NCBI RefSeq assembly: GCF_001546115.1
Contig: NZ_KQ955208.1
Location: 624,929-688,928 of the forward strand
Direction: 5' to 3'
DNA from: Paracoccus aminovorans
Lineage (GTDB): Bacteria; Pseudomonadota; Alphaproteobacteria; Rhodobacterales; Rhodobacteraceae
Length of the DNA: 64,000 nt
Shown here: positions 1-64,000 of the stretch, one piece after another
Numbering within the stretch: position 1 is the stretch's first letter
How the letters are laid out: the number at the start of each line of letters is the position of its first letter
Program-made: the position numbers and the translations under genes
The notes under the pieces: generated by a model
Database searches by the model: none
What the model was told of the DNA's origin: nothing
The model's input: the letters and a program-made list of their open reading frames with translations, nothing else

Positions 1-1
1 C

Positions 2-1387
2 GTGGCGCGGGTGACGGTGGCGCAGGCCTTCGCCGAGCTGGTCTCGACCGACTACCTGGCCAGCCGCGACCGGGCCGGGCATTTCATCTCGGACGCCATC
101 GAGCGCCATCTCGAGGCCGAGCCGGCTGGTTCTGTCCCGGCCCTCGCCCCCGCGGTGCCGCGCTTCGACTGGGACAGCAAGCTCGAGGGCCGCTTCGGCA
201 GCGCCCGCCGCTCGGACCGCGAGCGCGACTGGCGCCGCTTTGCCTATCCCTTCATCTACGGCCAGGCCGATCCGACGCTGGTCGACCACGCCGCCTGGCG
301 CGACTGCGCCATGCGCACGCTGGGCCGGCGCGAATTCGACAGCGTGACCGGCGATCTCTACGACGCCGACGATGCCGAACTGGTCGATCACATCGCGCGC
401 CAGATCCTGCCCCGGCGCGGCATCGCCGCCCATCAGGGCGAGATCCTGCTGACCATGGGGGCGCAGAACGCGCTGTGGCTGGCGGCGCAGGTGCTGCTGC
501 GGCCCGGCGCCTCCTGCGCGGTCGAGGACCCGTCCTATCCCGGCCAGCGCGAGATCCTGTCGGCCAGCGGCGCGCGGCTCTTGCCGGTGCCGGTCGATGC
601 CCACGGCCTGCCGCCCGATGCGGTGCCGGCGGGCGTGGCCGCGGTCTTTACCACCGCCAGCCACCAATGCCCGACCAATTCCACCATGCCGCTGGCCCGC
701 CGCAAGGAACTGCTGGCGCGGGCCGAGGCGCAGGGCTTTGCCGTGGTCGAGGACGATTACGAATTCGAGATGTCCTTCGCCGGCGCCCCCTCGCCCGCGC
801 TCAAGGCCATCGACCGGGCCGGGGCGGTGATCTATATCGGCAGCTTCTCGAAATCGGTGTTTCCGGGCGTGCGGCTGGGCTATCTGGTCGCCGATCCCCG
901 CTTTATCGCCGAGGCGCGGGCGCTGCGCGGCATGGCGCTGCGCCATCCGCCCGGCCACATGCAGCGCACGCTGGCGCATTTCCTGTCGCTGGGCCATTAC
1001 GACGCCCAGGCCAATCGCATGCGCCGCGCCTATGCCCGCCGCCGGGCCGTCATGCTGGAGGCCATCGCGCGAGAGGGCCTGCAACTCGCCTCGCCCGAGG
1101 CCAACGGCGGCTCCAGCTTCTGGCTGGCGACCGGCGGCGTCGACTCCTCGGCGCTGACCGAGGCGCTGAAGGCCCGCGACGTGCTGATCGAGCCGGGATG
1201 GCCCTTCTTTGCCGATCCGGCGCGCGGGCGGGGCTTCTTCCGACTGGCCTATTCCTCGATCTCGGCCGAGCGCATCCCCGAGGGCATCCGCCGCATCGCC
1301 GAGGCGATCCGCAGCGAGCCGCACGGAAATGTCATGGCATCCCGCTTGACCAAGCCGGGCAGCGATGGCTTTCAGGAGGAGCCCTGA
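2..1387 (+). CDS. MocR/PdxR-type GntR-family regulator with aminotransferase domain (5' partial)
   Basis: This is the C-terminal 461 residues of a MocR-type transcription regulator, cut by the left edge. The first 30 residues (RVTVAQAFAELVSTDYL) are the second half of a GntR winged helix, so the true start lies outside the window and the GTG at position 2 is probably internal. From about residue 80 it is a fold-type I PLP aminotransferase domain, with the presumed PLP lysine K284 in GSFSKSVFPGVRLGY and the aspartate in EDDYE near residue 252. Such proteins sense PLP-linked ligands and control amine, taurine, GABA or pyridoxine genes. The target here cannot be told. A dsbA-like gene follows after 14 bases. 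Confidence 0.9.
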   Translation: MARVTVAQAFAELVSTDYLASRDRAGHFISDAIERHLEAEPAGSVPALAPAVPRFDWDSKLEGRFGSARRSDRERDWRRFAYPFIYGQADPTLVDHAAWRDCAMRTLGRREFDSVTGDLYDADDAELVDHIARQILPRRGIAAHQGEILLTMGAQNALWLAAQVLLRPGASCAVEDPSYPGQREILSASGARLLPVPVDAHGLPPDAVPAGVAAVFTTASHQCPTNSTMPLARRKELLARAEAQGFAVVEDDYEFEMSFAGAPSPALKAIDRAGAVIYIGSFSKSVFPGVRLGYLVADPRFIAEARALRGMALRHPPGHMQRTLAHFLSLGHYDAQANRMRRAYARRRAVMLEAIAREGLQLASPEANGGSSFWLATGGVDSSALTEALKARDVLIEPGWPFFADPARGRGFFRLAYSSISAERIPEGIRRIAEAIRSEPHGNVMASRLTKPGSDGFQEEP

Positions 1388-1401
1388 GGAAAGGATCATC
1401 C

Positions 1402-2019
1402 ATGCGCCGCCCCCTTGCCGCAATCGCCGTCGCGCTGAGCCTCGGGCTGTCGCTGGTGCCGGGCCTTACCCCGGCACAGGACGCGGCCGAGATCGCCGCG
1501 ATCAAGCGCGCCGTCTTCGACGCGCCGGACCTGCCGGTCATGGGCAATGCGCGGGGCGACGTGGTGCTGGTCGAGTTTTCCGACTACAATTGCGGCTTCT
1601 GCCGCAAATCCGCCCCCGAGGTCACGGCCTTCCTGAAATCCGACCCCGGCGTCAAGCTGGTGGTGCATGAGATCCCGATCTTCGGCGAGGGCTCGCATCA
1701 CGCCGCCCGGGCCGCGCTGGCCGCGCGGGCGCAGGGAAAATACCCGCAGTTCCACCGGGCGCTGATGGCCGTGCGCGGCAGGGCCGAGGAGGCTTCGGTG
1801 CTGCGCGTCGCGCGCGAGGTCGGGCTGGACGTGGCACGGCTGCAACGCGACATGGAAGCGCCCGAGATCACCGCCCGCATCGAGCGGTCGCTGCAGCTGG
1901 CCGACGAGATCGGCTTGGTCGGCACGCCCAGCTTCGTCGTCGGCGACCGGGCGGTCTTCGGCTATCTGCCGCGCGCCGACCTGGCCGAACTGGTGGCCGA
2001 GGCCCGGGCCGCGCACTGA
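1402..2019 (+). CDS. DsbA-family thiol-disulfide oxidoreductase
   Basis: A 205-residue secreted thioredoxin-fold protein. It has an N-terminal signal peptide (residues 1-26, cleavage near PAQ), a CGFC redox centre at C64-C67 in SDYNCGFCRKS, and a cis-proline loop GTPSFVVG near residue 174. The fold resembles DsbA/BdbD or DsbG-like proteins that oxidise or isomerise periplasmic thiols. The start is the ATG behind the AGGAAAGGA ribosome site. The open frame continues far upstream, but only as a shadow of the regulator gene. It follows the MocR gene closely and may be cotranscribed with it. The substrate is unknown. Confidence 0.88.
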   Translation: MRRPLAAIAVALSLGLSLVPGLTPAQDAAEIAAIKRAVFDAPDLPVMGNARGDVVLVEFSDYNCGFCRKSAPEVTAFLKSDPGVKLVVHEIPIFGEGSHHAARAALAARAQGKYPQFHRALMAVRGRAEEASVLRVAREVGLDVARLQRDMEAPEITARIERSLQLADEIGLVGTPSFVVGDRAVFGYLPRADLAELVAEARAAH

Positions 2020-2036
2020 CCCGCCCCCGAAACGCC

Positions 2037-2072
2037 GGACGCGCCCGGGGCGGGATGCCGCCGGGCGCGTCC
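2037..2072. terminator. strong hairpin between convergent dsbA-like gene and trpB
   Basis: A perfect 12-bp inverted repeat (GGACGCGCCCGG, 12-nt loop, CCGGGCGCGTCC) lies in the 78-bp gap between the two convergent genes. Neither side has a clear T-run, so it may be a bidirectional or Rho-assisted terminator, or a 3'-end stabiliser. Confidence 0.55.
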
Positions 2073-2097
2073 TGATGCGTGCGGAACGGGACCGCTT

Positions 2098-3330
<1,233 letters not shown>

Positions 3331-3355
3331 GGCTGTCCTCGCGCGCGGTCGGGGT

Positions 3356-3377
3356 GGGTATTTGGGGAGCAAAGAAG
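3356..3377 (-). repeat. dispersed intergenic element, copy 1 (CTTCTTTGCTC...AAATACCC)
   Basis: Read on the minus strand it begins 5 bases after the GNAT stop codon, in the gap before trpB. It matches copies 2 and 3 nearly base for base (CTTCTTTGCTC, 4 variable bases, AAATACCC). Confidence 0.6.
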
Positions 3378-3381
3378 TCCC

Positions 3382-3834
3382 TTAGAGGGATTTCTTATAT
3401 CCGATATGCGAAGCGGTAAAGCCGAGCCGGTCGTAGAAGCGATGCGCGTCGGTCCGGCTGCGGTTGGTGGTGAATTGCAGCAGCGTGCAGCCGGCGGCGC
3501 GGGCGCGGGTCTCGGCATCGCGGATCAGGGCCGCGCCGATGCCCTGGCCGCGCAGGTCGGGGCGGACGCGGACGCCCTCGATCTGGGCGCGGCGGGCGGC
3601 GGTCAGCGACAGGCCCGAGATGCAGGTCAGCTGGTAGCAGGCGATGACGTCATCCCCGAGCAGGCCGACGATCAGCCGGTTCGCGGCCTCGGCCTGCATG
3701 GCGTCGAAAGCGGCGAGATAGGGTGCGAGATCGCCGCTTTCGCGCCCGCGGCCCAGCGGGTCGTCGCGCAGGAGCGCCAGCACCGCGGGAACCTCGTCGC
3801 GCCGGGCCTCGCGAAAGGCGACGGGTGGCGTCAC
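3382..3834 (-). CDS. GNAT-family N-acetyltransferase
   Basis: A 150-residue single-domain acetyltransferase. The acetyl-CoA pyrophosphate loop [13 protein letters not shown] (about residues 93-105) and the C-terminal [10 protein letters not shown] motif are typical of GNAT proteins that acetylate small amines or protein termini. The GTG start overlaps the trpF stop codon (GTGA), which indicates translational coupling inside the trpF-trpB block. No tryptophan role is known for such proteins, so its place here may simply be an insertion into the operon. The substrate is not predictable. Confidence 0.85.
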
Positions 3835-4478
3835 AGGATCGGCGCGGTGGCGCGGGCGGCGAAGCGGCGGATACGCTCGGGATCCTTGACGCCGGGGGCG
3901 CTTTCGACGCCCGAGGACACGTCGACGCCGGGCGCCCGGGTCAGGCGGATCGCCTCGTGCACATTGTCCGGGGTCAGGCCGCCGGCGAGCAGCCAGGGCT
4001 TCAGGATCTGCCGGCCGGCAAGCAGGCGCCAGTCGAAGGCGAGGCCGTTGCCGCCGGGCAGCTCGGCACCCTTGGGGGGTTTCGCATCGATCAGCAGCAT
4101 GTCCGCGACCAGCCCATAGTCCCAGAGCTGGTCCAGATCGGCGGGCTCGGCCACGCCGACCGCCTTCATCACCGGCAGGCCGGTCAGGGCGCGGACCTCG
4201 GCCACCCGGGCCGGGGTTTCTTCGCCGTGCAGCTGGATCAGGTCCAGGGGCACGCGGTCCAGAACCGCAGTCAGGGCCGCGTCGTCGGGGTTCACGAAGA
4301 GCCCGACCTTGGCGATGCCCAGCGGCACCTGTACCGCCAGCGCCGCTGCCTGTTCGGCGCTGACGTGTCGTGGCGATTTCGGGAAGAAGACGAAACCGAC
4401 ATAGCGGGCGCCGGATTCGACGGCCGCCGAAAGGCCGGCGGCCTCGGTCAGGCCGCAGATCTTGACGGAGACGGCCAT
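3831..4478 (-). CDS. trpF: phosphoribosylanthranilate isomerase
   Basis: A 215-residue TIM-barrel enzyme that isomerises N-(5-phosphoribosyl)anthranilate to CdRP in tryptophan synthesis. It begins [11 protein letters not shown] with the family's catalytic cysteine at C8. The C-terminal phosphate-binding segments [10 protein letters not shown] and [16 protein letters not shown] are present. Its start is 5 bases downstream of the lapA-like stop codon on the same strand, and its stop overlaps the GNAT start. The upstream open frame (to 4619) is shadow coding within the lapA-like gene. Confidence 0.96.
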
Positions 4479-4482
4479 GGCT

Positions 4483-4878
4483 TCAGCGCGGCGCCGGCAG
4501 GGTGCTGCCCGAGGCGGCGGGCGTCTTGCCGGCATTGTCGAGGATCGCCAGCACCTCGTCGCGGGGCGCAGCGGCCTGGGTCTGGCGCAGGTGGCCCATC
4601 TCGCGCTGCAGATCGGCAAGATGCTGGGCGCGGCGGTTGGATTCGGCGCGCAGATGCGACTCGCGCAGCCATTCCCAGATGAGGCCGACCAGCACGCCGA
4701 AGACCATGGCCAGGAACAGCGCCACGAAGGCCGGCATGGTCAGCGACCATTGCCCACCGGCAAAGGGCGCCACGGCCGGCGGCAGCAGGCTGACGGTGAT
4801 CATGTCGCGGTTCGCCGCCGCGACCAGCACCAGCACCACGGCCAGAATGACAAAGAAAGCGAACCGGATCGCGCGCAT
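4483..4878 (-). CDS. LapA-like (DUF1049) membrane protein
   Basis: A 131-residue inner-membrane protein with two hydrophobic segments (about residues 4-22 and 47-68) followed by a charged, probably coiled-coil cytoplasmic tail ([21 protein letters not shown]). This layout matches LapA/YciS, the DUF1049 family linked in E. coli to lipopolysaccharide assembly and FtsH control of LpxC. The ihfB-lapA-trpF order is a conserved alphaproteobacterial arrangement. It is probably cotranscribed with ihfB. The role in this organism is inferred from the family only. Confidence 0.8.
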
Positions 4879-4927
4879 GGCTTACCCCGCAGAATGAAAT
4901 GCCCTCACGGGCCGGCGACAATCTGGC

Positions 4928-5215
4928 CTATTCGGCCTCGCCGTTCAACCGTTCGCGCAGAAGCTTGCCGGTCTTGAAGAAGGGCACGTGCTTTTCGTCC
5001 ACGCTGACCGACTCGCCGGTGCGGGGGTTGCGGCCCTGGCGCGCGTCGCGCTTTTTCACCGAGAAGGCGCCGAAGCCGCGCAGCTCGACCCGGTCGCCGC
5101 GCGCCATGGCGTCGATGATCTCTTCGAACACCGTGTTCACGATCCGCTCGACGTCGCGCTGGAACAGGTGGGGATTCTCCTCGGAGATTTTCTGGATCAG
5201 TTCGGATCGGATCAT
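4928..5215 (-). CDS. ihfB: integration host factor subunit beta
   Basis: A 95-residue HU/IHF-family DNA-bending protein. It opens [18 protein letters not shown] and carries the beta-ribbon core [20 protein letters not shown], which inserts into the minor groove. It pairs with the IhfA encoded at 47.6 kb to make sharp bends for replication, recombination and promoter architecture. The ATG start is chosen by homology; the longer frame adds 16 non-conserved residues. A candidate promoter lies about 45 bases upstream (5259-5286). Confidence 0.95.
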
Positions 5216-5258
5216 TGCGCTTCCTGAATCTGGAGGGTCCAAGGGTTCCTGTCGCCCG

Positions 5259-5286
5259 ATCATAGTCCGGGCAGCCGGGCAATCAA
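5259..5286 (-). promoter_or_regulatory. candidate sigma70-type promoter for ihfB
   Basis: On the minus strand: TTGATT, 16-base spacer, TATGAT, ending 44 bases before the ihfB ATG. Both hexamers are close to consensus. No start-site data are available. Confidence 0.55.
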
Positions 5287-5360
5287 TCGGTGAACGCGGC
5301 CGGACGCGGTTTGGTTGCGGTATATATCAACACTTTATGGTGCAGAAATGGCGACCGGGC

Positions 5361-5395
5361 AATGAAAAGCGCCCCCGGCAGGACCGGGGGCGCCA
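5361..5395 (-). terminator. Rho-independent terminator of rpsA
   Basis: The minus strand shows a perfect 10-bp GC stem (GCGCCCCCGG, 5-nt loop, CCGGGGGCGC) followed by TTTTCATT, about 25 bases after the rpsA stop. It separates rpsA from the ihfB promoter. Confidence 0.85.
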
Positions 5396-5415
5396 TTTTC
5401 AGCCGATCGCGCGGA

Positions 5416-7095
5416 TCAGCCCTTGTTCTTCAGCGCGGCGCCCAGGATGTCGCCCAGCGAGGCGCCCGAATCCGAGCTGCCATACTGTTCGACGGCTTCC
5501 TTCTCTTCAGCGATCTCGCGTGCCTTGATCGACAGGCCCAGGCGACGGGTCTTGGTGTCGATGTTGGTGACACGGACGTCGACATGGTCACCGACCTGGA
5601 AGCGCTCGGGGCGCTGGTCCTGGCGGTCGCGGGCCAGGTCCGAACGACGGATGAAGGATTTCATGCCGTTGTATTCGACCTCGATGCCGCCGTCCTCGAT
5701 CGCCGTCACGGTGACGGTGATGACCGAGCCGCGCTTCACGCCTTCGACCGCTTCGGCCATGGCGTCGTTTTCCAGCGCCTTGATCGACAGCGAGATGCGT
5801 TCCTTGTCGATGTCGACTTCCTGCACGACCGCCTTGACGACGTCGCCCTTGCGGAAGTCCTGGATCGCGTCCTCGCCGCGGGCATCCCACGAGATGTCCG
5901 ACAGGTGGACCATGCCGTCGATATCGCCTTCCAGGCCGACGAACAGACCGAATTCGGTGATGTTCTTGACCTCGCCCTCGATGACGGTGCCGACCGGGTG
6001 GGTCTCGGCGAAGACTTCCCACGGGTTGCGCATGGTCTGCTTCAGACCCAGCGACACGCGGCGCTTGGCTTCGTCGATCTCCAGCACCATCACGTCAACC
6101 TCTTGCGAGGTCGAGACGATCTTGCCGGGGTGGACGTTCTTCTTGGTCCAGCTCATTTCCGAGACGTGGACCAGGCCCTCGACGCCGGCTTCCAGCTCCA
6201 CGAAGGCGCCGTAGTCGGTGATGTTGGTCACGCGGCCGGAATGCACCGAGCCGATCGGGAACTTCGAGCCCACGGTATCCCACGGATCGGCCTGCAGCTG
6301 CTTCATGCCCAGGCTGATGCGGTGGGTGTCCTTGTTGATCTTGACGACCTGGACCTTGACGGTCTCGCCGATCGACAGGATCTCGGACGGGTGGTTGACG
6401 CGGCGCCAGGCCATGTCGGTGACGTGCAGCAGGCCGTCGACGCCGCCCAGGTCAACGAAGGCACCGTATTCGGTGATGTTCTTGACCACGCCCTCGACCG
6501 TCTGACCTTCGGTCAGGTTGGCGATGACTTCGGCGCGCTGTTCGGCGCGGGACTCTTCCAGGATGGCGCGGCGCGACACGACGATATTGCCGCGGCGGCG
6601 GTCCATCTTCAGGATCTGGAACGGCTGTTTCAGACCCATCAGCGGGCCGGCATCGCGCACGGGGCGCACGTCAACTTGCGATCCGGGCAGGAAGGCGACA
6701 GCGCCGCCCAGGTCGACCGTGAAGCCGCCCTTGACGCGACCGAAGATGGCGCCTTCGACGCGCTCTTCGGCGGCATAGGCTTTCTCCAGGCGGTCCCAGG
6801 CTTCCTCGCGGCGGGCTTTCTCGCGCGAGATCGAGGCTTCGCCACGGGCGTTCTCGACGCGGTCCAGATAGACCTCGACCTCGTCGCCGACCTGGATGTT
6901 CGGGGCTTCGCCGGGGTTCGCGAATTCTTTCAGATCGACGCGGCCTTCCATCTTGTAGCCGACGTCGATGATGGCCTGGCCCGCCTCGATGGCGATGACC
7001 TTGCCCTTGACGACCGAACCTTCGTCCGGGGTGTCGATTTCGAGGCTTTCGTTCAGGAGGGCCTCGAATTCCTCCATGGTCGCTTTAGCGCACAT
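5416..7095 (-). CDS. rpsA: 30S ribosomal protein S1
   Basis: A 559-residue protein made of six S1 (OB-fold) RNA-binding repeats. Each shows the family signature, for example ITEYGAFVDLGGVDGLLHVTD, ITDYGAFVELEAGVEGLVHV and ITEFGLFVGLEGDIDGMVHL. S1 binds mRNA leaders and helps the 30S subunit unfold structured initiation regions. The start MCAKATMEEF follows a GGAAAC site 8 bases upstream; an internal ATG six codons later (MEEFEALL) is an alternative. It sits between the cmk/NMO pair and ihfB. A candidate promoter at 7251-7279 gives a leader of about 150 bases. Confidence 0.98.
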   Translation of the reverse strand: MCAKATMEEFEALLNESLEIDTPDEGSVVKGKVIAIEAGQAIIDVGYKMEGRVDLKEFANPGEAPNIQVGDEVEVYLDRVENARGEASISREKARREEAWDRLEKAYAAEERVEGAIFGRVKGGFTVDLGGAVAFLPGSQVDVRPVRDAGPLMGLKQPFQILKMDRRRGNIVVSRRAILEESRAEQRAEVIANLTEGQTVEGVVKNITEYGAFVDLGGVDGLLHVTDMAWRRVNHPSEILSIGETVKVQVVKINKDTHRISLGMKQLQADPWDTVGSKFPIGSVHSGRVTNITDYGAFVELEAGVEGLVHVSEMSWTKKNVHPGKIVSTSQEVDVMVLEIDEAKRRVSLGLKQTMRNPWEVFAETHPVGTVIEGEVKNITEFGLFVGLEGDIDGMVHLSDISWDARGEDAIQDFRKGDVVKAVVQEVDIDKERISLSIKALENDAMAEAVEGVKRGSVITVTVTAIEDGGIEVEYNGMKSFIRRSDLARDRQDQRPERFQVGDHVDVRVTNIDTKTRRLGLSIKAREIAEEKEAVEQYGSSDSGASLGDILGAALKNKG

Positions 7096-7250
7096 ATATA
7101 ATCAGTTTCCTTTGCACGGTTTTCTGGCCTTGCGGTTGGCTCCGCCGGTCTTTTTGTAGTCATCCGGGATAAGCGCAAAGGGTCGCGGCTTGCGCCCGAC
7201 CCTGATGTGAAGCGGCCTGTCCTGGCCCCATCGCTTGTCCCGACGGGCGC

Positions 7251-7279
7251 CATATAGCGGCGATTGCCCGTCGAGGCAA
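7251..7279 (-). promoter_or_regulatory. candidate promoter for rpsA
   Basis: The minus strand reads TTGCCT, 17-base spacer, TATATG, just downstream of the NMO-like gene stop. It would give rpsA its own strong transcript, which fits its need for high expression. Confidence 0.5.
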
Positions 7280-7284
7280 GGCTT

Positions 7285-8328
7285 TCAGCCGGTTTTGCGG
7301 GCCTCGGCGATCTCGCGCGCCAGAGTCGCGACCAGGTCCGCGGCGGGCATCGCGCGCGCCCGGGCATAGCCGGTGCCGGCCCATTGCGCCGCGTAATCGG
7401 TGCCGCCGGCGGCGGCCAGCGCCTTGCCGGCGTCATAGGTGATCGGATAATCCGGCAGGGGCGGCGCCTCGGCGCTGGCGCCAAGCGCGGTCAGCCGGTT
7501 GGGAAAGCCCCGAGCCGGCCGGCCCGAGATCGCCCGCGTCATCACCGTCTCTTGCCCCGGCTGGCCCAGAAGGGCGCGATGCGGGGCCTTGGCCGCGGAT
7601 TCCGGGCAGGCGACGAAGGCGGTGCCCATCTGTACCGCGACCGCGCCGGCATCAAGGAAACGCACGGCATCGCGCCCGTCCATGATGCCGCCCGCCGCGA
7701 CCAGCGGCAGGCCCAAGGGGCGCAGGGCCTCGATCAGCGCCATGGTCGAAAGCTGCTCGTCCGGCCCGTCCGGGTCGAAGATGCCGCGATGGCCGCCGGC
7801 CTCGTAGCCCTGGGCGATGATGGCATCGAGCCCGGCGTCGCGGATCGCCTCGCCCTCGGCCAACGACGTGGCCGAGCCCGCGAGCAGCGCCCCGCTGGCG
7901 CGCAGCGCCGCCAGCTGGTCGGCGCGCGGCAGGCCGAAGTGGAAGCTGACCATCGCCGGCCGCGCCGCGACCACCGCGGCCAGCATGGCCTCGTCGACCA
8001 GGAAGCTGGTGAAGATCTCGCGCAGCGCGGCGGGGGGCTCGGCGCCCGCGCGGCGGAACTCGGGGGATAGATAGTCGAGCCAGGCCGCCTCGCGCGCCGG
8101 ATCGGCCGTGGCCGGGCGGTGGCAGAACAGGTTGACGTGATAGCGGTTCGAGCCGATGCGCTCCTGCACCTCGGCCATCATCGCCGCCCCTTGCGCGGCA
8201 CTGACGGTCGCAAGGCCCATGCCGCCCAAGGCGCCCGCCAGGCTGACCTCGGCCGCCAGCGCCGGCGTCGCGGTGCCGGCCATAGGCGCCTGCAGCACCG
8301 GTACGGTCAGTTCGGTCAAGATGCTCAT
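7285..8328 (-). CDS. NAD(P)H-dependent flavin oxidoreductase, nitronate monooxygenase-like
   Basis: A 347-residue TIM-barrel FMN enzyme of the nitronate monooxygenase/2-nitropropane dioxygenase family. It begins [20 protein letters not shown], has [11 protein letters not shown] (about residues 170-180, including the family histidine) and the FMN-phosphate loop [12 protein letters not shown]. Class members oxidise alkyl nitronates such as 3-nitropropionate, or act as quinone or enoyl reductases. The substrate is not set by sequence. The ATG overlaps the cmk stop (ATGA), so the two are coupled. Its position between cmk and rpsA is unusual, since those two are normally adjacent. Confidence 0.88.
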
Positions 8329-8909
8329 GCTCCGGCCCTCCTCGCCGCGGCGATGGCGCGGGCCACCGCCTGTTCGATACTCATGTCGCTGGTGTCCAGA
8401 AGCAGCGCGTCCCCGGCCGGGCGCATCGGCGCCACGTCGCGGGCGGCGTCGCGGGCGTCGCGTTCGCGCAGCTCGGCCAGGATGGCGGTTTCGTCGGCCT
8501 GCAGCTCCAGCGCGCGGCGGCGGGCGCGCACATCGTCGCTGGCGGTGACATAAAGCTTCAGCTCGGCCTCGGGGCAGATCACCGTGCCGATGTCGCGCCC
8601 GTCCAGCACCGCGCCAGGCTCGGCCCGGGCGAAACGGCGCTGGAAATCGACCAGGGCGGCCCGCACCTCGGGGATGGCGGCGACGCGGCTTGCGGCCTGG
8701 CCGGCCTCGGCCGTGCGCAGGTCGTCGCGGGTCAGATCCCCCGGCGCCAGACCGCGCGCCGCTGCGACCGGATCGCCGCCAAGCGCGCCCACGGCACGAT
8801 ACAAGAGCCCGGTGTCCAGATGCTGAAAGCCCAGCTCCTGCGCCAGGGCGCGGGCGATGGTCCCCTTGCCCGAAGCGGCCGGCCCGTCGATGGCGATGGT
8901 AAAGGGCAT
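8325..8909 (-). CDS. cmk: cytidylate kinase
   Basis: A 194-residue (d)CMP kinase that phosphorylates CMP and dCMP with ATP. The P-loop [11 protein letters not shown] is at residues 7-17. The CMP-binding segment [11 protein letters not shown] and the [20 protein letters not shown] stretch are diagnostic. It is slightly shorter than the E. coli enzyme (227 residues), mainly in the CMP-binding insert. It heads the minus-strand block running through the flavin oxidoreductase to rpsA, and overlaps the next gene by 4 bases. Confidence 0.95.
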
Positions 8910-9342
8910 GTCGTCCTCGGCCTAGAAAACAGAGCCGGATCTGGCGGGACCGGCCGACCGGCAAGGCCCCGGCCTCGCGGCCAACATGGTGCCGACCGCA
9001 GGGACGGCGAGACCAGGCCGAACCATTCCCGGAGGGCACTTGCTTCGTTTTATCAATTCGCTCCCATGTCCGCGCCCTGCACACCGAGATCGTCTTGTGC
9101 CCGGCTCGTCCGGTCGTGTGCCGCAACCTAGCAACGCCCCGAGCCGCAGGCAAGCCGAGATAGGTGACGGAAAAAATGTGAGGCCCTGCCCCGGCAGGAT
9201 CCGCATGCCCCCGGTGCCCTCGCCGCCCTTCTCGCCCGCCCCATCGCATCGCAGCCGCACCAATTACCCGATGCCCGAGCTGGGGCGGACGATGGGCGGC
9301 ACCTCGAAAAGCACCGTGTCGAAGCGGTGCAGGGAATGAGCC
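8910..9342. other. non-coding stretch upstream of cmk
   Basis: No open frame here has codon use or motifs of a real gene. It should hold the cmk promoter. No aroA is found upstream of cmk; instead this stretch runs into the transposase remnant, so the boundary may mark a past insertion or deletion. Confidence 0.5.
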
Positions 9343-9965
9343 ATGCTGCGCCACTGGTTCAAGACCTATGGCGAAGACGAGAGGCTTGGCGAGCGCCTGA
9401 ACCGCCCGAATGGCCTATCTCTGGCTGGACGCCACCTTCCAGATGCGCCAAGGCGGCCGCATCGTGCCGGTCGCGGCCTGATCGCCGTCGCCGCCAACAG
9501 CCGGCGAGATCATCGGTCTTGCTATCGGACCTTTGCAAGCCGAGACCTTCTGGATCGAGTTCCTGCGTTCCCTGATTGGCGGGATCCGGCTGGTGAACAG
9601 CCCTCGGCGGCAAAACGGCCCGCTGGACCGTATGTGCCCCGCCTCGACCCTTGCCGGCCTCAAGGCCGCTATCGCCCGGGTTTTCGAAGCCACCTGGCAG
9701 CGCTGTCGCGTTTACTGGATGGAACGTCCTTGCCATGTCTCGCGCGGCCAGAACTGTCTTGGCTGCCGCGATCCGCCAGGCTTTCGCCCAGCCCGACCGG
9801 CCAGACCGGCGCAAGAGCTCCGCGCCGAACAGCGGATAGCCGGGCGCGGTTGGAGGAGGGACCAAGGCCTGGCACCTCGCATGGAGCACCTCCTGGTTCG
9901 CCAGTCGGTGCTCGCCACTTTTCCAGGGCAGTCCAGTCGCCCGATACCGCGCAGAAGCGAGATCA
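9343..9965 (+). pseudogene. decayed IS256-family (mutator-type) transposase
   Basis: Pieces of one IS256 transposase appear in order but in different frames. AYLWLDATFQMRQGGRIVPV (from 9413, frame 2) ends at a TGA. LIAVAANS follows in frame 1, then GEIIGLAIG and ETFWIEFLRSLIGGI in frame 2, then GLKAAIARVFEATWQRCRV. AAAIRQAFAQPDR is in frame 3, and a degraded VADSRARL-like piece is in frame 1. The D-x-T and ATWQRCRVH-like blocks are hallmarks of the family. At least four frame changes make it nonfunctional. The catalytic C-terminal third and both terminal repeats are missing or unrecognisable. Confidence 0.82.
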
Positions 9966-10032
9966 TGCCTCAATCCTGCAGGCCCAGGGCAAGGCACTGG
10001 CAGATCCCGAGCTGCTGGGCGCCTCCCCAGCG

Positions 10033-10284
10033 CTAGATCATGTTCAATGCGGCCTTGTACATCTCGAGGATGGCTTCCTCTTCGGCGATGTCGTCCTTGT
10101 CGCGCTTGCGCAGCGCGATGACCTTGCGCATGACCTTGGTGTCGTAGCCGCGCGCCTTCGCCTCGGCCATCAGCTCTTTCTGCTGCTCGGTCACGTCCTT
10201 CTTTTCCGCCTCGAGCTGCTCGTATTGCTCGATGAACTGACGCAGCTCTCCGGCCGCGATGCCATAGGCGTTGTCGTCCTGCAT
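10033..10284 (-). CDS. gapR: GapR-family (DUF2312) nucleoid-associated protein
   Basis: An 83-residue, highly charged, mostly helical protein (MQDDNAYGIAAGELRQFIEQ then a long coiled coil). It matches DUF2312/GapR, the alphaproteobacterial protein that encircles overtwisted AT-rich DNA and supports replication and chromosome segregation. Length and N-terminus fit the family closely. It is a single-gene unit, divergent from the small membrane gene at 10374 and followed by the transposase remnant. Function is taken from Caulobacter GapR. Confidence 0.9.
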   Translation of the reverse strand: MQDDNAYGIAAGELRQFIEQYEQLEAEKKDVTEQQKELMAEAKARGYDTKVMRKVIALRKRDKDDIAEEEAILEMYKAALNMI

Positions 10285-10373
10285 GATCCGCTCCTTGTTT
10301 TGCCGCCGGGTCTAGGCGGTCTTGCGGGCGGGTGCAATCGCCGCTAGGCCGTGCCCGGCAAACGGAGGGCGCG

Positions 10374-10601
10374 ATGACGATCTGGGACGGGCTGATCTGG
10401 GGCGGAACCGGGCTGACGGCCCTGGGGCTGGTGGCGCTGGCCTGGTGCATCCTGACCGCCGCGCGGGCCAAGGCGCGGGTCACCGACGATGCGCAGATGC
10501 GGGCCGTGATGCGCCGCGTCGTGGTGGTGAACATGGCGGCGCTGGCGGCATCGGTCTTTGGCCTGATGTTCGTGGTGCTGGGCATCATGCTGGGCCGCTG
10601 A
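10374..10601 (+). CDS. small two-helix membrane protein, function unknown
   Basis: A 75-residue protein with two predicted membrane helices (about residues 8-29 and 52-72) joined by a basic and polar loop containing [26 protein letters not shown] ribosome site is placed well before the ATG. It ends one base before dtd starts and is surely cotranscribed with it. Its high-GC codon use matches its neighbours. No function is recognisable. Confidence 0.75.
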
Positions 10602-10602
10602 G

Positions 10603-11052
10603 ATGCGCGCCCTGGTCCAGCGCGTCAGCCGCGCCGAAGTCACCGTCGAGGGCCGCAGCATCGGCCGCATCGGCCCCGGGCTGATGGTCCTGGTCTGCGC
10701 CATGCAGGGCGACCCCGAGGACGCGCCCGCGAAACTGGCCGCCCGCATCGCCAAGCTGCGCATCTTCCGCGACGAGGCGGGCAAGATGAACCGCTCGGTC
10801 ACCGACATCGGCGGCGCGGTGCTGGTGGTCAGCCAGTTCACCCTGGCCGCCGATACCCGCACCGGCAACCGCCCGGGATTCTCGAGCGCCGAGGCGCCGG
10901 CGCGGGGCGAGGCGCTGTACCTGGCCTTTGCGCAGGCCCTGCGCGACCTGGGCCTGCCGGTCCAGACCGGCGCGTTCGGCGCCGACATGGCGGTGTCGCT
11001 GGTCAATGACGGGCCGGTGACGATCTGGATGGATTCCACCGACCGCACTTGA
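10603..11052 (+). CDS. dtd: D-aminoacyl-tRNA deacylase
   Basis: A 149-residue enzyme that removes D-amino acids (and glycine from tRNA-Ala) from mischarged tRNA. It has the start [17 protein letters not shown], the conserved SQFTLAAD motif (about residues 75-82) and the C-terminal [11 protein letters not shown] carrying the Gly-cisPro region. Length and ends are standard. It is translated right behind the small membrane protein gene (one base between). Confidence 0.96.
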
Positions 11053-11271
11053 CTTTTCGTGCAAAACCCCTCATCTGCACCAAGTTGCCGCCCGCTGCCG
11101 CGTGAGCAGCGACGCCCTTGCGCGTCAGGTCGGCCACATTTTTCCGGTTTCCCATTCACGCGGGGAGGCTTGCGGGCATAGCGTATCGCGCCCGCCCCTC
11201 GCAACCAGCCGCACGCGATGCGGCCCCTTGTCATGCGTGCCGATACGCGGCCCGCATGGCCGAAAGATGAC

Positions 11272-12705
11272 ATGACGCAAGACACCACCCGCCCGAACCG
11301 TTCGGGCAAGCCGCGCCAGAATGCCTCGGGCCAGCCCCGCGGCGAGCGCGGCCCGAAACCGGCCTTCCGCGGCGGCAATGCCAAGCCGACCACCAACCAC
11401 CGCCGCCACCGCGACGAGCCCGAGGAGAAGTTCATCCGCCGGGCGATTCCCGATATCGACACCCCCTTCACCCGCATGGGCATCGACGCCCGCGTGGCGG
11501 TGAACCTGCCGCCGATGGGCATCGACGCGCCCTCGCCGATCCAGGAGAAGGCGATCCCCGGCATCGTCGAGGGCCGCGACCTGCTGGGCCTCGCGCAGAC
11601 CGGCACCGGCAAGACGGCAGCCTTCGGCCTGCCGATGCTGACGCGGCTGCTGAACATCGGCCGCAAGCCCGAGCCCCGGACCTGCCGCGCGCTGATCCTG
11701 GCGCCGACCCGCGAACTGGCGACGCAGATCGCCGCGAACATCGACGCCTATGCCGCAGGCACCGCCATCCGGCAGTTCCGCGTCGTCGGTGGCGCCTCGA
11801 TCAACACCCAGACCATGCGCATGGAGCGCGGCGTCGACGTGCTGATCGCCACGCCCGGCCGACTGATCGACCTGATCGAGCGCGGCGCGGTCGACCTGTC
11901 GCAGACCAAGTATCTGGTGCTGGACGAGGCCGACCAGATGCTGGACATCGGCTTCATCCACGCGCTGCGCCGCATCGCCAAGATGCTGCCGCGCGAGCGC
12001 CAGACGCTGCTGTTCTCGGCCACCATGCCGAAGCTGATGGAAGAGCTGGCCGACAGCTATCTGACCGATCCGCTGAAGGTCGCCGTGAACCCTCCGGGCC
12101 AGGCGGCGGCCAAGATCGCGCAGGGCGTGCATTTCGTGAACCAGGGCGACAAGGCGACGCTGCTGGCCGAATATCTGGCCAAGCACCGCGAGGAACTCGC
12201 CATCGTCTTTGGCCGCACCAAGCATGGTTCGGAAAAGCTGTCGAAGCTGCTGGAGAAATGGGGCTACAAGGTCGCCGCCATCCACGGCAACAAGAGCCAG
12301 GGCCAGCGCGAGCGCGCCTTGTCCGGCTTCCGCGCCGGCGAGACCAAGGTGCTGGTCGCGACCGATGTGGCGGCGCGCGGGCTCGACATCCCCGAAGTGG
12401 CGCATGTCTATAACTACGACCTGCCCAACGTGCCCGAGAACTACGTCCACCGCATCGGCCGCACCGCGCGCGCCGGCCGCGACGGCCGCGCCATCGCCTT
12501 CTGCGCCCCGGCCGAGATCGGCGAATTGCGCGCCATCGAAAAGGCCATGAAGGCGCCGATCCCGGTGGTCGGCGGCGAGGTGCCCTTCGAGGCGGCGAAG
12601 ATCCGCGAACGCGGCGGTCCGGCCGGCCGCGGCGGCCCCGCAGGCCAGCAGCCGGCGCGCAAGCGCCCGGCCCGCCGCCCCTCGCGCGCGCCGAAATCGG
12701 CCTGA
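11272..12705 (+). CDS. DEAD-box ATP-dependent RNA helicase, RhlE-like
   Basis: A 477-residue RNA helicase. After a basic, low-complexity N-terminus of about 65 residues come the Q-motif region (DAPSPIQEKAIPGI), motif I AQTGTGKTAA, PTRELA, VLDEADQMLDIGF (DEAD), SAT, and motif VI HRIGRTARAGRDGRA. A short arginine-rich tail (RKRPARRPSRAPK) ends it. Such helicases remodel rRNA or mRNA during ribosome assembly and decay, often in the cold. The start at 11272 has only a weak ribosome site (AAAGAT); an ATG at 11233 would add 13 residues. A second, longer DEAD-box gene lies at 55.7 kb. Confidence 0.93.
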   Translation: MTQDTTRPNRSGKPRQNASGQPRGERGPKPAFRGGNAKPTTNHRRHRDEPEEKFIRRAIPDIDTPFTRMGIDARVAVNLPPMGIDAPSPIQEKAIPGIVEGRDLLGLAQTGTGKTAAFGLPMLTRLLNIGRKPEPRTCRALILAPTRELATQIAANIDAYAAGTAIRQFRVVGGASINTQTMRMERGVDVLIATPGRLIDLIERGAVDLSQTKYLVLDEADQMLDIGFIHALRRIAKMLPRERQTLLFSATMPKLMEELADSYLTDPLKVAVNPPGQAAAKIAQGVHFVNQGDKATLLAEYLAKHREELAIVFGRTKHGSEKLSKLLEKWGYKVAAIHGNKSQGQRERALSGFRAGETKVLVATDVAARGLDIPEVAHVYNYDLPNVPENYVHRIGRTARAGRDGRAIAFCAPAEIGELRAIEKAMKAPIPVVGGEVPFEAAKIRERGGPAGRGGPAGQQPARKRPARRPSRAPKSA

Positions 12706-12789
12706 GCCGCGCCTGACCCCGCGCAAACGTGAGCCGCCGCCTGTGGGCGGCGGCTTGCCCGCATCGGGCCCTCGCGGCTATCTGCCGAC

Positions 12790-13356
12790 ATGGCCAAGCT
12801 TTATTTCCATTACTCGACGATGAATGCCGGCAAGAGCACGCTCTTGCTGCAGGCGTCCTATAACTATCGCGAGCGTGGCATGCAGACGCTGCTGCTGACC
12901 GCCGCGCTGGACGACCGCGCCGGGCCAGGCCAGATCGCCAGCCGCATCGGCATCGCCGAGTCCGCCACCACCTTCACCCCGGACACCGACCTTTTCGCCC
13001 TGATCGCCGATGCGGGTCCCTGCGCCTGCGTCTTTGTCGACGAGGCGCAGTTCCTGACCGAGATCCAGGTCTGGCAGCTGGCGCGCGTCGCCGACGACCT
13101 GGGCCTGCCGGTGATGTGCTATGGGTTGCGCGTTGATTTCCGCGGCAATCTGTTTCCGGGCTCGGCCGCGCTTCTGGCTTGGGCGGACGACCTGCGCGAG
13201 GTGCGCACCATCTGCCATTGCGGCCGCAAGGCCACCATGGTGGTGCGGCAGGATGAAGAAGGCCGCGCGCTGCATGACGGCGCGCAGGTCCAGATCGGGG
13301 GGAATGAAACCTATGTCTCGCTGTGCCGCCGGCACTGGCGCGAAATGATGGAGTGA
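12790..13356 (+). CDS. tdk: thymidine kinase
   Basis: A 188-residue type II thymidine kinase for thymidine salvage. The P-loop is MNAGKST (about residues 11-17), the DEAQF motif (about 76-80) carries the Walker B acid, and the lasso domain has the structural zinc cysteines in CHCGRKA and SLCRRHW. ATG follows the helicase gene after 84 bases. It ends 4 bases before the b561-YceI gene, so the two may be cotranscribed. Confidence 0.96.
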
Positions 13357-13360
13357 CCGC

Positions 13361-14551
13361 ATGCAAGCCAGCAACACGCCCCGCGCCTATGGCTGGGTGG
13401 CCCGCTTTTTCCACTGGACCGTCGCGGTCCTGATCCTGGCCGCCATCGGCCTGGGGCTTTATGCCGGCAGCCTGCCGACGGGCGCGCAGGACCAGATGCA
13501 GGCGGTGTTCCGGGCCTTCTCGATCCACAAGACCGTCGGCGTGGCCGTGCTGGTCCTGGCGGTGCTGCGCATCCTGTGGACCCTGACCCAGCGGAAGCCG
13601 CGCCCGCTGCATCCCGGCCGGCGGCTGGAAAGCTTCGTCGCCGAGGCGGTGCATTGGGCGCTGTGGGTCGGCATGGTCATCATGCCGCTGACCGGCTGGC
13701 TGCTGCATTCGGCGGCGCCGGGCGGGTTTTCCCGCATCCTGTGGCCGCTGGGCCAGCGCCTGCCCGGTGTGCCCCAGGATGCCGCCCTGGCCGAGCGTTT
13801 CGCGCACTTTCACGAGACCGGCTGGTGGGTGCTGGCCGGGCTGATCGGGCTGCATGTCGCGGGCGCCGTGAAACATGCGCTGATCGACCGCGACGGCACC
13901 ATGAGCCGCATGGCCGGCCATCCCGACCGCGCGCCCGAGCCGCCGCCGGCACGTCCCGCCCTGCTGTCGCATCTGCTGGCGGCGCTGGCCGCGCTGGCGA
14001 TCTGGGGCGCAACGGCAGTCCTGGCGGTGCCTGCCGCCGACGAGGATGCCGCGGCGCCCGCCGTGACGGCGCCCGTGGCCTCGGGCTGGGCGGTCGAGCA
14101 AGGGACGCTCGCCATCGAGGTCGTGCAGGCGGGCAGCCCGATCTCGGGCCGGTTCGGCACATGGGATGCGGCGATCGACTATGATCCCGAAGAGCAGGCC
14201 GGGCATGTGACGGTCAACATCGACATCGCCTCGCTGGAGCTGGGCTCGGTCAGCGACAGCGCCAAGGGGCCGGATTTCCTGAACGCCCCCGCGCATCCGA
14301 CCGCGACATTCGATGCGGATATCCTGGCTGAGGGCGCGGGTCCTGTGGCGCGCGGCACGCTGACCATCGCCGGGAAATCCGTGTCGGCGGAGCTGCCCTT
14401 CGATCTGGTGATCGAGGGCGATATGGCGACGGCCAAGGGCCGGATGCAGGTGGACCGGCGCGATTTCGGCGTGGGCAGCGGCTATGCCGACGAAAGCACC
14501 GTGGGATTTGCGGTCGGGATCAGCTTCGATCTGACGGCGAAGCGGCAGTAG
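13361..14551 (+). CDS. cytochrome b561 domain fused to YceI domain
   Basis: A 396-residue fusion. Residues 1-185 form a diheme cytochrome b561 domain with four membrane helices and candidate heme ligands H18, H56, H98 and H165. A linker and a fifth helix (about 203-222) precede a C-terminal YceI domain (about 242-396; the lipocalin-like barrel that binds isoprenoids, for example in GSVSDSAKGPDFL and RRDFGVGS), which would face the periplasm. b561 proteins pass electrons from quinol or to superoxide. In E. coli the two domains are separate neighbouring genes (yceJ, yceI). The fusion suggests delivery or oxidation of a quinone-like ligand. Confidence 0.9.
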   Translation: MQASNTPRAYGWVARFFHWTVAVLILAAIGLGLYAGSLPTGAQDQMQAVFRAFSIHKTVGVAVLVLAVLRILWTLTQRKPRPLHPGRRLESFVAEAVHWALWVGMVIMPLTGWLLHSAAPGGFSRILWPLGQRLPGVPQDAALAERFAHFHETGWWVLAGLIGLHVAGAVKHALIDRDGTMSRMAGHPDRAPEPPPARPALLSHLLAALAALAIWGATAVLAVPAADEDAAAPAVTAPVASGWAVEQGTLAIEVVQAGSPISGRFGTWDAAIDYDPEEQAGHVTVNIDIASLELGSVSDSAKGPDFLNAPAHPTATFDADILAEGAGPVARGTLTIAGKSVSAELPFDLVIEGDMATAKGRMQVDRRDFGVGSGYADESTVGFAVGISFDLTAKRQ

Positions 14552-14555
14552 GAAG

Positions 14556-14587
14556 AAAGGGCCGCCTCGATGGGCGGCCCTTTCGTT
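14556..14587. terminator. bidirectional Rho-independent terminator
   Basis: AAAGGGCCGCC, 5-nt loop, GGGCGGCCCTTT, followed by CGTTTC on the plus strand and preceded by A-rich sequence that gives T residues on the minus strand. It lies between the convergent b561-YceI gene and ndk and can serve both. Confidence 0.75.
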
Positions 14588-14589
14588 TC

Positions 14590-14611
14590 GGGTATTTACG
14601 GAGCAAAGAAG
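14590..14611 (-). repeat. dispersed intergenic element, copy 2
   Basis: The minus strand reads CTTCTTTGCTCCGTAAATACC, starting 6 bases after the ndk stop and just before the shared terminator hairpin. It differs from copy 1 at two bases. Confidence 0.6.
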
Positions 14612-14616
14612 CCGGG

Positions 14617-15039
14617 TCAGCCGACCAGTTCGAGGCCCGAGAAGAAGAAGGCGATCTCGCGCGCGGCGGCTTCGGGGCTGTCCGAGCCGTGCACCGAGTT
14701 CTCGCCGACCGAGAGGGCGAATTCCTTGCGGATGGTGCCCTCGTCGGCATTGGCCGGGTTGGTGGCGCCCATGACTTCGCGGTTCTTCAGGATGGCGCCT
14801 TCGCCCTCCAGCACCTGCACCACGACCGGCTCCGAGGTCATGAATTCGGTCAGCTCGCCGTAGAAGGGGCGTTCCTTGTGCTCGGCATAGAACTGGCCGG
14901 CTTGCGCGAGCGTCAGTTGGATGCGCTTCTGCGCCACGATGCGCAGGCCGGCTTCTTCGAACTTGGCATTGATCTTGCCGGTCAGGTTGCGCTTGGTGGC
15001 GTCGGGTTTGATGATCGAAAGCGTGCGTTCGGTCGCCAT
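14617..15039 (-). CDS. ndk: nucleoside diphosphate kinase
   Basis: A 140-residue enzyme of standard length that balances nucleoside triphosphates by ping-pong phosphate transfer. The phospho-histidine is H117 in [10 protein letters not shown]. The N-terminus [18 protein letters not shown] is diagnostic. ATG follows an AAGGACGACCCC stretch. It is a single-gene unit, divergent from the ABC-F gene (126 bases between). Confidence 0.98.
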
Positions 15040-15165
15040 TGGGGTCGTCCTTTTCCTGATCCGGGCGGGATGGCCCGGAATTGCGCGCCCGGTTACCATG
15101 CGACGCGGCGCTTGAAAAGCGGGCGCAGGATTGACGGCCGCGCGCGCTTCGTCCATGCGGGGGCC

Positions 15166-17013
15166 ATGCTGCGCATCGACGACATCTCCTATTCCATCGC
15201 CGGCCGGCCGCTGTTTCAGCAGGCCAGCGCCACCATTCCCGACGGCCACAAGGTCGGTCTCGTGGGGCCGAACGGCGCCGGCAAGACCACGCTCTTCAAG
15301 CTGATCCGGGGCGAGCTGGGCCTTGACGGCGGCGCGATCACCCTGCCCGCCCGCGCCCGCATCGGCGGCGTCGCGCAAGAGGCGTCGGGCACCGCGACAA
15401 GCGTGCTGGAAACGGTGCTGGCCGCCGACGAGGAACGCGCCGCCCTGCTGGCGGAATCCGCGAGTGCGACCGATCCGCACCGGATCGCCGAGATCCAGAC
15501 CCGGCTGGCCGATATCGACGCCTGGTCGGCCGAGGCCCGCGCCGCCACCATCCTGCGCGGCCTGGGTTTCTCGACCGAGGACCAGGCGCGGCCCACCAGC
15601 GACTATTCCGGCGGCTGGCGCATGCGCGTCGCGCTGGCCGGCGTGCTGTTCTCGCAGCCCGACCTGTTGCTGCTGGACGAGCCGACGAACTATCTGGACC
15701 TGGAAGGCGCGCTATGGCTGGAAAGCTATCTGCAGCGCTATCCACATACCGTGATCGTCATCAGCCACGACCGCGACCTGCTCAATCGCGCCGTGGGCCA
15801 TATCCTGCATCTCGAGGACCGCAAGCTGGTGCTTTACAGCGGCGGCTATGACACCTTCGCCCGCACCCGGGCCGAAAAGCGCGCCCTGCAAGCGGCCGAA
15901 GCGAAGAAGCAGGAGGCGCGGCGCGCGCATCTGCAAAGCTTCGTCGACCGTTTCCGCGCCAAGGCCAGCAAGGCCGTGCAGGCCCAGGCCCGCATCAAGA
16001 TGCTGGCCAAGATGGAGCCGATCACGGCCCCGGAAGAGGCCAAGTTCCACCGCTTCAGCTTTCCGCAGCCCGACCAGCTGTCGCCGCCCATCGTCTCGCT
16101 GGACGGGGTCTCGGTCGGCTATGGCGACCGGGTGGTGCTGCACCGGCTGGCCCTGCGCATCGACCAGGACGACCGCATCGCGCTGCTGGGTCGCAACGGC
16201 CAGGGCAAGTCGACGCTGTCGAAGCTGCTCGCCGGTCGGCTGGAACCGATGGAGGGGCGGATCAACCGCTCGGGCAAGCTGCGCATCGGCTATTTCGCCC
16301 AGCACCAGGTCGATGAGCTGGAACTGGACGAAACGCCCCTGGCCCATGTCCGCCGCCTGCGCCCGGACGAGACGCCGCCCCGGCTGCGGGCGCGGCTGGC
16401 CGGCTTCGGCCTGATGGAGGCGCAGGCCGAGACCAAGGTGCGGCAGCTGTCGGGCGGGCAGAAGGCGCGGCTGTCGCTGCTGCTCGCGACCATCGATGCG
16501 CCGCATCTGCTGATCCTGGACGAACCGACGAACCATCTGGACATCGAAAGCCGCGAGGCGCTGACCGAGGCGCTGAACGACTATACCGGCGCCGTGGTGC
16601 TGGTCAGCCACGACATGCACCTGCTGAACCTGGTGGCCGAGCGGCTGTGGCTGGTCGATCAGGGCGGGGTCGCGCCCTGGCAGGGCGACCTGGACGATTA
16701 CCGCAAGATGCTGCTCTCGGGCGAGGACAAGCCCGCCGCGAAACCCGAGCCGAAGCCCACGGCGAAACGCCCCTCGCGCGACCAGGTGCTGGAACTGCGC
16801 GCCGAGGCCCGCCGCGCCGAGGAGCGGGTCGAGAAGCTGACCGCCATGCTGGAAAAGCTCGACGCCATCATGGCCGACCCGGCCACCTATGACGACGCGC
16901 AGAAGGCCGAGGCCTTTGGCCGCAAGCATGCCGAGGCCAGCGAGGCGATGACCCGCGCCGAGGGGCTGTGGATGGAGGCGCTGGAACGGCTCGAGGACGC
17001 GCTGCGCGCCTGA
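15166..17013 (+). CDS. ABC-F family ATPase (YheS/Uup-like translation factor)
   Basis: A 615-residue soluble protein with two ABC ATPase domains and no membrane segments. Walker A motifs are GPNGAGKTT (about 35-43) and GRNGQGKST (about 341-349). Signatures are DYSGGWRMR and [10 protein letters not shown]; Walker B motifs [12 protein letters not shown] and [12 protein letters not shown]. The charged inter-domain linker (about 235-290) is the P-site tRNA interaction motif region, and a C-terminal coiled coil spans about 545-615. ABC-F proteins act on stalled ribosomes. The closest layout is YheS/Uup. The start at 15166 is the first ATG before [11 protein letters not shown]. Confidence 0.92.
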
Positions 17014-17039
17014 AAGCCACACATCACGGCTTTTCGTCC

Positions 17040-17063
17040 GGCAAGCCGCAGCGCGGGCTTGCC
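17040..17063. terminator. hairpin after ABC-F gene
   Basis: Perfect 8-bp stem GGCAAGCC/GGCTTGCC with an 8-nt loop, 27 bases after the ABC-F stop. No T-run follows, so termination is only suggested. Confidence 0.4.
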
Positions 17064-17115
17064 CCGGGAAGCGGTTTCGCCCAATGCCTTCGGGCAAGTT
17101 GACAAGGATTCGCCC

Positions 17116-17850
17116 ATGACCCGCCTGATCGCGCTCGCCCTGCTCTCTGCCACCGCGCTGGGAACCCCGGCCATGGCGCAATCGCTGGCCGGGCGCAGCT
17201 TTTCCTTCGATGCCGGGCTGGGGGTGAAATACAGCCCGGAATACATGGGCTCGGACAACCTGGACGCCTCGCCCTGGTTCATCCTGAAGAATGCCGATGC
17301 CGACCGCGACAAGCCGGACGGATTCTCGTTCCTGCCGTCGCTGAACTATATCGGCAAGCGCGATGCCAGCGACTATCCCGACCTGCACGGCATGTCCGAC
17401 GTGGGCATCGCCGGCGAGGCGGGGCTCAAGGTTTCCTATCGCATGGGCGACATGACCAGCTACGGCGCCATCCGCAAGGGCTTCGGCGGCCACCATGGCG
17501 TGGTGGGTGAACTGGGCGCGAAATACCGCATGGAATACAACGACCGGCTGACGCTGTGGACCGGGGCCGAGCTGGGCCTGGGCAGCGACGATTTCACCGA
17601 TACCTATTTCGGCGTCACCGGAAGCGAATCGATCTCCAGCGGCCATCGCGCCTATGATCCCGAGGGCGGCGCCTATATCGCCCGGCTCAGCGTCGAGGCG
17701 CGCTATGAATTCATGCCCGACACCGCGCTGATGGGCCGGCTGACCTATGGCCGCCTGCTAGGCGATGCCAGCGATTCGCCGCTGGTGCAACAGCGCAACC
17801 AGCCCTCGGTCAGCATCGGCGTGGCGCGGCGGCTGAACTTCCGCTTCTAG
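17116..17850 (+). CDS. MipA/OmpV-family outer-membrane protein
   Basis: A 244-residue protein with a clear signal peptide (residues 1-21, cleavage after PAMA) and an amphipathic beta-barrel pattern ending in aromatic phenylalanine (RRLNFRF), as usual for outer-membrane insertion. The DAGLGVKYSPEYMGSDN opening and the repeated YG and LG turns fit the MipA/OmpV family, whose members act as murein-complex scaffolds or small porins. It stands alone between the ABC-F and DUF59 genes with an AAGGA site before the ATG. Confidence 0.8.
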   Translation: MTRLIALALLSATALGTPAMAQSLAGRSFSFDAGLGVKYSPEYMGSDNLDASPWFILKNADADRDKPDGFSFLPSLNYIGKRDASDYPDLHGMSDVGIAGEAGLKVSYRMGDMTSYGAIRKGFGGHHGVVGELGAKYRMEYNDRLTLWTGAELGLGSDDFTDTYFGVTGSESISSGHRAYDPEGGAYIARLSVEARYEFMPDTALMGRLTYGRLLGDASDSPLVQQRNQPSVSIGVARRLNFRF

Positions 17851-17915
17851 AGCCGGGCTGGACCCTGCGGAAAGCACGCCCTATATAAGCGCCAGGCTTT
17901 CACAGGACGGGCGCA

Positions 17916-18275
17916 ATGACCGACGAAACCCTCAAGGAAGGCGATCCGCTGATCGCGCCCTCGACAACCGAGCATCCGCTGTATGACAGCGTGGTCGAGG
18001 CCTGCAAGACGGTCTACGACCCCGAGATTCCGGTGAACATCTTCGACCTGGGCTTGATCTATACCATCGCCATCGACGACGAGAACGCCGTGCGCATCGT
18101 CATGACACTGACCGCGCCGGGCTGCCCGGTCGCGGGCGAGATGCCGGGCTGGGTCGCCGATGCCGTCGAGGCTATCCCGGGCGTGCGGCAGGTCGATGTC
18201 GAGATGACCTTCCAGCCGCAATGGGGCATGGACATGATGTCCGACGAGGCCCGGCTGGAGCTGGGGTTCATTTGA
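17916..18275 (+). CDS. DUF59/MIP18-family Fe-S cluster assembly protein (SUF-associated)
   Basis: A 119-residue single DUF59 domain protein. [16 protein letters not shown] and [13 protein letters not shown] are hallmarks, the latter holding the conserved cysteine that can carry an Fe-S cluster. Related proteins (SufT, SUF-associated TIGR02945 type, PaaD) help mature [4Fe-4S] enzymes. There are no other suf genes nearby. A TATATA -10-like box lies about 30 bases upstream. It overlaps the next gene by 4 bases if that gene uses its TTG start. Confidence 0.87.
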
Positions 18276-18820
18276 GCGCGCTCGCGGATATGCTGGCCGG
18301 GCGCGCCTATGATCCCGGCGACGGCGAGCTGGTCGCCATGCGCAAGACGGCCCAGGGGCTGATGCGCGAATACAATGCCACCATCATCGGCGACAAGACC
18401 CGCGCCCGCACGCTGTCGCAGCTGTTGGGCAGCTGGAACGGCGCCGTGGTGCGCGCGCCCTTTCACGTCGATTACGGCAAGCACATTCACTTCGGCGAAG
18501 GCTGTTTCGTGAATTACGGCTGCTTTTTCATGGACATCTGCGAGATTCGCATCGGCGCGCGCTGCCAGTTCGGCACCGCGGTCCAGCTTTTGACCGAGGA
18601 CCGGCCGCGCGATGCTGCCCGCCGGGCCGCCGGCGAGGAATGGGGCAAGCCGATCACCATCGGCGACGATGTCTGGATCGGCGGCGGCGCCATCGTGCTG
18701 CCCGGCATCACCATCGGCGACGGCGCCATCGTCGGCGCGGGTTCGGTGGTGACGCGCGACGTTCCCGCCGGCGCCACCGTGGTCGGCAACCCGGCCCGTC
18801 CCCTGCCCGCCCGCAGCTAA
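18272..18820 (+). CDS. sugar O-acetyltransferase, maltose acetyltransferase-like (left-handed beta-helix)
   Basis: A 182-residue hexapeptide-repeat acetyltransferase. It has the N-terminal Maa segment ([18 protein letters not shown]), then hexapeptide coils ([55 protein letters not shown]) and the usual VVGNPARPL ending. Family members acetylate maltose, galactoside or related sugars with acetyl-CoA as trimers. The TTG at 18272 overlaps the upstream stop (TTGA) and is preferred; an ATG at 18290 would remove six residues. Its stop codon overlaps the stop of the convergent phosphatase by 3 bases. Confidence 0.85.
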
Positions 18821-19377
18821 AGAAACATCCGGTGTCGCCCTTGGCTGACCAGATGCACGGCGCCTTGCAGAACCGGCATCTCGGCCAGCCGCGACAGCGG
18901 CAGGCCCATCGCCTCAAGCCGCAGCATGCGCAGGGTCACGCCATGGGTGACGATCAGCGCCGGGCCCGACAGTTCGCGCAGAAAGGCCCGCACCCGAGCC
19001 TGGAGCCCGGCGAAATGCTCGCCTCCCGGCGCGCGGTCATACCAGTCCAGCGCGCCGCCCGCGAACAGCGCTGGATGCTCGGCCCGCAGCGCCTCGCCCG
19101 TGCGGCCGGTGAAATGGCCGATGTCGATTTCGTGCAGTCGGGTGTCGCTTAGAAAATCCGCGCCGGCGAAGACGATGCACGCGGTCTGCTGCGCGCGCCC
19201 GGCCGTGCTGGCATAGCGGGCAAGTCCGGTCAGGTCGCGCAAAAGCCAGGCCTGCCGCCGCGCCTGCGCGACGCCCAGCGGCGTCAACGCCGAATCCAGC
19301 CGCCCCTGCATGCGGCCTTCGGCGTTCCATTCCGTCTGCCCGTGCCGCATCAGGTAGAGGTCGGGCAGATCCGGCAT
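18817..19377 (-). CDS. histidine phosphatase (phosphoglycerate mutase-like) protein
   Basis: A 186-residue branch-1 histidine phosphatase. The RHG motif is [20 protein letters not shown] (phospho-histidine about residue 11), with the second histidine in [13 protein letters not shown]. Homologues include CobC, fructose-2,6-bisphosphatase-like and broad phosphatases. Nothing here picks one. The ATG shares a base with the hemF stop (TGATG), so it is translationally coupled to hemF; an ATG three codons upstream is possible. Confidence 0.87.
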
Positions 19378-20237
19378 CAGACCCATTTCGCCAGCGGCGG
19401 CAGGCTCATCAGCACGGCCTCGGGGTCGTGGCCGGTGGCCAGGCCGAATTTGGTGCCGCGGTCATAGACCAGATTGTATTCGGCATAGAGACCGCGGTGG
19501 ATCAGCTGCGCGTCCCTGTCGGCCTCGCCCCAGGGCTGGGCCATGCGCTTTTCGGCGAGCGGCAGGAAGGCGGGCAGGAAGGCCTCGCCCACCGCCTTGG
19601 TAAAGGCGAAATCGGCCTGCCAGTCGCCGGTGTTGAGATCGTCGTAGAAGATGCCGCCGACGCCCCGTGCCCGGCCACGATGCGGGACAAAGAAATACTC
19701 GTCCGCCCAGGCCTTGAAGCGGTCGTAGTAATCGGCGCCGTGCGGCGCGCAGGCCGTGCGCAGCGTGTCGTGGAAATGCGCCGTATCCTCGGCGACTTCC
19801 AGGCAAGGGTTCAGGTCGGCACCGCCGCCGAACCACCAGGCGCCCGGCGTCCAGAACATGCGCGTGTTCATGTGTACGGCCGGCGCATGCGGGTTCTGCA
19901 TATGCGCGACCAGGCTGATGCCCGAGGCCCAGAAACGCGGGTCCGCCTCGATCCCCGGCACGCCGCGCGCGGCCATGGCCTGGCGCGCAGCGGGCAGCAA
20001 TTCGCCATGCACCGCCGACCAGTTGACGCCGACCTTCTCGAAGACCCGGCCGCCGCGCATCACCGACATCAGCCCGCCGCCGCCGTCTTCGCCGCGCCGG
20101 GTCTCGCGCACCTTGAAGCGGCCGGGCGGGGCGCTGCCGGGACCGCGATCCTCGAGCCCCTCGAAAGCGGCGACGATGCGGTCGCGCAGGCTGCGAAACC
20201 AGGCCGCAGCTTCCTGACGTTCTTGGCTCATCTCCAT
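19377..20237 (-). CDS. hemF: oxygen-dependent coproporphyrinogen III oxidase
   Basis: A 286-residue enzyme that oxidatively decarboxylates coproporphyrinogen III to protoporphyrinogen IX using O2. Family blocks are PHAPAVHMNTRMFW, WWFGGGADLNPCL, GVGGIFYDDLN and YAEYNLVYDRGTKFGL. The ATG at 20237 has an AGGGA site; an ATG two codons later also fits. The oxygen-independent counterpart hemN lies at 35.6 kb beside fnrP, so both branches of this heme step are in the window. It is divergent from a lipoprotein gene with an 79-base shared gap. Confidence 0.97.
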   Translation of the reverse strand: MEMSQERQEAAAWFRSLRDRIVAAFEGLEDRGPGSAPPGRFKVRETRRGEDGGGGLMSVMRGGRVFEKVGVNWSAVHGELLPAARQAMAARGVPGIEADPRFWASGISLVAHMQNPHAPAVHMNTRMFWTPGAWWFGGGADLNPCLEVAEDTAHFHDTLRTACAPHGADYYDRFKAWADEYFFVPHRGRARGVGGIFYDDLNTGDWQADFAFTKAVGEAFLPAFLPLAEKRMAQPWGEADRDAQLIHRGLYAEYNLVYDRGTKFGLATGHDPEAVLMSLPPLAKWV

Positions 20238-20316
20238 GGCTTGTCCCTGCATTCGTGAATTGCCCTGCCGAAATCGCAGGCCTATGCTTTCCGACAAACA
20301 ACTAGAGATCCCCGCC

Positions 20317-20733
20317 ATGACCCGCAACATCCTGCTTGCCCTGATGCCTGTCCTGGTCGTCGCAGCCTGCGGCACCCCGCAGGAACAATGCATCAGCCGC
20401 AACACGCGGGAATACCGCACGGTCTCGAACCTGCTGGCCGAGGTCGAGGCGAACCTGGCGCGCGGCTATGCCTGGGAAGAACGCACGGTGAGCCGCACCG
20501 AATGGGACGATTGCCCCTATGTCATCCGCGACAAGGACGGCAATGCGCGCATCGTCAACCGCACTTGCATGCGCGAGGTCGCCGATACCGAACGCTACCG
20601 CGTGCCGATCGACCCGGCGGCCGAGGAACGCAAGCGCGACAACCTCGCCGCCCGCAAGCAGGCGCTGACCCCGAATGCGGCCGCCGCGGTCAAGGCCTGC
20701 AAGGCCGCCTATCCCGAGGAAGACAAGTCCTGA
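20317..20733 (+). CDS. predicted lipoprotein, function unknown
   Basis: A 138-residue protein with a type II signal sequence ending in the lipobox VVAAC (acylated cysteine at residue 18). The mature part is charged and contains three more cysteines (QCIS, DDCPYV, RTCMRE) and a C-terminal KACKAAYPEE. No catalytic motif is recognisable. It is divergent from hemF and convergent with the SDR gene, whose stop lies 10 bases away. Confidence 0.78.
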   Translation: MTRNILLALMPVLVVAACGTPQEQCISRNTREYRTVSNLLAEVEANLARGYAWEERTVSRTEWDDCPYVIRDKDGNARIVNRTCMREVADTERYRVPIDPAAEERKRDNLAARKQALTPNAAAAVKACKAAYPEEDKS

Positions 20734-20743
20734 TAGGCGCGGC

Positions 20744-21553
20744 TCAATAGACGCCGGGCGCCAGCGGGTCGCCCAGGCTGCGTCCGCCATCGACGCGCAG
20801 GATCTGCCCGGTGATGAAGCCCGAGGCCTCGCTGGCCAGAAATTGCACGGTGCCGGCCAGTTCGTCGGCGCCGGCGATGCGGCCCAGGGGCGTCGCCGCG
20901 ATCATGCGGTCGCGCAGGCCGGGATCCTCGCGCAGCTTCAGCTGCATGTTGTTCGACATGATGCTGGCGAAGGCCACGCCGTTCACGCGGATGCGCTGCG
21001 GGGCCAGCGCCGAGGCCAGCGCGCGCGTCGCCTGCGCCTGCGCGGCGCTGGCGATGGAATAGGCCAGCATCTGCGGCTGCGGCCAGTCGGCGGCCAGCGA
21101 GGTCAGGTTGACGATGGCGCCGCTTTGCAGGGGCGGGGTGTCGCCGCTCTCGACCTGGGCCAGCATGCGCTTGGCGACCATCTGCGACAGCCGCAGGCCC
21201 GAGATCATATTCTGGCGCAGCATCTCGGCCAGCATGTCCTCGCTGACCGCCAGCGGATCGCAGCCCTGCACCATGCGATGGGCGTTGACCAGAATGTCCA
21301 CGCGGTCGAAGGCGTCGATGGTGGCCGAGACCAGATTGGCCAGCGTCAGCTTCTGGCCCAGATCGCCGGCAAAGGCACGGATCGGCCCTTCGGCCGCCGC
21401 ATCGGCGCCCAGTTCGGTTTCCAGCGCCGCCTCGTCGCTGTCGGCGAACATGACATTGGCGCCGACCGCGGCGAAATGCCGGGCGATGGCCAGGCCGATG
21501 CCGCGCGCGGCACCGGTGACGATGGCGGTCTTGCCCTGGATCGACAGGCTCAT
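20744..21553 (-). CDS. short-chain dehydrogenase-like protein with atypical active site
   Basis: A 269-residue Rossmann-fold SDR. The cofactor loop TGAARGIGLAIA (about residues 13-24) is intact and the C-terminal FITGQILRVDGGRS is normal. However, the catalytic YxxxK is replaced by YSIAS, so the lysine is absent, and the usual NNAG is VNAHR. The nearby serine (NLTSLAAD) remains. It may therefore bind a nucleotide without normal dehydrogenase activity, or use another mechanism. Its start overlaps the rsmC-like stop by 4 bases. Confidence 0.83.
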   Translation of the reverse strand: MSLSIQGKTAIVTGAARGIGLAIARHFAAVGANVMFADSDEAALETELGADAAAEGPIRAFAGDLGQKLTLANLVSATIDAFDRVDILVNAHRMVQGCDPLAVSEDMLAEMLRQNMISGLRLSQMVAKRMLAQVESGDTPPLQSGAIVNLTSLAADWPQPQMLAYSIASAAQAQATRALASALAPQRIRVNGVAFASIMSNNMQLKLREDPGLRDRMIAATPLGRIAGADELAGTVQFLASEASGFITGQILRVDGGRSLGDPLAPGVY

Positions 21554-22572
21554 CTTCTATGTCCCTTCGGCTGGCCGCGCCCGGCAGCACCGCCGCGACG
21601 CGCGCCGGTGGCGGTCAGGATCTTGAAGCGCGCATCGCCGCCCAGTTCGGCCACATCGGCAAAGCTGTCCCTCAGCACCTGCTCATAGGGCAGGTGCCGG
21701 TTCGCCACCATCCACAGCCGCCCCGCCCCGGTCAGCAGCCCGGCGGCGGCACGGATGAAGCCGGCACCGATGCGCGGGTCGGCCGCGCGGCCGTCGTGAA
21801 AGGGCGGGTTCATGATCACGCCGTTCACCGGCTCGGGCAGGCGGAAATCCAGCGCATCGGCCCAGTGGAACTGCGCGCGCGGATCGGTCACGTTGCGGCG
21901 CGCGCAATCCAGCGCCGTGGCATCGGCCTCGACCAGATGCAGCGTACCGACGCCGGGATGGGTCAGGATCTGCGCCGAGAGCCAGCCCCAGCCCGCGCCC
22001 AGATCGACGATCCGGCTCGGCAGCTTTTCCGGCAAGGCCGCTGCCAGCGCCTGCGAGGCCGGGTCCGGCCCGTCGGCCGAGAACACCCCCGGCCGCGTCA
22101 CCATGCCGGGCGCGGCCAGGTGATCCTGCGCCGCCCAGTCCTCGGGCAGCCAGCCCGGCTCGGGCAGCGTCAGGCGAAAGATCTTGCCATGGCCGCGCGA
22201 TTCGATCCCGTCGACCGGGGCAAGGCCGCGCATCTCTTTCAGCACGGCGTCGATGCCATCGGTCTTTTGCCCGTCGATCCACAGCGCGGCGCCGGGCGAC
22301 AGCCGCGAGGCCGCCTCAGCGATGCGGGCGCGCGCCTCGGCCCGGGCGCGCGGCAGGAACACCACCGCCGCGTCGAAGGAGCCCGAGGCCGCGGTCACGA
22401 CATCGAAACCCCGCGCCTTCAGCGCCTGGTGGTCGGGAAAGAACCCCTGCACGACCTGCGTCCGCGCGGCGTCGAAAGGGAAAAGGTCCGTGTCGGCGCC
22501 GGCACCCAGCAACAACAGGCGACCCTCGGGCGGCTCACCGCCAAAGACAAGTTCCAGCCGTGATCCAGCCAA
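21550..22572 (-). CDS. class I SAM-dependent methyltransferase, RsmC-like
   Basis: A 340-residue protein with a degenerate N-terminal methyltransferase-like half and a catalytic C-terminal half. The SAM motif is IVDLGAGWGWLSAQIL (about residues 187-202) and the target-base motif IV is MNPPFHDG (about 254-261). This two-part layout and NPPF motif are those of RsmC/RlmG, which make m2G in rRNA (RsmC: G1207 of 16S). The start is a TTG at 22572, 3 bases after the clpS stop; no ATG lies nearby. It is probably in one operon with clpS and the SDR. Confidence 0.85.
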   Translation of the reverse strand: MAGSRLELVFGGEPPEGRLLLLGAGADTDLFPFDAARTQVVQGFFPDHQALKARGFDVVTAASGSFDAAVVFLPRARAEARARIAEAASRLSPGAALWIDGQKTDGIDAVLKEMRGLAPVDGIESRGHGKIFRLTLPEPGWLPEDWAAQDHLAAPGMVTRPGVFSADGPDPASQALAAALPEKLPSRIVDLGAGWGWLSAQILTHPGVGTLHLVEADATALDCARRNVTDPRAQFHWADALDFRLPEPVNGVIMNPPFHDGRAADPRIGAGFIRAAAGLLTGAGRLWMVANRHLPYEQVLRDSFADVAELGGDARFKILTATGARRGGAAGRGQPKGHRR

Positions 22573-22575
22573 TTT

Positions 22576-22893
22576 CTACTCTTTTTCCATGGTGCATTGC
22601 AGCGGATGCTGCTGACGGCGGGCAAGTTCCATCACCTGCGCCACCTTGGTTTCCGCGATCTCGTGCGAGAACACGCCGACCACCGCCACCCCCTTGCGAT
22701 GCACGGTCAGCATGATCTCGATCGCCTGGCCGTGGGTCATGCTGAACAGCCGCTCGAGCACATGGACGACGAACTCCATCGGCGTGAAATCGTCGTTCAG
22801 CAGCAACACCTTGTACATCGGCGGCCGTTTCGTGCGGGGGCGGGTCTTGACCCCCAGCTCGACCTCGTCGCGGTCTCCGGGTGAGTTGGTCAT
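22576..22893 (-). CDS. clpS: ATP-dependent Clp protease adaptor ClpS
   Basis: A 105-residue N-degron adaptor that delivers N-end rule substrates to ClpAP. The core is [20 protein letters not shown], with the substrate-pocket ND and DFTPMEFV residues and the [19 protein letters not shown] segment. The N-terminal 25 residues are disordered and charged, as usual. clpA is not adjacent. The start MTNSPGDRD is picked by homology; upstream sequence is AT-richer promoter DNA shared with the divergent carboxypeptidase gene. Confidence 0.96.
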
Positions 22894-23091
22894 CTGCGGT
22901 CTGGTCACGAGGCTTGCAACAGGATGGGAACGGTTCTGCGACCGAATATAGGCACTTTCCCCCCGGTTGGTAAGCCCCGCCCTGGGGGCGCCGCCGCAAG
23001 GGGCATGCAACCGCCGGCAGATTGCGCGCCACGGCCCCAAACTTACGGTTTCCGTGCGCAGGAATGCGTGTTATTGTCACTTTATTAATGA

Positions 23092-23116
23092 AGGGCCCGC
23101 ATAATGAACGGGCCCT
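23092..23116 (+). terminator. perfect hairpin in the leader of the carboxypeptidase gene
   Basis: AGGGCCCG, 9-nt AT-rich loop, CGGGCCCT, 23 bases before the GTG start. No T-run follows. It could be a leader structure, an attenuator, or a stabilising element; calling it a terminator is a guess from shape only. Confidence 0.4.
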
Positions 23117-23138
23117 CAGAGGCAGAAAGACCGGGACC

Positions 23139-24842
23139 GTGAGCAGAATCAGCAAGAATGTCCGCTTGGGACTGATGATCCTATTGGCATGGGCCATGCC
23201 CATGGCCGTTGCAGCGGCGCCTTTCGCGGCCTTCGTCATGGATGCGCGCACGGGGCAGGAGATCTATTCGCAGAACGCCGACACGCGGCTGCATCCCGCC
23301 TCGCTGACCAAGATGATGACGCTTTACCTGGCCTTCAACGCCATCGAGCGCGGCCAGGTGCGGCTGGACAGCAAGTTCCTGGTGTCGAGCCATGCCGCCT
23401 CGCAGCCGCCGTCGCGGCTGGGGCTGAAGCCGGGGCAGCGGATCGAGCTGCGCTATCTGATCCGCGCCGCGGCAGTGAAATCCGCCAATGACGCCGCCAC
23501 CGTGATCGGCGAAGGCCTGGCGGGCTCCGAGCCGAAATTCGCCGCGCAGATGACGCAGATGGCGCGCGCGCTCGGCATGCGCAACTCGAATTTCCGCAAC
23601 GCCAACGGGTTGACGACCGAGGGGCATTATTCCACCGCCCGCGACATGTCGATCCTGGGCCGGCGGCTGTTCTACGATTTCCCGCAATATTACTCGATCT
23701 TCTCGCGCCGCTCGGCGGATGCCGGCATCGCCACGGTGTCGAGCACCAACCGCCGTTTCCTCGACAGCTACGAGGGCGCGGACGGGATCAAGACCGGCTA
23801 TACCCGCGCGGCGGGGTTCAACCTGACCGCCTCGGCCAAGCGCGGCTCCAAGCGCATCGTGGCGACGGTGCTGGGCGGCAATTCGACCGCGCATCGCAAC
23901 GCGGTGATGGCGCAGCTGCTGGATGCCGGTTTCGGAAAGGCCCCCACCCGTGTGCGTGAGGTAAAGCCCGCCCCGCCGCAGCTCGTGGCCGAGAAGAAGG
24001 TGCGCCGCACGGTGCAGGTCGCGACCGTGGTGCCGACGAGCCCCGGCGCCGCCGCATCCTCGGTGCAGCTCTCGGCCTCGGACCGGCCGGTGGCGCGGGC
24101 TTCGACCGCGGCGGTGGTGACCCCGGCGGCGATCTCGGCGGCGGTGTCGCGCGCCCAGGCCAGGGCTGGTTCGCGCGCCACGGGCGATGCCGGCACGCTG
24201 GCCGCCAGCGCCCGGCCGAACCGCAAGCCCGGCGCGGGCCCCGTCGCCAATGCCGCCGTCGATCCAGAGGTGCTGGCCCGGGCCGCCCGCCCCGCGGCGC
24301 GCCCGGAAGAAGGCGACGCCTCCGAAGCGATGGCCGAGCCGGTGCAAAGCCAGCCGGCCGCGAACCGGATCGACGCGGTCCGCCCTGCCCCGGCGCCGCG
24401 CGGCGACCGGTCGGCCAGCTTGGCGCCCGCCGATACGGCCGGCTCCGCCTCGCTGTTCGTGCAAAGCACCGCGCCGCAGCCGGAAAGCCTGGCGCTGCTG
24501 GCCTCGCCTGCGCCCGAGCGGCGTTCGGAAACCATCATCCTAGCCTCGCTGGAGCCTGAGGAAGCCGCGCCCGAGGCGACCGAGATCGTCTCGCGCGGAA
24601 CCGGCGGCGGCAAGGGCTGGGGCGTGACCCTGGGCCTGTTTCGCTCGCAGCGCGAGGCGGAACAGTTGCTGTTGAAGACGGCGCTGCAGGAAAGCGCCGC
24701 GCTGGGCAGCGCGGTCAGCCGCGTCGCCAATACCAAGCGCGGCTTCGAGGCGAATTTCGTCGGCATGGCGAAAGAGACCGCCGAATTGGCCTGTGACCGC
24801 CTGGCCGCGCGGCAGCAGGACTGCACGGTGGTTGGTCCCTGA
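23139..24842 (+). CDS. D-alanyl-D-alanine carboxypeptidase (PBP5/6 family) with C-terminal SPOR domain
   Basis: A 567-residue periplasmic enzyme that trims the terminal D-Ala of peptidoglycan stem peptides. A signal peptide (residues 1-26) is followed by the SxxK motif S55-K58 (ASLTKM), SxN at 115-117 (KSANDAA) and KTG at 218-220 (GIKTGYTRA). A long Ala/Pro-rich linker (about 310-490) leads to a C-terminal SPOR domain (about 490-567, KGWGVTLGLFRSQREAEQL) that binds denuded septal glycan and should target it to division sites. GTG is taken as start since the upstream ATG codons lie within or before the leader hairpin. Confidence 0.9.
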   Translation: MSRISKNVRLGLMILLAWAMPMAVAAAPFAAFVMDARTGQEIYSQNADTRLHPASLTKMMTLYLAFNAIERGQVRLDSKFLVSSHAASQPPSRLGLKPGQRIELRYLIRAAAVKSANDAATVIGEGLAGSEPKFAAQMTQMARALGMRNSNFRNANGLTTEGHYSTARDMSILGRRLFYDFPQYYSIFSRRSADAGIATVSSTNRRFLDSYEGADGIKTGYTRAAGFNLTASAKRGSKRIVATVLGGNSTAHRNAVMAQLLDAGFGKAPTRVREVKPAPPQLVAEKKVRRTVQVATVVPTSPGAAASSVQLSASDRPVARASTAAVVTPAAISAAVSRAQARAGSRATGDAGTLAASARPNRKPGAGPVANAAVDPEVLARAARPAARPEEGDASEAMAEPVQSQPAANRIDAVRPAPAPRGDRSASLAPADTAGSASLFVQSTAPQPESLALLASPAPERRSETIILASLEPEEAAPEATEIVSRGTGGGKGWGVTLGLFRSQREAEQLLLKTALQESAALGSAVSRVANTKRGFEANFVGMAKETAELACDRLAARQQDCTVVGP

Positions 24843-24897
24843 TTGCCGGATCGACCACGGGGCCGATGAACTCTGATCCGCATGAGCGCTGCAAAGT

Positions 24898-24926
24898 CCC
24901 GGTCGAGAGGCCGGGATTTGTCTTTC
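24898..24926 (+). terminator. probable terminator of the carboxypeptidase gene
   Basis: CCCGGT/GCCGGG stem with a 6-nt loop followed by ATTTGTCTTT, 55 bases after the stop codon. Confidence 0.55.
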
Positions 24927-25524
24927 GAGCGCCTTGGCTTGTTCCGGGCACTTTGCTTGGCCGCCGGACTCGGGCAGCCTCAGGGCTTCGGCTTGCGCAC
25001 CGGCATTTCCTTGGCTTGCTTGGTCACAGGACTTCGGCAGCGTCAGCAGGCTGCTGAAAATGGCAGAGCTTGGGCCGGCAACCGCGAAACCGACGCGATT
25101 CGACCAGAAATGCCCATTCCCAAGCCGAGTCTGACCGAGTCCGGAACGATTTGCGCCACAGCACCTTTTCCGGCAGCTGACAGGGACGGCATGTGGTCCT
25201 GAGCCTCTGCGCTTCCTGACCGGCATGGCGGTGGGCGGCAGGCAGCCGGTCGATTACGCGATGATGGCGGTTCGGCATAAGACGCGCCTTATGCTATGCC
25301 ACGGGCTGACTGAAGGAAGACCGCCCAAAGCATGATGGTGCGAAACGGCGAACCGCTTACTTGCAACGCGCGCCTTGCGTGCCACGATCATCCGAGAGGG
25401 CGATTTGCCCGGGTTGGCTCTGCGAGAAGGTAACGCTTTCAGAAAGGAGAGACGCCCCGGAGCTCTGCGGTCGGTTGTCCGGCCCTACCCCGCTTCCGGT
25501 GCGCCGATACCCCCGCTTTTCGGC
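24927..25524. other. 598-base region with no supported gene
   Basis: Short open frames here lack normal codon bias and ribosome sites, and GC content looks lower than in the flanks. It contains a small inverted repeat GCATAAG/CTTATGC at 25275-25294. The piece with CAGCAGGCTGCTGAAA near 25050 resembles ends of some insertion sequences, but no transposase fragment could be read. It may be a worn mobile-element scar. This is a weak inference. Confidence 0.4.
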
Positions 25525-25683
25525 TCAGGGCTTGGGATGGTCGTCCCATTCCTGGCTGAGGATGCGCTCGGCGTCGCCCTTGGGATCCTCGTATTGCCGG
25601 CCGCGCAGGGCCCAGACAAAGGCCAGAAGGCCCAGCGTGCCCAGGCCCAGGGAAACCGGAATCAGGATGCTGAGGACTTCCAT
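25525..25683 (-). CDS. ccoS: cbb3-type cytochrome oxidase assembly protein CcoS
   Basis: A 52-residue membrane protein read directly from the sequence. It begins MEVLSILIPVSLGLGTLGLL, has one membrane helix (about residues 4-24) and then the CcoS signature WALRGRQYEDPKGDAERIL, ending DDHPKP. CcoS is needed to insert heme b and copper into CcoN. It lies 11 bases after ccoI on the same strand with a GGGAGA site before the ATG. It is the last gene of ccoGHIS. Confidence 0.93.
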   Translation of the reverse strand: MEVLSILIPVSLGLGTLGLLAFVWALRGRQYEDPKGDAERILSQEWDDHPKP

Positions 25684-25694
25684 GGCAATTCTCC

Positions 25695-27893
25695 CTAGCG
25701 CAGCCGCAAGGCGTTCAGCGTTACGCTGATCGAACTCAGCGACATGGCCAGCGCCGCCATCAGCGGCGTCGCGAGACCCGCGATGGCAAAGGGCACCGCG
25801 ACGACATTATAGCCCAGCGAAATCGCGAAATTCTCCTTGATCCGCGCGCGCGCACGGCGGGCGACGTCCAGCGCCTCGGCCACCGGGGCAAGGTCGCTGC
25901 CCATCAGCACGATGTCCGAGGCGGTGCGGGCCGCATCCAGCGCCGAGGCGGGCGAGATCGAGACATGCGCCTCGGCCAGCGCGGCGGTATCGTTGAGACC
26001 GTCGCCGACCATCAGCACATGCCGCCCTTCACTGCCCAACGCGCGAACGGCCTCGGCCTTGTCGAGCGGCGTCACCCCGGCGCGCCATTCGGCTATGCCG
26101 AGCCGCGCCGCCAGATCCTCGACCACCGGCGCCGCATCGCCGGACAGCAGCAGCACGCGCTGCCGCCGCGCCAGCAGCCGGGCGACGCAGGCCTCGGCGC
26201 CCGGACGCAGCCGGTCGGAAAACTCCAGCCGGATCGGGGCACCCTGCCCCAGGTCCAGCCAGCTGGCCGAAAGCCGCGCGTCGCCATGGCTGGCGCCCAG
26301 CCAGTCGGCGCGGCCCAGCCGGAGCCCGCGGTCCTGCCAGCGCCCGGCGATGCCGTAACCCGGCACCTCGCGCAGGTCGTCCAGGGCCGCCGGCTGCGTG
26401 CCCGCCTCGGCCAGCGCCTGGGCCAGGGCCTGCGACAGCGGGTGGCCCGACCCTTGGGCCAGCGCCATGGCCAGCGGCCGGGCCTCGACCGGGATCGGCG
26501 CCAGCGAGACCAGCTGCGGCACGCCCATGGTCAGCGTCCCGGTCTTGTCGAAGACCACGCAATCGACATCGGCCAGCCGCTCCAGCGCCGTGCCGTCCTT
26601 GATCAGCATGCCGCGCCGGAACAGCCGCCCCGAGGCCGCGGTGATCACCGCCGGCACCGCCAGGCCCAGGGCGCAGGGGCAGGTGATGATCAGCACCGCC
26701 GCGGCGACGTTCACCGCCAGCCGCAGGTCATGCGTGGCCAGATACCAGCCGAGGAAGCTGCAGAAGGCCATCAGATGCACCAGCGGCGAATAAAGCCGCG
26801 AGGCCCGGTCGGCGAGACCGGTGTAATGCCCGCGCGCCGATTCCGCCGCCGCGACCAGCGCCGTCAGCCGCGCGAGCGAGCTGTCGCGCCCGGCCGCCGT
26901 CACGCGCAGGACCAGGGGCCCGGTCAGGTTCACCTCGCCTGCCGACAGCGCCATGCCCGGCGCGGCCGCGACCGGGATGCTTTCGCCGGTCAGCAGCGCG
27001 CGGTCGATCTCGCTGCGGCCTTCGGTGATCTCGCCATCGGCGGGCACGCGGGCGCCCGGGCGGATGCGGATCAGGTCGCCCGGCACCAGCTCGGCCACTG
27101 GCACCGGCTCCTCCCCCGCCGCGGTCAGGCGAAAGGCGCGCGGCACCTCGAGCGCGGTCAGTTCCTCGGCGGCGGAACGCGCCACGGCGCGGGTGCGGTA
27201 GTCCAGGTAGCGGCCGATCAGCAGGAAGAAGCACAGCATCACCGCTGCGTCGAAATAGGCGTGATGGCCGGAATGCACCGTCTCATAGACCGAGATCGCC
27301 GAGGCCAGCACCAGCGCCAGCGAGATCGGCACGTCCATGCCCAGCCGGCCGTGGCACAAGGCCCGCCAGGCGCTGGCAAAGAAGGGCTGGCCGGCAAAGG
27401 CCACCGTCGGCAGCGCGATGGCGCCCGAGATCCAGTGGAACAGGTCGCGGGTGGCGGCGTCGGCCCCCGACCAGACCGCGACGGACAGGATCATGATGTT
27501 CATCATCGCGAAACCCGAGACGCCGATGCGCATCAGGATGTCGCGGCCCTGCCGGTCGGCGGCGCTGGCCGACAGCGCGGCGGGGTCGAGTTCATGCGCC
27601 TCGTAGCCGATGGATTCGACGACCGGGATCAGCTCGGCGGCACTCATGCCCGGGGCGTCCACCGTCACCCGGCGCAGGGTCAGGTTCACCCGCGCCGCGC
27701 GCACGCCGGGATGGCGGGTCAGCACCCGCTCGACATCGGTGATGCAGGTCGCGCAATGGATGGTCGGCAGCGACAGGATCACATCGGCCTGCCCGCCCCG
27801 CGCATCGGCCAGGCGCTGCGCCAGGGGCGCCGCGTCGCAGGCCGGGCAGGCCGAGAGCCGCAGTTCGTGGTCGTGCAGGGTGGCGTCGGCCAT
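25695..27893 (-). CDS. ccoI: copper-translocating P1B-type ATPase CcoI (FixI)
   Basis: A 732-residue copper exporter of the CopA2/FixI type, which supplies copper for the CcoN binuclear centre rather than giving copper tolerance. It has an N-terminal CPAC pair (C16, C19), a heavy-metal domain with CATC (C47, C50), the membrane CPC in TCPCALGLAVP, the phosphorylation motif DKTGTLT, and GDGLNDTAAL in the hinge. The start MADATLHDHEL is 1 base after the ccoH stop. Order ccoG-H-I-S is conserved and the operon has an FNR box upstream of ccoG. Confidence 0.97.
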   Translation of the reverse strand: MADATLHDHELRLSACPACDAAPLAQRLADARGGQADVILSLPTIHCATCITDVERVLTRHPGVRAARVNLTLRRVTVDAPGMSAAELIPVVESIGYEAHELDPAALSASAADRQGRDILMRIGVSGFAMMNIMILSVAVWSGADAATRDLFHWISGAIALPTVAFAGQPFFASAWRALCHGRLGMDVPISLALVLASAISVYETVHSGHHAYFDAAVMLCFFLLIGRYLDYRTRAVARSAAEELTALEVPRAFRLTAAGEEPVPVAELVPGDLIRIRPGARVPADGEITEGRSEIDRALLTGESIPVAAAPGMALSAGEVNLTGPLVLRVTAAGRDSSLARLTALVAAAESARGHYTGLADRASRLYSPLVHLMAFCSFLGWYLATHDLRLAVNVAAAVLIITCPCALGLAVPAVITAASGRLFRRGMLIKDGTALERLADVDCVVFDKTGTLTMGVPQLVSLAPIPVEARPLAMALAQGSGHPLSQALAQALAEAGTQPAALDDLREVPGYGIAGRWQDRGLRLGRADWLGASHGDARLSASWLDLGQGAPIRLEFSDRLRPGAEACVARLLARRQRVLLLSGDAAPVVEDLAARLGIAEWRAGVTPLDKAEAVRALGSEGRHVLMVGDGLNDTAALAEAHVSISPASALDAARTASDIVLMGSDLAPVAEALDVARRARARIKENFAISLGYNVVAVPFAIAGLATPLMAALAMSLSSISVTLNALRLR

Positions 27894-27894
27894 C

Positions 27895-28362
27895 TCAGTT
27901 CACCCGGTTGCCGTGGTAGTGGTCGATGCGCTGGCGAAACACCGTGCCGTCGGGCGCCGTCGCCACCAGGTGGATGTTCCACAGCCCCGGCGCCAGATGC
28001 AACGGCGCGCGGAACAGCCCGCCGGCATAGGTGAAGGCCGGGTGCTGGTCCTCGCGCACATGGGTCGGGCGGCCGATGGTCACGTCCAGCGTCCGGACCG
28101 GGGCCGGATTGCCCTGGGCATCGCGGATCACCAGCACCAGCTCGCGCCCGTCGTAGTCAGGCGTCACGGTCCAGTCCAGCGCCTGCTGGGCCGCGCGCTC
28201 GCGGTCGAAGGTCTGCGAGGCGACATAGCTGTTCTTGACCTCGAGCCCCGGGAAGGTGCCGACCGCCTTGACGGCCATGAAGACATTGACCGCGATGATG
28301 GTGCCGAAGGCCGCGAGGGTAATCAGCAGCACATGCCGGCCGGTCAGTTCGCGCGCCATCAT
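27895..28362 (-). CDS. ccoH: cbb3 oxidase assembly protein CcoH (FixH)
   Basis: A 155-residue protein with one N-terminal membrane helix (about residues 11-32) and a periplasmic domain of the FixH family, including VKNSYVASQTFDRERAAQ and PGLWNIHLVATAPDG. CcoH is a stable or assembly partner of CcoN-CcoP. The first ATG of the ATGATG pair overlaps the ccoG stop (ATGA), so translation is coupled; the second ATG is one codon later. Confidence 0.94.
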   Translation of the reverse strand: MMARELTGRHVLLITLAAFGTIIAVNVFMAVKAVGTFPGLEVKNSYVASQTFDRERAAQQALDWTVTPDYDGRELVLVIRDAQGNPAPVRTLDVTIGRPTHVREDQHPAFTYAGGLFRAPLHLAPGLWNIHLVATAPDGTVFRQRIDHYHGNRVN

Positions 28363-29816
28363 TCGCTCCTTCCGTGAAAGACCGTGTCGATGCTGGCCCT
28401 GACGCCATCGGTGGCATCCTCGACCCACAGCGTCAACTCCGCCTGTCCACCCTCGGCCAGGGCCGAGCCCTTTTCGGCGGTGATATAGACGCGCTGGGTC
28501 TGGGTGCTGTCGGCGGCGACGCTGACCCGGCCATCGGGCTGGCCCTCCAGCGTGACCTGGGTGCCCGCAGGCGCGCTGCCGCCGGGGCCGGCGACCGAAA
28601 GCGTGAAGTCATGCGCCTCGGCCTGCTTGTTGCGCAGCCGCAGCGCATAGGTGTTGCGGATCGCGCCGTCGGCCATGGTGACATAGAGCGGATTGCGCAC
28701 CGGCGTCACGTTGAGGTCAAGCGGCGAGCGCATGAACAGCGCCGCGACCAGCGCCACGCCGATGCCGGCCCAGAGCGTGAAATACAGGATCGTGCGCGGG
28801 CGCAGGATGTGCTTCATCAGCGGCTTCGGCTGGCCGCCGGCGCGCTCGGCGGTCTCGTCGCGCAGCGCCATGTAGTCGATCAGCCCGCGCGGCTTGCCGA
28901 TCTTGTCCATCACGTCGTCGCAGGCGTCGATGCACAAAGCGCAGGTGATGCATTCCATCTGCTGCCCGTCGCGGATGTCGATGCCCATCGGGCAGACGTT
29001 GACGCAGGCCATGCAGTCGATGCAATCGCCCTTGGTGCCGCCGTCCGAGCGGGTAAGCTCGCCCTTGTGGATCTTGCCGCGTTCCTCGCCGCGCCAGTCG
29101 CGATAGGCGACGGTCAGCGTGTCCTCGTCCATCATCGCGGCCTGGATGCGCGGCCAGGGGCAGGCATAGATGCAGATCTGTTCGCGGGCGAAACCGCCGA
29201 ACAGGAAGGTCGTCGCGGTCATGGTCGCGATGGTGATATAGGCCACCGGATGCGCCTGGCCGGTCAGCAGGTTGCCCAGAAGCGTCGGCGCATCGGTGAA
29301 ATAGAATACCCAGGCGCCGCCGGTCAGCGCCGCGATCACCAGCCAGATGGTCCATTTCGACAGCCGCAAGCGCAATTTCCTGGCGCTCCAGGGTTCGTTC
29401 CACAGCCGGACGCGGGCATTGCGGTCGCCCTCGATCCAGCGCTCGGTCAGGATGAACAGGTCGGTCCAGACCGTCTGCGGGCAGGCATAGCCGCACCAGA
29501 CCCGCCCCAGCGCCGAGGTGAACAGAAAGAGCCCCAGCCCCGCCATGACCAGCAGGCCCGCGACGAAATAGAACTCATGCGGCCAGATCTCGATCCAGAA
29601 GAAATAGAAGCGGCGGTTTGCCAGGTCGACCAGCACTGCCTGGTCCGGCAGGCTGGGGCCGCGGTCCCAGCGGATCCAGGGCGTGAGGTAATAGATCCCC
29701 AGCGTCACCGCCATGATGACCCATTTCAGGTTGCGAAAGGTGCCCTGCACCCGGCGCGGAAAGATCGGCTCGCGGGCGGCATAGAGACGTGGCGGGTCGA
29801 TGTCGGATTGCGACAT
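28359..29816 (-). CDS. ccoG: polyferredoxin CcoG (RdxA/FixG)
   Basis: A 485-residue membrane protein with several helices in its first 220 residues, two 4Fe-4S cluster motifs (CIDCMACVNVCP and CITCALCIDACDD), extra cysteine motifs CGYACP and CIYACPWPR in the membrane part, and a C-terminal periplasmic Ig-like domain. CcoG reduces Cu(II) to Cu(I) for cbb3 assembly. It heads ccoGHIS. The ATG is 53 bases from an FNR box (29870-29883), a distance that fits FNR-activated transcription. Confidence 0.97.
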   Translation of the reverse strand: MSQSDIDPPRLYAAREPIFPRRVQGTFRNLKWVIMAVTLGIYYLTPWIRWDRGPSLPDQAVLVDLANRRFYFFWIEIWPHEFYFVAGLLVMAGLGLFLFTSALGRVWCGYACPQTVWTDLFILTERWIEGDRNARVRLWNEPWSARKLRLRLSKWTIWLVIAALTGGAWVFYFTDAPTLLGNLLTGQAHPVAYITIATMTATTFLFGGFAREQICIYACPWPRIQAAMMDEDTLTVAYRDWRGEERGKIHKGELTRSDGGTKGDCIDCMACVNVCPMGIDIRDGQQMECITCALCIDACDDVMDKIGKPRGLIDYMALRDETAERAGGQPKPLMKHILRPRTILYFTLWAGIGVALVAALFMRSPLDLNVTPVRNPLYVTMADGAIRNTYALRLRNKQAEAHDFTLSVAGPGGSAPAGTQVTLEGQPDGRVSVAADSTQTQRVYITAEKGSALAEGGQAELTLWVEDATDGVRASIDTVFHGRSE

Positions 29817-29869
29817 GATTGGCTCCTGTTGCGCGTGGCTTGGGTATAGGCCCTGGCCGCGGGGGCGCT

Positions 29870-29883
29870 TTGATCTGCGTCAA
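29870..29883 (-). promoter_or_regulatory. FNR/FnrP box upstream of ccoG
   Basis: TTGATCTGCGTCAA matches TTGAT-N4-ATCAA at all but one position. If FNR sits at -41.5, transcription of ccoGHIS would start near 29835, about 19 bases before the ATG. Confidence 0.85.
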
Positions 29884-30002
29884 GCGCGGGGCTGGGCGAC
29901 TTATACACAGGCCGGGCAGCGGCCGGCATGGGCCGCATTGTCGCATCATGGCCACGGACATGCGCGAAGGCGACTTGCGCCGCCCCCGGGGATTCGCGTT
30001 TG

Positions 30003-30054
30003 ATAAAAAACACCGGCCCCCCTGGAAACGCGCGAACAGGACGGGGGGCCGGTG
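30003..30054 (-). terminator. Rho-independent terminator of ccoNOQP
   Basis: The minus strand forms a perfect 12-bp stem (CACCGGCCCCCC / GGGGGGCCGGTG, 20-nt loop) followed by TTTTTTATC, 50 bases after the ccoP stop. It is the strongest terminator in the window. Confidence 0.9.
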
Positions 30055-30103
30055 CCTCCGGGGCCGGTTGCCCGGCCGCGGATTCGGGGTGCTTGTCTGG
30101 GCG

Positions 30104-31141
30104 CTATTCGCCGCCGCCCAGACCGTGCACATAGGATGCGACGGCGCGGATATCCGCCTCGGACAGCCGGCCGGTCCAGGCCGGCATGACACCGAAGGGG
30201 CCGTCGTGGACGATGCGGGTGATCGTCGCCGGGTCCGAGCCATAGAGCCAGACCGCGTCGGTCAGGTCCGGCGCGCCCTGCGCCCGGTCGCCCTTGCCGT
30301 CCTCGGCGTGGCAGGCGGTGCAGTTGTCGGCGAAGACCGTCGCGCCCTCGGCCGCGAGGTCCGCGTCATGCGGCTGCCCGCCCAGTTCCAGCACATAGTT
30401 CACCACCTGGGCGATCTGGCTGTTGTCCAGCAATTCGTCGGTGCCGAATTTCGGCATTTCGGAATAGCGGGTCTCCTCGTCCTTGGGGTCGCGGATGCCG
30501 TGCTGAACGGTGGTGTGGATGTCGTCCAGCGTGCCCCCCCACAGCCAGTCGTTGTCCAAGAGCGTCGGATAGCCCGGATTGCCGCCCGCGCCCGAGCCGT
30601 GGCACTGCGCGCACCAGGTGCGGAAGATCGCGGCCCCGGCATTGGCGGTATAGTTCGCAAGGTCCGGATCGGCGGCGACCTGGTCCAGCGGCGTCTCGAC
30701 CAGCTTGGCCTGGATCGGGGCGTTGGCGTCCTTGAAGCGCTGGATCTCGGCCGCGACATCGCTGCGATAGGTCGTGCCCAGCACGCCCTGGGTCGAACCC
30801 GACAGCAGCGGGATGGCCGGATAGGCCACGACATAGGCCAGGCCCCAGACGATGGTGGCATAGAAGGACCACAGCCACCAGCGCGGCAGCGGGTTGTCGT
30901 ATTCCTCGATCCCGTCCCAGCTGTGGCCGGTCGAGGGCACCTCGACCACCTTGCGCACGCCCTTGCGGTCGCGCACCACGCGGGTGCTGCCGACCGGGCG
31001 GTGCAGCGGCCGGCCGTCGGGCCCCACGGGCGGATGCGCGGCGATCTGCGCCTTGTTCTCCTGGTCCGCGGCCATGCGTTCCAGCTCGATCCGGTTGTCG
31101 GGGTTCTGGGGGCTGGTGTGCTCGTCGTCGGTGTCGGCCAT
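30104..31141 (-). CDS. ccoP: cbb3-type cytochrome c oxidase subunit III (diheme cytochrome c)
   Basis: A 345-residue subunit with a cytoplasmic N-terminus, one or two membrane helices (about residues 88-115) and two periplasmic cytochrome c domains, with CAQCH and CTACH heme sites plus axial methionines in EMPKF and VMPAW. It takes electrons from soluble cytochrome c. The ATG shares its base with the ccoQ stop (TGATG); a GTG one codon upstream is possible. Confidence 0.97.
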
Positions 31142-31329
31142 CACTCGACCTCCTTCTCGCCCGCCGTGGCGGGACTCGTCTCGTTACGGAAAATGCTTTC
31201 CGCGGCATCGCGGTGCAGCCGGCGCGAGCCGGGCCTGAGGACGAAGGCGATCGCCCCCAGGAAGAACAGCACCAGGGACAGCAGCACCCAGCTGTCGGCC
31301 AGTTCGCGCAGGAAGGAATAGATCTCCAT
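31141..31329 (-). CDS. ccoQ: cbb3-type oxidase small subunit CcoQ
   Basis: A 62-residue protein with one membrane helix (about residues 12-31) and a charged C-terminal tail ([16 protein letters not shown]). CcoQ stabilises the core complex and, in Rhodobacter, affects signalling to redox regulators. It sits 8 bases after ccoO and overlaps ccoP. Confidence 0.94.
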
Positions 31330-31337
31330 GGCGGGCC

Positions 31338-33773
<2,436 letters not shown>

Positions 33774-33799
33774 CTACAGGCGCACGGTTTCGTGACACT

Positions 33800-33813
33800 T
33801 TGATCTGCATCAA
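33800..33813. promoter_or_regulatory. perfect FNR/FnrP box between ccoN and usp
   Basis: TTGATCTGCATCAA is an exact palindromic match to the consensus. At -41.5 it would start ccoNOQP near 33765 (74-base leader), or the usp gene near 33848 (about 96-base leader). It may serve one or both divergent genes. Confidence 0.92.
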
Positions 33814-33943
33814 TCGTTTCGTTCGCAAGGGGTGTAAAATCGTCCCCTGACCGGACAGGATGGCCACGCCAGCGCCGGCCAGGCCCTTGATTCCCTTCCG
33901 GGAAGCCGGCGCCCGGGACCAAATGCCAAAAAGGAGACTGCCC

Positions 33944-34777
33944 ATGGGATACAAGACCATCCTGACCGTCCTGACCGAGACCGGCCAGCACGAGCAACTG
34001 GACGCGGCGCTTGCCATGACCCGGCGCGAGGATGCGCATCTCGACGTCTTCTGCATGGGCGTCGATCACACGCAGAGCGGCTATTACTATGCCGGCGCCT
34101 CGGCCTATGTGTTCCAGGAATCCATCGACAAGGCCATGGCCGCCGCCAGCGACCTGGAGCAGAAGGTGCGCGAGCGGCTGAACGCCGAGGACGTGCGCTG
34201 GTCGGTCGATTCCGCCGTGGCCCAGGTCGGCGGCATGTCGACGCTGGTCGGCATGCGGGCGCGCTATTCCGACCTGGTGGTGCTGAACCGGCCCTATGGC
34301 GCCGGCGCGACCCCCGATGCCGAGGCGATCACCGAGGCGGCGCTGTTCGAGGGCTCGGCCCCGGTGCTGATCGTGCCGCACCAGCTGACCGAGCCCTTCG
34401 GCAAGCGCATCGTCATCGCCTGGAACCAGTCGAACGAGGCCCTGGCCGCCGTGCGGCGCGCCCTGCCGCTGCTGATCGCCGCCGAATGCGTCGAGATCAC
34501 CGTGATCGACCCCTCGCCCAACGGCCCCGAACGCTCGGACCCCGGCGGGGCGCTGTGCCAGATGCTGACCCGCCACGGCGTGCGGGCCGAGATCTCGGTG
34601 CTGGCGCGCACCCTGCCCCAGGTCAGCGACATCCTGAACCGGCGCGTGACCGAGATCGGCGCCGACATGCTGGTCATGGGGGCCTATGGCCATTCGCGCT
34701 TCCGCCAGGCGATCCTGGGCGGCGCGACGCGCAACATGCTGGAAAAGGCCGAAGTGCCGGTGCTGATGGCGCGCTGA
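33944..34777 (+). CDS. universal stress protein with two Usp domains
   Basis: A 277-residue protein with two tandem UspA-like domains (about residues 1-145 and 155-277). The second has the ATP-binding pattern MGAYGHSRFRQAILGGATRNML near the C-terminus; the first lacks a clear version and may not bind ATP. A strong AAGGAG site precedes MGYKTILTVL. It lies between fnrP and ccoN, a place known for a Usp-like gene in Paracoccus, and shares the perfect FNR box, so it is probably induced by low oxygen. Confidence 0.92.
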   Translation: MGYKTILTVLTETGQHEQLDAALAMTRREDAHLDVFCMGVDHTQSGYYYAGASAYVFQESIDKAMAAASDLEQKVRERLNAEDVRWSVDSAVAQVGGMSTLVGMRARYSDLVVLNRPYGAGATPDAEAITEAALFEGSAPVLIVPHQLTEPFGKRIVIAWNQSNEALAAVRRALPLLIAAECVEITVIDPSPNGPERSDPGGALCQMLTRHGVRAEISVLARTLPQVSDILNRRVTEIGADMLVMGAYGHSRFRQAILGGATRNMLEKAEVPVLMAR

Positions 34778-34789
34778 CGGGGCCGGCCG

Positions 34790-34811
34790 GCGGGGGCTTG
34801 GCCCCCGCTTT
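34790..34811 (+). terminator. terminator between usp and fnrP
   Basis: GCGGGGGC/GCCCCCGC stem, 3-nt loop, then TTTGCCC on the plus strand, 12 bases after the usp stop. It lies between convergent genes. Confidence 0.7.
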
Positions 34812-34815
34812 GCCC

Positions 34816-35565
34816 TCAGCTCAGCGGACCGCCGTCCGAATCGTCGCCGCTTTCCAGGACCAGGCGCTGGAACGAGGGCACGATGACCCGGCGCTTGCCG
34901 TCAAGCTCGATCACGCCCTCGCGCTTCAGGGCGCTCATCTGCCGGCTGACGGTCTCCAGCGTCAGCCCCAGGTAATCGGCCATGGCCTCGCGGGTCAGCG
35001 GCAGTTCGATGGCGATGCGCCCCTCGGGCCGGCGCTTGATCAGCGCCGCCTCGCGCCGCGCCAGGATCACCAGCAGCGAGGCGATCTTCTCGCGCGCCGA
35101 CTTGCGGCCCAGCAGCAAGAGCCAGTCGCGGGCGGCGTCAAGCTCGTCCAGCGTCATCTCCAGCAGCCGGCCGGCGATGCGCGGAATGTCGATCAGCAGC
35201 TTTTCGAAGGGCTTGCGGCGAAAGCAGCACAAGAGCAGGTCGCTGGTCGCGGTCACGGTATAAGCCGCGACGTCGCGCCCAGGCCGGCCCAGGAAATCGC
35301 TGGGCAGCAGAAGCCCCACCATCTGCGTGCGGCCATCCTCGAGCTGCTGGGTCAGCCCGGCCATGCCGGACACCACGGAACCCACGAAATCCAGCCGGTC
35401 GCCGGCCCAGACCACGACCTGCCCGGCCTCGAAGCGGCGATAGTATTTCATGCTCTCCAGCTCGGAAAGCTCGTCGCCGCCGCAATGCGAACATACCGCC
35501 CGTTCCTTGATCGGGCAGATGTGGCAGGGCTGCTGCGTCGCAACAAGGGCGGCGTCGTGTGGCAT
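34816..35565 (-). CDS. fnrP: FNR-type oxygen-sensing transcription regulator FnrP
   Basis: A 249-residue Crp/FNR-family activator. Four N-terminal cysteines C14, C17, C25 and C28 plus a CC pair at 113-114 can supply the ligands of an oxygen-labile [4Fe-4S] cluster. The DNA-binding helix has ETVSR at 204-208, the FNR specificity residues that read TTGAT. It controls cbb3 oxidase and, in Paracoccus, other microaerobic genes. The ATG giving MPHDAALV is preferred; a longer reading from TTG at 35580 would translate through the FNR box. Confidence 0.96.
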   Translation of the reverse strand: MPHDAALVATQQPCHICPIKERAVCSHCGGDELSELESMKYYRRFEAGQVVVWAGDRLDFVGSVVSGMAGLTQQLEDGRTQMVGLLLPSDFLGRPGRDVAAYTVTATSDLLLCCFRRKPFEKLLIDIPRIAGRLLEMTLDELDAARDWLLLLGRKSAREKIASLLVILARREAALIKRRPEGRIAIELPLTREAMADYLGLTLETVSRQMSALKREGVIELDGKRRVIVPSFQRLVLESGDDSDGGPLS

Positions 35566-35566
35566 G

Positions 35567-35580
35567 TTGATCTGGGTCAA
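35567..35580. promoter_or_regulatory. FNR/FnrP box between fnrP and hemN
   Basis: TTGATCTGGGTCAA matches 13 of 14 palindromic consensus positions counted as TTGAT-N4-ATCAA with G for A. It begins 2 bases upstream of the fnrP ATG and ends 35 bases before the hemN ATG, so it suits repression of fnrP as well as control of hemN. Confidence 0.82.
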
Positions 35581-35615
35581 TGTCCTGGCGCGTGTTCTGC
35601 TGCAAGGATAGCGTC

Positions 35616-36968
35616 ATGACACAGCAATCGCAACTTGAACGCCTGGGACTGTTTGACGCGCGGGTCCCGCGCTATACCAGCTACCCCACGGCACCCCATT
35701 TCACCCCCGCCGTGAACGGGGCCGAATTCGGCCGCTGGCTGGATGCGATTCCCGAAGGCGCGGCGATCTCGCTCTATATGCATGTGCCGTTCTGCCGGCG
35801 GCTGTGCTGGTTCTGCGCCTGCCGCACCCAGGGCACGCAATCGGATGCGCCGGTGCGCGCCTATGTCCAGGCGCTGCTGACCGAGCTCGAGACGCTGCGC
35901 GCCGCGCTGCCTCGCGGCGTGCGGCTGTCGCGGCTGCATTGGGGCGGCGGCACGCCGACGCTGATGCAGCCCGACATGATGCGCGACCTGGCCCAGGCCG
36001 TCCGCGCCGCCTTCCCGCTGGCCGAAGGCGCCGAATTCTCGGTCGAGATCGACCCGAACGAGATCGACGAGCCCCGCATGGACGCCCTGGCCGAATCGGG
36101 CCTGACCCGGGCCTCGATCGGGGTGCAGGACTTCGACCCCGAGATCCAGCGCATCATCGGCCGCGAGCAGAGCTTCGAGCTGACCAAGCGTGCCGTGGAC
36201 ATGATCCGCGACCGCGGCGTCGCCAGCCTGAATGCCGATATCCTCTATGGCCTGCCCGAGCAGGATCCGCGCCGCATCGCCGAATCGGTGCAGAAGCTCC
36301 TGGCGCTGTCGCCGGACCGGGTGGCGCTCTACGGCTATGCGCATGTGCCCTGGATGGCCAAGCGCCAGGTGATGATCCCCTCGGAATCGCTGCCGGACCC
36401 GCATGGCCGGCTCAAGCTCTTCGAGACCGCCCGGGCGCTGTTCCTGGCCGACGGCTATGACGAGATCGGCATCGACCATTTCGCCCGCCCCGGCGACGGG
36501 CTGGCCACGGCGCAAAAGGCCGGGCTGCTGCGGCGCAACTTCCAGGGCTATACCGACGACCGGGCCGAGGTGCTGGTCGGGCTTGGCGCCTCGTCGATCT
36601 CGCGCTTCCCGCAGGGCTATGCCCAGAACGCGCCGGCGACCGGCGCCTATCTGGGCCATGTCCGCGCCGGCCGCTTCGCCACCACGCGCGGCCATGCCTT
36701 CAGCGCCGAGGACCGCTGGCGCGCCCGCATGATCGAGGCGCTGATGTGCGACTTCCGCATCGACGCACAGGAATTCGCGGCCCACGGCTTCGACGCCGAC
36801 AGCCTCGCCCGCCTCTTCGCCCCGGTGGCCGAGCGTTTCGGCGAGATGGTCGAATGCGACGCGACCGGCCTTCGCATCACGCCCGAGGGCCGGCCGCTGA
36901 CGCGGATGATCGCCCGCATGTTCGACGGCTACGACATGGCCGCCTCGGGCCATTCCGGCGCCATCTGA
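35616..36968 (+). CDS. hemN: oxygen-independent coproporphyrinogen III oxidase
   Basis: A 450-residue radical SAM enzyme that converts coproporphyrinogen III to protoporphyrinogen IX without O2. The cluster motif is C60-x3-C64-x2-C67 followed by C69 (CRRLCWFCAC), which is the true HemN signature and not that of the HemW chaperone. The opening DARVPRYTSYPTAPHF is diagnostic. ATG follows an AAGGA site. It is divergent from fnrP and shares its FNR box. Low-oxygen induction would match the demand of cbb3 oxidase for heme. Confidence 0.97.
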   Translation: MTQQSQLERLGLFDARVPRYTSYPTAPHFTPAVNGAEFGRWLDAIPEGAAISLYMHVPFCRRLCWFCACRTQGTQSDAPVRAYVQALLTELETLRAALPRGVRLSRLHWGGGTPTLMQPDMMRDLAQAVRAAFPLAEGAEFSVEIDPNEIDEPRMDALAESGLTRASIGVQDFDPEIQRIIGREQSFELTKRAVDMIRDRGVASLNADILYGLPEQDPRRIAESVQKLLALSPDRVALYGYAHVPWMAKRQVMIPSESLPDPHGRLKLFETARALFLADGYDEIGIDHFARPGDGLATAQKAGLLRRNFQGYTDDRAEVLVGLGASSISRFPQGYAQNAPATGAYLGHVRAGRFATTRGHAFSAEDRWRARMIEALMCDFRIDAQEFAAHGFDADSLARLFAPVAERFGEMVECDATGLRITPEGRPLTRMIARMFDGYDMAASGHSGAI

Positions 36969-36976
36969 GGCCTCGG

Positions 36977-36998
36977 CTTCTTTGCTCTGCAAATACCC
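36977..36998 (+). repeat. dispersed intergenic element, copy 3
   Basis: CTTCTTTGCTCTGCAAATACCC, 9 bases after the hemN stop, same strand as the gene. It is followed by a GC hairpin. Confidence 0.6.
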
Positions 36999-37001
36999 AA
37001 G

Positions 37002-37024
37002 CGGCCGCGCCACGAGCGCGGCCG
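37002..37024. terminator. hairpin between convergent hemN and polA
   Basis: CGGCCGCG/CGCGGCCG stem of 8 bp with a 7-nt loop, ending 7 bases before the polA stop codon. There is no clear T-run; it may act with the adjacent repeat copy. Confidence 0.45.
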
Positions 37025-37030
37025 TGTCCG

Positions 37031-39841
37031 TCAATGCGCCTCGGCCCAGCTTGCCCCCTGCCCGGCATCGACGATCAGCGGCACGTCCAGCCGCACGGCC
37101 GGCTCGGCTGCGCCCTGCATGACGCCGCGCGCCACCTCGATCAGCTCCGGAACCGCGGCCTCCTCGACCTCGAAGACCAGCTCGTCATGCACCTGCAGCA
37201 GCATCCGCGCCGGCAGATGCGCGATGGCCTCGGGCATGCGGATCATGGCGCGCCGGATGATGTCGGCCGCCGCGCCCTGGATCGGCGCATTGATCGCCGC
37301 CCGCCGCGCCCCGCCGGCCGAAGGGCCGCTGAGGTTGATGCCCGGGGTGTTGATGCGCCGCCCGAACAGCGTGCGCACGAAGCCGTCCTGCTTGGCCTCG
37401 GCCACGGTGCGGTCCATATAGGCGCGGATCTCGGGGAAACGCTCGAAATAGGTGTCGATGAAGGCCTGCGCCTCGGCGCGCGGAATGCGCAGGTTGCGCG
37501 ACAGGCCGAAGCCGGAAATGCCGTAGATCACCCCGAAATTGATCGCCTTGGCGCGGCGGCGGATCATCGGGTCCATGCCTTCGACCGGCACGCCGAACAT
37601 CTGGCTCGCGGTCATGGCGTGGATGTCGATGCCGTCGCGGAAGGCCTGCTTCAACGCCGGGATCGCCGCGACATGCGCCAGGATCCGCAGCTCGATCTGG
37701 CTGTAGTCGAGGCTGACCAGCCTGTGCCCCTCGGCGGCGATGAAGGCCTCGCGGATGCGCCGGCCCTCCTCGGTCCTGACCGGGATGTTCTGCAGGTTCG
37801 GATCGGTCGAGGCCAGCCGCCCGGTCTGGGCGCCGGCGATGGAATAGCAGGTGTGGACGCGCCCGGTCGCCGCGTTCACATGCAGCGGCAGCGCATCGGT
37901 ATAGGTCGATTTCAGCTTCGAGATCGCCCGCCAGTCCAGCACGCGCGAGGCCAGGTCGTGGCCCTCGGCCGCCAGGTCCTCCAGCACCTCGGCGCTGGTG
38001 GAGAAGGCCCCGGTCTTGCCCTGCTTGCCGCCGGCCAGCCCCATGCGGTCGAACAGGATCTCGCCCAGCTGCTTGGGGCTGCCGACGTTGAAGGACCCGC
38101 CGGCCAGGGCGTGGATCTCGGCCTCCAGCGCCGCCATCTTCTGGGCGAAGGCGCTCGACATGCGGCGCAGGTGATCGGCGTCGATGCGGATGCCGGCCAT
38201 CTCCATCCCGGCCAGCACCGGCACCATCGGCCGCTCCAGACGCTCATAGGCGCTCGCCACCCGCTCGCGCGCCAGCTGCGGACGGAAATGATGCCAAAGC
38301 CGCCAGGTCACCTCGGCATCCTCGGCGGCATATTCGGCGGCCTTGTCGACGGCGACCTGCTGGAAGCCGATCTGCGCCTTGCCCGAGCCGATCAGGTCCT
38401 TGATCGGCACGCAGGTATGGCCCAGATAGGTCTGCGCCAGCTCGTCCATGCCGTGGTTGTGCGTGCCGGCATTCAGCGCATAGGACATCAGCATGGTGTC
38501 CTCGACCGGTGCCATGCGGATGCCCAGCCGGGCAAAGATCTTCACGTCATACTTGATGTTCTGGCCGATCTTCAGGGTGGCATCATCCTCCAGCACCGGT
38601 TTCAGCAGCGCCAGCGCCCGGTCGGCCGGGATCTGCCCCTCGGCCAGCACCGGCCCGCCGAACAGATCGCCCGTCGCGCCCTCGCCGACATGGCCCAGCG
38701 GGATATAGCAGGCCCGCCCCGGCCCGGTGCATAGCGAAACCCCGACCAGGTCGGCCACCATCTCGTCCAGCCCGGTGGTCTCGGTATCGACGGCGACGAT
38801 GCCACTCTCGGCGATGCCCTCCAGCCAGGCGGCCAGCGCCGCCTCGTCGCGGATGACCTCATAGCGGCTGCGGTCGATGGCCGGCAATTCCCGCGCCACC
38901 GGCCCCGCGACTGCCGCCACCGCAATCTCGGGCGCGGCCGGCACCGCGGCCCCCAGCTTCTCGGCCACGCGGTTGACCAGGGTGCGGAACTCCATCCGCT
39001 GCAGGAATTCCAGCAGCGCCTGCGCCTCGGGGGCCCGGATCGACAGGCTCTCCAGCGTGAAGTCCAGCGGCGTGTCGCAATCCAGTTCGACCAGGCGCTT
39101 CGAGATGCGGATCTGCTCGGCATGGTCGATCAGGGTCTGGCGACGCTTGGGCTGCTTGATCTCGTCCGCGCGTGCCAGCAGGCTCTCCAGGTCGCCATAT
39201 TCCTCGATCAGCTGCGCGGCGGTCTTGATGCCGATCCCGGGCGCACCCGGCACGTTGTCGACGGAATCGCCGGCCAGGGCCTGGACGTCCACCACCCGCT
39301 CGGGCCCGACGCCGAACTTCTCGCGCACCTCGTCGGGGCCGATGGGCTTGCCCTTGATCGGATCCATCATCTCGACCCCGCCGCCGACCAGCTGCATCAG
39401 GTCCTTGTCGCTGCTGATGATGGTGACGCGCCCGCCGGCATCGCGCGCCCGGCAGGACAGCGCCGCGATGATGTCGTCGGCCTCGTAGCCCTCGGTCTCG
39501 ATGCAGGCGATGTTGAACGCCCGCGTCGCCTCGCGGGTCAGGGGAAACTGCGGCCGCAGATCCTCGGGCGGCTCGGGCCGGTTCGCCTTGTAGAGCGGAT
39601 AGATGTCGTTGCGGAAGGTCTTGGCGCTATGGTCGAAGATCACCGCGGCATGGGTCGGCTGGTCCGAGCCCGAGCCGTCCTGGATATATTTCCACAGCAT
39701 GTTGCAGAAACCGGCGACCGCCCCGATCGGCAGCCCGTCCGAGCGCCGGGTCAGCGGCGGCAGCGCGTGATAGGCGCGAAAGATGAAAGCCGAGCCGTCG
39801 ATCAGATGCAGGTGATGGCCCTTGCCGAATACGTCCGTCAT
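37031..39841 (-). CDS. polA: DNA polymerase I
   Basis: A 936-residue enzyme with all three domains. The 5' nuclease spans about 1-300 (YEADDIIAALS, SSDKDLMQLV, GDSVDNVPGAPGIG). The 3'-5' proofreading exonuclease spans about 345-540 with intact acids (VDTETTGLD). The polymerase follows with motif A LDYSQIELRILAH, motif B RRRAKAINFGVIYG and motif C LQVHDELVFEV. It fills gaps in replication and excision repair. The start MTDVFGKGHH is chosen by homology over a longer frame. It is a single-gene unit. Confidence 0.98.
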   Translation of the reverse strand: MTDVFGKGHHLHLIDGSAFIFRAYHALPPLTRRSDGLPIGAVAGFCNMLWKYIQDGSGSDQPTHAAVIFDHSAKTFRNDIYPLYKANRPEPPEDLRPQFPLTREATRAFNIACIETEGYEADDIIAALSCRARDAGGRVTIISSDKDLMQLVGGGVEMMDPIKGKPIGPDEVREKFGVGPERVVDVQALAGDSVDNVPGAPGIGIKTAAQLIEEYGDLESLLARADEIKQPKRRQTLIDHAEQIRISKRLVELDCDTPLDFTLESLSIRAPEAQALLEFLQRMEFRTLVNRVAEKLGAAVPAAPEIAVAAVAGPVARELPAIDRSRYEVIRDEAALAAWLEGIAESGIVAVDTETTGLDEMVADLVGVSLCTGPGRACYIPLGHVGEGATGDLFGGPVLAEGQIPADRALALLKPVLEDDATLKIGQNIKYDVKIFARLGIRMAPVEDTMLMSYALNAGTHNHGMDELAQTYLGHTCVPIKDLIGSGKAQIGFQQVAVDKAAEYAAEDAEVTWRLWHHFRPQLARERVASAYERLERPMVPVLAGMEMAGIRIDADHLRRMSSAFAQKMAALEAEIHALAGGSFNVGSPKQLGEILFDRMGLAGGKQGKTGAFSTSAEVLEDLAAEGHDLASRVLDWRAISKLKSTYTDALPLHVNAATGRVHTCYSIAGAQTGRLASTDPNLQNIPVRTEEGRRIREAFIAAEGHRLVSLDYSQIELRILAHVAAIPALKQAFRDGIDIHAMTASQMFGVPVEGMDPMIRRRAKAINFGVIYGISGFGLSRNLRIPRAEAQAFIDTYFERFPEIRAYMDRTVAEAKQDGFVRTLFGRRINTPGINLSGPSAGGARRAAINAPIQGAAADIIRRAMIRMPEAIAHLPARMLLQVHDELVFEVEEAAVPELIEVARGVMQGAAEPAVRLDVPLIVDAGQGASWAEAH

Positions 39842-39920
39842 CTGCGCCCCATCCTTCTGCCGGCAAATCCAAGGCCCCTTGATGCCACGAAGCGCCGACC
39901 GGGCCAAGACCGGCCCCCGC

Positions 39921-39950
39921 CTTCACTGTTTCACAAATACCCCCGCCGGA
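39921..39950 (+). repeat. dispersed intergenic element, copy 4
   Basis: CTTCACTGTTTCACAAATAC followed by CCCCGCCGGA, in the 154-base gap between polA and the zinc-protein gene. It is the sister type of copy 5. Unlike the others it does not follow a gene on its own strand. Confidence 0.5.
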
Positions 39951-39995
39951 GGCCGGCAACCCTGCCGCCCCCGCAAAGGCCGCCATGGCGCAGGG

Positions 39996-41575
<1,580 letters not shown>

Positions 41576-41587
41576 GGCGATGTCTCC

Positions 41588-43165
41588 TCAATCGGTGAAC
41601 AGGTGCGGGATTTTAGCCAGTTTCAGCGCGGCCTCGGGCAACAGGTCGAGGAAGCGGGCCAGGTGGACGGCGTTCTCCTCGGGGCTGCGCCAGGGGGCGA
41701 TGGCGTGAAAGCCGGGGAAATCCATGTCGCGCAGCCGCTCGGCCTCGTGCTCCAGGTCGGCGCGCACCGTGGGCAGCAGCCGCTCGATCACCTCGGGCGC
41801 GGTCTGCGCCCCGGCCAGGCCGACCCGGCCGATATGGCCGCGCAGGTAGTCGTCGTCGAAATCCGAATCGATCAGCAGCAGCCTTGTGTCGGCCTTGTCG
41901 GCCATCAGGTCCTGGATCAGGTGCAGCGCCGAGGGATCGAGGCAGATCACCAGCTGGTTCGACTCGAAATTCTCGAACAGCAGCCGGATCAGCGCGCGGC
42001 GGTGCCGGTCGCGCTTTTCCAGCGTGGTCTCGACCCCGCCCAGGTCGGGCAGATGCGCCTCGAGCTCGTTGAACAGGAAATCCACCGCCGGGATCGTCGT
42101 CTCGGCCCGGATCGCGGCGGTCAGGCGCTTGGCCACGTGCCATTTCTTCGAGACCACCAGCAGCAGCGTGTTGTTGCGCCCGAGGCTGCCCTCGGCCTCC
42201 CAGAAGCGCTGGCCGAAGCGGCGCCCGACCCGGCCCTGCCCGGTCAGGAAGCGGAAAAGCCCGGTCGCCTCGTTCGAGATCGGGAAATGCACCCCGGTCG
42301 CGGCCCAGAGCGCCCCCAGCCTTTCGCGCAGCCGGATCGCCTCGGGCGAGATCTTGCGCGCGAACAGGTAGTCCTGGCCCATCAGCAGGTCGTACTGGTC
42401 GTTGTAGAAGGTCACCGGCATGCCGTAATCGGTGAAGACCAGATAGGTCAGCGTGCGCGAGCGGATCTGCTTTCGCGGCACGACATGGGGCACGATGGTC
42501 TGGAAGAAGGTCTCGTCCGGGATCCAGGTCGTGGCGAAGAAGCGCATGACATCGGAGCGCGCGGCGCAGAACTCCAGCACCTTCTCGACGGTCTGGCGGC
42601 GCAGGCACCACCATTGCGAGCCGATCATGACCTGGATGTCGGCCGGGATGCTGCGGGTCAGGCCTAATCGCTTCTGCAGGTCGTAGCTGGCGTAGAACAG
42701 CCATTTCCGCGTGCGTTCGTTGAACCAGTGGCGATAGATCAGCCGCTCTTCCTTGAAGCCGGTCTTGATCCAGTCCGATTCGAAGAAGTCGAAACTCTCG
42801 ATATAGTCGCAGTCCTCGGTGTCGAGGAAGGCGCGGGCATATTCCGCCGACTTGATCGGCATGCAATCGCCCGAGAGCATGTAGAAATGCGTCGCCAGCG
42901 GAAAGGCCGCCACGGCCGAGCGCACCGCCTCCAGCGTGGCGCCGACCAGCGACCACTCGCCCCAGCCGCATTTCCAGCGCCGCTGCGCAAAGACCACTGA
43001 GGGGTTGTCGGCCAGCGCCGCGCGGATGGCGTCGAAGTCCTTGGGATTGGCGCGGCCGTCGAAATGGATCGAGACATAGTCGCCGGTCGCGGTCAGGCGC
43101 TTGGCCTGCGCAATGACCCCCTTCGGATCCTTGTGGCAAAGCAGAATGAAGGCAATCCGCGCCAT
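41588..43165 (-). CDS. GT14 (core-2/I-branching) beta-1,6-N-acetylglucosaminyltransferase-like protein with C-terminal DUF5928-like domain
   Basis: A 525-residue protein. Residues 1-290 fit the Branch/GT14 family: LLCHKDPKG, the WGEWSLV segment, FYMLSGDCMPIKS, the IESFDFFESDWIKTG stretch and WWCLRR with the conserved tryptophans. The remaining 235 residues form a separate domain that I match, by arrangement, to the DUF5928 extension found on such enzymes in Rhodobacteraceae. No signal peptide is seen. It probably adds N-acetylglucosamine to a surface or secreted glycan. It is divergent from a sulfotransferase gene (160 bases between), which supports a glycan-decoration role. Confidence 0.8.
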   Translation of the reverse strand: MARIAFILLCHKDPKGVIAQAKRLTATGDYVSIHFDGRANPKDFDAIRAALADNPSVVFAQRRWKCGWGEWSLVGATLEAVRSAVAAFPLATHFYMLSGDCMPIKSAEYARAFLDTEDCDYIESFDFFESDWIKTGFKEERLIYRHWFNERTRKWLFYASYDLQKRLGLTRSIPADIQVMIGSQWWCLRRQTVEKVLEFCAARSDVMRFFATTWIPDETFFQTIVPHVVPRKQIRSRTLTYLVFTDYGMPVTFYNDQYDLLMGQDYLFARKISPEAIRLRERLGALWAATGVHFPISNEATGLFRFLTGQGRVGRRFGQRFWEAEGSLGRNNTLLLVVSKKWHVAKRLTAAIRAETTIPAVDFLFNELEAHLPDLGGVETTLEKRDRHRRALIRLLFENFESNQLVICLDPSALHLIQDLMADKADTRLLLIDSDFDDDYLRGHIGRVGLAGAQTAPEVIERLLPTVRADLEHEAERLRDMDFPGFHAIAPWRSPEENAVHLARFLDLLPEAALKLAKIPHLFTD

Positions 43166-43325
43166 TCTCTATCCCATCTTCCCGGTTCGCGCCCGGAACG
43201 CTCTACAGCAGGTTGAATCTCTGCCGGTGATTTGCTTTGTGTCCTTACCGATTTTGACCGGGCCGGCAACCCGGCCCGCACCCGGCCCGCAGCGGGCGCG
43301 GCAATGTGAACAGGAAAGGCACGGA

Positions 43326-44144
43326 ATGGGCTTCCCAGGAACTTGGATGACCGAAAGCGGCAGCATGGTCTATCGCGTGGTGCCGAAATGCGCCTGTTCG
43401 TCGATCGGGCAGATCATGTTCTATTCGGACCACGGCCGCTATTTCGACGGCGACATCCACGATTCCACCGACGGCCTGCACAAGTGGAACCAGGAGGCCA
43501 GCCAGCCGCTGATCGAGAAATCGGTCAAGGCGCATGAGGCGCTGACCTTCACCTGCGTCAGGAATCCCTATGGCCGCATCCTGTCCTCGTTCTTCGACAA
43601 GATCGCCGGCATCCAGAGGAACGGCAAGCGCTATCGCGGCAACCTGGTGCCGCAGCTGATCCAGCGCTACGGCATCGACGTCGGCAGCCCCGAGAACGGC
43701 TTCGAGTTCGACCAGGTCGCCAGCTTCCGCCGCTTCCTGCTGTTCGCGCGCGACACCATCCGCTGGCGCCGGCCGATGGAGCCGGACATCCACTGGTCGG
43801 CCATGTCGGGCCATATCTCGACCTTCATCGTGAACGGCGGCCGCTACGACCAGATCTTCTTCACCGAGAAGTTCAACGAGGGCATGCAGAAGGTGCTGGA
43901 CGCGGCGCCGACCCCGGTGACGCTCGACGTGAACGACGTGCCCAAGTTCAACGAATCGGAGGGCCACGGCCCCAAGCGCGCGCACAGGATCAGCGAATAC
44001 TTCGACGACCTGTCGCGCCACCTGGTCTGGGAGATCTACAAGAAGGACTTCCAGCTGTTCAAATACGACTTTGACGACCCCGACAACAAATACCCCAGGC
44101 ATGAAGTCGACCTCGACGAGGTCCATGCCAAGCTGGGCCGCTGA
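43326..44144 (+). CDS. sulfotransferase family 2 protein
   Basis: A 272-residue protein with both PAPS-binding elements: the 5'-phosphosulfate loop VPKCACSSIGQIMF (about residues 18-31) and the 3'-phosphate motif TCVRNPYGRILSSFFDK (about 76-92). It would transfer sulfate from PAPS to a carbohydrate. Lack of a signal peptide suggests action in the cytoplasm before export. An AGGAAAGG site precedes the ATG. The divergent neighbour is a GT14-like glycosyltransferase. The acceptor is unknown. Confidence 0.82.
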   Translation: MGFPGTWMTESGSMVYRVVPKCACSSIGQIMFYSDHGRYFDGDIHDSTDGLHKWNQEASQPLIEKSVKAHEALTFTCVRNPYGRILSSFFDKIAGIQRNGKRYRGNLVPQLIQRYGIDVGSPENGFEFDQVASFRRFLLFARDTIRWRRPMEPDIHWSAMSGHISTFIVNGGRYDQIFFTEKFNEGMQKVLDAAPTPVTLDVNDVPKFNESEGHGPKRAHRISEYFDDLSRHLVWEIYKKDFQLFKYDFDDPDNKYPRHEVDLDEVHAKLGR

Positions 44145-44190
44145 ACCCGCCGCGCCGGCCCGCACCCCAGGCCGGCGCCGCTGCCGCCCG

Positions 44191-44223
44191 CTTTCACCGT
44201 TTTCCAAATACTCCCGCCGGAGG
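44191..44223 (+). repeat. dispersed intergenic element, copy 5
   Basis: CTTTCACCGTTTTCCAAATA followed by CTCCCGCCGGAGG, 46 bases after the sulfotransferase stop. Its CTCCCGCCGGAG end can fold as a small hairpin. Confidence 0.55.
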
Positions 44224-44269
44224 CAGCGCCGCCCGGCGGCGCTTTCTTCCCGCCCATCCAAGTTTTCCC

Positions 44270-44297
44270 TTGCGAAAACCGGCAAAGCCGCTATTTT
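44270..44297 (+). promoter_or_regulatory. candidate promoter for rpmF-plsX-fabH
   Basis: TTGCGA, 16-base spacer, TATTTT, about 170 bases before rpmF. The rest of the 322-base gap from 44145 shows only the repeat copy and no gene. Confidence 0.5.
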
Positions 44298-44466
44298 CCG
44301 CGCTTCATCCGACCGGCGGGGCATCACCCGGACCGTTGCCCCCGTGCGCCAGACTTGTTTCGCGCCTTGCGGTTCACGCGCTCTTGGCCTATGCCCGCCC
44401 CAGAAACGAAATCAGCATCCGGGGCCGCCCAGTCGGGTTGCCCCCCGAACCACTTGAGGTTGAGAC

Positions 44467-44673
44467 ATGGCCGTCCCTCAGAACCGAGTTACCCGGTCCC
44501 GCCGCAACATGCGCCGCTCGCACGACGCGCTGGTCGCCGGCAACCCGAACGAATGCAGCAACTGCGGCGAGCTGAAGCGCCCGCATCACGTCTGCCCCTC
44601 CTGCGGCCATTATGCCGACCGCGAGGTCGTGGCGCAGGCCAATGAGGTCGACCTGGACGAAGACGCGGCCTGA
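44467..44673 (+). CDS. rpmF: 50S ribosomal protein L32
   Basis: A 68-residue ribosomal protein with [20 protein letters not shown] and two cysteine pairs (CSNC, CPSC) of the zinc-binding C+ form of L32. It is followed after 17 bases by plsX, the widely conserved rpmF-plsX-fabH order that links ribosome and lipid synthesis. A TTGAGGTTGAG purine-rich site lies upstream of the ATG. Confidence 0.97.
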
Positions 44674-44690
44674 GCGGACTGACCGCGGAT

Positions 44691-45800
44691 ATGGTCTCGG
44701 CAGGCTCCACGACGCTGCCGCGCACCCCGGCGACCGGGGGCGTGGTGATCTCGGTTGATGCAATGGGCGGCGATCGCGGACCTTCCGTGGTGGTCGCCGG
44801 CATTGCCGAAAGCGCCGAGAAGAACCCCGATATCCGTTTCATCCTGCACGGCCCCGGCGCCGAACTGGAAGCCCTGGTCGCCCGCCGGCCCGGGCTTGCG
44901 GCGCGTTGCGACATCCGCGACGCCCCCGGCGTGGTGACCATGGGCGACAAGCCCAGCCAGGTGCTGCGCAAGGGCGAAGGCACCTCGATGTGGTCGACGC
45001 TCGAATCCGTGCGGCAGGGCGAGGCCACGGCCGCCGTTTCCTGCGGCAATACCGGCGCGCTGATGGCGATGTCGATGATCCGGCTGCGCAAGCTGCCCGG
45101 CGTGAACCGCCCCGCCATCGCCTGCCTCTGGCCCTCGCGCAATCCGCAGGGCTTCAACGTCATGCTGGACGTGGGCGCCGACATCCGCGCCGATGCGCAG
45201 GACCTGCTGGCCTATGCGCTGATGGGCGCCGCCTATGCCCGCAACGGCCTGGGCCTGGCCCGGCCGCGCGTCGGGCTGCTGAACGTCGGCACCGAGGAAC
45301 ACAAGGGCCGCCCCGAGCTGAAGCAGGCGCATGAGCTGATGCCCGCCTCGGCCCAGGCGGCGAATTTCGACTATGTCGGCTTCGTCGAGGGCGGCGATCT
45401 GCCCTCGGACCGGGTGGATGTGATCGTCACCGACGGCTTCACCGGCAATGTCGCGCTGAAGACCGGCGAGGGCACCGCCAAGCTGGTCGGCGACCTGCTC
45501 AAGGAAGCCTTCGGCAAGTCGGTGCTGTCGAAATTCGCGGCGCTGCTGGCGATGGGATCGCTGAAGCGGCTGCAAAAGCGCATCGACCCGCGCCGCGTCA
45601 ATGGCGGCGTCTTCCTGGGCCTGAACGGAACCGTGGTGAAATCGCATGGCTCGGCCGATGCGACCGGGGTTTCGGCTGCGGTCAAGCTGGCCTTCCAACT
45701 GGCGCAATCCGGCTTCCAGGACCGGCTGGCGGCGCGCCTTGCCCAGATCCATGCCGGCGCCGAGACCGATGGCGCCACGCCAACCGAGGGAGCGTCCTGA
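44691..45800 (+). CDS. plsX: phosphate acyltransferase PlsX
   Basis: A 369-residue enzyme that makes acyl-phosphate from acyl-ACP at the start of phospholipid synthesis. The opening ISVDAMGGDRGP is diagnostic, followed by AAVSCGNTGALMA and VTDGFTGNVALKTGEG. The N-terminus carries about 18 extra residues before the conserved core, so a start near the GVVISVDAM segment cannot be excluded. Its stop overlaps the fabH start by one base (TGATG). Confidence 0.96.
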   Translation: MVSAGSTTLPRTPATGGVVISVDAMGGDRGPSVVVAGIAESAEKNPDIRFILHGPGAELEALVARRPGLAARCDIRDAPGVVTMGDKPSQVLRKGEGTSMWSTLESVRQGEATAAVSCGNTGALMAMSMIRLRKLPGVNRPAIACLWPSRNPQGFNVMLDVGADIRADAQDLLAYALMGAAYARNGLGLARPRVGLLNVGTEEHKGRPELKQAHELMPASAQAANFDYVGFVEGGDLPSDRVDVIVTDGFTGNVALKTGEGTAKLVGDLLKEAFGKSVLSKFAALLAMGSLKRLQKRIDPRRVNGGVFLGLNGTVVKSHGSADATGVSAAVKLAFQLAQSGFQDRLAARLAQIHAGAETDGATPTEGAS

Positions 45801-46774
45801 TGCGGCGAGCGATCGTCCGGGGAACCGGCCACTACCTGCCCGAACGGGTGGTCGAGAACAGCTGGTTCGAGGACAAGCTGGACACCAGCGACGAATGGAT
45901 CCGCGCCCGCACCGGCATCGAGCGGCGCCATTTCGCGGCCGAGGGCCAGCGCACCAGCGACCTTGGCATCCTGGCTGCCCGCGCGGCGCTGGACAAGGCC
46001 GGGCTGGCGGCGCGGGACATCGACGCGGTGATCGTCGCGACCTCGACCCCCGACCTGACCTTCCCCTCGGTCGCGACCATGGTGCAGGCGGGCCTGGGCA
46101 TGACGCGCGGCTTTGCCTATGACCTCCAGGCGGTCTGCGCCGGCTTTGTCTTCGCGCTGGCCAATGCCGATGCGATGATCCGCGCCGGCCTGGCCGAGCG
46201 GGTGCTGGTCATCGGCGCCGAGACCTTCAGCCGCATCATGGACTGGACCGACCGCGGCACCTGCGTGCTGTTCGGCGACGGCGCCGGCGCCGTGGTGCTG
46301 GAGGCGGCCGAGGGCGCCGCCGGCACCTCGCAGGACCGCGGCATCCTCGCCACCGACCTGAACAGCGACGGGCAGTATCGCGACCTGCTCTATGTCGACG
46401 GCGGCGTCGCCTCGACCGGCACCGCCGGGTATCTACGGATGCAGGGCAACCTGGTGTTCCGCCATGCGGTCGAGAAACTGGCCGATACCGCGCATCGCGC
46501 GCTGGACAAGGCCGGGATCGCGCCCGAGCAGGTGGATTGGCTGGTGCCGCACCAGGCCAACCTGCGCATCATCGAGGCCACCGCCAAGCGCATGCATCTG
46601 CCGATGCAGAAGGTGGTGCTGACCGTCGCGGACCACGGCAATACCTCGGCCGCATCGATCCCGCTGGCGCTGTCGGTCGCCGATGCGCAAGGCCGCTTCA
46701 AACCCGGCGACCTGCTGGTGGTCGAGGCCATCGGCGGCGGCCTGGCCTGGGGCTCGGCCGTGCTGCGCTGGTGA
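45800..46774 (+). CDS. fabH: 3-oxoacyl-[ACP] synthase III
   Basis: A 324-residue condensing enzyme that starts fatty acid synthesis from acetyl-CoA and malonyl-ACP. The catalytic triad is C113 (DLQAVCAGF), a histidine in VPHQANLRI (about residue 251) and an asparagine in DHGNTSAAS (about 281). It is translated by overlap with plsX. A small antisense-side gene (46823-46936) lies just downstream in convergent orientation. Confidence 0.97.
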   Translation: MRRAIVRGTGHYLPERVVENSWFEDKLDTSDEWIRARTGIERRHFAAEGQRTSDLGILAARAALDKAGLAARDIDAVIVATSTPDLTFPSVATMVQAGLGMTRGFAYDLQAVCAGFVFALANADAMIRAGLAERVLVIGAETFSRIMDWTDRGTCVLFGDGAGAVVLEAAEGAAGTSQDRGILATDLNSDGQYRDLLYVDGGVASTGTAGYLRMQGNLVFRHAVEKLADTAHRALDKAGIAPEQVDWLVPHQANLRIIEATAKRMHLPMQKVVLTVADHGNTSAASIPLALSVADAQGRFKPGDLLVVEAIGGGLAWGSAVLRW

Positions 46775-46822
46775 ATGCAAAAGCGGCGGGTTCCCCCGCC
46801 GCCTGCCGGCTTGCCATGACTG

Positions 46823-46936
46823 TCATTCGGACCGGCTGTTCGCCGCGCTGTCGTCCAGCACGCCGGCGGCGCCCTTCAGCTTCTGCCGCTCCTCGATCAG
46901 CGCCCGTTTCAGCTTGCGCTTCCATTTGCTGGTCAT
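46823..46936 (-). CDS. 37-residue basic small protein, uncharacterised
   Basis: A 38-codon frame read directly: MTSKWKRKLKRALIEERQKL, then KGAAGVLDDSAANSRSE. A strong GGGAGG site lies 7-8 bases before the ATG on the minus strand, and codon use is high-GC as in real neighbours. The N-terminal 21 residues are strongly basic and helical, the tail is acidic and polar. It resembles RNA- or nucleoid-binding mini-proteins only in composition. It stands alone, convergent with fabH, with an AT-rich promoter-like stretch upstream (46975-47045). Confidence 0.6.
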   Translation of the reverse strand: MTSKWKRKLKRALIEERQKLKGAAGVLDDSAANSRSE

Positions 46937-47071
46937 CTCATGCCTCCCATGAAACCGGCAGCGGGTTGCTGCGCCATGATCGCAGCCTAGCACAACCTGC
47001 GGAAAATTTCACGATAAACATGATAGATATTCAAGTCTATTGTCCAACCGACGATGCGCCGCCGCAAGTCC

Positions 47072-47347
47072 TTACTTCAACTGCGAATCCTTGGACCCGC
47101 GCCGATTGATGCCCGCCACCGGGCGGAACGCCTTGTCGCGCCCCGACTGGCATTCGACGCATAGCCGCACGCCGGGAATCGCCTGCCGCCGGGCCTCGGG
47201 AATCGGCTCGTCGCATTCGTCGCAGAATTCGGCACTGTCGCCCACGGTGCGATGCGCGTTGCGCGCCCGCATCCGCTCGATCGCCTCCTGGGTCGAGATA
47301 TCGATCTGCTCGTTGACCGCCTCGTCGCGTGCCCAACCGCCCGCCAT
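47072..47347 (-). CDS. DksA/TraR-family C4 zinc-finger protein
   Basis: A 91-residue protein with a C-terminal C4 zinc finger ([19 protein letters not shown] and CVECQ), as in TraR and YbiI rather than full DksA, since the long coiled-coil is short here. [18 protein letters not shown] opens with an acidic tip-like [11 protein letters not shown]. TraR-like proteins bind RNA polymerase's secondary channel. It is divergent from ihfA (210 bases between). A role in transcription control is inferred. Confidence 0.85.
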
Positions 47348-47557
47348 GTCTGCCGCTCCGTCCTGGGTTACGCTGCAAAGATAGGAAGCAAAACCCCGCC
47401 CTCCAAGCCCATGCGCGCCGGGAATGCGCGGGGTCTTGCTGGTAAGGCGCGAATAACGCGGAACAAAATCCGGCATGCGGGAACGGAATCGCAGAGCCGG
47501 TTGTTGACTCGGCACCCTAAAGAAATCATCCTGCACAGCATTCATGAGGTTTCCGAG

Positions 47558-47866
47558 ATGAGCGACTCTACCCTGACCCGCATGGACCTGGCCGAAGCCG
47601 TGTTCCGTGAGGTGGGTCTGTCCCGCCACGAATCGGCCCAACTCGTCGAAAGCGTGCTCGGCCATGTTTCGGATGCGCTGGTGCGCGGCGAACAGGTCAA
47701 GATCTCGTCCTTCGGCACGTTTTCGGTCCGCGACAAGAACGAACGCGTCGGCCGCAACCCCAAGACCGGCGAGGAAGTGCCGATCACCCCGCGCCGGGTG
47801 CTGTCCTTTCGGCCCTCGCATCTGATGAAGGACCGCGTCGCGGCCGGGAACAGGCGCAAGGGCTGA
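47558..47866 (+). CDS. ihfA: integration host factor subunit alpha
   Basis: A 102-residue HU/IHF-family protein with [18 protein letters not shown] and the DNA-intercalating arm [20 protein letters not shown]. It partners IhfB (4928-5215). The ATG follows a GAGGTTTCCGAG region. Its stop overlaps the merR start (TGATG), so the two are coupled, a common alphaproteobacterial pair. Confidence 0.96.
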
Positions 47867-48405
47867 TGAGCAAGTCGCCCGACGCCTTCCGATCCATCGG
47901 AGAGGTCTCGCGCCTCGTGGGCGTCGCGCCGCATGTGTTGCGCTATTGGGAATCGCAATTCCCGCAACTGGCCCCGGTCAAGCGCGCCGACGGCCGCCGC
48001 TACTACCGCCCCGACGACGTGCGGCTGGCAGCAGGTCTGTGCCAGGTCATGCGCGAGGAAGGGCTCAGCATCCGCGGCGCCCGCCGCCTGATCGCGGCGG
48101 ATCGCGGCCTGGGCCTGCGCGAGATCGGCGCCGCACGGCTGGGCGAGGCGCGGGACCACGCCGCCAAGCCGGCGGCCGCAAGCCCGGACACGCCTGCGCC
48201 CGAATCAACGTCGCAACCGCGCTCGCCGCGGCGCGCCGCGAAACCGGCCGAATCCCTGCCGCTGTTCGACCGGCCCGGTGCCGCGCCCGACTGGCTGGCC
48301 CGCCTCGCCACCGCCGCCGCCCGGCTGCGCCGGCTGGAATTGCAAGGCCGCCCCTTGTCTGACCGGGCCCGACAGCTGCGCATGGCGCTGCGTGACCTGC
48401 GCTAG
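47866..48405 (+). CDS. MerR-family transcription regulator
   Basis: A 179-residue protein. The N-terminal 70 residues form a MerR winged helix (FRSIGEVSRLVGVAPHVLRY, WESQFPQLAPVKRADGRRYY). The long Ala/Pro-rich C-terminus has no cysteines and no recognised effector domain, so it is not a metal sensor of the MerR or CueR type. Its tight overlap with ihfA is conserved in related genomes. Target genes are unknown. Confidence 0.9.
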   Translation: MSKSPDAFRSIGEVSRLVGVAPHVLRYWESQFPQLAPVKRADGRRYYRPDDVRLAAGLCQVMREEGLSIRGARRLIAADRGLGLREIGAARLGEARDHAAKPAAASPDTPAPESTSQPRSPRRAAKPAESLPLFDRPGAAPDWLARLATAAARLRRLELQGRPLSDRARQLRMALRDLR

Positions 48406-48481
48406 GCGCATGCCACCGCGCCCCTTGCCGCAGCAGGTTGCAACAATCGAATTTCCCGACCAGATTTCCGCGCTTGGCCCC

Positions 48482-48511
48482 TTGTGCTGGCCGCCCGCTT
48501 CGCTCTATATG
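48482..48511 (+). promoter_or_regulatory. candidate promoter for tRNA-Pro
   Basis: TTGTGC, 18-base spacer, TATATG, ending 8 bases before the mature tRNA 5' end. The short distance fits a tRNA transcript. Confidence 0.5.
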
Positions 48512-48519
48512 CCCCTCGT

Positions 48520-48597
48520 CGGGCCGTGGCGCAGCCTGGTTAGCGCGTCCGTCTGGGGGGCGGAAGGCCGCGAGTTCGAATCTCGCCGGCCCGACCA
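48520..48597 (+). tRNA. tRNA-Pro (anticodon GGG)
   Basis: A 78-base tRNA including encoded CCA. The acceptor CGGGCCG pairs with CGGCCCG. The D arm has GCGC/GCGC, the anticodon stem TCCGT/GCGGA holds the loop CTGGGGG with anticodon GGG, and the T arm contains GAGTTCGAATCTC. It reads CCC and CCU codons. Confidence 0.96.
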
Positions 48598-48603
48598 TTC
48601 CGA

Positions 48604-48640
48604 AAACGCCCATCCCTTTGCGGGGGTGGGCGTTTCCTTT
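48604..48640 (+). terminator. Rho-independent terminator of tRNA-Pro
   Basis: A perfect 9-bp stem AAACGCCCA/TGGGCGTTT with a 14-nt loop, followed by CCTTTT, 7 bases after the tRNA CCA. Confidence 0.85.
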
Positions 48641-48657
48641 TGCCGAAAGGGTTTGCC

Positions 48658-49722
48658 GTGAACGGTGTCCTGCCCGATTCCCGCCTGCGCCAGCTGATCG
48701 ATTCCGGCGCCATCCGCGCCGAAAGCCCGATCCTGCCCGAGCAGATCCAGCCTGCCAGCCTCGACCTGCGGCTGGGCGCGACGGCCTGGCGGCTACGCGC
48801 CTCGTTCCTCGCCGGCCAGGGCCGCAAGGTCAGCGACCGGCTGGCGGATTTCGAGATGCACCGCATGGACCTGACCGGTGGCGCGGTACTGGAAAAGGGC
48901 TGCGTCTACCTGGTGCCGCTGATGGAGCGGCTGTCGCTGCCGCAAGGCCTCGACGCGGTCGCGAATGCGAAAAGCTCGACCGGCCGGCTGGACCTGCTGA
49001 CCCGCCTCGTCACCGACGAGGGCACCGAATTCGACCGCCTGCCGCCCGGCTACGACGGCCCGATCTATGCCGAGATCTGCCCGCGCAGCTTCTCGGTCCT
49101 GGTCCGGCCCGGCATGCGTCTGAACCAGCTGCGGCTGCGCCAGGGCCAGGCCGTGCTCTCGGACGCCGAGCTGCAGGAACTGCACGCCCGCGAGCCGCTG
49201 GTCAGCGGCCAGGCGCTGATCGACGACGGCCTGGGCTTCTCGGTCGACCTGCGCCCCGAGGCCGGCGACCTGGTCGGCTACCGCGCCCGCCCGCATAGCG
49301 GCGTCATCGACCTCGACCGCATCGGCGCCTACCGGGCCCGCGACTTCTGGGACGAGCTGCGCACCAGCGACGGCCAGCTGATCCTCGACCCCGGCGCCTT
49401 CTACATCCTCGTCAGCCGCGAGGCGGTGGCGATCCCGCCCGATTACGCCGCCGAGATGGCGCCCTATCTTGCCATGGTCGGCGAATTCCGCGTGCATTAC
49501 GCCGGCTTCTTCGACCCCGGCTTCGGCCATGGCCCGGGCCAGGGCGCGCGCGGCGTGCTCGAGGTGCGCTGCCACGAGGCCCCCTTCGCGCTGGAGCATG
49601 GCCAGACCGTCGGCCGCCTGGTCTACGAACGCATGGCCGCTCGCCCCGACCGGCTCTATGGCAGCGGCATCGCCTCGAACTACCAGGGCCAGGGTCTGAA
49701 GCTCGCCAAGCAGTTCGCCTGA
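48658..49722 (+). CDS. double-length dCTP deaminase (2'-deoxycytidine 5'-triphosphate deaminase, DCD type)
   Basis: A 354-residue protein, about twice the 190 residues of E. coli Dcd, with two dUTPase-fold halves. The first half has the deaminase-like NAKSSTGRLDLL motif (about residues 100-111) and an acidic segment YDGPIYAEICPRSF. The second (about 200-354) has a related but altered version (DPGAFYILVSREAVAIP and HEAPFALEHGQTVGRL). It would convert dCTP to dUTP for thymidylate synthesis. GTG is the start, with an AAAGG site; a TTG six codons upstream is less likely. It lies directly behind the tRNA-Pro terminator. Confidence 0.86.
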   Translation: MNGVLPDSRLRQLIDSGAIRAESPILPEQIQPASLDLRLGATAWRLRASFLAGQGRKVSDRLADFEMHRMDLTGGAVLEKGCVYLVPLMERLSLPQGLDAVANAKSSTGRLDLLTRLVTDEGTEFDRLPPGYDGPIYAEICPRSFSVLVRPGMRLNQLRLRQGQAVLSDAELQELHAREPLVSGQALIDDGLGFSVDLRPEAGDLVGYRARPHSGVIDLDRIGAYRARDFWDELRTSDGQLILDPGAFYILVSREAVAIPPDYAAEMAPYLAMVGEFRVHYAGFFDPGFGHGPGQGARGVLEVRCHEAPFALEHGQTVGRLVYERMAARPDRLYGSGIASNYQGQGLKLAKQFA

Positions 49723-49723
49723 G

Positions 49724-49751
49724 CTTCTTTCTTGCCGAAATATCCCGGGGG
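49724..49751 (+). repeat. dispersed intergenic element, copy 6
   Basis: CTTCTTTCTTGCCGAAATAT then CCCGGGGG, starting 2 bases after the deaminase stop. A hairpin GGGGGC-AGA-GCCCCC (49766-49780) follows and may end transcription from both sides. Confidence 0.6.
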
Positions 49752-49781
49752 AGTCCCGCAGGGACGGGGGCAGAGCCCCCG

Positions 49782-49976
49782 CTACCGCATCCGACGGGTG
49801 ATCCGCGCCGCCTGGCGCGCCCGCTTCACCGCTTCGCGTGCCGCCTTCTCGCGGCTTTTCTGCTGCGGCGTCTGCCGCTCGCCGGGTTTCGGCGCGTTCA
49901 TCCGGCGCATGCCCCAGTTCAGCAGGCGATTCGAAACCATCCGCGTCAGCATATTGACAAGCTGGTTCATGTTCAT
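49782..49976 (-). CDS. small basic protein downstream of scpB
   Basis: A 64-residue protein, MNMNQLVNMLTRMVSNRLLN followed by a very basic tail (KSREKAAREAVKRARQAARITRRMR). The N-terminal half is an amphipathic, possibly membrane-associated helix. It lies 17 bases after scpB in the same operon, with an AAGG site. An ATG at 49997, overlapping the scpB stop as ATGA, would add 7 residues and is a real alternative. Small proteins of this kind occur in related genomes, with no known function. Confidence 0.65.
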   Translation of the reverse strand: MNMNQLVNMLTRMVSNRLLNWGMRRMNAPKPGERQTPQQKSREKAAREAVKRARQAARITRRMR

Positions 49977-49993
49977 GGCGCTATGCCTTGTTT

Positions 49994-50653
49994 TCATTCA
50001 TCTTCGAACAGGTCGTCGGCCAGGGCCCCGGACGCGTCCGCCTCGACATCCTCGTCCCGGAACAGCGTGGGCGCAAGTGCCGCCTGCGGGCGCGATTCCA
50101 GCAACCCGGCGGCGCGCAGCTCGGCCAGCCCCGGCAGGTCGCGGGCGCTTTCCAGCCCGAAATGATCCAGGAAGGCCTCGGTCACCACGAAGGTCACCGG
50201 CCGGCCCGGGGTCTGCCGGCGGCGGCCGATGCGGACCCATTCCAGCTCGATCAGCTGGTCCAGCGTGCCCTTGCTGACGGCGACGCCACGGATCTCCTCG
50301 ATCTCGGCGCGGGTGACCGGCTGGTGATAGGCGATGATCGCCAGCGTCTCGGTCGCGGCGCGCGACAGGCGCCGGCTCTCGACCATGCTCTCCTGCATCA
50401 GGAAGCCTAGGTCGGCGGCGGTGCGAAACGCCCAGGCATCGCCGACACGCGCCAGCTGCACCCCCCGTCCCTCATAGCGAGCGCAGAGGCTTTGCATCAC
50501 CTCGGCCGGGTCGCAGCCCTTGGGCAGGCGCGCGGCGATCTCGCGCAGGCTCATCGGATGGGCCGAGGCAAACAGCACCGCCTCGACCATGCGCTCCTGC
50601 TCGGGCAGCGGCGGCGGGGAGAAGCGGTGCGGGTCAAGGGGTTCGTCGGTCAT
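49994..50653 (-). CDS. scpB: segregation and condensation protein B
   Basis: A 219-residue subunit of SMC-ScpAB condensin with two winged-helix domains; the core is EAVLFASAHPMSLREIAARL, LSRAATETLAIIAYHQPVTR and EIEEIRGVAVSKGTLDQLIE. It bridges ScpA and SMC to compact and separate chromosomes. Its start overlaps the scpA stop by 4 bases. The acidic tail (DDLFEDE) is variable. Confidence 0.96.
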   Translation of the reverse strand: MTDEPLDPHRFSPPPLPEQERMVEAVLFASAHPMSLREIAARLPKGCDPAEVMQSLCARYEGRGVQLARVGDAWAFRTAADLGFLMQESMVESRRLSRAATETLAIIAYHQPVTRAEIEEIRGVAVSKGTLDQLIELEWVRIGRRRQTPGRPVTFVVTEAFLDHFGLESARDLPGLAELRAAGLLESRPQAALAPTLFRDEDVEADASGALADDLFEDE

Positions 50654-51489
50654 TCCGGGCGTCTGCGAATGGTGATGGGGGCAAAGCTGGCGCTCTGGCT
50701 GATTTCCAGCCGGCCCTGCCGCGCCAGCTCCAGCGTGGCGGCAAAGGTCGCGGCGGTGGCCGAGCGGCGGCGCTGCGGGTCGGCCTCCCAGCCCTCGGGC
50801 AGGAAGGCGGCAAGTTGGGTCCAGTCGCCGGCAAAGCCGATCAGCCCGCGCACCCGGTCCAGTGCCTGCTCCATGGTAAAGACGTCGCGACGGTCGAAGG
50901 CATAGGGCCGGAATTCGTCGCGGGTGCGCAGCCGGGCATAGGCCCGCATCAGGTCGATCAGCCCGGCCTGCCAGGCGACTTGGCGCTGGCGGGTCACCAC
51001 CTCGGGCGCACCGCGCGCGAAACGGTCCTGCCCCAGCCGGTCGCGCGCCATCAGCCGCGCCGCCGCCTCGCGCATGGCGTTCAGCCGTTCCAGCTGGAAG
51101 GCCAGATGCGCGGCCATCTCCTCGGCGCTCGGTCCCTCGGCCTCGGGATCGGGCGGCAGAAGCAGCCGCGATTTCAGAAAGGCGAGCCAGGCCGCCATGA
51201 CCAGGTAATCCGCCGCCAGCTCGATGCGCAGGGCGCGGGCCTGGTCGACGAAGGCCAGGTATTGGTCGGCCAGTTCCAGGACCGAGATCTGCAGCAGGTC
51301 GACCTTCTGCATCCGCGACAGGTTCAGCAGCAGGTCCAGCGGCCCCTCGAACCCCTCGACATCGACGACCAGCACCTCATCGGCGCGGGCGGCGGCCCGG
51401 TCCGAGGCATGGTCGGGCGGCTCCAGCCCCGGCAGCGGCGGCGCGGGGTCCGGGTCGGGCACGGGTGTCAGATAGGGAACCCTGGTCAT
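50650..51489 (-). CDS. scpA: segregation and condensation protein A
   Basis: A 279-residue kleisin of the SMC complex. The N-terminal SMC-neck-binding part is VDVEGFEGPLDLLLNLSRMQ and KVDLLQISVLELADQYLAF; the C-terminal winged helix (about residues 230-279) ends ISQSASFAPITIRRR. It overlaps scpB. The operon order is argS, SPOR protein, nagZ, scpA, scpB, as in many alphaproteobacteria. Confidence 0.95.
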   Translation of the reverse strand: MTRVPYLTPVPDPDPAPPLPGLEPPDHASDRAAARADEVLVVDVEGFEGPLDLLLNLSRMQKVDLLQISVLELADQYLAFVDQARALRIELAADYLVMAAWLAFLKSRLLLPPDPEAEGPSAEEMAAHLAFQLERLNAMREAAARLMARDRLGQDRFARGAPEVVTRQRQVAWQAGLIDLMRAYARLRTRDEFRPYAFDRRDVFTMEQALDRVRGLIGFAGDWTQLAAFLPEGWEADPQRRRSATAATFAATLELARQGRLEISQSASFAPITIRRRPE

Positions 51490-51528
51490 GCGGGCAGAAT
51501 CGGCGATGGCGCGGGGTTCGTCAACCGC

Positions 51529-52515
51529 TCAGGCCAGCAGCCCGCCAAGCGCCGCCAGTTCTGCGCGCAGCGCGGCAATGTCCTGATCGGCCGGGATGCA
51601 GCGCAGGGCCAGCGCCGCATCGGCGCGCCGCAGGGCATCGGTCCCCATCGGACCGGCGGCGGCGACGATGCTCTCCATCTGCGGCAGCGTCTCGTTGCAG
51701 GACAGCACCAGGTCGCAGCCGGCGTCGATGCTGGCCAGGGCGCGCTCGGCCGGGCTGCCGGACAGCGCCTGCATGCCGATGTCGTCCGACATCAGGAGCC
51801 CGTCGAAGCCGATGCTGCGGCGGATCAGCCCGATCACCGTGTGCGAGGCGGTCGCCGGCGCGTCGTCGATGGCGGTAAAGCGGATATGCGCCGTCATCGC
51901 CATTGGCAGGTCGGCCAGCGCGCGGAAGGGCGCGAAATCGGTGGCCTCCAGCTCGGCCAGCGTGGCCTCGACCACCGGCAGGCCGTGGTGGCTGTCGACC
52001 TGGGCTCGGCCATGGCCCGGCATGTGCTTGACCACCGGCAGCACGCCCGCCGCCAGCATGGCATCGGCCGCCGCCTGGCCCAGCCGGGTCACGGTCGCGG
52101 CGTCGGTGCCAAGGCAGCGGTTGCGAAGGAACGCATGCGTCTCGGGGCGGGCGATGTCCAGCACCGGGGCGCAATCGGCGTCGATGCCGACGGCGCGCAG
52201 CTCCAGCGCCAGCAGGTGATGGTGCAGCCAGACGGCGCGCTCGCCGCGTTCGGCCTGCTCCAGCGGCGCCGGCCAGTCGGTCCAATGCGGCGCGCGCATG
52301 CGCTGGACGCGGCCGCCCTCCTGATCGATCAGCACCGGCGCGTCGCGGCCCACGGCCTCGCGCAGGTCAGCGGTCAGCCGGCGCAGGCGCTCGGGCGTGT
52401 CAATGTTGCGGCCGAACAGGATGAAGCCCCAAGGGTCGGCGGCGCGGAAGAAATCGCGCTCGGCCCGGTCGAGGTCCGGGCCGGCGATGCCGCCAAGGAT
52501 CGTGGCCGAGGGCAT
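51529..52515 (-). CDS. nagZ: beta-N-acetylhexosaminidase
   Basis: A 328-residue GH3 enzyme that removes N-acetylglucosamine from anhydro-muropeptides in peptidoglycan recycling. Motifs are LIDQEGGRVQRM, the KHMPGHGRAQVDSHHGLP region with the catalytic histidine (about residue 165) and the nucleophile aspartate in LLMSDDIGMQAL. Its start shares a base with the SPOR gene stop (TAATG). Confidence 0.96.
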   Translation of the reverse strand: MPSATILGGIAGPDLDRAERDFFRAADPWGFILFGRNIDTPERLRRLTADLREAVGRDAPVLIDQEGGRVQRMRAPHWTDWPAPLEQAERGERAVWLHHHLLALELRAVGIDADCAPVLDIARPETHAFLRNRCLGTDAATVTRLGQAAADAMLAAGVLPVVKHMPGHGRAQVDSHHGLPVVEATLAELEATDFAPFRALADLPMAMTAHIRFTAIDDAPATASHTVIGLIRRSIGFDGLLMSDDIGMQALSGSPAERALASIDAGCDLVLSCNETLPQMESIVAAAGPMGTDALRRADAALALRCIPADQDIAALRAELAALGGLLA

Positions 52516-53648
52516 TACTTCGCCGTGGCCGGGATGCAGTCGACGCCCTCGGCGATCAGCGCGGCGCAGAACCGGCGCGCCTCGTCCTTGGAGGCGAAGC
52601 CCGCGGCACGCAGGCGCCAGAAGCTGCGGCCGTTGGCCTTGTGCTCCTGCACGACCATGCCCTTGCCGGCGAAAAGCGCGCCGAACTTGTTCGACACCCG
52701 GTTCCATTCGCCGCGCGCCAGCTTGTCGCTGTCGAAGGCGCCGATCTGGACCAGCGAGGCACCCGAGGCGACCTTGGCCGGCGCCGGCGTCGGCGCGGGG
52801 GCGTCCTCGGGCCTGGCTTCGGTCACGGCGGCTGCGGCGGCGGGCGCCGGGGCGGCATCGCTCGTCACCACGGCGGCCGAGGCCAGCCGGCGCGGGCGCG
52901 GCGCCGGGCGCGGCGAGCCCGCGACCGCGGCCGGGGCGACGGCGGGCGCGGCGCCGGCCTCGGTCAGCGCATTGGTGATCGCCACGTCGCGGGTCTCGTT
53001 GCCGGCGAGATCGGTCACGACCTCGTTCACCGGCGCTTCCGAGGCGGCGGGCGCGTCCGAGATCGCCGCATCGGCGACCATGTCGGGCTCTTCGCTGCTT
53101 TCGCCGTCCGGCCGGGCGATGACGCGCGGCGTGTCGTCGGTCAGCGGCAGGTCGACCGGATGCGAGGGGGCCTGGGCCGTGGCGCCAAGCGCGCCCATGG
53201 CGACGTCCTCCGCCCCGAGCGGGGTGGCCGGCGGGGCGATGGCGACCTGGTCGACGCGCTTCGGCTCCTGCCCGGCGGCGACGGTGTTCACGGCCAGGCC
53301 GGTGCGGTCGGTCAGCTCGCCGCCCGGGTTCTCCGGCGCGGTGCGGGCCTCGCCCTCGACGGCGCGGATCACCGGCACGCCCGAGACGTCGCGCACCACC
53401 AGCTTGAAGCCCCAGACCGCCAGGATCACGATCAGCCCGACCGAGACCAGCGCGCCCAGGTAATGCGTCAGCCGCGACACCCGGCCCAGCAGCGAGGGCG
53501 ATTCGGCCGGCGCAGCGTCGTGCTGCGCGTCCCAGCCGTCGTCCTGCCAGACCTGTTCCTGCGTTTCGCCATAGGGATAGTCATGCGCCAGCCGTTGCGG
53601 CTGCGACCCGTCAAACCCGCCCGAGGAGCGGAAATCTACCACCGTCAT
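52515..53648 (-). CDS. SPOR-domain membrane protein
   Basis: A 377-residue type II membrane protein. A short cytoplasmic part with Asp/Gln-rich sequence leads to one membrane helix (about residues 63-84), then a long Ala/Pro/Glu-rich periplasmic linker (about 90-295), and a C-terminal SPOR domain (about 300-377, SLVQIGAFDSDKLARGEWNR). SPOR domains bind denuded glycan at the division site, as in FtsN and DamX. It lies between argS and nagZ. A divisome role is inferred. Confidence 0.9.
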   Translation of the reverse strand: MTVVDFRSSGGFDGSQPQRLAHDYPYGETQEQVWQDDGWDAQHDAAPAESPSLLGRVSRLTHYLGALVSVGLIVILAVWGFKLVVRDVSGVPVIRAVEGEARTAPENPGGELTDRTGLAVNTVAAGQEPKRVDQVAIAPPATPLGAEDVAMGALGATAQAPSHPVDLPLTDDTPRVIARPDGESSEEPDMVADAAISDAPAASEAPVNEVVTDLAGNETRDVAITNALTEAGAAPAVAPAAVAGSPRPAPRPRRLASAAVVTSDAAPAPAAAAAVTEARPEDAPAPTPAPAKVASGASLVQIGAFDSDKLARGEWNRVSNKFGALFAGKGMVVQEHKANGRSFWRLRAAGFASKDEARRFCAALIAEGVDCIPATAK

Positions 53649-53716
53649 TCCTGCCTGCCTGCCGGTTGTTCCGACGCTGCTCGTTTATCTGCTCGATCCC
53701 GACAGGGCGCCTTTGG

Positions 53717-55462
53717 TCAGCGCATTTCCTTGGCCGGAGTCACCCCCAAGATACCAAGACCGGCCGAAATGACAACGCCGACGGCACGCACCAGGGCGAT
53801 TTTCGCCGCCGTCGCCGCCGGATCGCCGTCCTGGACGAAGCGCAGCGCGGTCTCGTCATTGCCGCGGTTCCACAGCGAATGCAGGTCCGAGGCGATGTCA
53901 TAGAGGAAAAACGCGATCCGGTGCGGTTCGTTGGCGCGGGCCGCAATCTCGACCGTGCGTGGCCATTCTGCAACTTTGCGCGCCAGCTCCAGCTCGGCCG
54001 GATGGCTCAGCCGCGACAGATCCGCCGCCGCCAGCGCCGCGTCCGCGGTGTCGACGCCCATGCCGGCGGCCTTGTTCAGCACCGAGTTCACCCGGGCGCT
54101 GGCATATTGCACGTACCAGACCGGGTTGTCCTTGGACTGCTCGAGAACCTTGTCGAAGTCGAAATCCAGCGCCGCGTCGTTCTTGCGCGTCAGCATGTGG
54201 AAGCGGGTCACGTCGGCGCCGGCCTGCTCGACCACGTCGCGCAGGGTGACGAAAGTGCCGGCGCGTTTCGACATCTTGAAGGGCTCGCCGTTCTTGAACA
54301 GCTTGACCAGCTGGATCAGCTTGACGTCCAAGGCCACGCGGCCGTTCGACAGCGCCGCGACTGCCGCCGTCATGCGCTTGACATAGCCGCCGTGGTCGGC
54401 GCCGAAGACGTCGATCAGCGCGTCGAAGCCGCGGTCGATCTTGTCCCAGTGATAGGCGATGTCGGGCGCGAAATAGGTCCAGGACCCGTCGGATTTCTTC
54501 ACCGGCCGGTCCACGTCGTCGCCATGCGCGGTCGAGCGGAACAGCGTCTGCTCGCGCGGCTCCCAATCCTCGGGGGTCTTGCCCTTGGGCGGCTCCAGCA
54601 CGCCCTCGTAGATCAGCCCGGCCTGGCGCAGGCGGTCGATGGCGGCCTCGATGCGGCCGGTGCCGTAAAGCGCCTTCTCGCTGGAAAACACGTCCATGTG
54701 GACGTTGAGCAGCGCCAGGTCCGCGCGGATCATCTCCATCATCGCCTCGGTGGCGAAGTCGCGGATCTCGGCCAGCCATTCGCTTTCGGGCTGGTCCAGC
54801 AGGCGGGTGCCGTATTTCGCCTTCAGCGCCTCGCCCACCGGGATCAGGTAGTCGCCGGGATAGAGCCCCTCGCGGATCGCGGGCTCAAGGCCATTCGCCT
54901 CGCGGTAGCGCTCATAGGCGGAACGCGCCAGCACATCGACCTGGGCGCCGCCGTCGTTGATGTAATATTCGCGCGTGACGTCATGGCCGGAAAAATCCAG
55001 CAGCGCCGCCAGCGCATCGCCGAAGACCGCGCCGCGGGTGTGGCCGACATGCATCGGCCCGGTCGGGTTGGCGCTGACGAATTCGACGTTGACCTTGCGG
55101 CCCCGGCCCATGTCCGAGCGGCCGTAGTCCCTGCCCTCGGTCAGCGCGGCGCGGATCACCGCCTGCCATTCGGCCGGCGCCAGCCGCAGGTTCAGGAAGC
55201 CCGGCCCCGCCACATCGGCCGAGGTGATGCGCGGGTCGGCGGCCAGCCGCGCGGCCAGGGCCTCGGCGATGTCGCGCGGCTTTTTGGCGGCGGGCTTTGC
55301 CAGCACCATCGCGGCATTGGTCGCCATGTCGCCATGCGCGGCGTCCCGCGGCGGCTCGACCGTGACATTGGCGGTGTCGAGACCGGCGGGCAGTTCGCCC
55401 GCCTGTTCCATCTGCGCCAGCGCGTCGATCACCAGCGCGCGAATATCCGAGAAAAGGTTCAT
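53717..55462 (-). CDS. argS: arginine-tRNA ligase
   Basis: A 581-residue class I synthetase. The HIGH-like motif is [11 protein letters not shown] (residues 131-141) and the KMSKS-like one is KMSKRAGTF. The additional N-terminal tRNA-binding Add1 domain (about 1-100) and C-terminal DALR domain ([15 protein letters not shown]) are complete. ATG is chosen for [11 protein letters not shown]. It begins the operon with the SPOR gene, nagZ, scpA and scpB. It is divergent from a DEAD-box helicase, with a 278-base gap in which no gene was found. Confidence 0.98.
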
Positions 55463-55740
55463 GGCTTCCATCCGTAAGATCGCGTCGGGATAGCGCCTGC
55501 CCAAGGGGGCCGTCAACCATGGCCAGGGCGCGCGCCGCATGCCGCCGCGTGCCGCATTCCCGCATCAGATTGACGCAGCCCGGATTTTCGGCTAGGTGCA
55601 GCCTGTCTGCATCCGGCAGGCATGGCGAGGGGCGTGCGGAAATTGCGTCCCGACCCGCCGCGCGGCCCCCAATTCCCGGCAGTCGGCGATGGACGCAAAA
55701 AGTGCGGGATGTTCCCCGCACAGCTATACGAAAGCCCTGA

Positions 55741-57822
55741 ATGACCAAGTTTTCCGATCTGAAGCTGGACCCCAAGGTTCTGAAAGCCATTGCCGAGGCC
55801 GGGTATGAAACCCCGACCCCGATCCAGGCCGGGGCGATTCCCCCGGCGCTGGAAGGCCGCGACGTGCTGGGCATCGCCCAGACCGGCACCGGCAAGACGG
55901 CCAGCTTCACCCTGCCGATGATCACGCTCCTGGGCCGCGGCCGCGCCCGCGCCCGGATGCCGCGCTCGCTGGTGCTGTGCCCGACGCGCGAACTGGCCGC
56001 CCAGGTGGCCGAGAATTTCGACATCTATGCCAAGCACACCCGGCTGACCAAGGCGCTGCTGATCGGCGGCGTGTCCTTCGGCGAACAGGACCGGCTGATC
56101 GACCGCGGCGTCGACGTGCTGATCGCCACCCCGGGCCGGCTTCTGGACCATTTCGAGCGCGGCAAGCTTCTGCTGACCGGCGTGCAGATCATGGTCGTGG
56201 ACGAGGCCGACCGCATGCTCGACATGGGCTTCATTCCCGATATCGAGCGCATCTTCCAGCTGACGCCCTTTACCCGGCAGACGCTGTTCTTCAGCGCCAC
56301 CATGGCGCCCGAGATCGAGCGCATCACCGACACCTTCCTGCATTCGCCCGAACGCATCGAGGTCGCCCGCCAGGCCACCACCAGCGAGACCATCACCCAG
56401 AAGCTGGTCGAGATCACCCCGACCCGCCGCGACCAGTCCGCCAAGCAGAAGCGCGAGCTTCTCCGCGCCCTGATCGACGCCGAGGGAGCCGGGCTGAAGA
56501 ACGCCATCATCTTCTGCAACCGCAAGACCGACGTGGACATCGTCGCCAAGTCGCTGAAGGCGCATGGCTATGACGCCGCGCCGATCCACGGCGACCTGGA
56601 CCAGCGCCATCGCATGGCGACGCTGGACGGCTTCCGCGAAGGCACGCTGCGCTTCCTGGTTGCCTCGGACGTGGCGGCGCGGGGTCTCGACATTCCGGCG
56701 GTCAGTCATGTCATCAACTTCGACCTGCCGAGCCATGCCGAGGATTACGTCCACCGCATCGGCCGCACCGGCCGCGCCGGGCGCGAGGGCACCGCGATCT
56801 CGATCGGGACGCCCGCGGACGAGAAATACCTGACCGCCATCGAATCGCTGGTCAAGCAGAGCCTGCCCCGCGCCGCCCTGCCCGAGGGCTTCAGCCTCTC
56901 GGCCGCCGCCCAGGACGCGCCGCGTTCGGGCCGCGAGAGCAGCGGCCGGCGCGAGCGCGGCCGGGAACGCGACCGTGATCGGGAACGGGGCGAGCGCCGC
57001 GGCCGCCGCGACGACAGCGAGCAGCGCGCCGCCGCGCCGGAATCCCGTGCCGAGGCGCCTGTCCAGGCCGAGCGCCGCCACGACCGCCCGGCACGCGAGG
57101 AGCGCCGCGACGACCGGCGCGACGACCGCCGGGGCGAACGCGGCGGCCACGACCGCCACGAGCGCCGCGAGGATCGCCGCACCGACCGCCATCCGGTGAT
57201 GGGCATGGGCGATCACATGCCGGAATTCATGACCCGCACCTTCCGCCCCGGCTTCCTGGAGCCCGCCGAGGAAACCCCGGTAGCCGAGGCCGAGGATCTG
57301 GCGCCGACGCTGCCCGAAACCGCCGCTGCGGCCGAGGGCGCGCCGGCCGCCGAAGCGCCTGCGCCGGCCGAGAAGCCCAAGCGCAGCCGCAGCCGCAAGG
57401 CCAAGCCCGCGCCGGAAGCGGCCCCCGCGCTGGCCTCCGAGCCCGCCCCGGCAACGGAGACGCCCGAGCTTGTGGCCGAGGCATCGCCCGAAGTCGCAGC
57501 CGAGGCGGTGGTCGAGGCCTCAACCGAAGCGGCAGTCCCGGAAAAGCCGGTCCGCAAGCGCAAGCCGCGCGTCACCAAACCCAAGGCGGAGACGGCCCAG
57601 CCCGAAGCCGCCAGCGACGCCCCGGACGCCGCAGCCGCGGCCGAAGAGCCTGCCGAGGCCGCCGAGAAACCGGCCAAGAAGCCCGCGAAGCCGCGCGCGC
57701 CGCGCAAGTCCCGCGCCAAGGCCCAGCCCGATGCGCCGGCCGAGACTGCACCTGAAGCCGAAGCCGCGGCGCCGCAAGCCGACACCGTCCCCAGCCCGGA
57801 CGACACGGCGGCCGACGCCTGA
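55741..57822 (+). CDS. DEAD-box RNA helicase with very long disordered C-terminal tail
   Basis: A 693-residue RhlE-like helicase. The core (about residues 1-385) has PTPIQAGAIPPAL, AQTGTGKTAS, PTRELA, DEADRMLDMGF, SAT and HRIGRTGRAGREG. Residues 390-475 are a repetitive Arg/Asp/Glu tract (many RRDDRR and RERG units), and 495-693 are Ala/Glu/Pro/Lys-rich with repeating AEAP and KPAK patterns. The tail, 300 residues, is far longer than in RhlE and looks disordered, a form associated with RNA condensates. It starts downstream of argS in divergent orientation and ends 8 bases before lnt. Confidence 0.92.
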   Translation: MTKFSDLKLDPKVLKAIAEAGYETPTPIQAGAIPPALEGRDVLGIAQTGTGKTASFTLPMITLLGRGRARARMPRSLVLCPTRELAAQVAENFDIYAKHTRLTKALLIGGVSFGEQDRLIDRGVDVLIATPGRLLDHFERGKLLLTGVQIMVVDEADRMLDMGFIPDIERIFQLTPFTRQTLFFSATMAPEIERITDTFLHSPERIEVARQATTSETITQKLVEITPTRRDQSAKQKRELLRALIDAEGAGLKNAIIFCNRKTDVDIVAKSLKAHGYDAAPIHGDLDQRHRMATLDGFREGTLRFLVASDVAARGLDIPAVSHVINFDLPSHAEDYVHRIGRTGRAGREGTAISIGTPADEKYLTAIESLVKQSLPRAALPEGFSLSAAAQDAPRSGRESSGRRERGRERDRDRERGERRGRRDDSEQRAAAPESRAEAPVQAERRHDRPAREERRDDRRDDRRGERGGHDRHERREDRRTDRHPVMGMGDHMPEFMTRTFRPGFLEPAEETPVAEAEDLAPTLPETAAAAEGAPAAEAPAPAEKPKRSRSRKAKPAPEAAPALASEPAPATETPELVAEASPEVAAEAVVEASTEAAVPEKPVRKRKPRVTKPKAETAQPEAASDAPDAAAAAEEPAEAAEKPAKKPAKPRAPRKSRAKAQPDAPAETAPEAEAAAPQADTVPSPDDTAADA

Positions 57823-57830
57823 GGCGCGCC

Positions 57831-59372
57831 ATGGCGGCGGCAGCCGTGCCGAGCCCCGCAAGACCGGGGCGCCCGTCCTGGTCGGCGCTTGCGCTCGACC
57901 TGATCCTCGGCGCCGGCGCGGCGCTGGGACAGGCGCCCTGGGGGCTCTGGCCGCTGACCGTGCTGGCGCTGGCCGCGCTCTGCTGGCGCATCGCCCGCGC
58001 GCCCGGCCCGCGGCCCGCCGCATGGCACGCCTTCGCAGCGGGCCTTGGCCATTTCGCGCTGGCCATGTCCTGGATCGTTGAGCCCTTCCTGGTCGAACCC
58101 GAGATCTATGGCTGGATGGCCCCCTTTGCCCTGGCGCTGATGGCGGCGGGCGGCGCGCTGTTCTGGACCCTGCCCGCCTGGGCCGCGGCGCGGCTGACCC
58201 CGGGCTTCCCCCGGCAAGGGCTGGTCTTTGCAGCGCTGATCGTGTTGTCGGACTGGCTGCGCGGCTGGATCTTCACCGGTCTGCCCTGGACACTGACCGG
58301 CCATGTCTGGATCGGCACCCCGGCTGCGCAACTGGCGGCCACGCTGGGCGCCATCGGCCTTTCCGGCCTGACCATGCTGGCGGCGGCGCTGCCGCTCGCC
58401 TTCTGGCGCGGTCCCGCGCGGCAACTGCGCGGGGCGGTGCCGGGCACGATCCTGTCGGCGCTGGTCATCGCCGCCGCCTTCAGCGCCGGCCTGGCGCGTC
58501 TGGCCCAACCGCTGCCGCCCGACACCGCCATCCAGCTGCGCCTGGTCCAGCCCGACGCCACCCAGGCGCTGAAATGGGACCCCTATTGGTCCGAGGTGTT
58601 CTTCCGCCGCCTTCTCGACCTTTCCGCCGCCCGCGACCCCGGCCGGCCGGCGCCGGATGCGGTGATCTGGCCGGAAACGGCGGTGAACTTCCTGCTCGAC
58701 CAGTCCGGCACCGCGCCGCAGGAGATCGCCGGTTTCGCCGGCGCGCCGGTGATCCTGGGCATCCAGCGAAGCGAGGGCCAGCGCTATTTCAACAGCCTGA
58801 CCGAGTTCTCGGCACGCGGCATCGGCCCGGTCTACGACAAGTTCCACCTGGTTCCCTTCGGCGAATACACGCCCTGGGGCGACCTGATGGCGCGCTTCGG
58901 CATTCGCGCCTTCGCCGCACAGCACGGTTTCGGTTATTCCGCCGGTCCCGGCCCGCGGCTGCTGGACCTGCCCGGCCTGCCCCGGATGCAGCCGCTGATC
59001 TGCTACGAGGCGATCTTCTCGCGCCACCTGATCGCGGGCGAGACGCGGCCGGCCTGGCTGTTGCAGGTGACGAACGACGCCTGGTTCGGCGCGCTCTCGG
59101 GGCCCTGGCAGCACCTGGCGCAGGCGCGGCTGCGCGCCATCGAATCCGGCCTGCCGCTGATGCGCGCGGCGAATACCGGCGTCTCGGCGGTGATCGACGC
59201 GCGCGGCGGCTTGCGCGCCACGCTGGGCCTGAACCGGGCCGGCCGCATCGATGCCGCGCTGCCGGGCGCGCTGCCGCCCACGCCCTGGACGCGCTGGGGC
59301 GACGGCCCGGCGCTGGTCTTGGTGCTAGCGGCTCTGATCCTGGCCGCGCGGCGGCGTCATCAGCACGGTTGA
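57831..59372 (+). CDS. lnt: apolipoprotein N-acyltransferase
   Basis: A 513-residue membrane enzyme that N-acylates the lipid-modified cysteine of lipoproteins. It has about six N-terminal helices, a nitrilase-like periplasmic domain with the catalytic triad E (WPETAVNF), K (YDKFHLVPFGEY) and C (ICYEAIF), and a final C-terminal helix. The substrates include the lipoprotein at 20317. It lies 8 bases after the helicase gene and 85 bases before metK. Confidence 0.95.
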   Translation: MAAAAVPSPARPGRPSWSALALDLILGAGAALGQAPWGLWPLTVLALAALCWRIARAPGPRPAAWHAFAAGLGHFALAMSWIVEPFLVEPEIYGWMAPFALALMAAGGALFWTLPAWAAARLTPGFPRQGLVFAALIVLSDWLRGWIFTGLPWTLTGHVWIGTPAAQLAATLGAIGLSGLTMLAAALPLAFWRGPARQLRGAVPGTILSALVIAAAFSAGLARLAQPLPPDTAIQLRLVQPDATQALKWDPYWSEVFFRRLLDLSAARDPGRPAPDAVIWPETAVNFLLDQSGTAPQEIAGFAGAPVILGIQRSEGQRYFNSLTEFSARGIGPVYDKFHLVPFGEYTPWGDLMARFGIRAFAAQHGFGYSAGPGPRLLDLPGLPRMQPLICYEAIFSRHLIAGETRPAWLLQVTNDAWFGALSGPWQHLAQARLRAIESGLPLMRAANTGVSAVIDARGGLRATLGLNRAGRIDAALPGALPPTPWTRWGDGPALVLVLAALILAARRRHQHG

Positions 59373-59407
59373 CGGCAACCGGGGCGTGATCTATCGCTGA
59401 ACGTTGA

Positions 59408-59452
59408 CCGCCACAACGGCTTCCTGGCGTGGCGGCGTCATTCAACGGAGCA
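59408..59452 (+). promoter_or_regulatory. SAM/SAH-type riboswitch in the metK leader
   Basis: The 5' stem CCGCCAC pairs perfectly with GTGGCGG around the loop AACGGCTTCCTGGC, and the 3' strand AACGGAGCA follows after a linker. This fits the SAM/SAH riboswitch of Rhodobacterales, which binds S-adenosylmethionine or the homocysteine form. The GGAG at 59447-59450 is both the pseudoknot strand (pairing with TTCC in the loop) and the ribosome site, 7 bases before the metK ATG. Ligand binding should therefore block translation, a negative feedback on SAM synthesis. Confidence 0.92.
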
Positions 59453-59457
59453 CCTCC

Positions 59458-60624
59458 ATGGCCAGACAGAACTACGTGTTCACCTCGGAATCCGTATCCG
59501 AGGGGCATCCCGACAAATTGTGCGACCAGATCTCCGACGCGGTGCTGGACGCGCTCCTGGCCGAGGACCCGGCCGCCCGCGTCGCCTGCGAGACCTTCGC
59601 CACCACCGGCACCGTGGTCATCGGCGGCGAGATCGGCCTGACCGACCAGAAGAAGCTGGGCGAATACATGGGCCGGGTGACGCAGATCGCCCGCGACACC
59701 ATCCACGACATCGGCTACGAGCAGGAGAAGTTCCACTGGAACACCTGCCACGTCCACAACTACCTGCACGAGCAATCGGCCCATATCAGCCAGGGCGTCG
59801 ACCGCGACGGCGCCGGCGACCAGGGCATCATGTTCGGCTATGCCGTGGACGAGACACCCGAGCTGATGCCGGCGCCGATCCAATATGCCCATGCCATCCT
59901 GCGCCGGCTGGCCGAGGCGCGCAAATCCGGCGCCGAGCCGATGCTGGGCCCCGACGCGAAATCGCAGCTGTCGCTGCGTTATGAAAACGGCAAGCCGGTC
60001 GAGGTCACCAGCCTGGTGCTCTCGCACCAGCACAAGGACGAGGCGCAGAGCTCGGACGACATCCGCGCCATCGTCGAGCCCTATATCCGCGAGGTGCTGC
60101 CCGCCGACTGGCTGACCGAGCGCGCCGAATGGTGGGTGAACCCGACCGGAACCTTCGTCATCGGCGGCCCCGACGGCGACGCCGGCCTGACCGGGCGCAA
60201 GATCATCGTCGACACCTATGGCGGCGCGGCCCCGCATGGCGGCGGCGCCTTCTCGGGCAAGGATCCGACCAAGGTCGACCGCTCGGCCGCCTATGCCGCG
60301 CGCTACCTGGCCAAGAACGTCGTCGCGGCCGGCTTGGCAAAGCGCTGCGTGATCCAGCTCTCCTACGCCATCGGCGTGGCGAAGCCGCTGTCGATCTATG
60401 CCGACACCTTCGGCACTTCGGACGTCCCCGAGGCCGAGATCGAACGCGCCATCGCCCGCGCCATGGACCTGACGCCGCGCGGCATCCGCGAGCATCTGGA
60501 ACTGTGCCGGCCGATCTATCGCCGCACCGCGGCCTATGGCCATTTCGGCCGCGCGCCCGAAGCCGATGGCGGGTTCTCCTGGGAACGCACCGACCTGGCC
60601 GATGCGCTGAAACGCGAGTTGTAA
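59458..60624 (+). CDS. metK: S-adenosylmethionine synthetase
   Basis: A 388-residue enzyme that makes SAM from methionine and ATP. Signatures are [19 protein letters not shown], the [12 protein letters not shown] motif, and [19 protein letters not shown]. The ATG lies 7 bases behind the riboswitch-embedded GGAG site. The gene's product level should fall as SAM rises. It follows lnt and is convergent with the J-domain gene. Confidence 0.98.
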
Positions 60625-60632
60625 GGCTGCGG

Positions 60633-60653
60633 CCGGGGGCTTCGCGCCCCCGG
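60633..60653 (+). terminator. hairpin after metK
   Basis: CCGGGGGC/GCCCCCGG stem of 8 bp with a 5-nt loop, 8 bases after the metK stop. There is no T-run, so it may act together with the following repeat pair. Confidence 0.5.
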
Positions 60654-60654
60654 A

Positions 60655-60686
60655 CCCCCGCGGGATATTTGAACAAGAAAGAAAGG
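60655..60686 (-). repeat. dispersed intergenic element, copy 7
   Basis: Read on the minus strand it has CCTTTCTTTCTTGTTCAAAT then ATCCCGCGGGGG. It is inverted with respect to copy 8, 24 bases away, and together they could form a stem of about 22 bp between convergent metK and the J-domain gene. Confidence 0.6.
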
Positions 60687-60710
60687 GCCGCATGTTCGCG
60701 ACCCCGTGAG

Positions 60711-60739
60711 TTTCTTTCTTGGACAAATATCCTGGGGGG
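60711..60739 (+). repeat. dispersed intergenic element, copy 8
   Basis: TTTCTTTCTTGGACAAATAT then CCTGGGGGG. It differs from copy 7 at few positions. A GGGGGC-AAA-GCCCCC-TTTGTTT hairpin (60759-60780), a likely plus-strand terminator, follows it and touches the stop codon of the J-domain gene. Confidence 0.6.
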
Positions 60740-60779
60740 AGCGCGGAACGCGCGGGGGGGGGGCAAAGCCCCCTTTGTT

Positions 60780-61406
60780 TCAATCCTTGAAGCTGCGGCT
60801 GTCCTTGATCTGGTCCCAGGCCCAGACCACCTCTTGCAGCCGATCCTCGTCCGAGCGGTCGCCGCCATTCATATCCGGGTGAAGATCCTTCACCAGCGAC
60901 TTGTATTGCTTGCGGATTTCTGTCCGGGTCCAGGTATCGCGCGCCTCGAGGATCTCGAGCGCCTTGCGCTCCGTCGGCGGCAGCTTGCGGCTGGCTGCCT
61001 TGCGCACCTCGGGGTTGGTGCCGTTGGCGCCCAGGATCTCCAGCGGGTCGTCGATGCCGTGGCGGGCCCATTTCTGTTCCTGCGCCGCACGGCCGAAGGG
61101 TTTGGTCGGACGTTCCCAGACCGTGGCATTGTCGAGGAACTCCTGGAACTCGGCCTCGGACTGGCCCTGGAAATAGTTCCAGTTCAGGTTGTATTCGCGC
61201 ACGTGATCCTTGCAGAACCAGTAATAGTCGTCCAGCGCGCGCGGCGATTTCGGCGCGCGGTACTGGCCGGGCTCGTTGCAGCCTTCCTTGTCGCAGACCC
61301 GCCGCGAGGTTTCGAAGGCGCCGGACATGCCGCGCCGGCCCTTGGAACGCTTCTTCTTGTCGGAAGCGGCGGATATGTCGAAGCCGAACGGGTCGCTGTT
61401 GCTCAT
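60780..61406 (-). CDS. J-domain protein (DnaJ-family co-chaperone)
   Basis: A 208-residue protein with the J domain at the C-terminus (about residues 150-208, TRTEIRKQYKSLVKDLHPDM, HPD at about 175-177). The N-terminal part contains a cysteine motif (RRVCDKEGCNEPG, FCKDH) that may bind a metal. The J domain activates Hsp70 ATPase. Related genes lie beside bolA in Rhodobacteraceae, as here, where the divergent bolA follows. ATG at 61406 is picked by homology (MSNSDPFGFD). Confidence 0.88.
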   Translation of the reverse strand: MSNSDPFGFDISAASDKKKRSKGRRGMSGAFETSRRVCDKEGCNEPGQYRAPKSPRALDDYYWFCKDHVREYNLNWNYFQGQSEAEFQEFLDNATVWERPTKPFGRAAQEQKWARHGIDDPLEILGANGTNPEVRKAASRKLPPTERKALEILEARDTWTRTEIRKQYKSLVKDLHPDMNGGDRSDEDRLQEVVWAWDQIKDSRSFKD

Positions 61407-61469
61407 CTGACTGCCTTGTCCTGAACGGGACAGGCAGTTTAGGCTATTTCGCGGGACATGAAAGGGGTG

Positions 61470-61727
61470 ATGCGGATGATTGCCGACGAGATGCGCGAGA
61501 AACTGGCGGGGCTCGCCCCCTCGCGGCTGGAGATCCTGGACGAAAGCGAGAGCCATCGCGGCCATGGCGGCTGGCGCGAGGGCGGCGAGACGCATTTCCG
61601 CATCCGCATGGCCAGCCCCGCCTTCGCCGGGCTGGGCCATGTCGCCCGCCATCGGCTGGTGCATGCCGCCCTGGGCGATATCGTGCCGCGCATCCACGCC
61701 TTGGCGCTGGAGCTTGCCGAAAGCTGA
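61470..61727 (+). CDS. BolA-family protein
   Basis: An 85-residue BolA-like protein. The characteristic parts are DESESHRGHGGW and ETHFRIRMASPAF, with HRLVHAAL near the C-terminus. BolA proteins pair with monothiol glutaredoxins to bind a [2Fe-2S] cluster. The start among clustered ATG codons (61458, 61470, 61476) is uncertain; 61476 is best placed after the AAAGGGG site, while 61470 fits homologue length. It is divergent from the J-domain gene. Confidence 0.87.
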   Translation: MRMIADEMREKLAGLAPSRLEILDESESHRGHGGWREGGETHFRIRMASPAFAGLGHVARHRLVHAALGDIVPRIHALALELAES

Positions 61728-61820
61728 GCCGTTAGCGCGCGCAGTCTTGCCCGGTGCAGGTCGCGGGCGTAGAAGCCCCCCGGGATCAGAAACACGATCA
61801 GACACACAAGGAATTTCCGT

Positions 61821-62786
61821 ATGAGCTCGGCCAAGGATTTCAATGACCGGATGCTGTCGCTGGGCCTCGCCCGGGTCAGCGAGGCGGCCGCCCATGCCTC
61901 GGCCCGGCTGATCGGCCGCGGCGACGAGAAGGCCGCGGACCAGGCCGCCGTCAACGCCATGCGCGAGCAGCTCAACATGCTCGACATCAAGGGCGTCGTG
62001 GTCATCGGCGAGGGCGAGCGCGACGAGGCGCCGATGCTCTATATCGGCGAGGAGGTCGGCACCGGCGACGGTCCCGAGGTGGACATCGCGCTGGACCCGC
62101 TGGAGGGCACCACGCTGACCGCCAAGGACATGCCGAACGCGCTGACCGTCATTGCCATGGCGCCGCGCGGCACGCTGCTGCATGCCCCCGACGTCTATAT
62201 GGAGAAACTCGCCATCGGTCCGGGCTATGCCAGGGACGTGGTCAGCCTTGACATGGCGCCGGCCGAGCGCGTGCGGGCGCTGGCCAATGCGCGGGGCGTC
62301 AAGGACAGCGACATCACCGTCTGCATCCTCGAGCGTCCGCGCCACGAGGAATTGATCGCCGAGGTCCGCTCGACCGGCGCCGCGATCCGGCTGATCACCG
62401 ACGGCGACGTCGCGGGCGTGATCCATTGCGCCGAGGCGGAGCTGACCGGCATCGACATGTACATGGGCTCGGGCGGCGCGCCCGAGGGCGTGCTGGCGGC
62501 CAGCGCGCTGAAATGCATGGGCGGGCAGATGTGGGGCAAGCTCTTGTTCCGCAACGAGGATGAGAAGGGCCGCGCCAAGAAGGCCGGCATCACCGACCTG
62601 GACCGGATCTATTCGCGCGACGAGCTGGTCACCGCCGACGTGATCTTCGCCGCCACCGGCGTCACCAACGGCTCGATCGTGGCCGGCGTCAAGCGCGAGC
62701 CGAACTACCTGCAGACCGAGACCATCCTGATGCGCTCGAAGACCGGCTCGGTGCGGCGCATGATCTACCGCAACCCGGTCAAGTAA
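61821..62786 (+). CDS. glpX: class II fructose-1,6-bisphosphatase
   Basis: A 321-residue enzyme that dephosphorylates fructose-1,6-bisphosphate in gluconeogenesis and, in autotrophs, the Calvin cycle. Motifs are VVVIGEGERDEAPML (metal ligands), VDIALDPLEGTT and the GSGGAPEGVLAASALKCMGG segment. The gap between bolA and this gene (93 bases) has no second gene. It is followed after 47 bases by recJ, the usual neighbour in this family. Confidence 0.97.
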   Translation: MSSAKDFNDRMLSLGLARVSEAAAHASARLIGRGDEKAADQAAVNAMREQLNMLDIKGVVVIGEGERDEAPMLYIGEEVGTGDGPEVDIALDPLEGTTLTAKDMPNALTVIAMAPRGTLLHAPDVYMEKLAIGPGYARDVVSLDMAPAERVRALANARGVKDSDITVCILERPRHEELIAEVRSTGAAIRLITDGDVAGVIHCAEAELTGIDMYMGSGGAPEGVLAASALKCMGGQMWGKLLFRNEDEKGRAKKAGITDLDRIYSRDELVTADVIFAATGVTNGSIVAGVKREPNYLQTETILMRSKTGSVRRMIYRNPVK

Positions 62787-62833
62787 GCGGGCGGCATCTT
62801 GAACAGCGGGCGGTCATGGGGGATGAAGCCCGC

Positions 62834-64000
62834 ATGACCGCTTTGCTTTCGCCCGCCTTCCTTTCCGTCACCGCCTCGCTGACCGGCCGGTCGTGGCGCG
62901 GCCCCGAGACCAGCCTGGAACGCGCGGCGGAGGCGCTGGCCCAGGACAGCCGGCTGCCCCTGCCCGTCAGCCGCGTGCTGGCCGAGCGTGGCGTGCCGGC
63001 GCATGAGGCGCAGGCCTATCTGGACCCCAAGCTGCGCGACCTGCTGCCCGACCCGCAGCGGCTGCGCGACATGGACAAGGCGGCCGAGCGCATCACCGCC
63101 GCCGCCTTGTCCGGCCAGCGCATCGCCGTCTTTGCCGATTACGACGTGGACGGCGGCGCCTCGGCCGCGCTGCTGATCGACTGGCTGCGCCGCCAGGGCC
63201 GCGACGCGACGCTTTATATCCCCGACCGCATCGATGAGGGTTACGGCCCGAACGCCCCCGCCATCGCCGCACTGTCGCAAAACCACGACCTGATCGTCTG
63301 CGTCGATTGCGGCACGCTGAGCCACGAGGCGCTGGCCGCCGCCACCTGCGACGTGGTCGTGCTGGACCACCACCAGGGCGGCGAGACGCTGCCGCCGGTT
63401 CTGGCCGTGGTGAACCCCAATCGCGCCGACGAGGACGGCGCCCTGGGCCACCTTTGCGCCGCAGGCGTCGTCTTCCTGACGCTGGTGCGCTGCAACAGCC
63501 TGCTGCGTGCCGCGGGCCATGATGCCCCCGACCTGATCCCGCTTCTGGACCTGGTGGCGCTGGCGACGGTGGCCGATGTGGCGCCGCTGGTCGGCGTCAA
63601 CCGGGCCTTCGTGCGTCAGGGGCTGCTGATCATGGCCCGGCGCGGGCGGCCGGGGCTGGTGGCGCTGTCGGATGTGGCGCGGCTCGATTCGGCGCCGAAC
63701 GCCTTTCACCTCGGTTTCCTGCTGGGGCCGCGCATCAATGCCGGCGGCCGTGTCGGGCGCGCCGACCTGGGGGCGCAGTGCCTGTCCTGCACCGATGCCG
63801 CGCTGGCGCAGCGCCTGGCGGCGGAACTGGACGAGCTGAACCGCGACCGCCGCGCCATCGAGGCCGCCGTCCGCGACGAGGCGCTGGCCCAGGTCGAGGC
63901 GCGCGGCGCCGGGACGCTGGCCTGGGCCGCCGGCCAGGGCTGGCATCCGGGCGTGGTCGGCATCGTCGCCGCGCGGATGAAAGAGGCGACCAACCTGCCC
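62834..64000 (+). CDS. recJ: single-stranded-DNA exonuclease RecJ (3' partial)
   Basis: The first 389 codons of RecJ, a 5'-3' ssDNA nuclease of the DHH family used in mismatch and recombination repair; the remainder lies past the right edge. Motif I is VFADYDVDGGASAALLIDWL, motif III is VVLDHHQGGE, with CVDCG between them and GPRINAGGRVG further on. The reading frame is open from the ATG at 62834 to the last base, so no stop is visible. It follows glpX on the same strand. Confidence 0.94.
   Translation, partial: MTALLSPAFLSVTASLTGRSWRGPETSLERAAEALAQDSRLPLPVSRVLAERGVPAHEAQAYLDPKLRDLLPDPQRLRDMDKAAERITAAALSGQRIAVFADYDVDGGASAALLIDWLRRQGRDATLYIPDRIDEGYGPNAPAIAALSQNHDLIVCVDCGTLSHEALAAATCDVVVLDHHQGGETLPPVLAVVNPNRADEDGALGHLCAAGVVFLTLVRCNSLLRAAGHDAPDLIPLLDLVALATVADVAPLVGVNRAFVRQGLLIMARRGRPGLVALSDVARLDSAPNAFHLGFLLGPRINAGGRVGRADLGAQCLSCTDAALAQRLAAELDELNRDRRAIEAAVRDEALAQVEARGAGTLAWAAGQGWHPGVVGIVAARMKEATNLP

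Follow-up and report, generated by a model that had tools for sequence, protein, structure and literature searches.

The oxygen-sensor gene fnrP and the heme gene hemN lie head to head in the 64,000-nucleotide stretch of Paracoccus aminovorans DNA analysed here (hereafter the window), with one FNR box between their start codons, and comparison with related loci makes it probable that two opposite-facing promoters are interlocked there, as placed below, within about 70 bp. We have high confidence, on the basis of the sequence comparisons, that the promoter of fnrP is embedded in the start region of hemN, and equally high confidence that the hemN message would be leaderless or nearly so. The features discussed are as follows, in window coordinates.

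34816..35565, minus strand: fnrP, oxygen sensor of the FnrL family (open reading frame)
35566..35598, minus strand: predicted 33-nt fnrP leader, with the FNR box at about +19 to +32
35567..35580, no strand assigned: FNR box TTGATCTGGGTCAA, common to hemN and fnrP (9 of 10 consensus bases)
35598, minus strand: predicted fnrP transcription start, an A preceded by C
35603..35608, plus strand: predicted -10 element of a class II hemN promoter (CAAGGA, which includes AAGGA), box centre +29.5 to +34.5
35605..35610, minus strand: predicted fnrP -10 element TATCCT
35615..35616, plus strand: predicted hemN transcription start, with a leader of 0–1 nt
35616..36968, plus strand: hemN, oxygen-independent coproporphyrinogen III oxidase
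35628..35633, minus strand: predicted fnrP -35 element TTGCGA, within hemN codons 5–6

Locus, FNR box and comparison sets

The FnrP protein matched the FnrL equivalog NCBIfam NF045989 (E 8.1e-127; 421.5 bits against a cut-off of 300) and the HemN protein matched TIGR00538 above its cut-off (E 3.3e-114), in agreement with the identities that had been proposed for the two genes. The top FnrP relatives in named genomes were Paracoccus species, with 91% identity at best (among the best 80 of 546 listed). The fnrP start codon is an ATG at 35565–35563 on the minus strand, and that of hemN is the ATG at 35616. An in-frame ATG at 35580 was considered as the hemN start, but the alignment of relatives begins, from residue 1, at 35616; a TTG at 35580 was considered as the fnrP start, but some of the relatives do not have it in frame (L001, L003, L005 and L015 are examples). 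The fnrP ATG has no ribosome site nearby: the FNR box occupies that place and an AGGA lies about 17 bases off (35563–35600). The translation start of fnrP may be inefficient or unusual.

The box is centred on 35573.5, which is 42.5 bp away from the start codon of hemN; a single base (35566) separates it from the fnrP ATG. The sequence and position given for the box in the original prediction were correct, as was its arithmetic that a class II start at -41.5 would fall at 35615. Genome-wide, 17 places match the strict pattern TTGAYNNNNRTCAA and 3 match a backwards control pattern, which argues that the box is more than a chance match; 3 of the 17 places fall within the window. An additional box upstream of hemN had been raised as contrary evidence; a scan of the 150 bases in front of the window's hemN ATG revealed none with at least 8 of 10 consensus bases. 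Among the 15 of the 17 genomic places that were fetched, three have an ATG 40.5–43.5 from the centre in either direction (L230, which is hemN, L231 and L232).

Two further boxes in the window offer points of comparison. The box at 29870–29883 lies by a minus-strand neighbour gene with TATACC near the class II distance; this gene, with a leader and an AGGAG ribosome site, contrasts with hemN inside one genome. A perfect box at 33800–33813 is situated between divergent ccoN and a gene positioned like uspA of R. sphaeroides, and is a further shared divergent site; an NCBIfam search with the product of the latter gene gave no match.

Two sets of relatives were compared. The first was drawn from the best 80 of 546 FnrL relatives listed from named genomes; 78 of these 80 have a hemN start divergent beside fnrL and, together with the window, gave 79 starts, with L025 and L031, which have no hemN start, left out. 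The second comprised 150 evenly drawn genomes of the family, 121 of which had a strong hemN match, one being the window's own. The remaining 120 genomes yielded 136 hemN starts, around each of which 1.2 kb was taken (two stretches being shorter); fnrL is divergent next door in 112 of these and not in 24. Four starts without an ATG near the aligned position (L201, L215, L220 and L225) were dropped and ten were shifted to the next in-frame ATG, leaving 132 usable starts, 111 adjacent to fnrL and 21 non-adjacent. The union of the two sets minus eight duplicates contains 182 fnrL-adjacent and 21 non-adjacent hemN starts.

The box itself is asymmetric (35567–35582): in the first set (best 80 of 546), the fifth base is T in the TTGAT half in 76 of 79 starts and the GTCAA half is present in 64 of 79, and G occupies the second base past the box in 72 of 79, the window having A-T over part of that place.

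The predicted hemN promoter and start

The box centre lies 40.5–43.5 bp from the hemN ATG at 171 of the 182 distinct fnrL-adjacent starts. The 79 starts of the first set (best 80 of 546) divide into distances of 40.5 (3), 41.5 (21), 42.5 (46) and 43.5 (9); the distance is kept there although the sequence that separates the box from the -10 shows little conservation, and the hemN start codon is ATG in all 79. Counted from the box, 123 of 171 starts have A at centre+30.5 and 93 have T at centre+29.5. These correspond to positions -11 and -12 of a class II promoter and therefore point to a start within about 2 nt of the ATG. For distances of 41.5–43.5 the predicted start is at the ATG or 0–2 nt before it, and the 5 of 171 starts at a distance of 40.5 would require a start at -40.5. 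In 65 of 79 starts of the first set (best 80 of 546), a C or T precedes the ATG, which suits a transcription start at A. In the window, A at 35604 fits the class II element, but 35603 is C, and CAAGGA is a weak -10. T at -7 is usually absent from the -10 elements of Alphaproteobacteria (PMC8407463).

Given that a TA at -7/-6 and a CAA at hemN codon 6 accompany many of these starts (see below), it is relevant that 26 box-bearing starts have neither; T is present at centre+29.5 in 15 of the 26 and A at centre+30.5 in 22, and in these the putative class II -10 stands alone. A single TAANNNTA as the hemN -10 was considered and rejected: its TA half keeps its distance to the ATG, and the T-A pair follows the box where the reverse promoter is absent. 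In the mixed set, the TAA half of TAANNNTA fits alignment to the ATG and alignment to the box about equally well.

Copies of hemN that do not adjoin fnrL have a box at 41.5 (12 starts) or 42.5 (4), that is in 16 of 21, with A at -11 in 11 of the 12 at 41.5. As these copies keep the box at such distances, the promoter geometry appears to be tied to the FNR box and not to the neighbour gene, and they also look leaderless. Their boxes read TTGATNNNNCGCAA in 11 of 16; TTGCGcaggATCAA, the reverse of TTGATNNNNCGCAA, is a published FnrL site of R. sphaeroides hemN, listed with a plus sign (PMC2908626 Table 2; PMC4634722 Table 2). The aligned rows of this group (L162–L183) mostly show TTGATNNNNCGCAA boxes at 41.5/42.5 together with CATA at -12 to -9.

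The alternative is that the hemN mRNA has a leader, being initiated upstream of the box or inside fnrP, that AAGGA is its ribosome site and that the box does not act in the class II position for hemN. We regard this as quite improbable. The AAGGA pointed out in the original prediction is indeed present at 35604–35608, 7 bases before the ATG, with a weak pairing to the anti-Shine-Dalgarno sequence of -3.8 kcal/mol, and an aerobic start farther upstream is compatible with the sequence. AAGGA as a conserved Shine-Dalgarno sequence was nevertheless rejected, because the stretch is not kept as a ribosome site in relatives, where it falls in the -10 of the hemN promoter, whereas box distance and class II -10 are conserved. 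Ribosome sites were, in contrast, found in relatives without the box: pairing of -3.8 kcal/mol or better was reached by 9 of the 11 adjacent starts of the second set that lack the box, compared with 13 of the 100 that have it (Mann-Whitney p 5.7e-6, a value that ignores relatedness and is optimistic, given that several of the eleven box-less starts may be one clade). These eleven, of the 111 usable adjacent starts of the second set, have no box at this distance; one of them, L107, has a box at 69.5. HemN or HemZ is also activated by FnrL in relatives (PMC2908626, PMC5398030).

The window itself is among the 13 of 79 starts of the first set (best 80 of 546) that reach -3.8 kcal/mol, by virtue of AAGGA, and its pairing is about equal to that of the weaker sites of box-less relatives, so that the window alone would not settle leaderlessness. 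For the non-adjacent box-bearing copies, pairing of -3.8 kcal/mol or better was found in 5 of 16 when the wide interval -20 to -3 was considered and in 1 of 16 in the narrow interval -14 to -5; the pairing in these copies would thus mostly be too distant from the ATG. The almost leaderless hemN message envisaged in the original prediction therefore gains support from the kept box-to-ATG distance, the matching class II -10 and the lack of a conserved ribosome site, the start itself being predicted.

Predicted promoter elements of fnrP within the start region of hemN

On the fnrP strand, the window reads TTGCGA-N17-TATCCT (35633–35605), that is, a TTG -35, a 17-bp spacer and a TANNNT -10. In surveyed bacteria the commonest spacer is 17 bp and the commonest distance from -10 to start is 6 bp (PMC8407463); the predicted fnrP start at 35598 lies 6 bp past the -10. 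Among the 79 starts of the first set (best 80 of 546), T-7 and A-6 upstream of hemN are each fixed relative to the ATG in 75, compared with 47 and 48 relative to the box, and TTG occurs exactly 17 bp upstream of TANNNT in 74. The complete TTG-N17-TANNNT was present at 113 of 182 adjacent and at 0 of 21 non-adjacent hemN starts. A role of the TA at -7/-6 as a stop codon was rejected, position -5 being any base.

Read on the hemN strand, the TTG of the predicted fnrP -35 becomes the Gln codon at position 6. Glutamine at this codon is encoded by CAA in 146 of 146 cases and never by CAG in the combined sets, and the other hemN Gln codons of the first set (best 80 of 546) are CAG in 1073 and CAA in 321 of 1394 cases. 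TA and CAA occur together: 69 of the 100 box-bearing adjacent starts of the second set have both, 1 has TA only, 8 have CAA only and 22 have neither (Fisher p 1.7e-14, which ignores relatedness). A tree of the 182 FnrL proteins implied 17 changes of TA and 15 of CAA; well-supported independent pairs on this tree numbered 5 and 3, with none in the opposite direction, too few for significance. Among the adjacent starts, 34 of 182 have neither TA nor CAA, 13 of 182 have only one of them and 11 of 182 have no box in place, which indicates that the interlock is common but not universal.

It could be argued that the TA at -7/-6 and the CAA at codon 6 serve expression of hemN, as an AT-rich start or a signal for leaderless translation, and do not belong to a promoter of fnrP, a reading that we consider unlikely. 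Codon 4 (35625–35627 in the window), which sits just downstream of the predicted fnrP -35, has A or T as its third base in 77 of 79 relatives of the first set (best 80 of 546), in genes otherwise GC-rich there, and Gln at this codon is CAA in 10 of 10 cases; part of the codon-6 bias may therefore be an effect of the start region. Gln at codon 3 is, however, CAG in 18 of 20 cases of the same set (best 80 of 546), and the non-adjacent hemN starts do not have TA in 21 of 21 cases or CAA in 20 of 21. The elements are, moreover, retained in front of fnrL at two loci without an intact hemN, which we regard as the most telling evidence. No hemN match was found in locus L025, a metagenome contig, and in L031 (P. 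sediminis) the hemN beside fnrL looks decayed, an internal piece alone matching. In both loci TTG-N17-TANNNT precedes the FNR box by 24 bp, a gap identical to that of the window; the search for the elements in these loci allowed spacers of 16–18 bp, and the equal 24-bp gap was noticed afterwards and is not an independent prediction. Their retention in L025 and L031 speaks for TTG and TANNNT being elements of fnrL. In L031, the fnrL promoter elements still stand in what were the first codons of hemN.

A model of the interlocked promoters

The two predicted -10 elements overlap on opposite strands (35603–35608, plus; 35605–35610, minus), and the predicted starts are 17–18 bp apart. What the comparisons show is a conserved arrangement of sequence elements, from which the start sites, leaderless translation, mutual exclusion and the sign of fnrP control are inferred. 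In the forward direction, FnrP on the box at about -41.5/-42.5 would act as a class II activator of the weak -10, with transcription of hemN starting at 35615/35616. In the reverse direction, a sigma-70 type promoter, TTGCGA, 17 bp, TATCCT, would start fnrP transcription at about 35598. Given the overlap of the -10 elements, RNA polymerase should not be able to occupy both directions together. In the presence of oxygen, the fnrP promoter would be free. Without oxygen, active FnrP would pull the polymerase to hemN and would occupy bases 19–32 of the fnrP transcription unit, such that hemN would rise and fnrP would probably be held down; bound FnrP may also block elongation of fnrP transcripts.

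The weakest step of this model is the negative feedback of FnrP on its own gene, toward which we lean only modestly. The proposal that the box can block fnrP stands insofar as the box may oppose fnrP transcription, but apparently not by covering the predicted fnrP promoter, which spans the hemN start codon (35633–35605): the box centre follows the predicted fnrP start by about 25 bp, which makes competition at the -10 or a roadblock more likely. It is also possible, though in our estimate the less expected outcome, that both promoters are real and repression of fnrP by FnrP does not occur, with a neutral box at +19 to +32 or even with fnrP raised at low oxygen. The published signs of fnrL autoregulation conflict and agree with the model in part only. 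In two Rhodobacter species fnrL is listed as activated by FnrL (PMC4634722 Table 2), and fnrL of D. shibae, called autoregulated without a sign being given in the passage concerned, is induced on becoming anaerobic (PMC5398030), both of which favour an absence of repression. In R. sphaeroides, in contrast, ChIP-chip analysis assigned one sigma-70-bound box to fnrL with a minus and to hemZ with a plus sign, fnrL being decreased by FnrL binding (PMC2908626 and its Table 2), and strong activation of one of two overlapping promoters in E. coli tends to repress the other (PMC12825309).

ChIP-seq confirmed the FnrL sites of R. sphaeroides hemN and hemZ (PMC4263372), and HemN of D. shibae (Dshi_0659, numbered next to FnrL, Dshi_0660) is activated by FnrL (PMC5398030). 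The heme genes of R. capsulatus are described as not being direct targets, with the possible exception of hemH (PMC4634722).

At the R. capsulatus locus (L017), we found the box 42.5 from hemN. L150, which we take to be the R. sphaeroides genome, has the class II geometry (41.5, with TAGCGA at -12 to -7) but neither TA nor CAA, and hence no embedded promoter, so that opposite signs for fnrL and hemZ there would not depend on the interlock. For the model in its widest form, a lock retained in much of the family in which the -35 of the sensor gene in codons 5–6 of the heme gene fixes CAA, and the sensor sets the direction of the polymerase, turning leaderless hemN on and itself down, we see about even chances.

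The arrangement resembles several known systems. Class II FNR- and CRP-dependent promoters likewise combine a single FNR box near -41.5 with a -10 spaced to match; here, unlike in these promoters, the predicted hemN start coincides with the start codon and the -10 region would also serve a promoter that faces the other way. In E. coli, bidirectional promoters (PMC12825309) have overlapping -10 elements and opposite starts, most commonly 18 bp apart, compared with the 17–18 bp predicted here, and one direction, when substantially activated, can repress the other. Unlike in the E. coli promoters as described there, the two directions here have separate second elements, an FNR box in one and a gene-internal -35 in the other, and one of the two genes encodes the regulator itself. 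Leaderless mRNA with no Shine-Dalgarno sequence has been mapped in a related bacterium for the acuR-acuI-dddL operon of R. sphaeroides, although control there is TetR-type repression by AcuR and not, as predicted here, activation by FNR (PMC3017554).

The fnrL/hemZ site of R. sphaeroides concerns the same gene pair with a common box, opposite signs and bound sigma-70; start sites, leaderlessness and a promoter inside hemZ are not discussed in the section of that report on this site (PMC2908626). A reconstruction of the FnrN/FixK regulon in Alphaproteobacteria names hemN and fnrN itself as FnrN targets, with no mention of promoter geometry in the passages concerned (PMC4999443). A literature search by title, with subscription papers mostly outside its reach, returned none that announced either leaderlessness of hemN or the location of an fnrL/fnrP promoter within this gene. 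The ingredients are each known, and their combination is not announced in the literature searched.

The model makes base-level predictions for two start sites; public start-site data exist for R. sphaeroides (GEO GSE150944, named in PMC7471390). It offers a neighbour's promoter as an explanation for extreme synonymous-codon constraint in an enzyme gene, and it supplies a case from nature, widely retained, of an activator that could orient polymerase where promoters overlap. A further implication is that in many relatives an anaerobic heme enzyme would be made from a leaderless mRNA, with output that would depend on leaderless translation.
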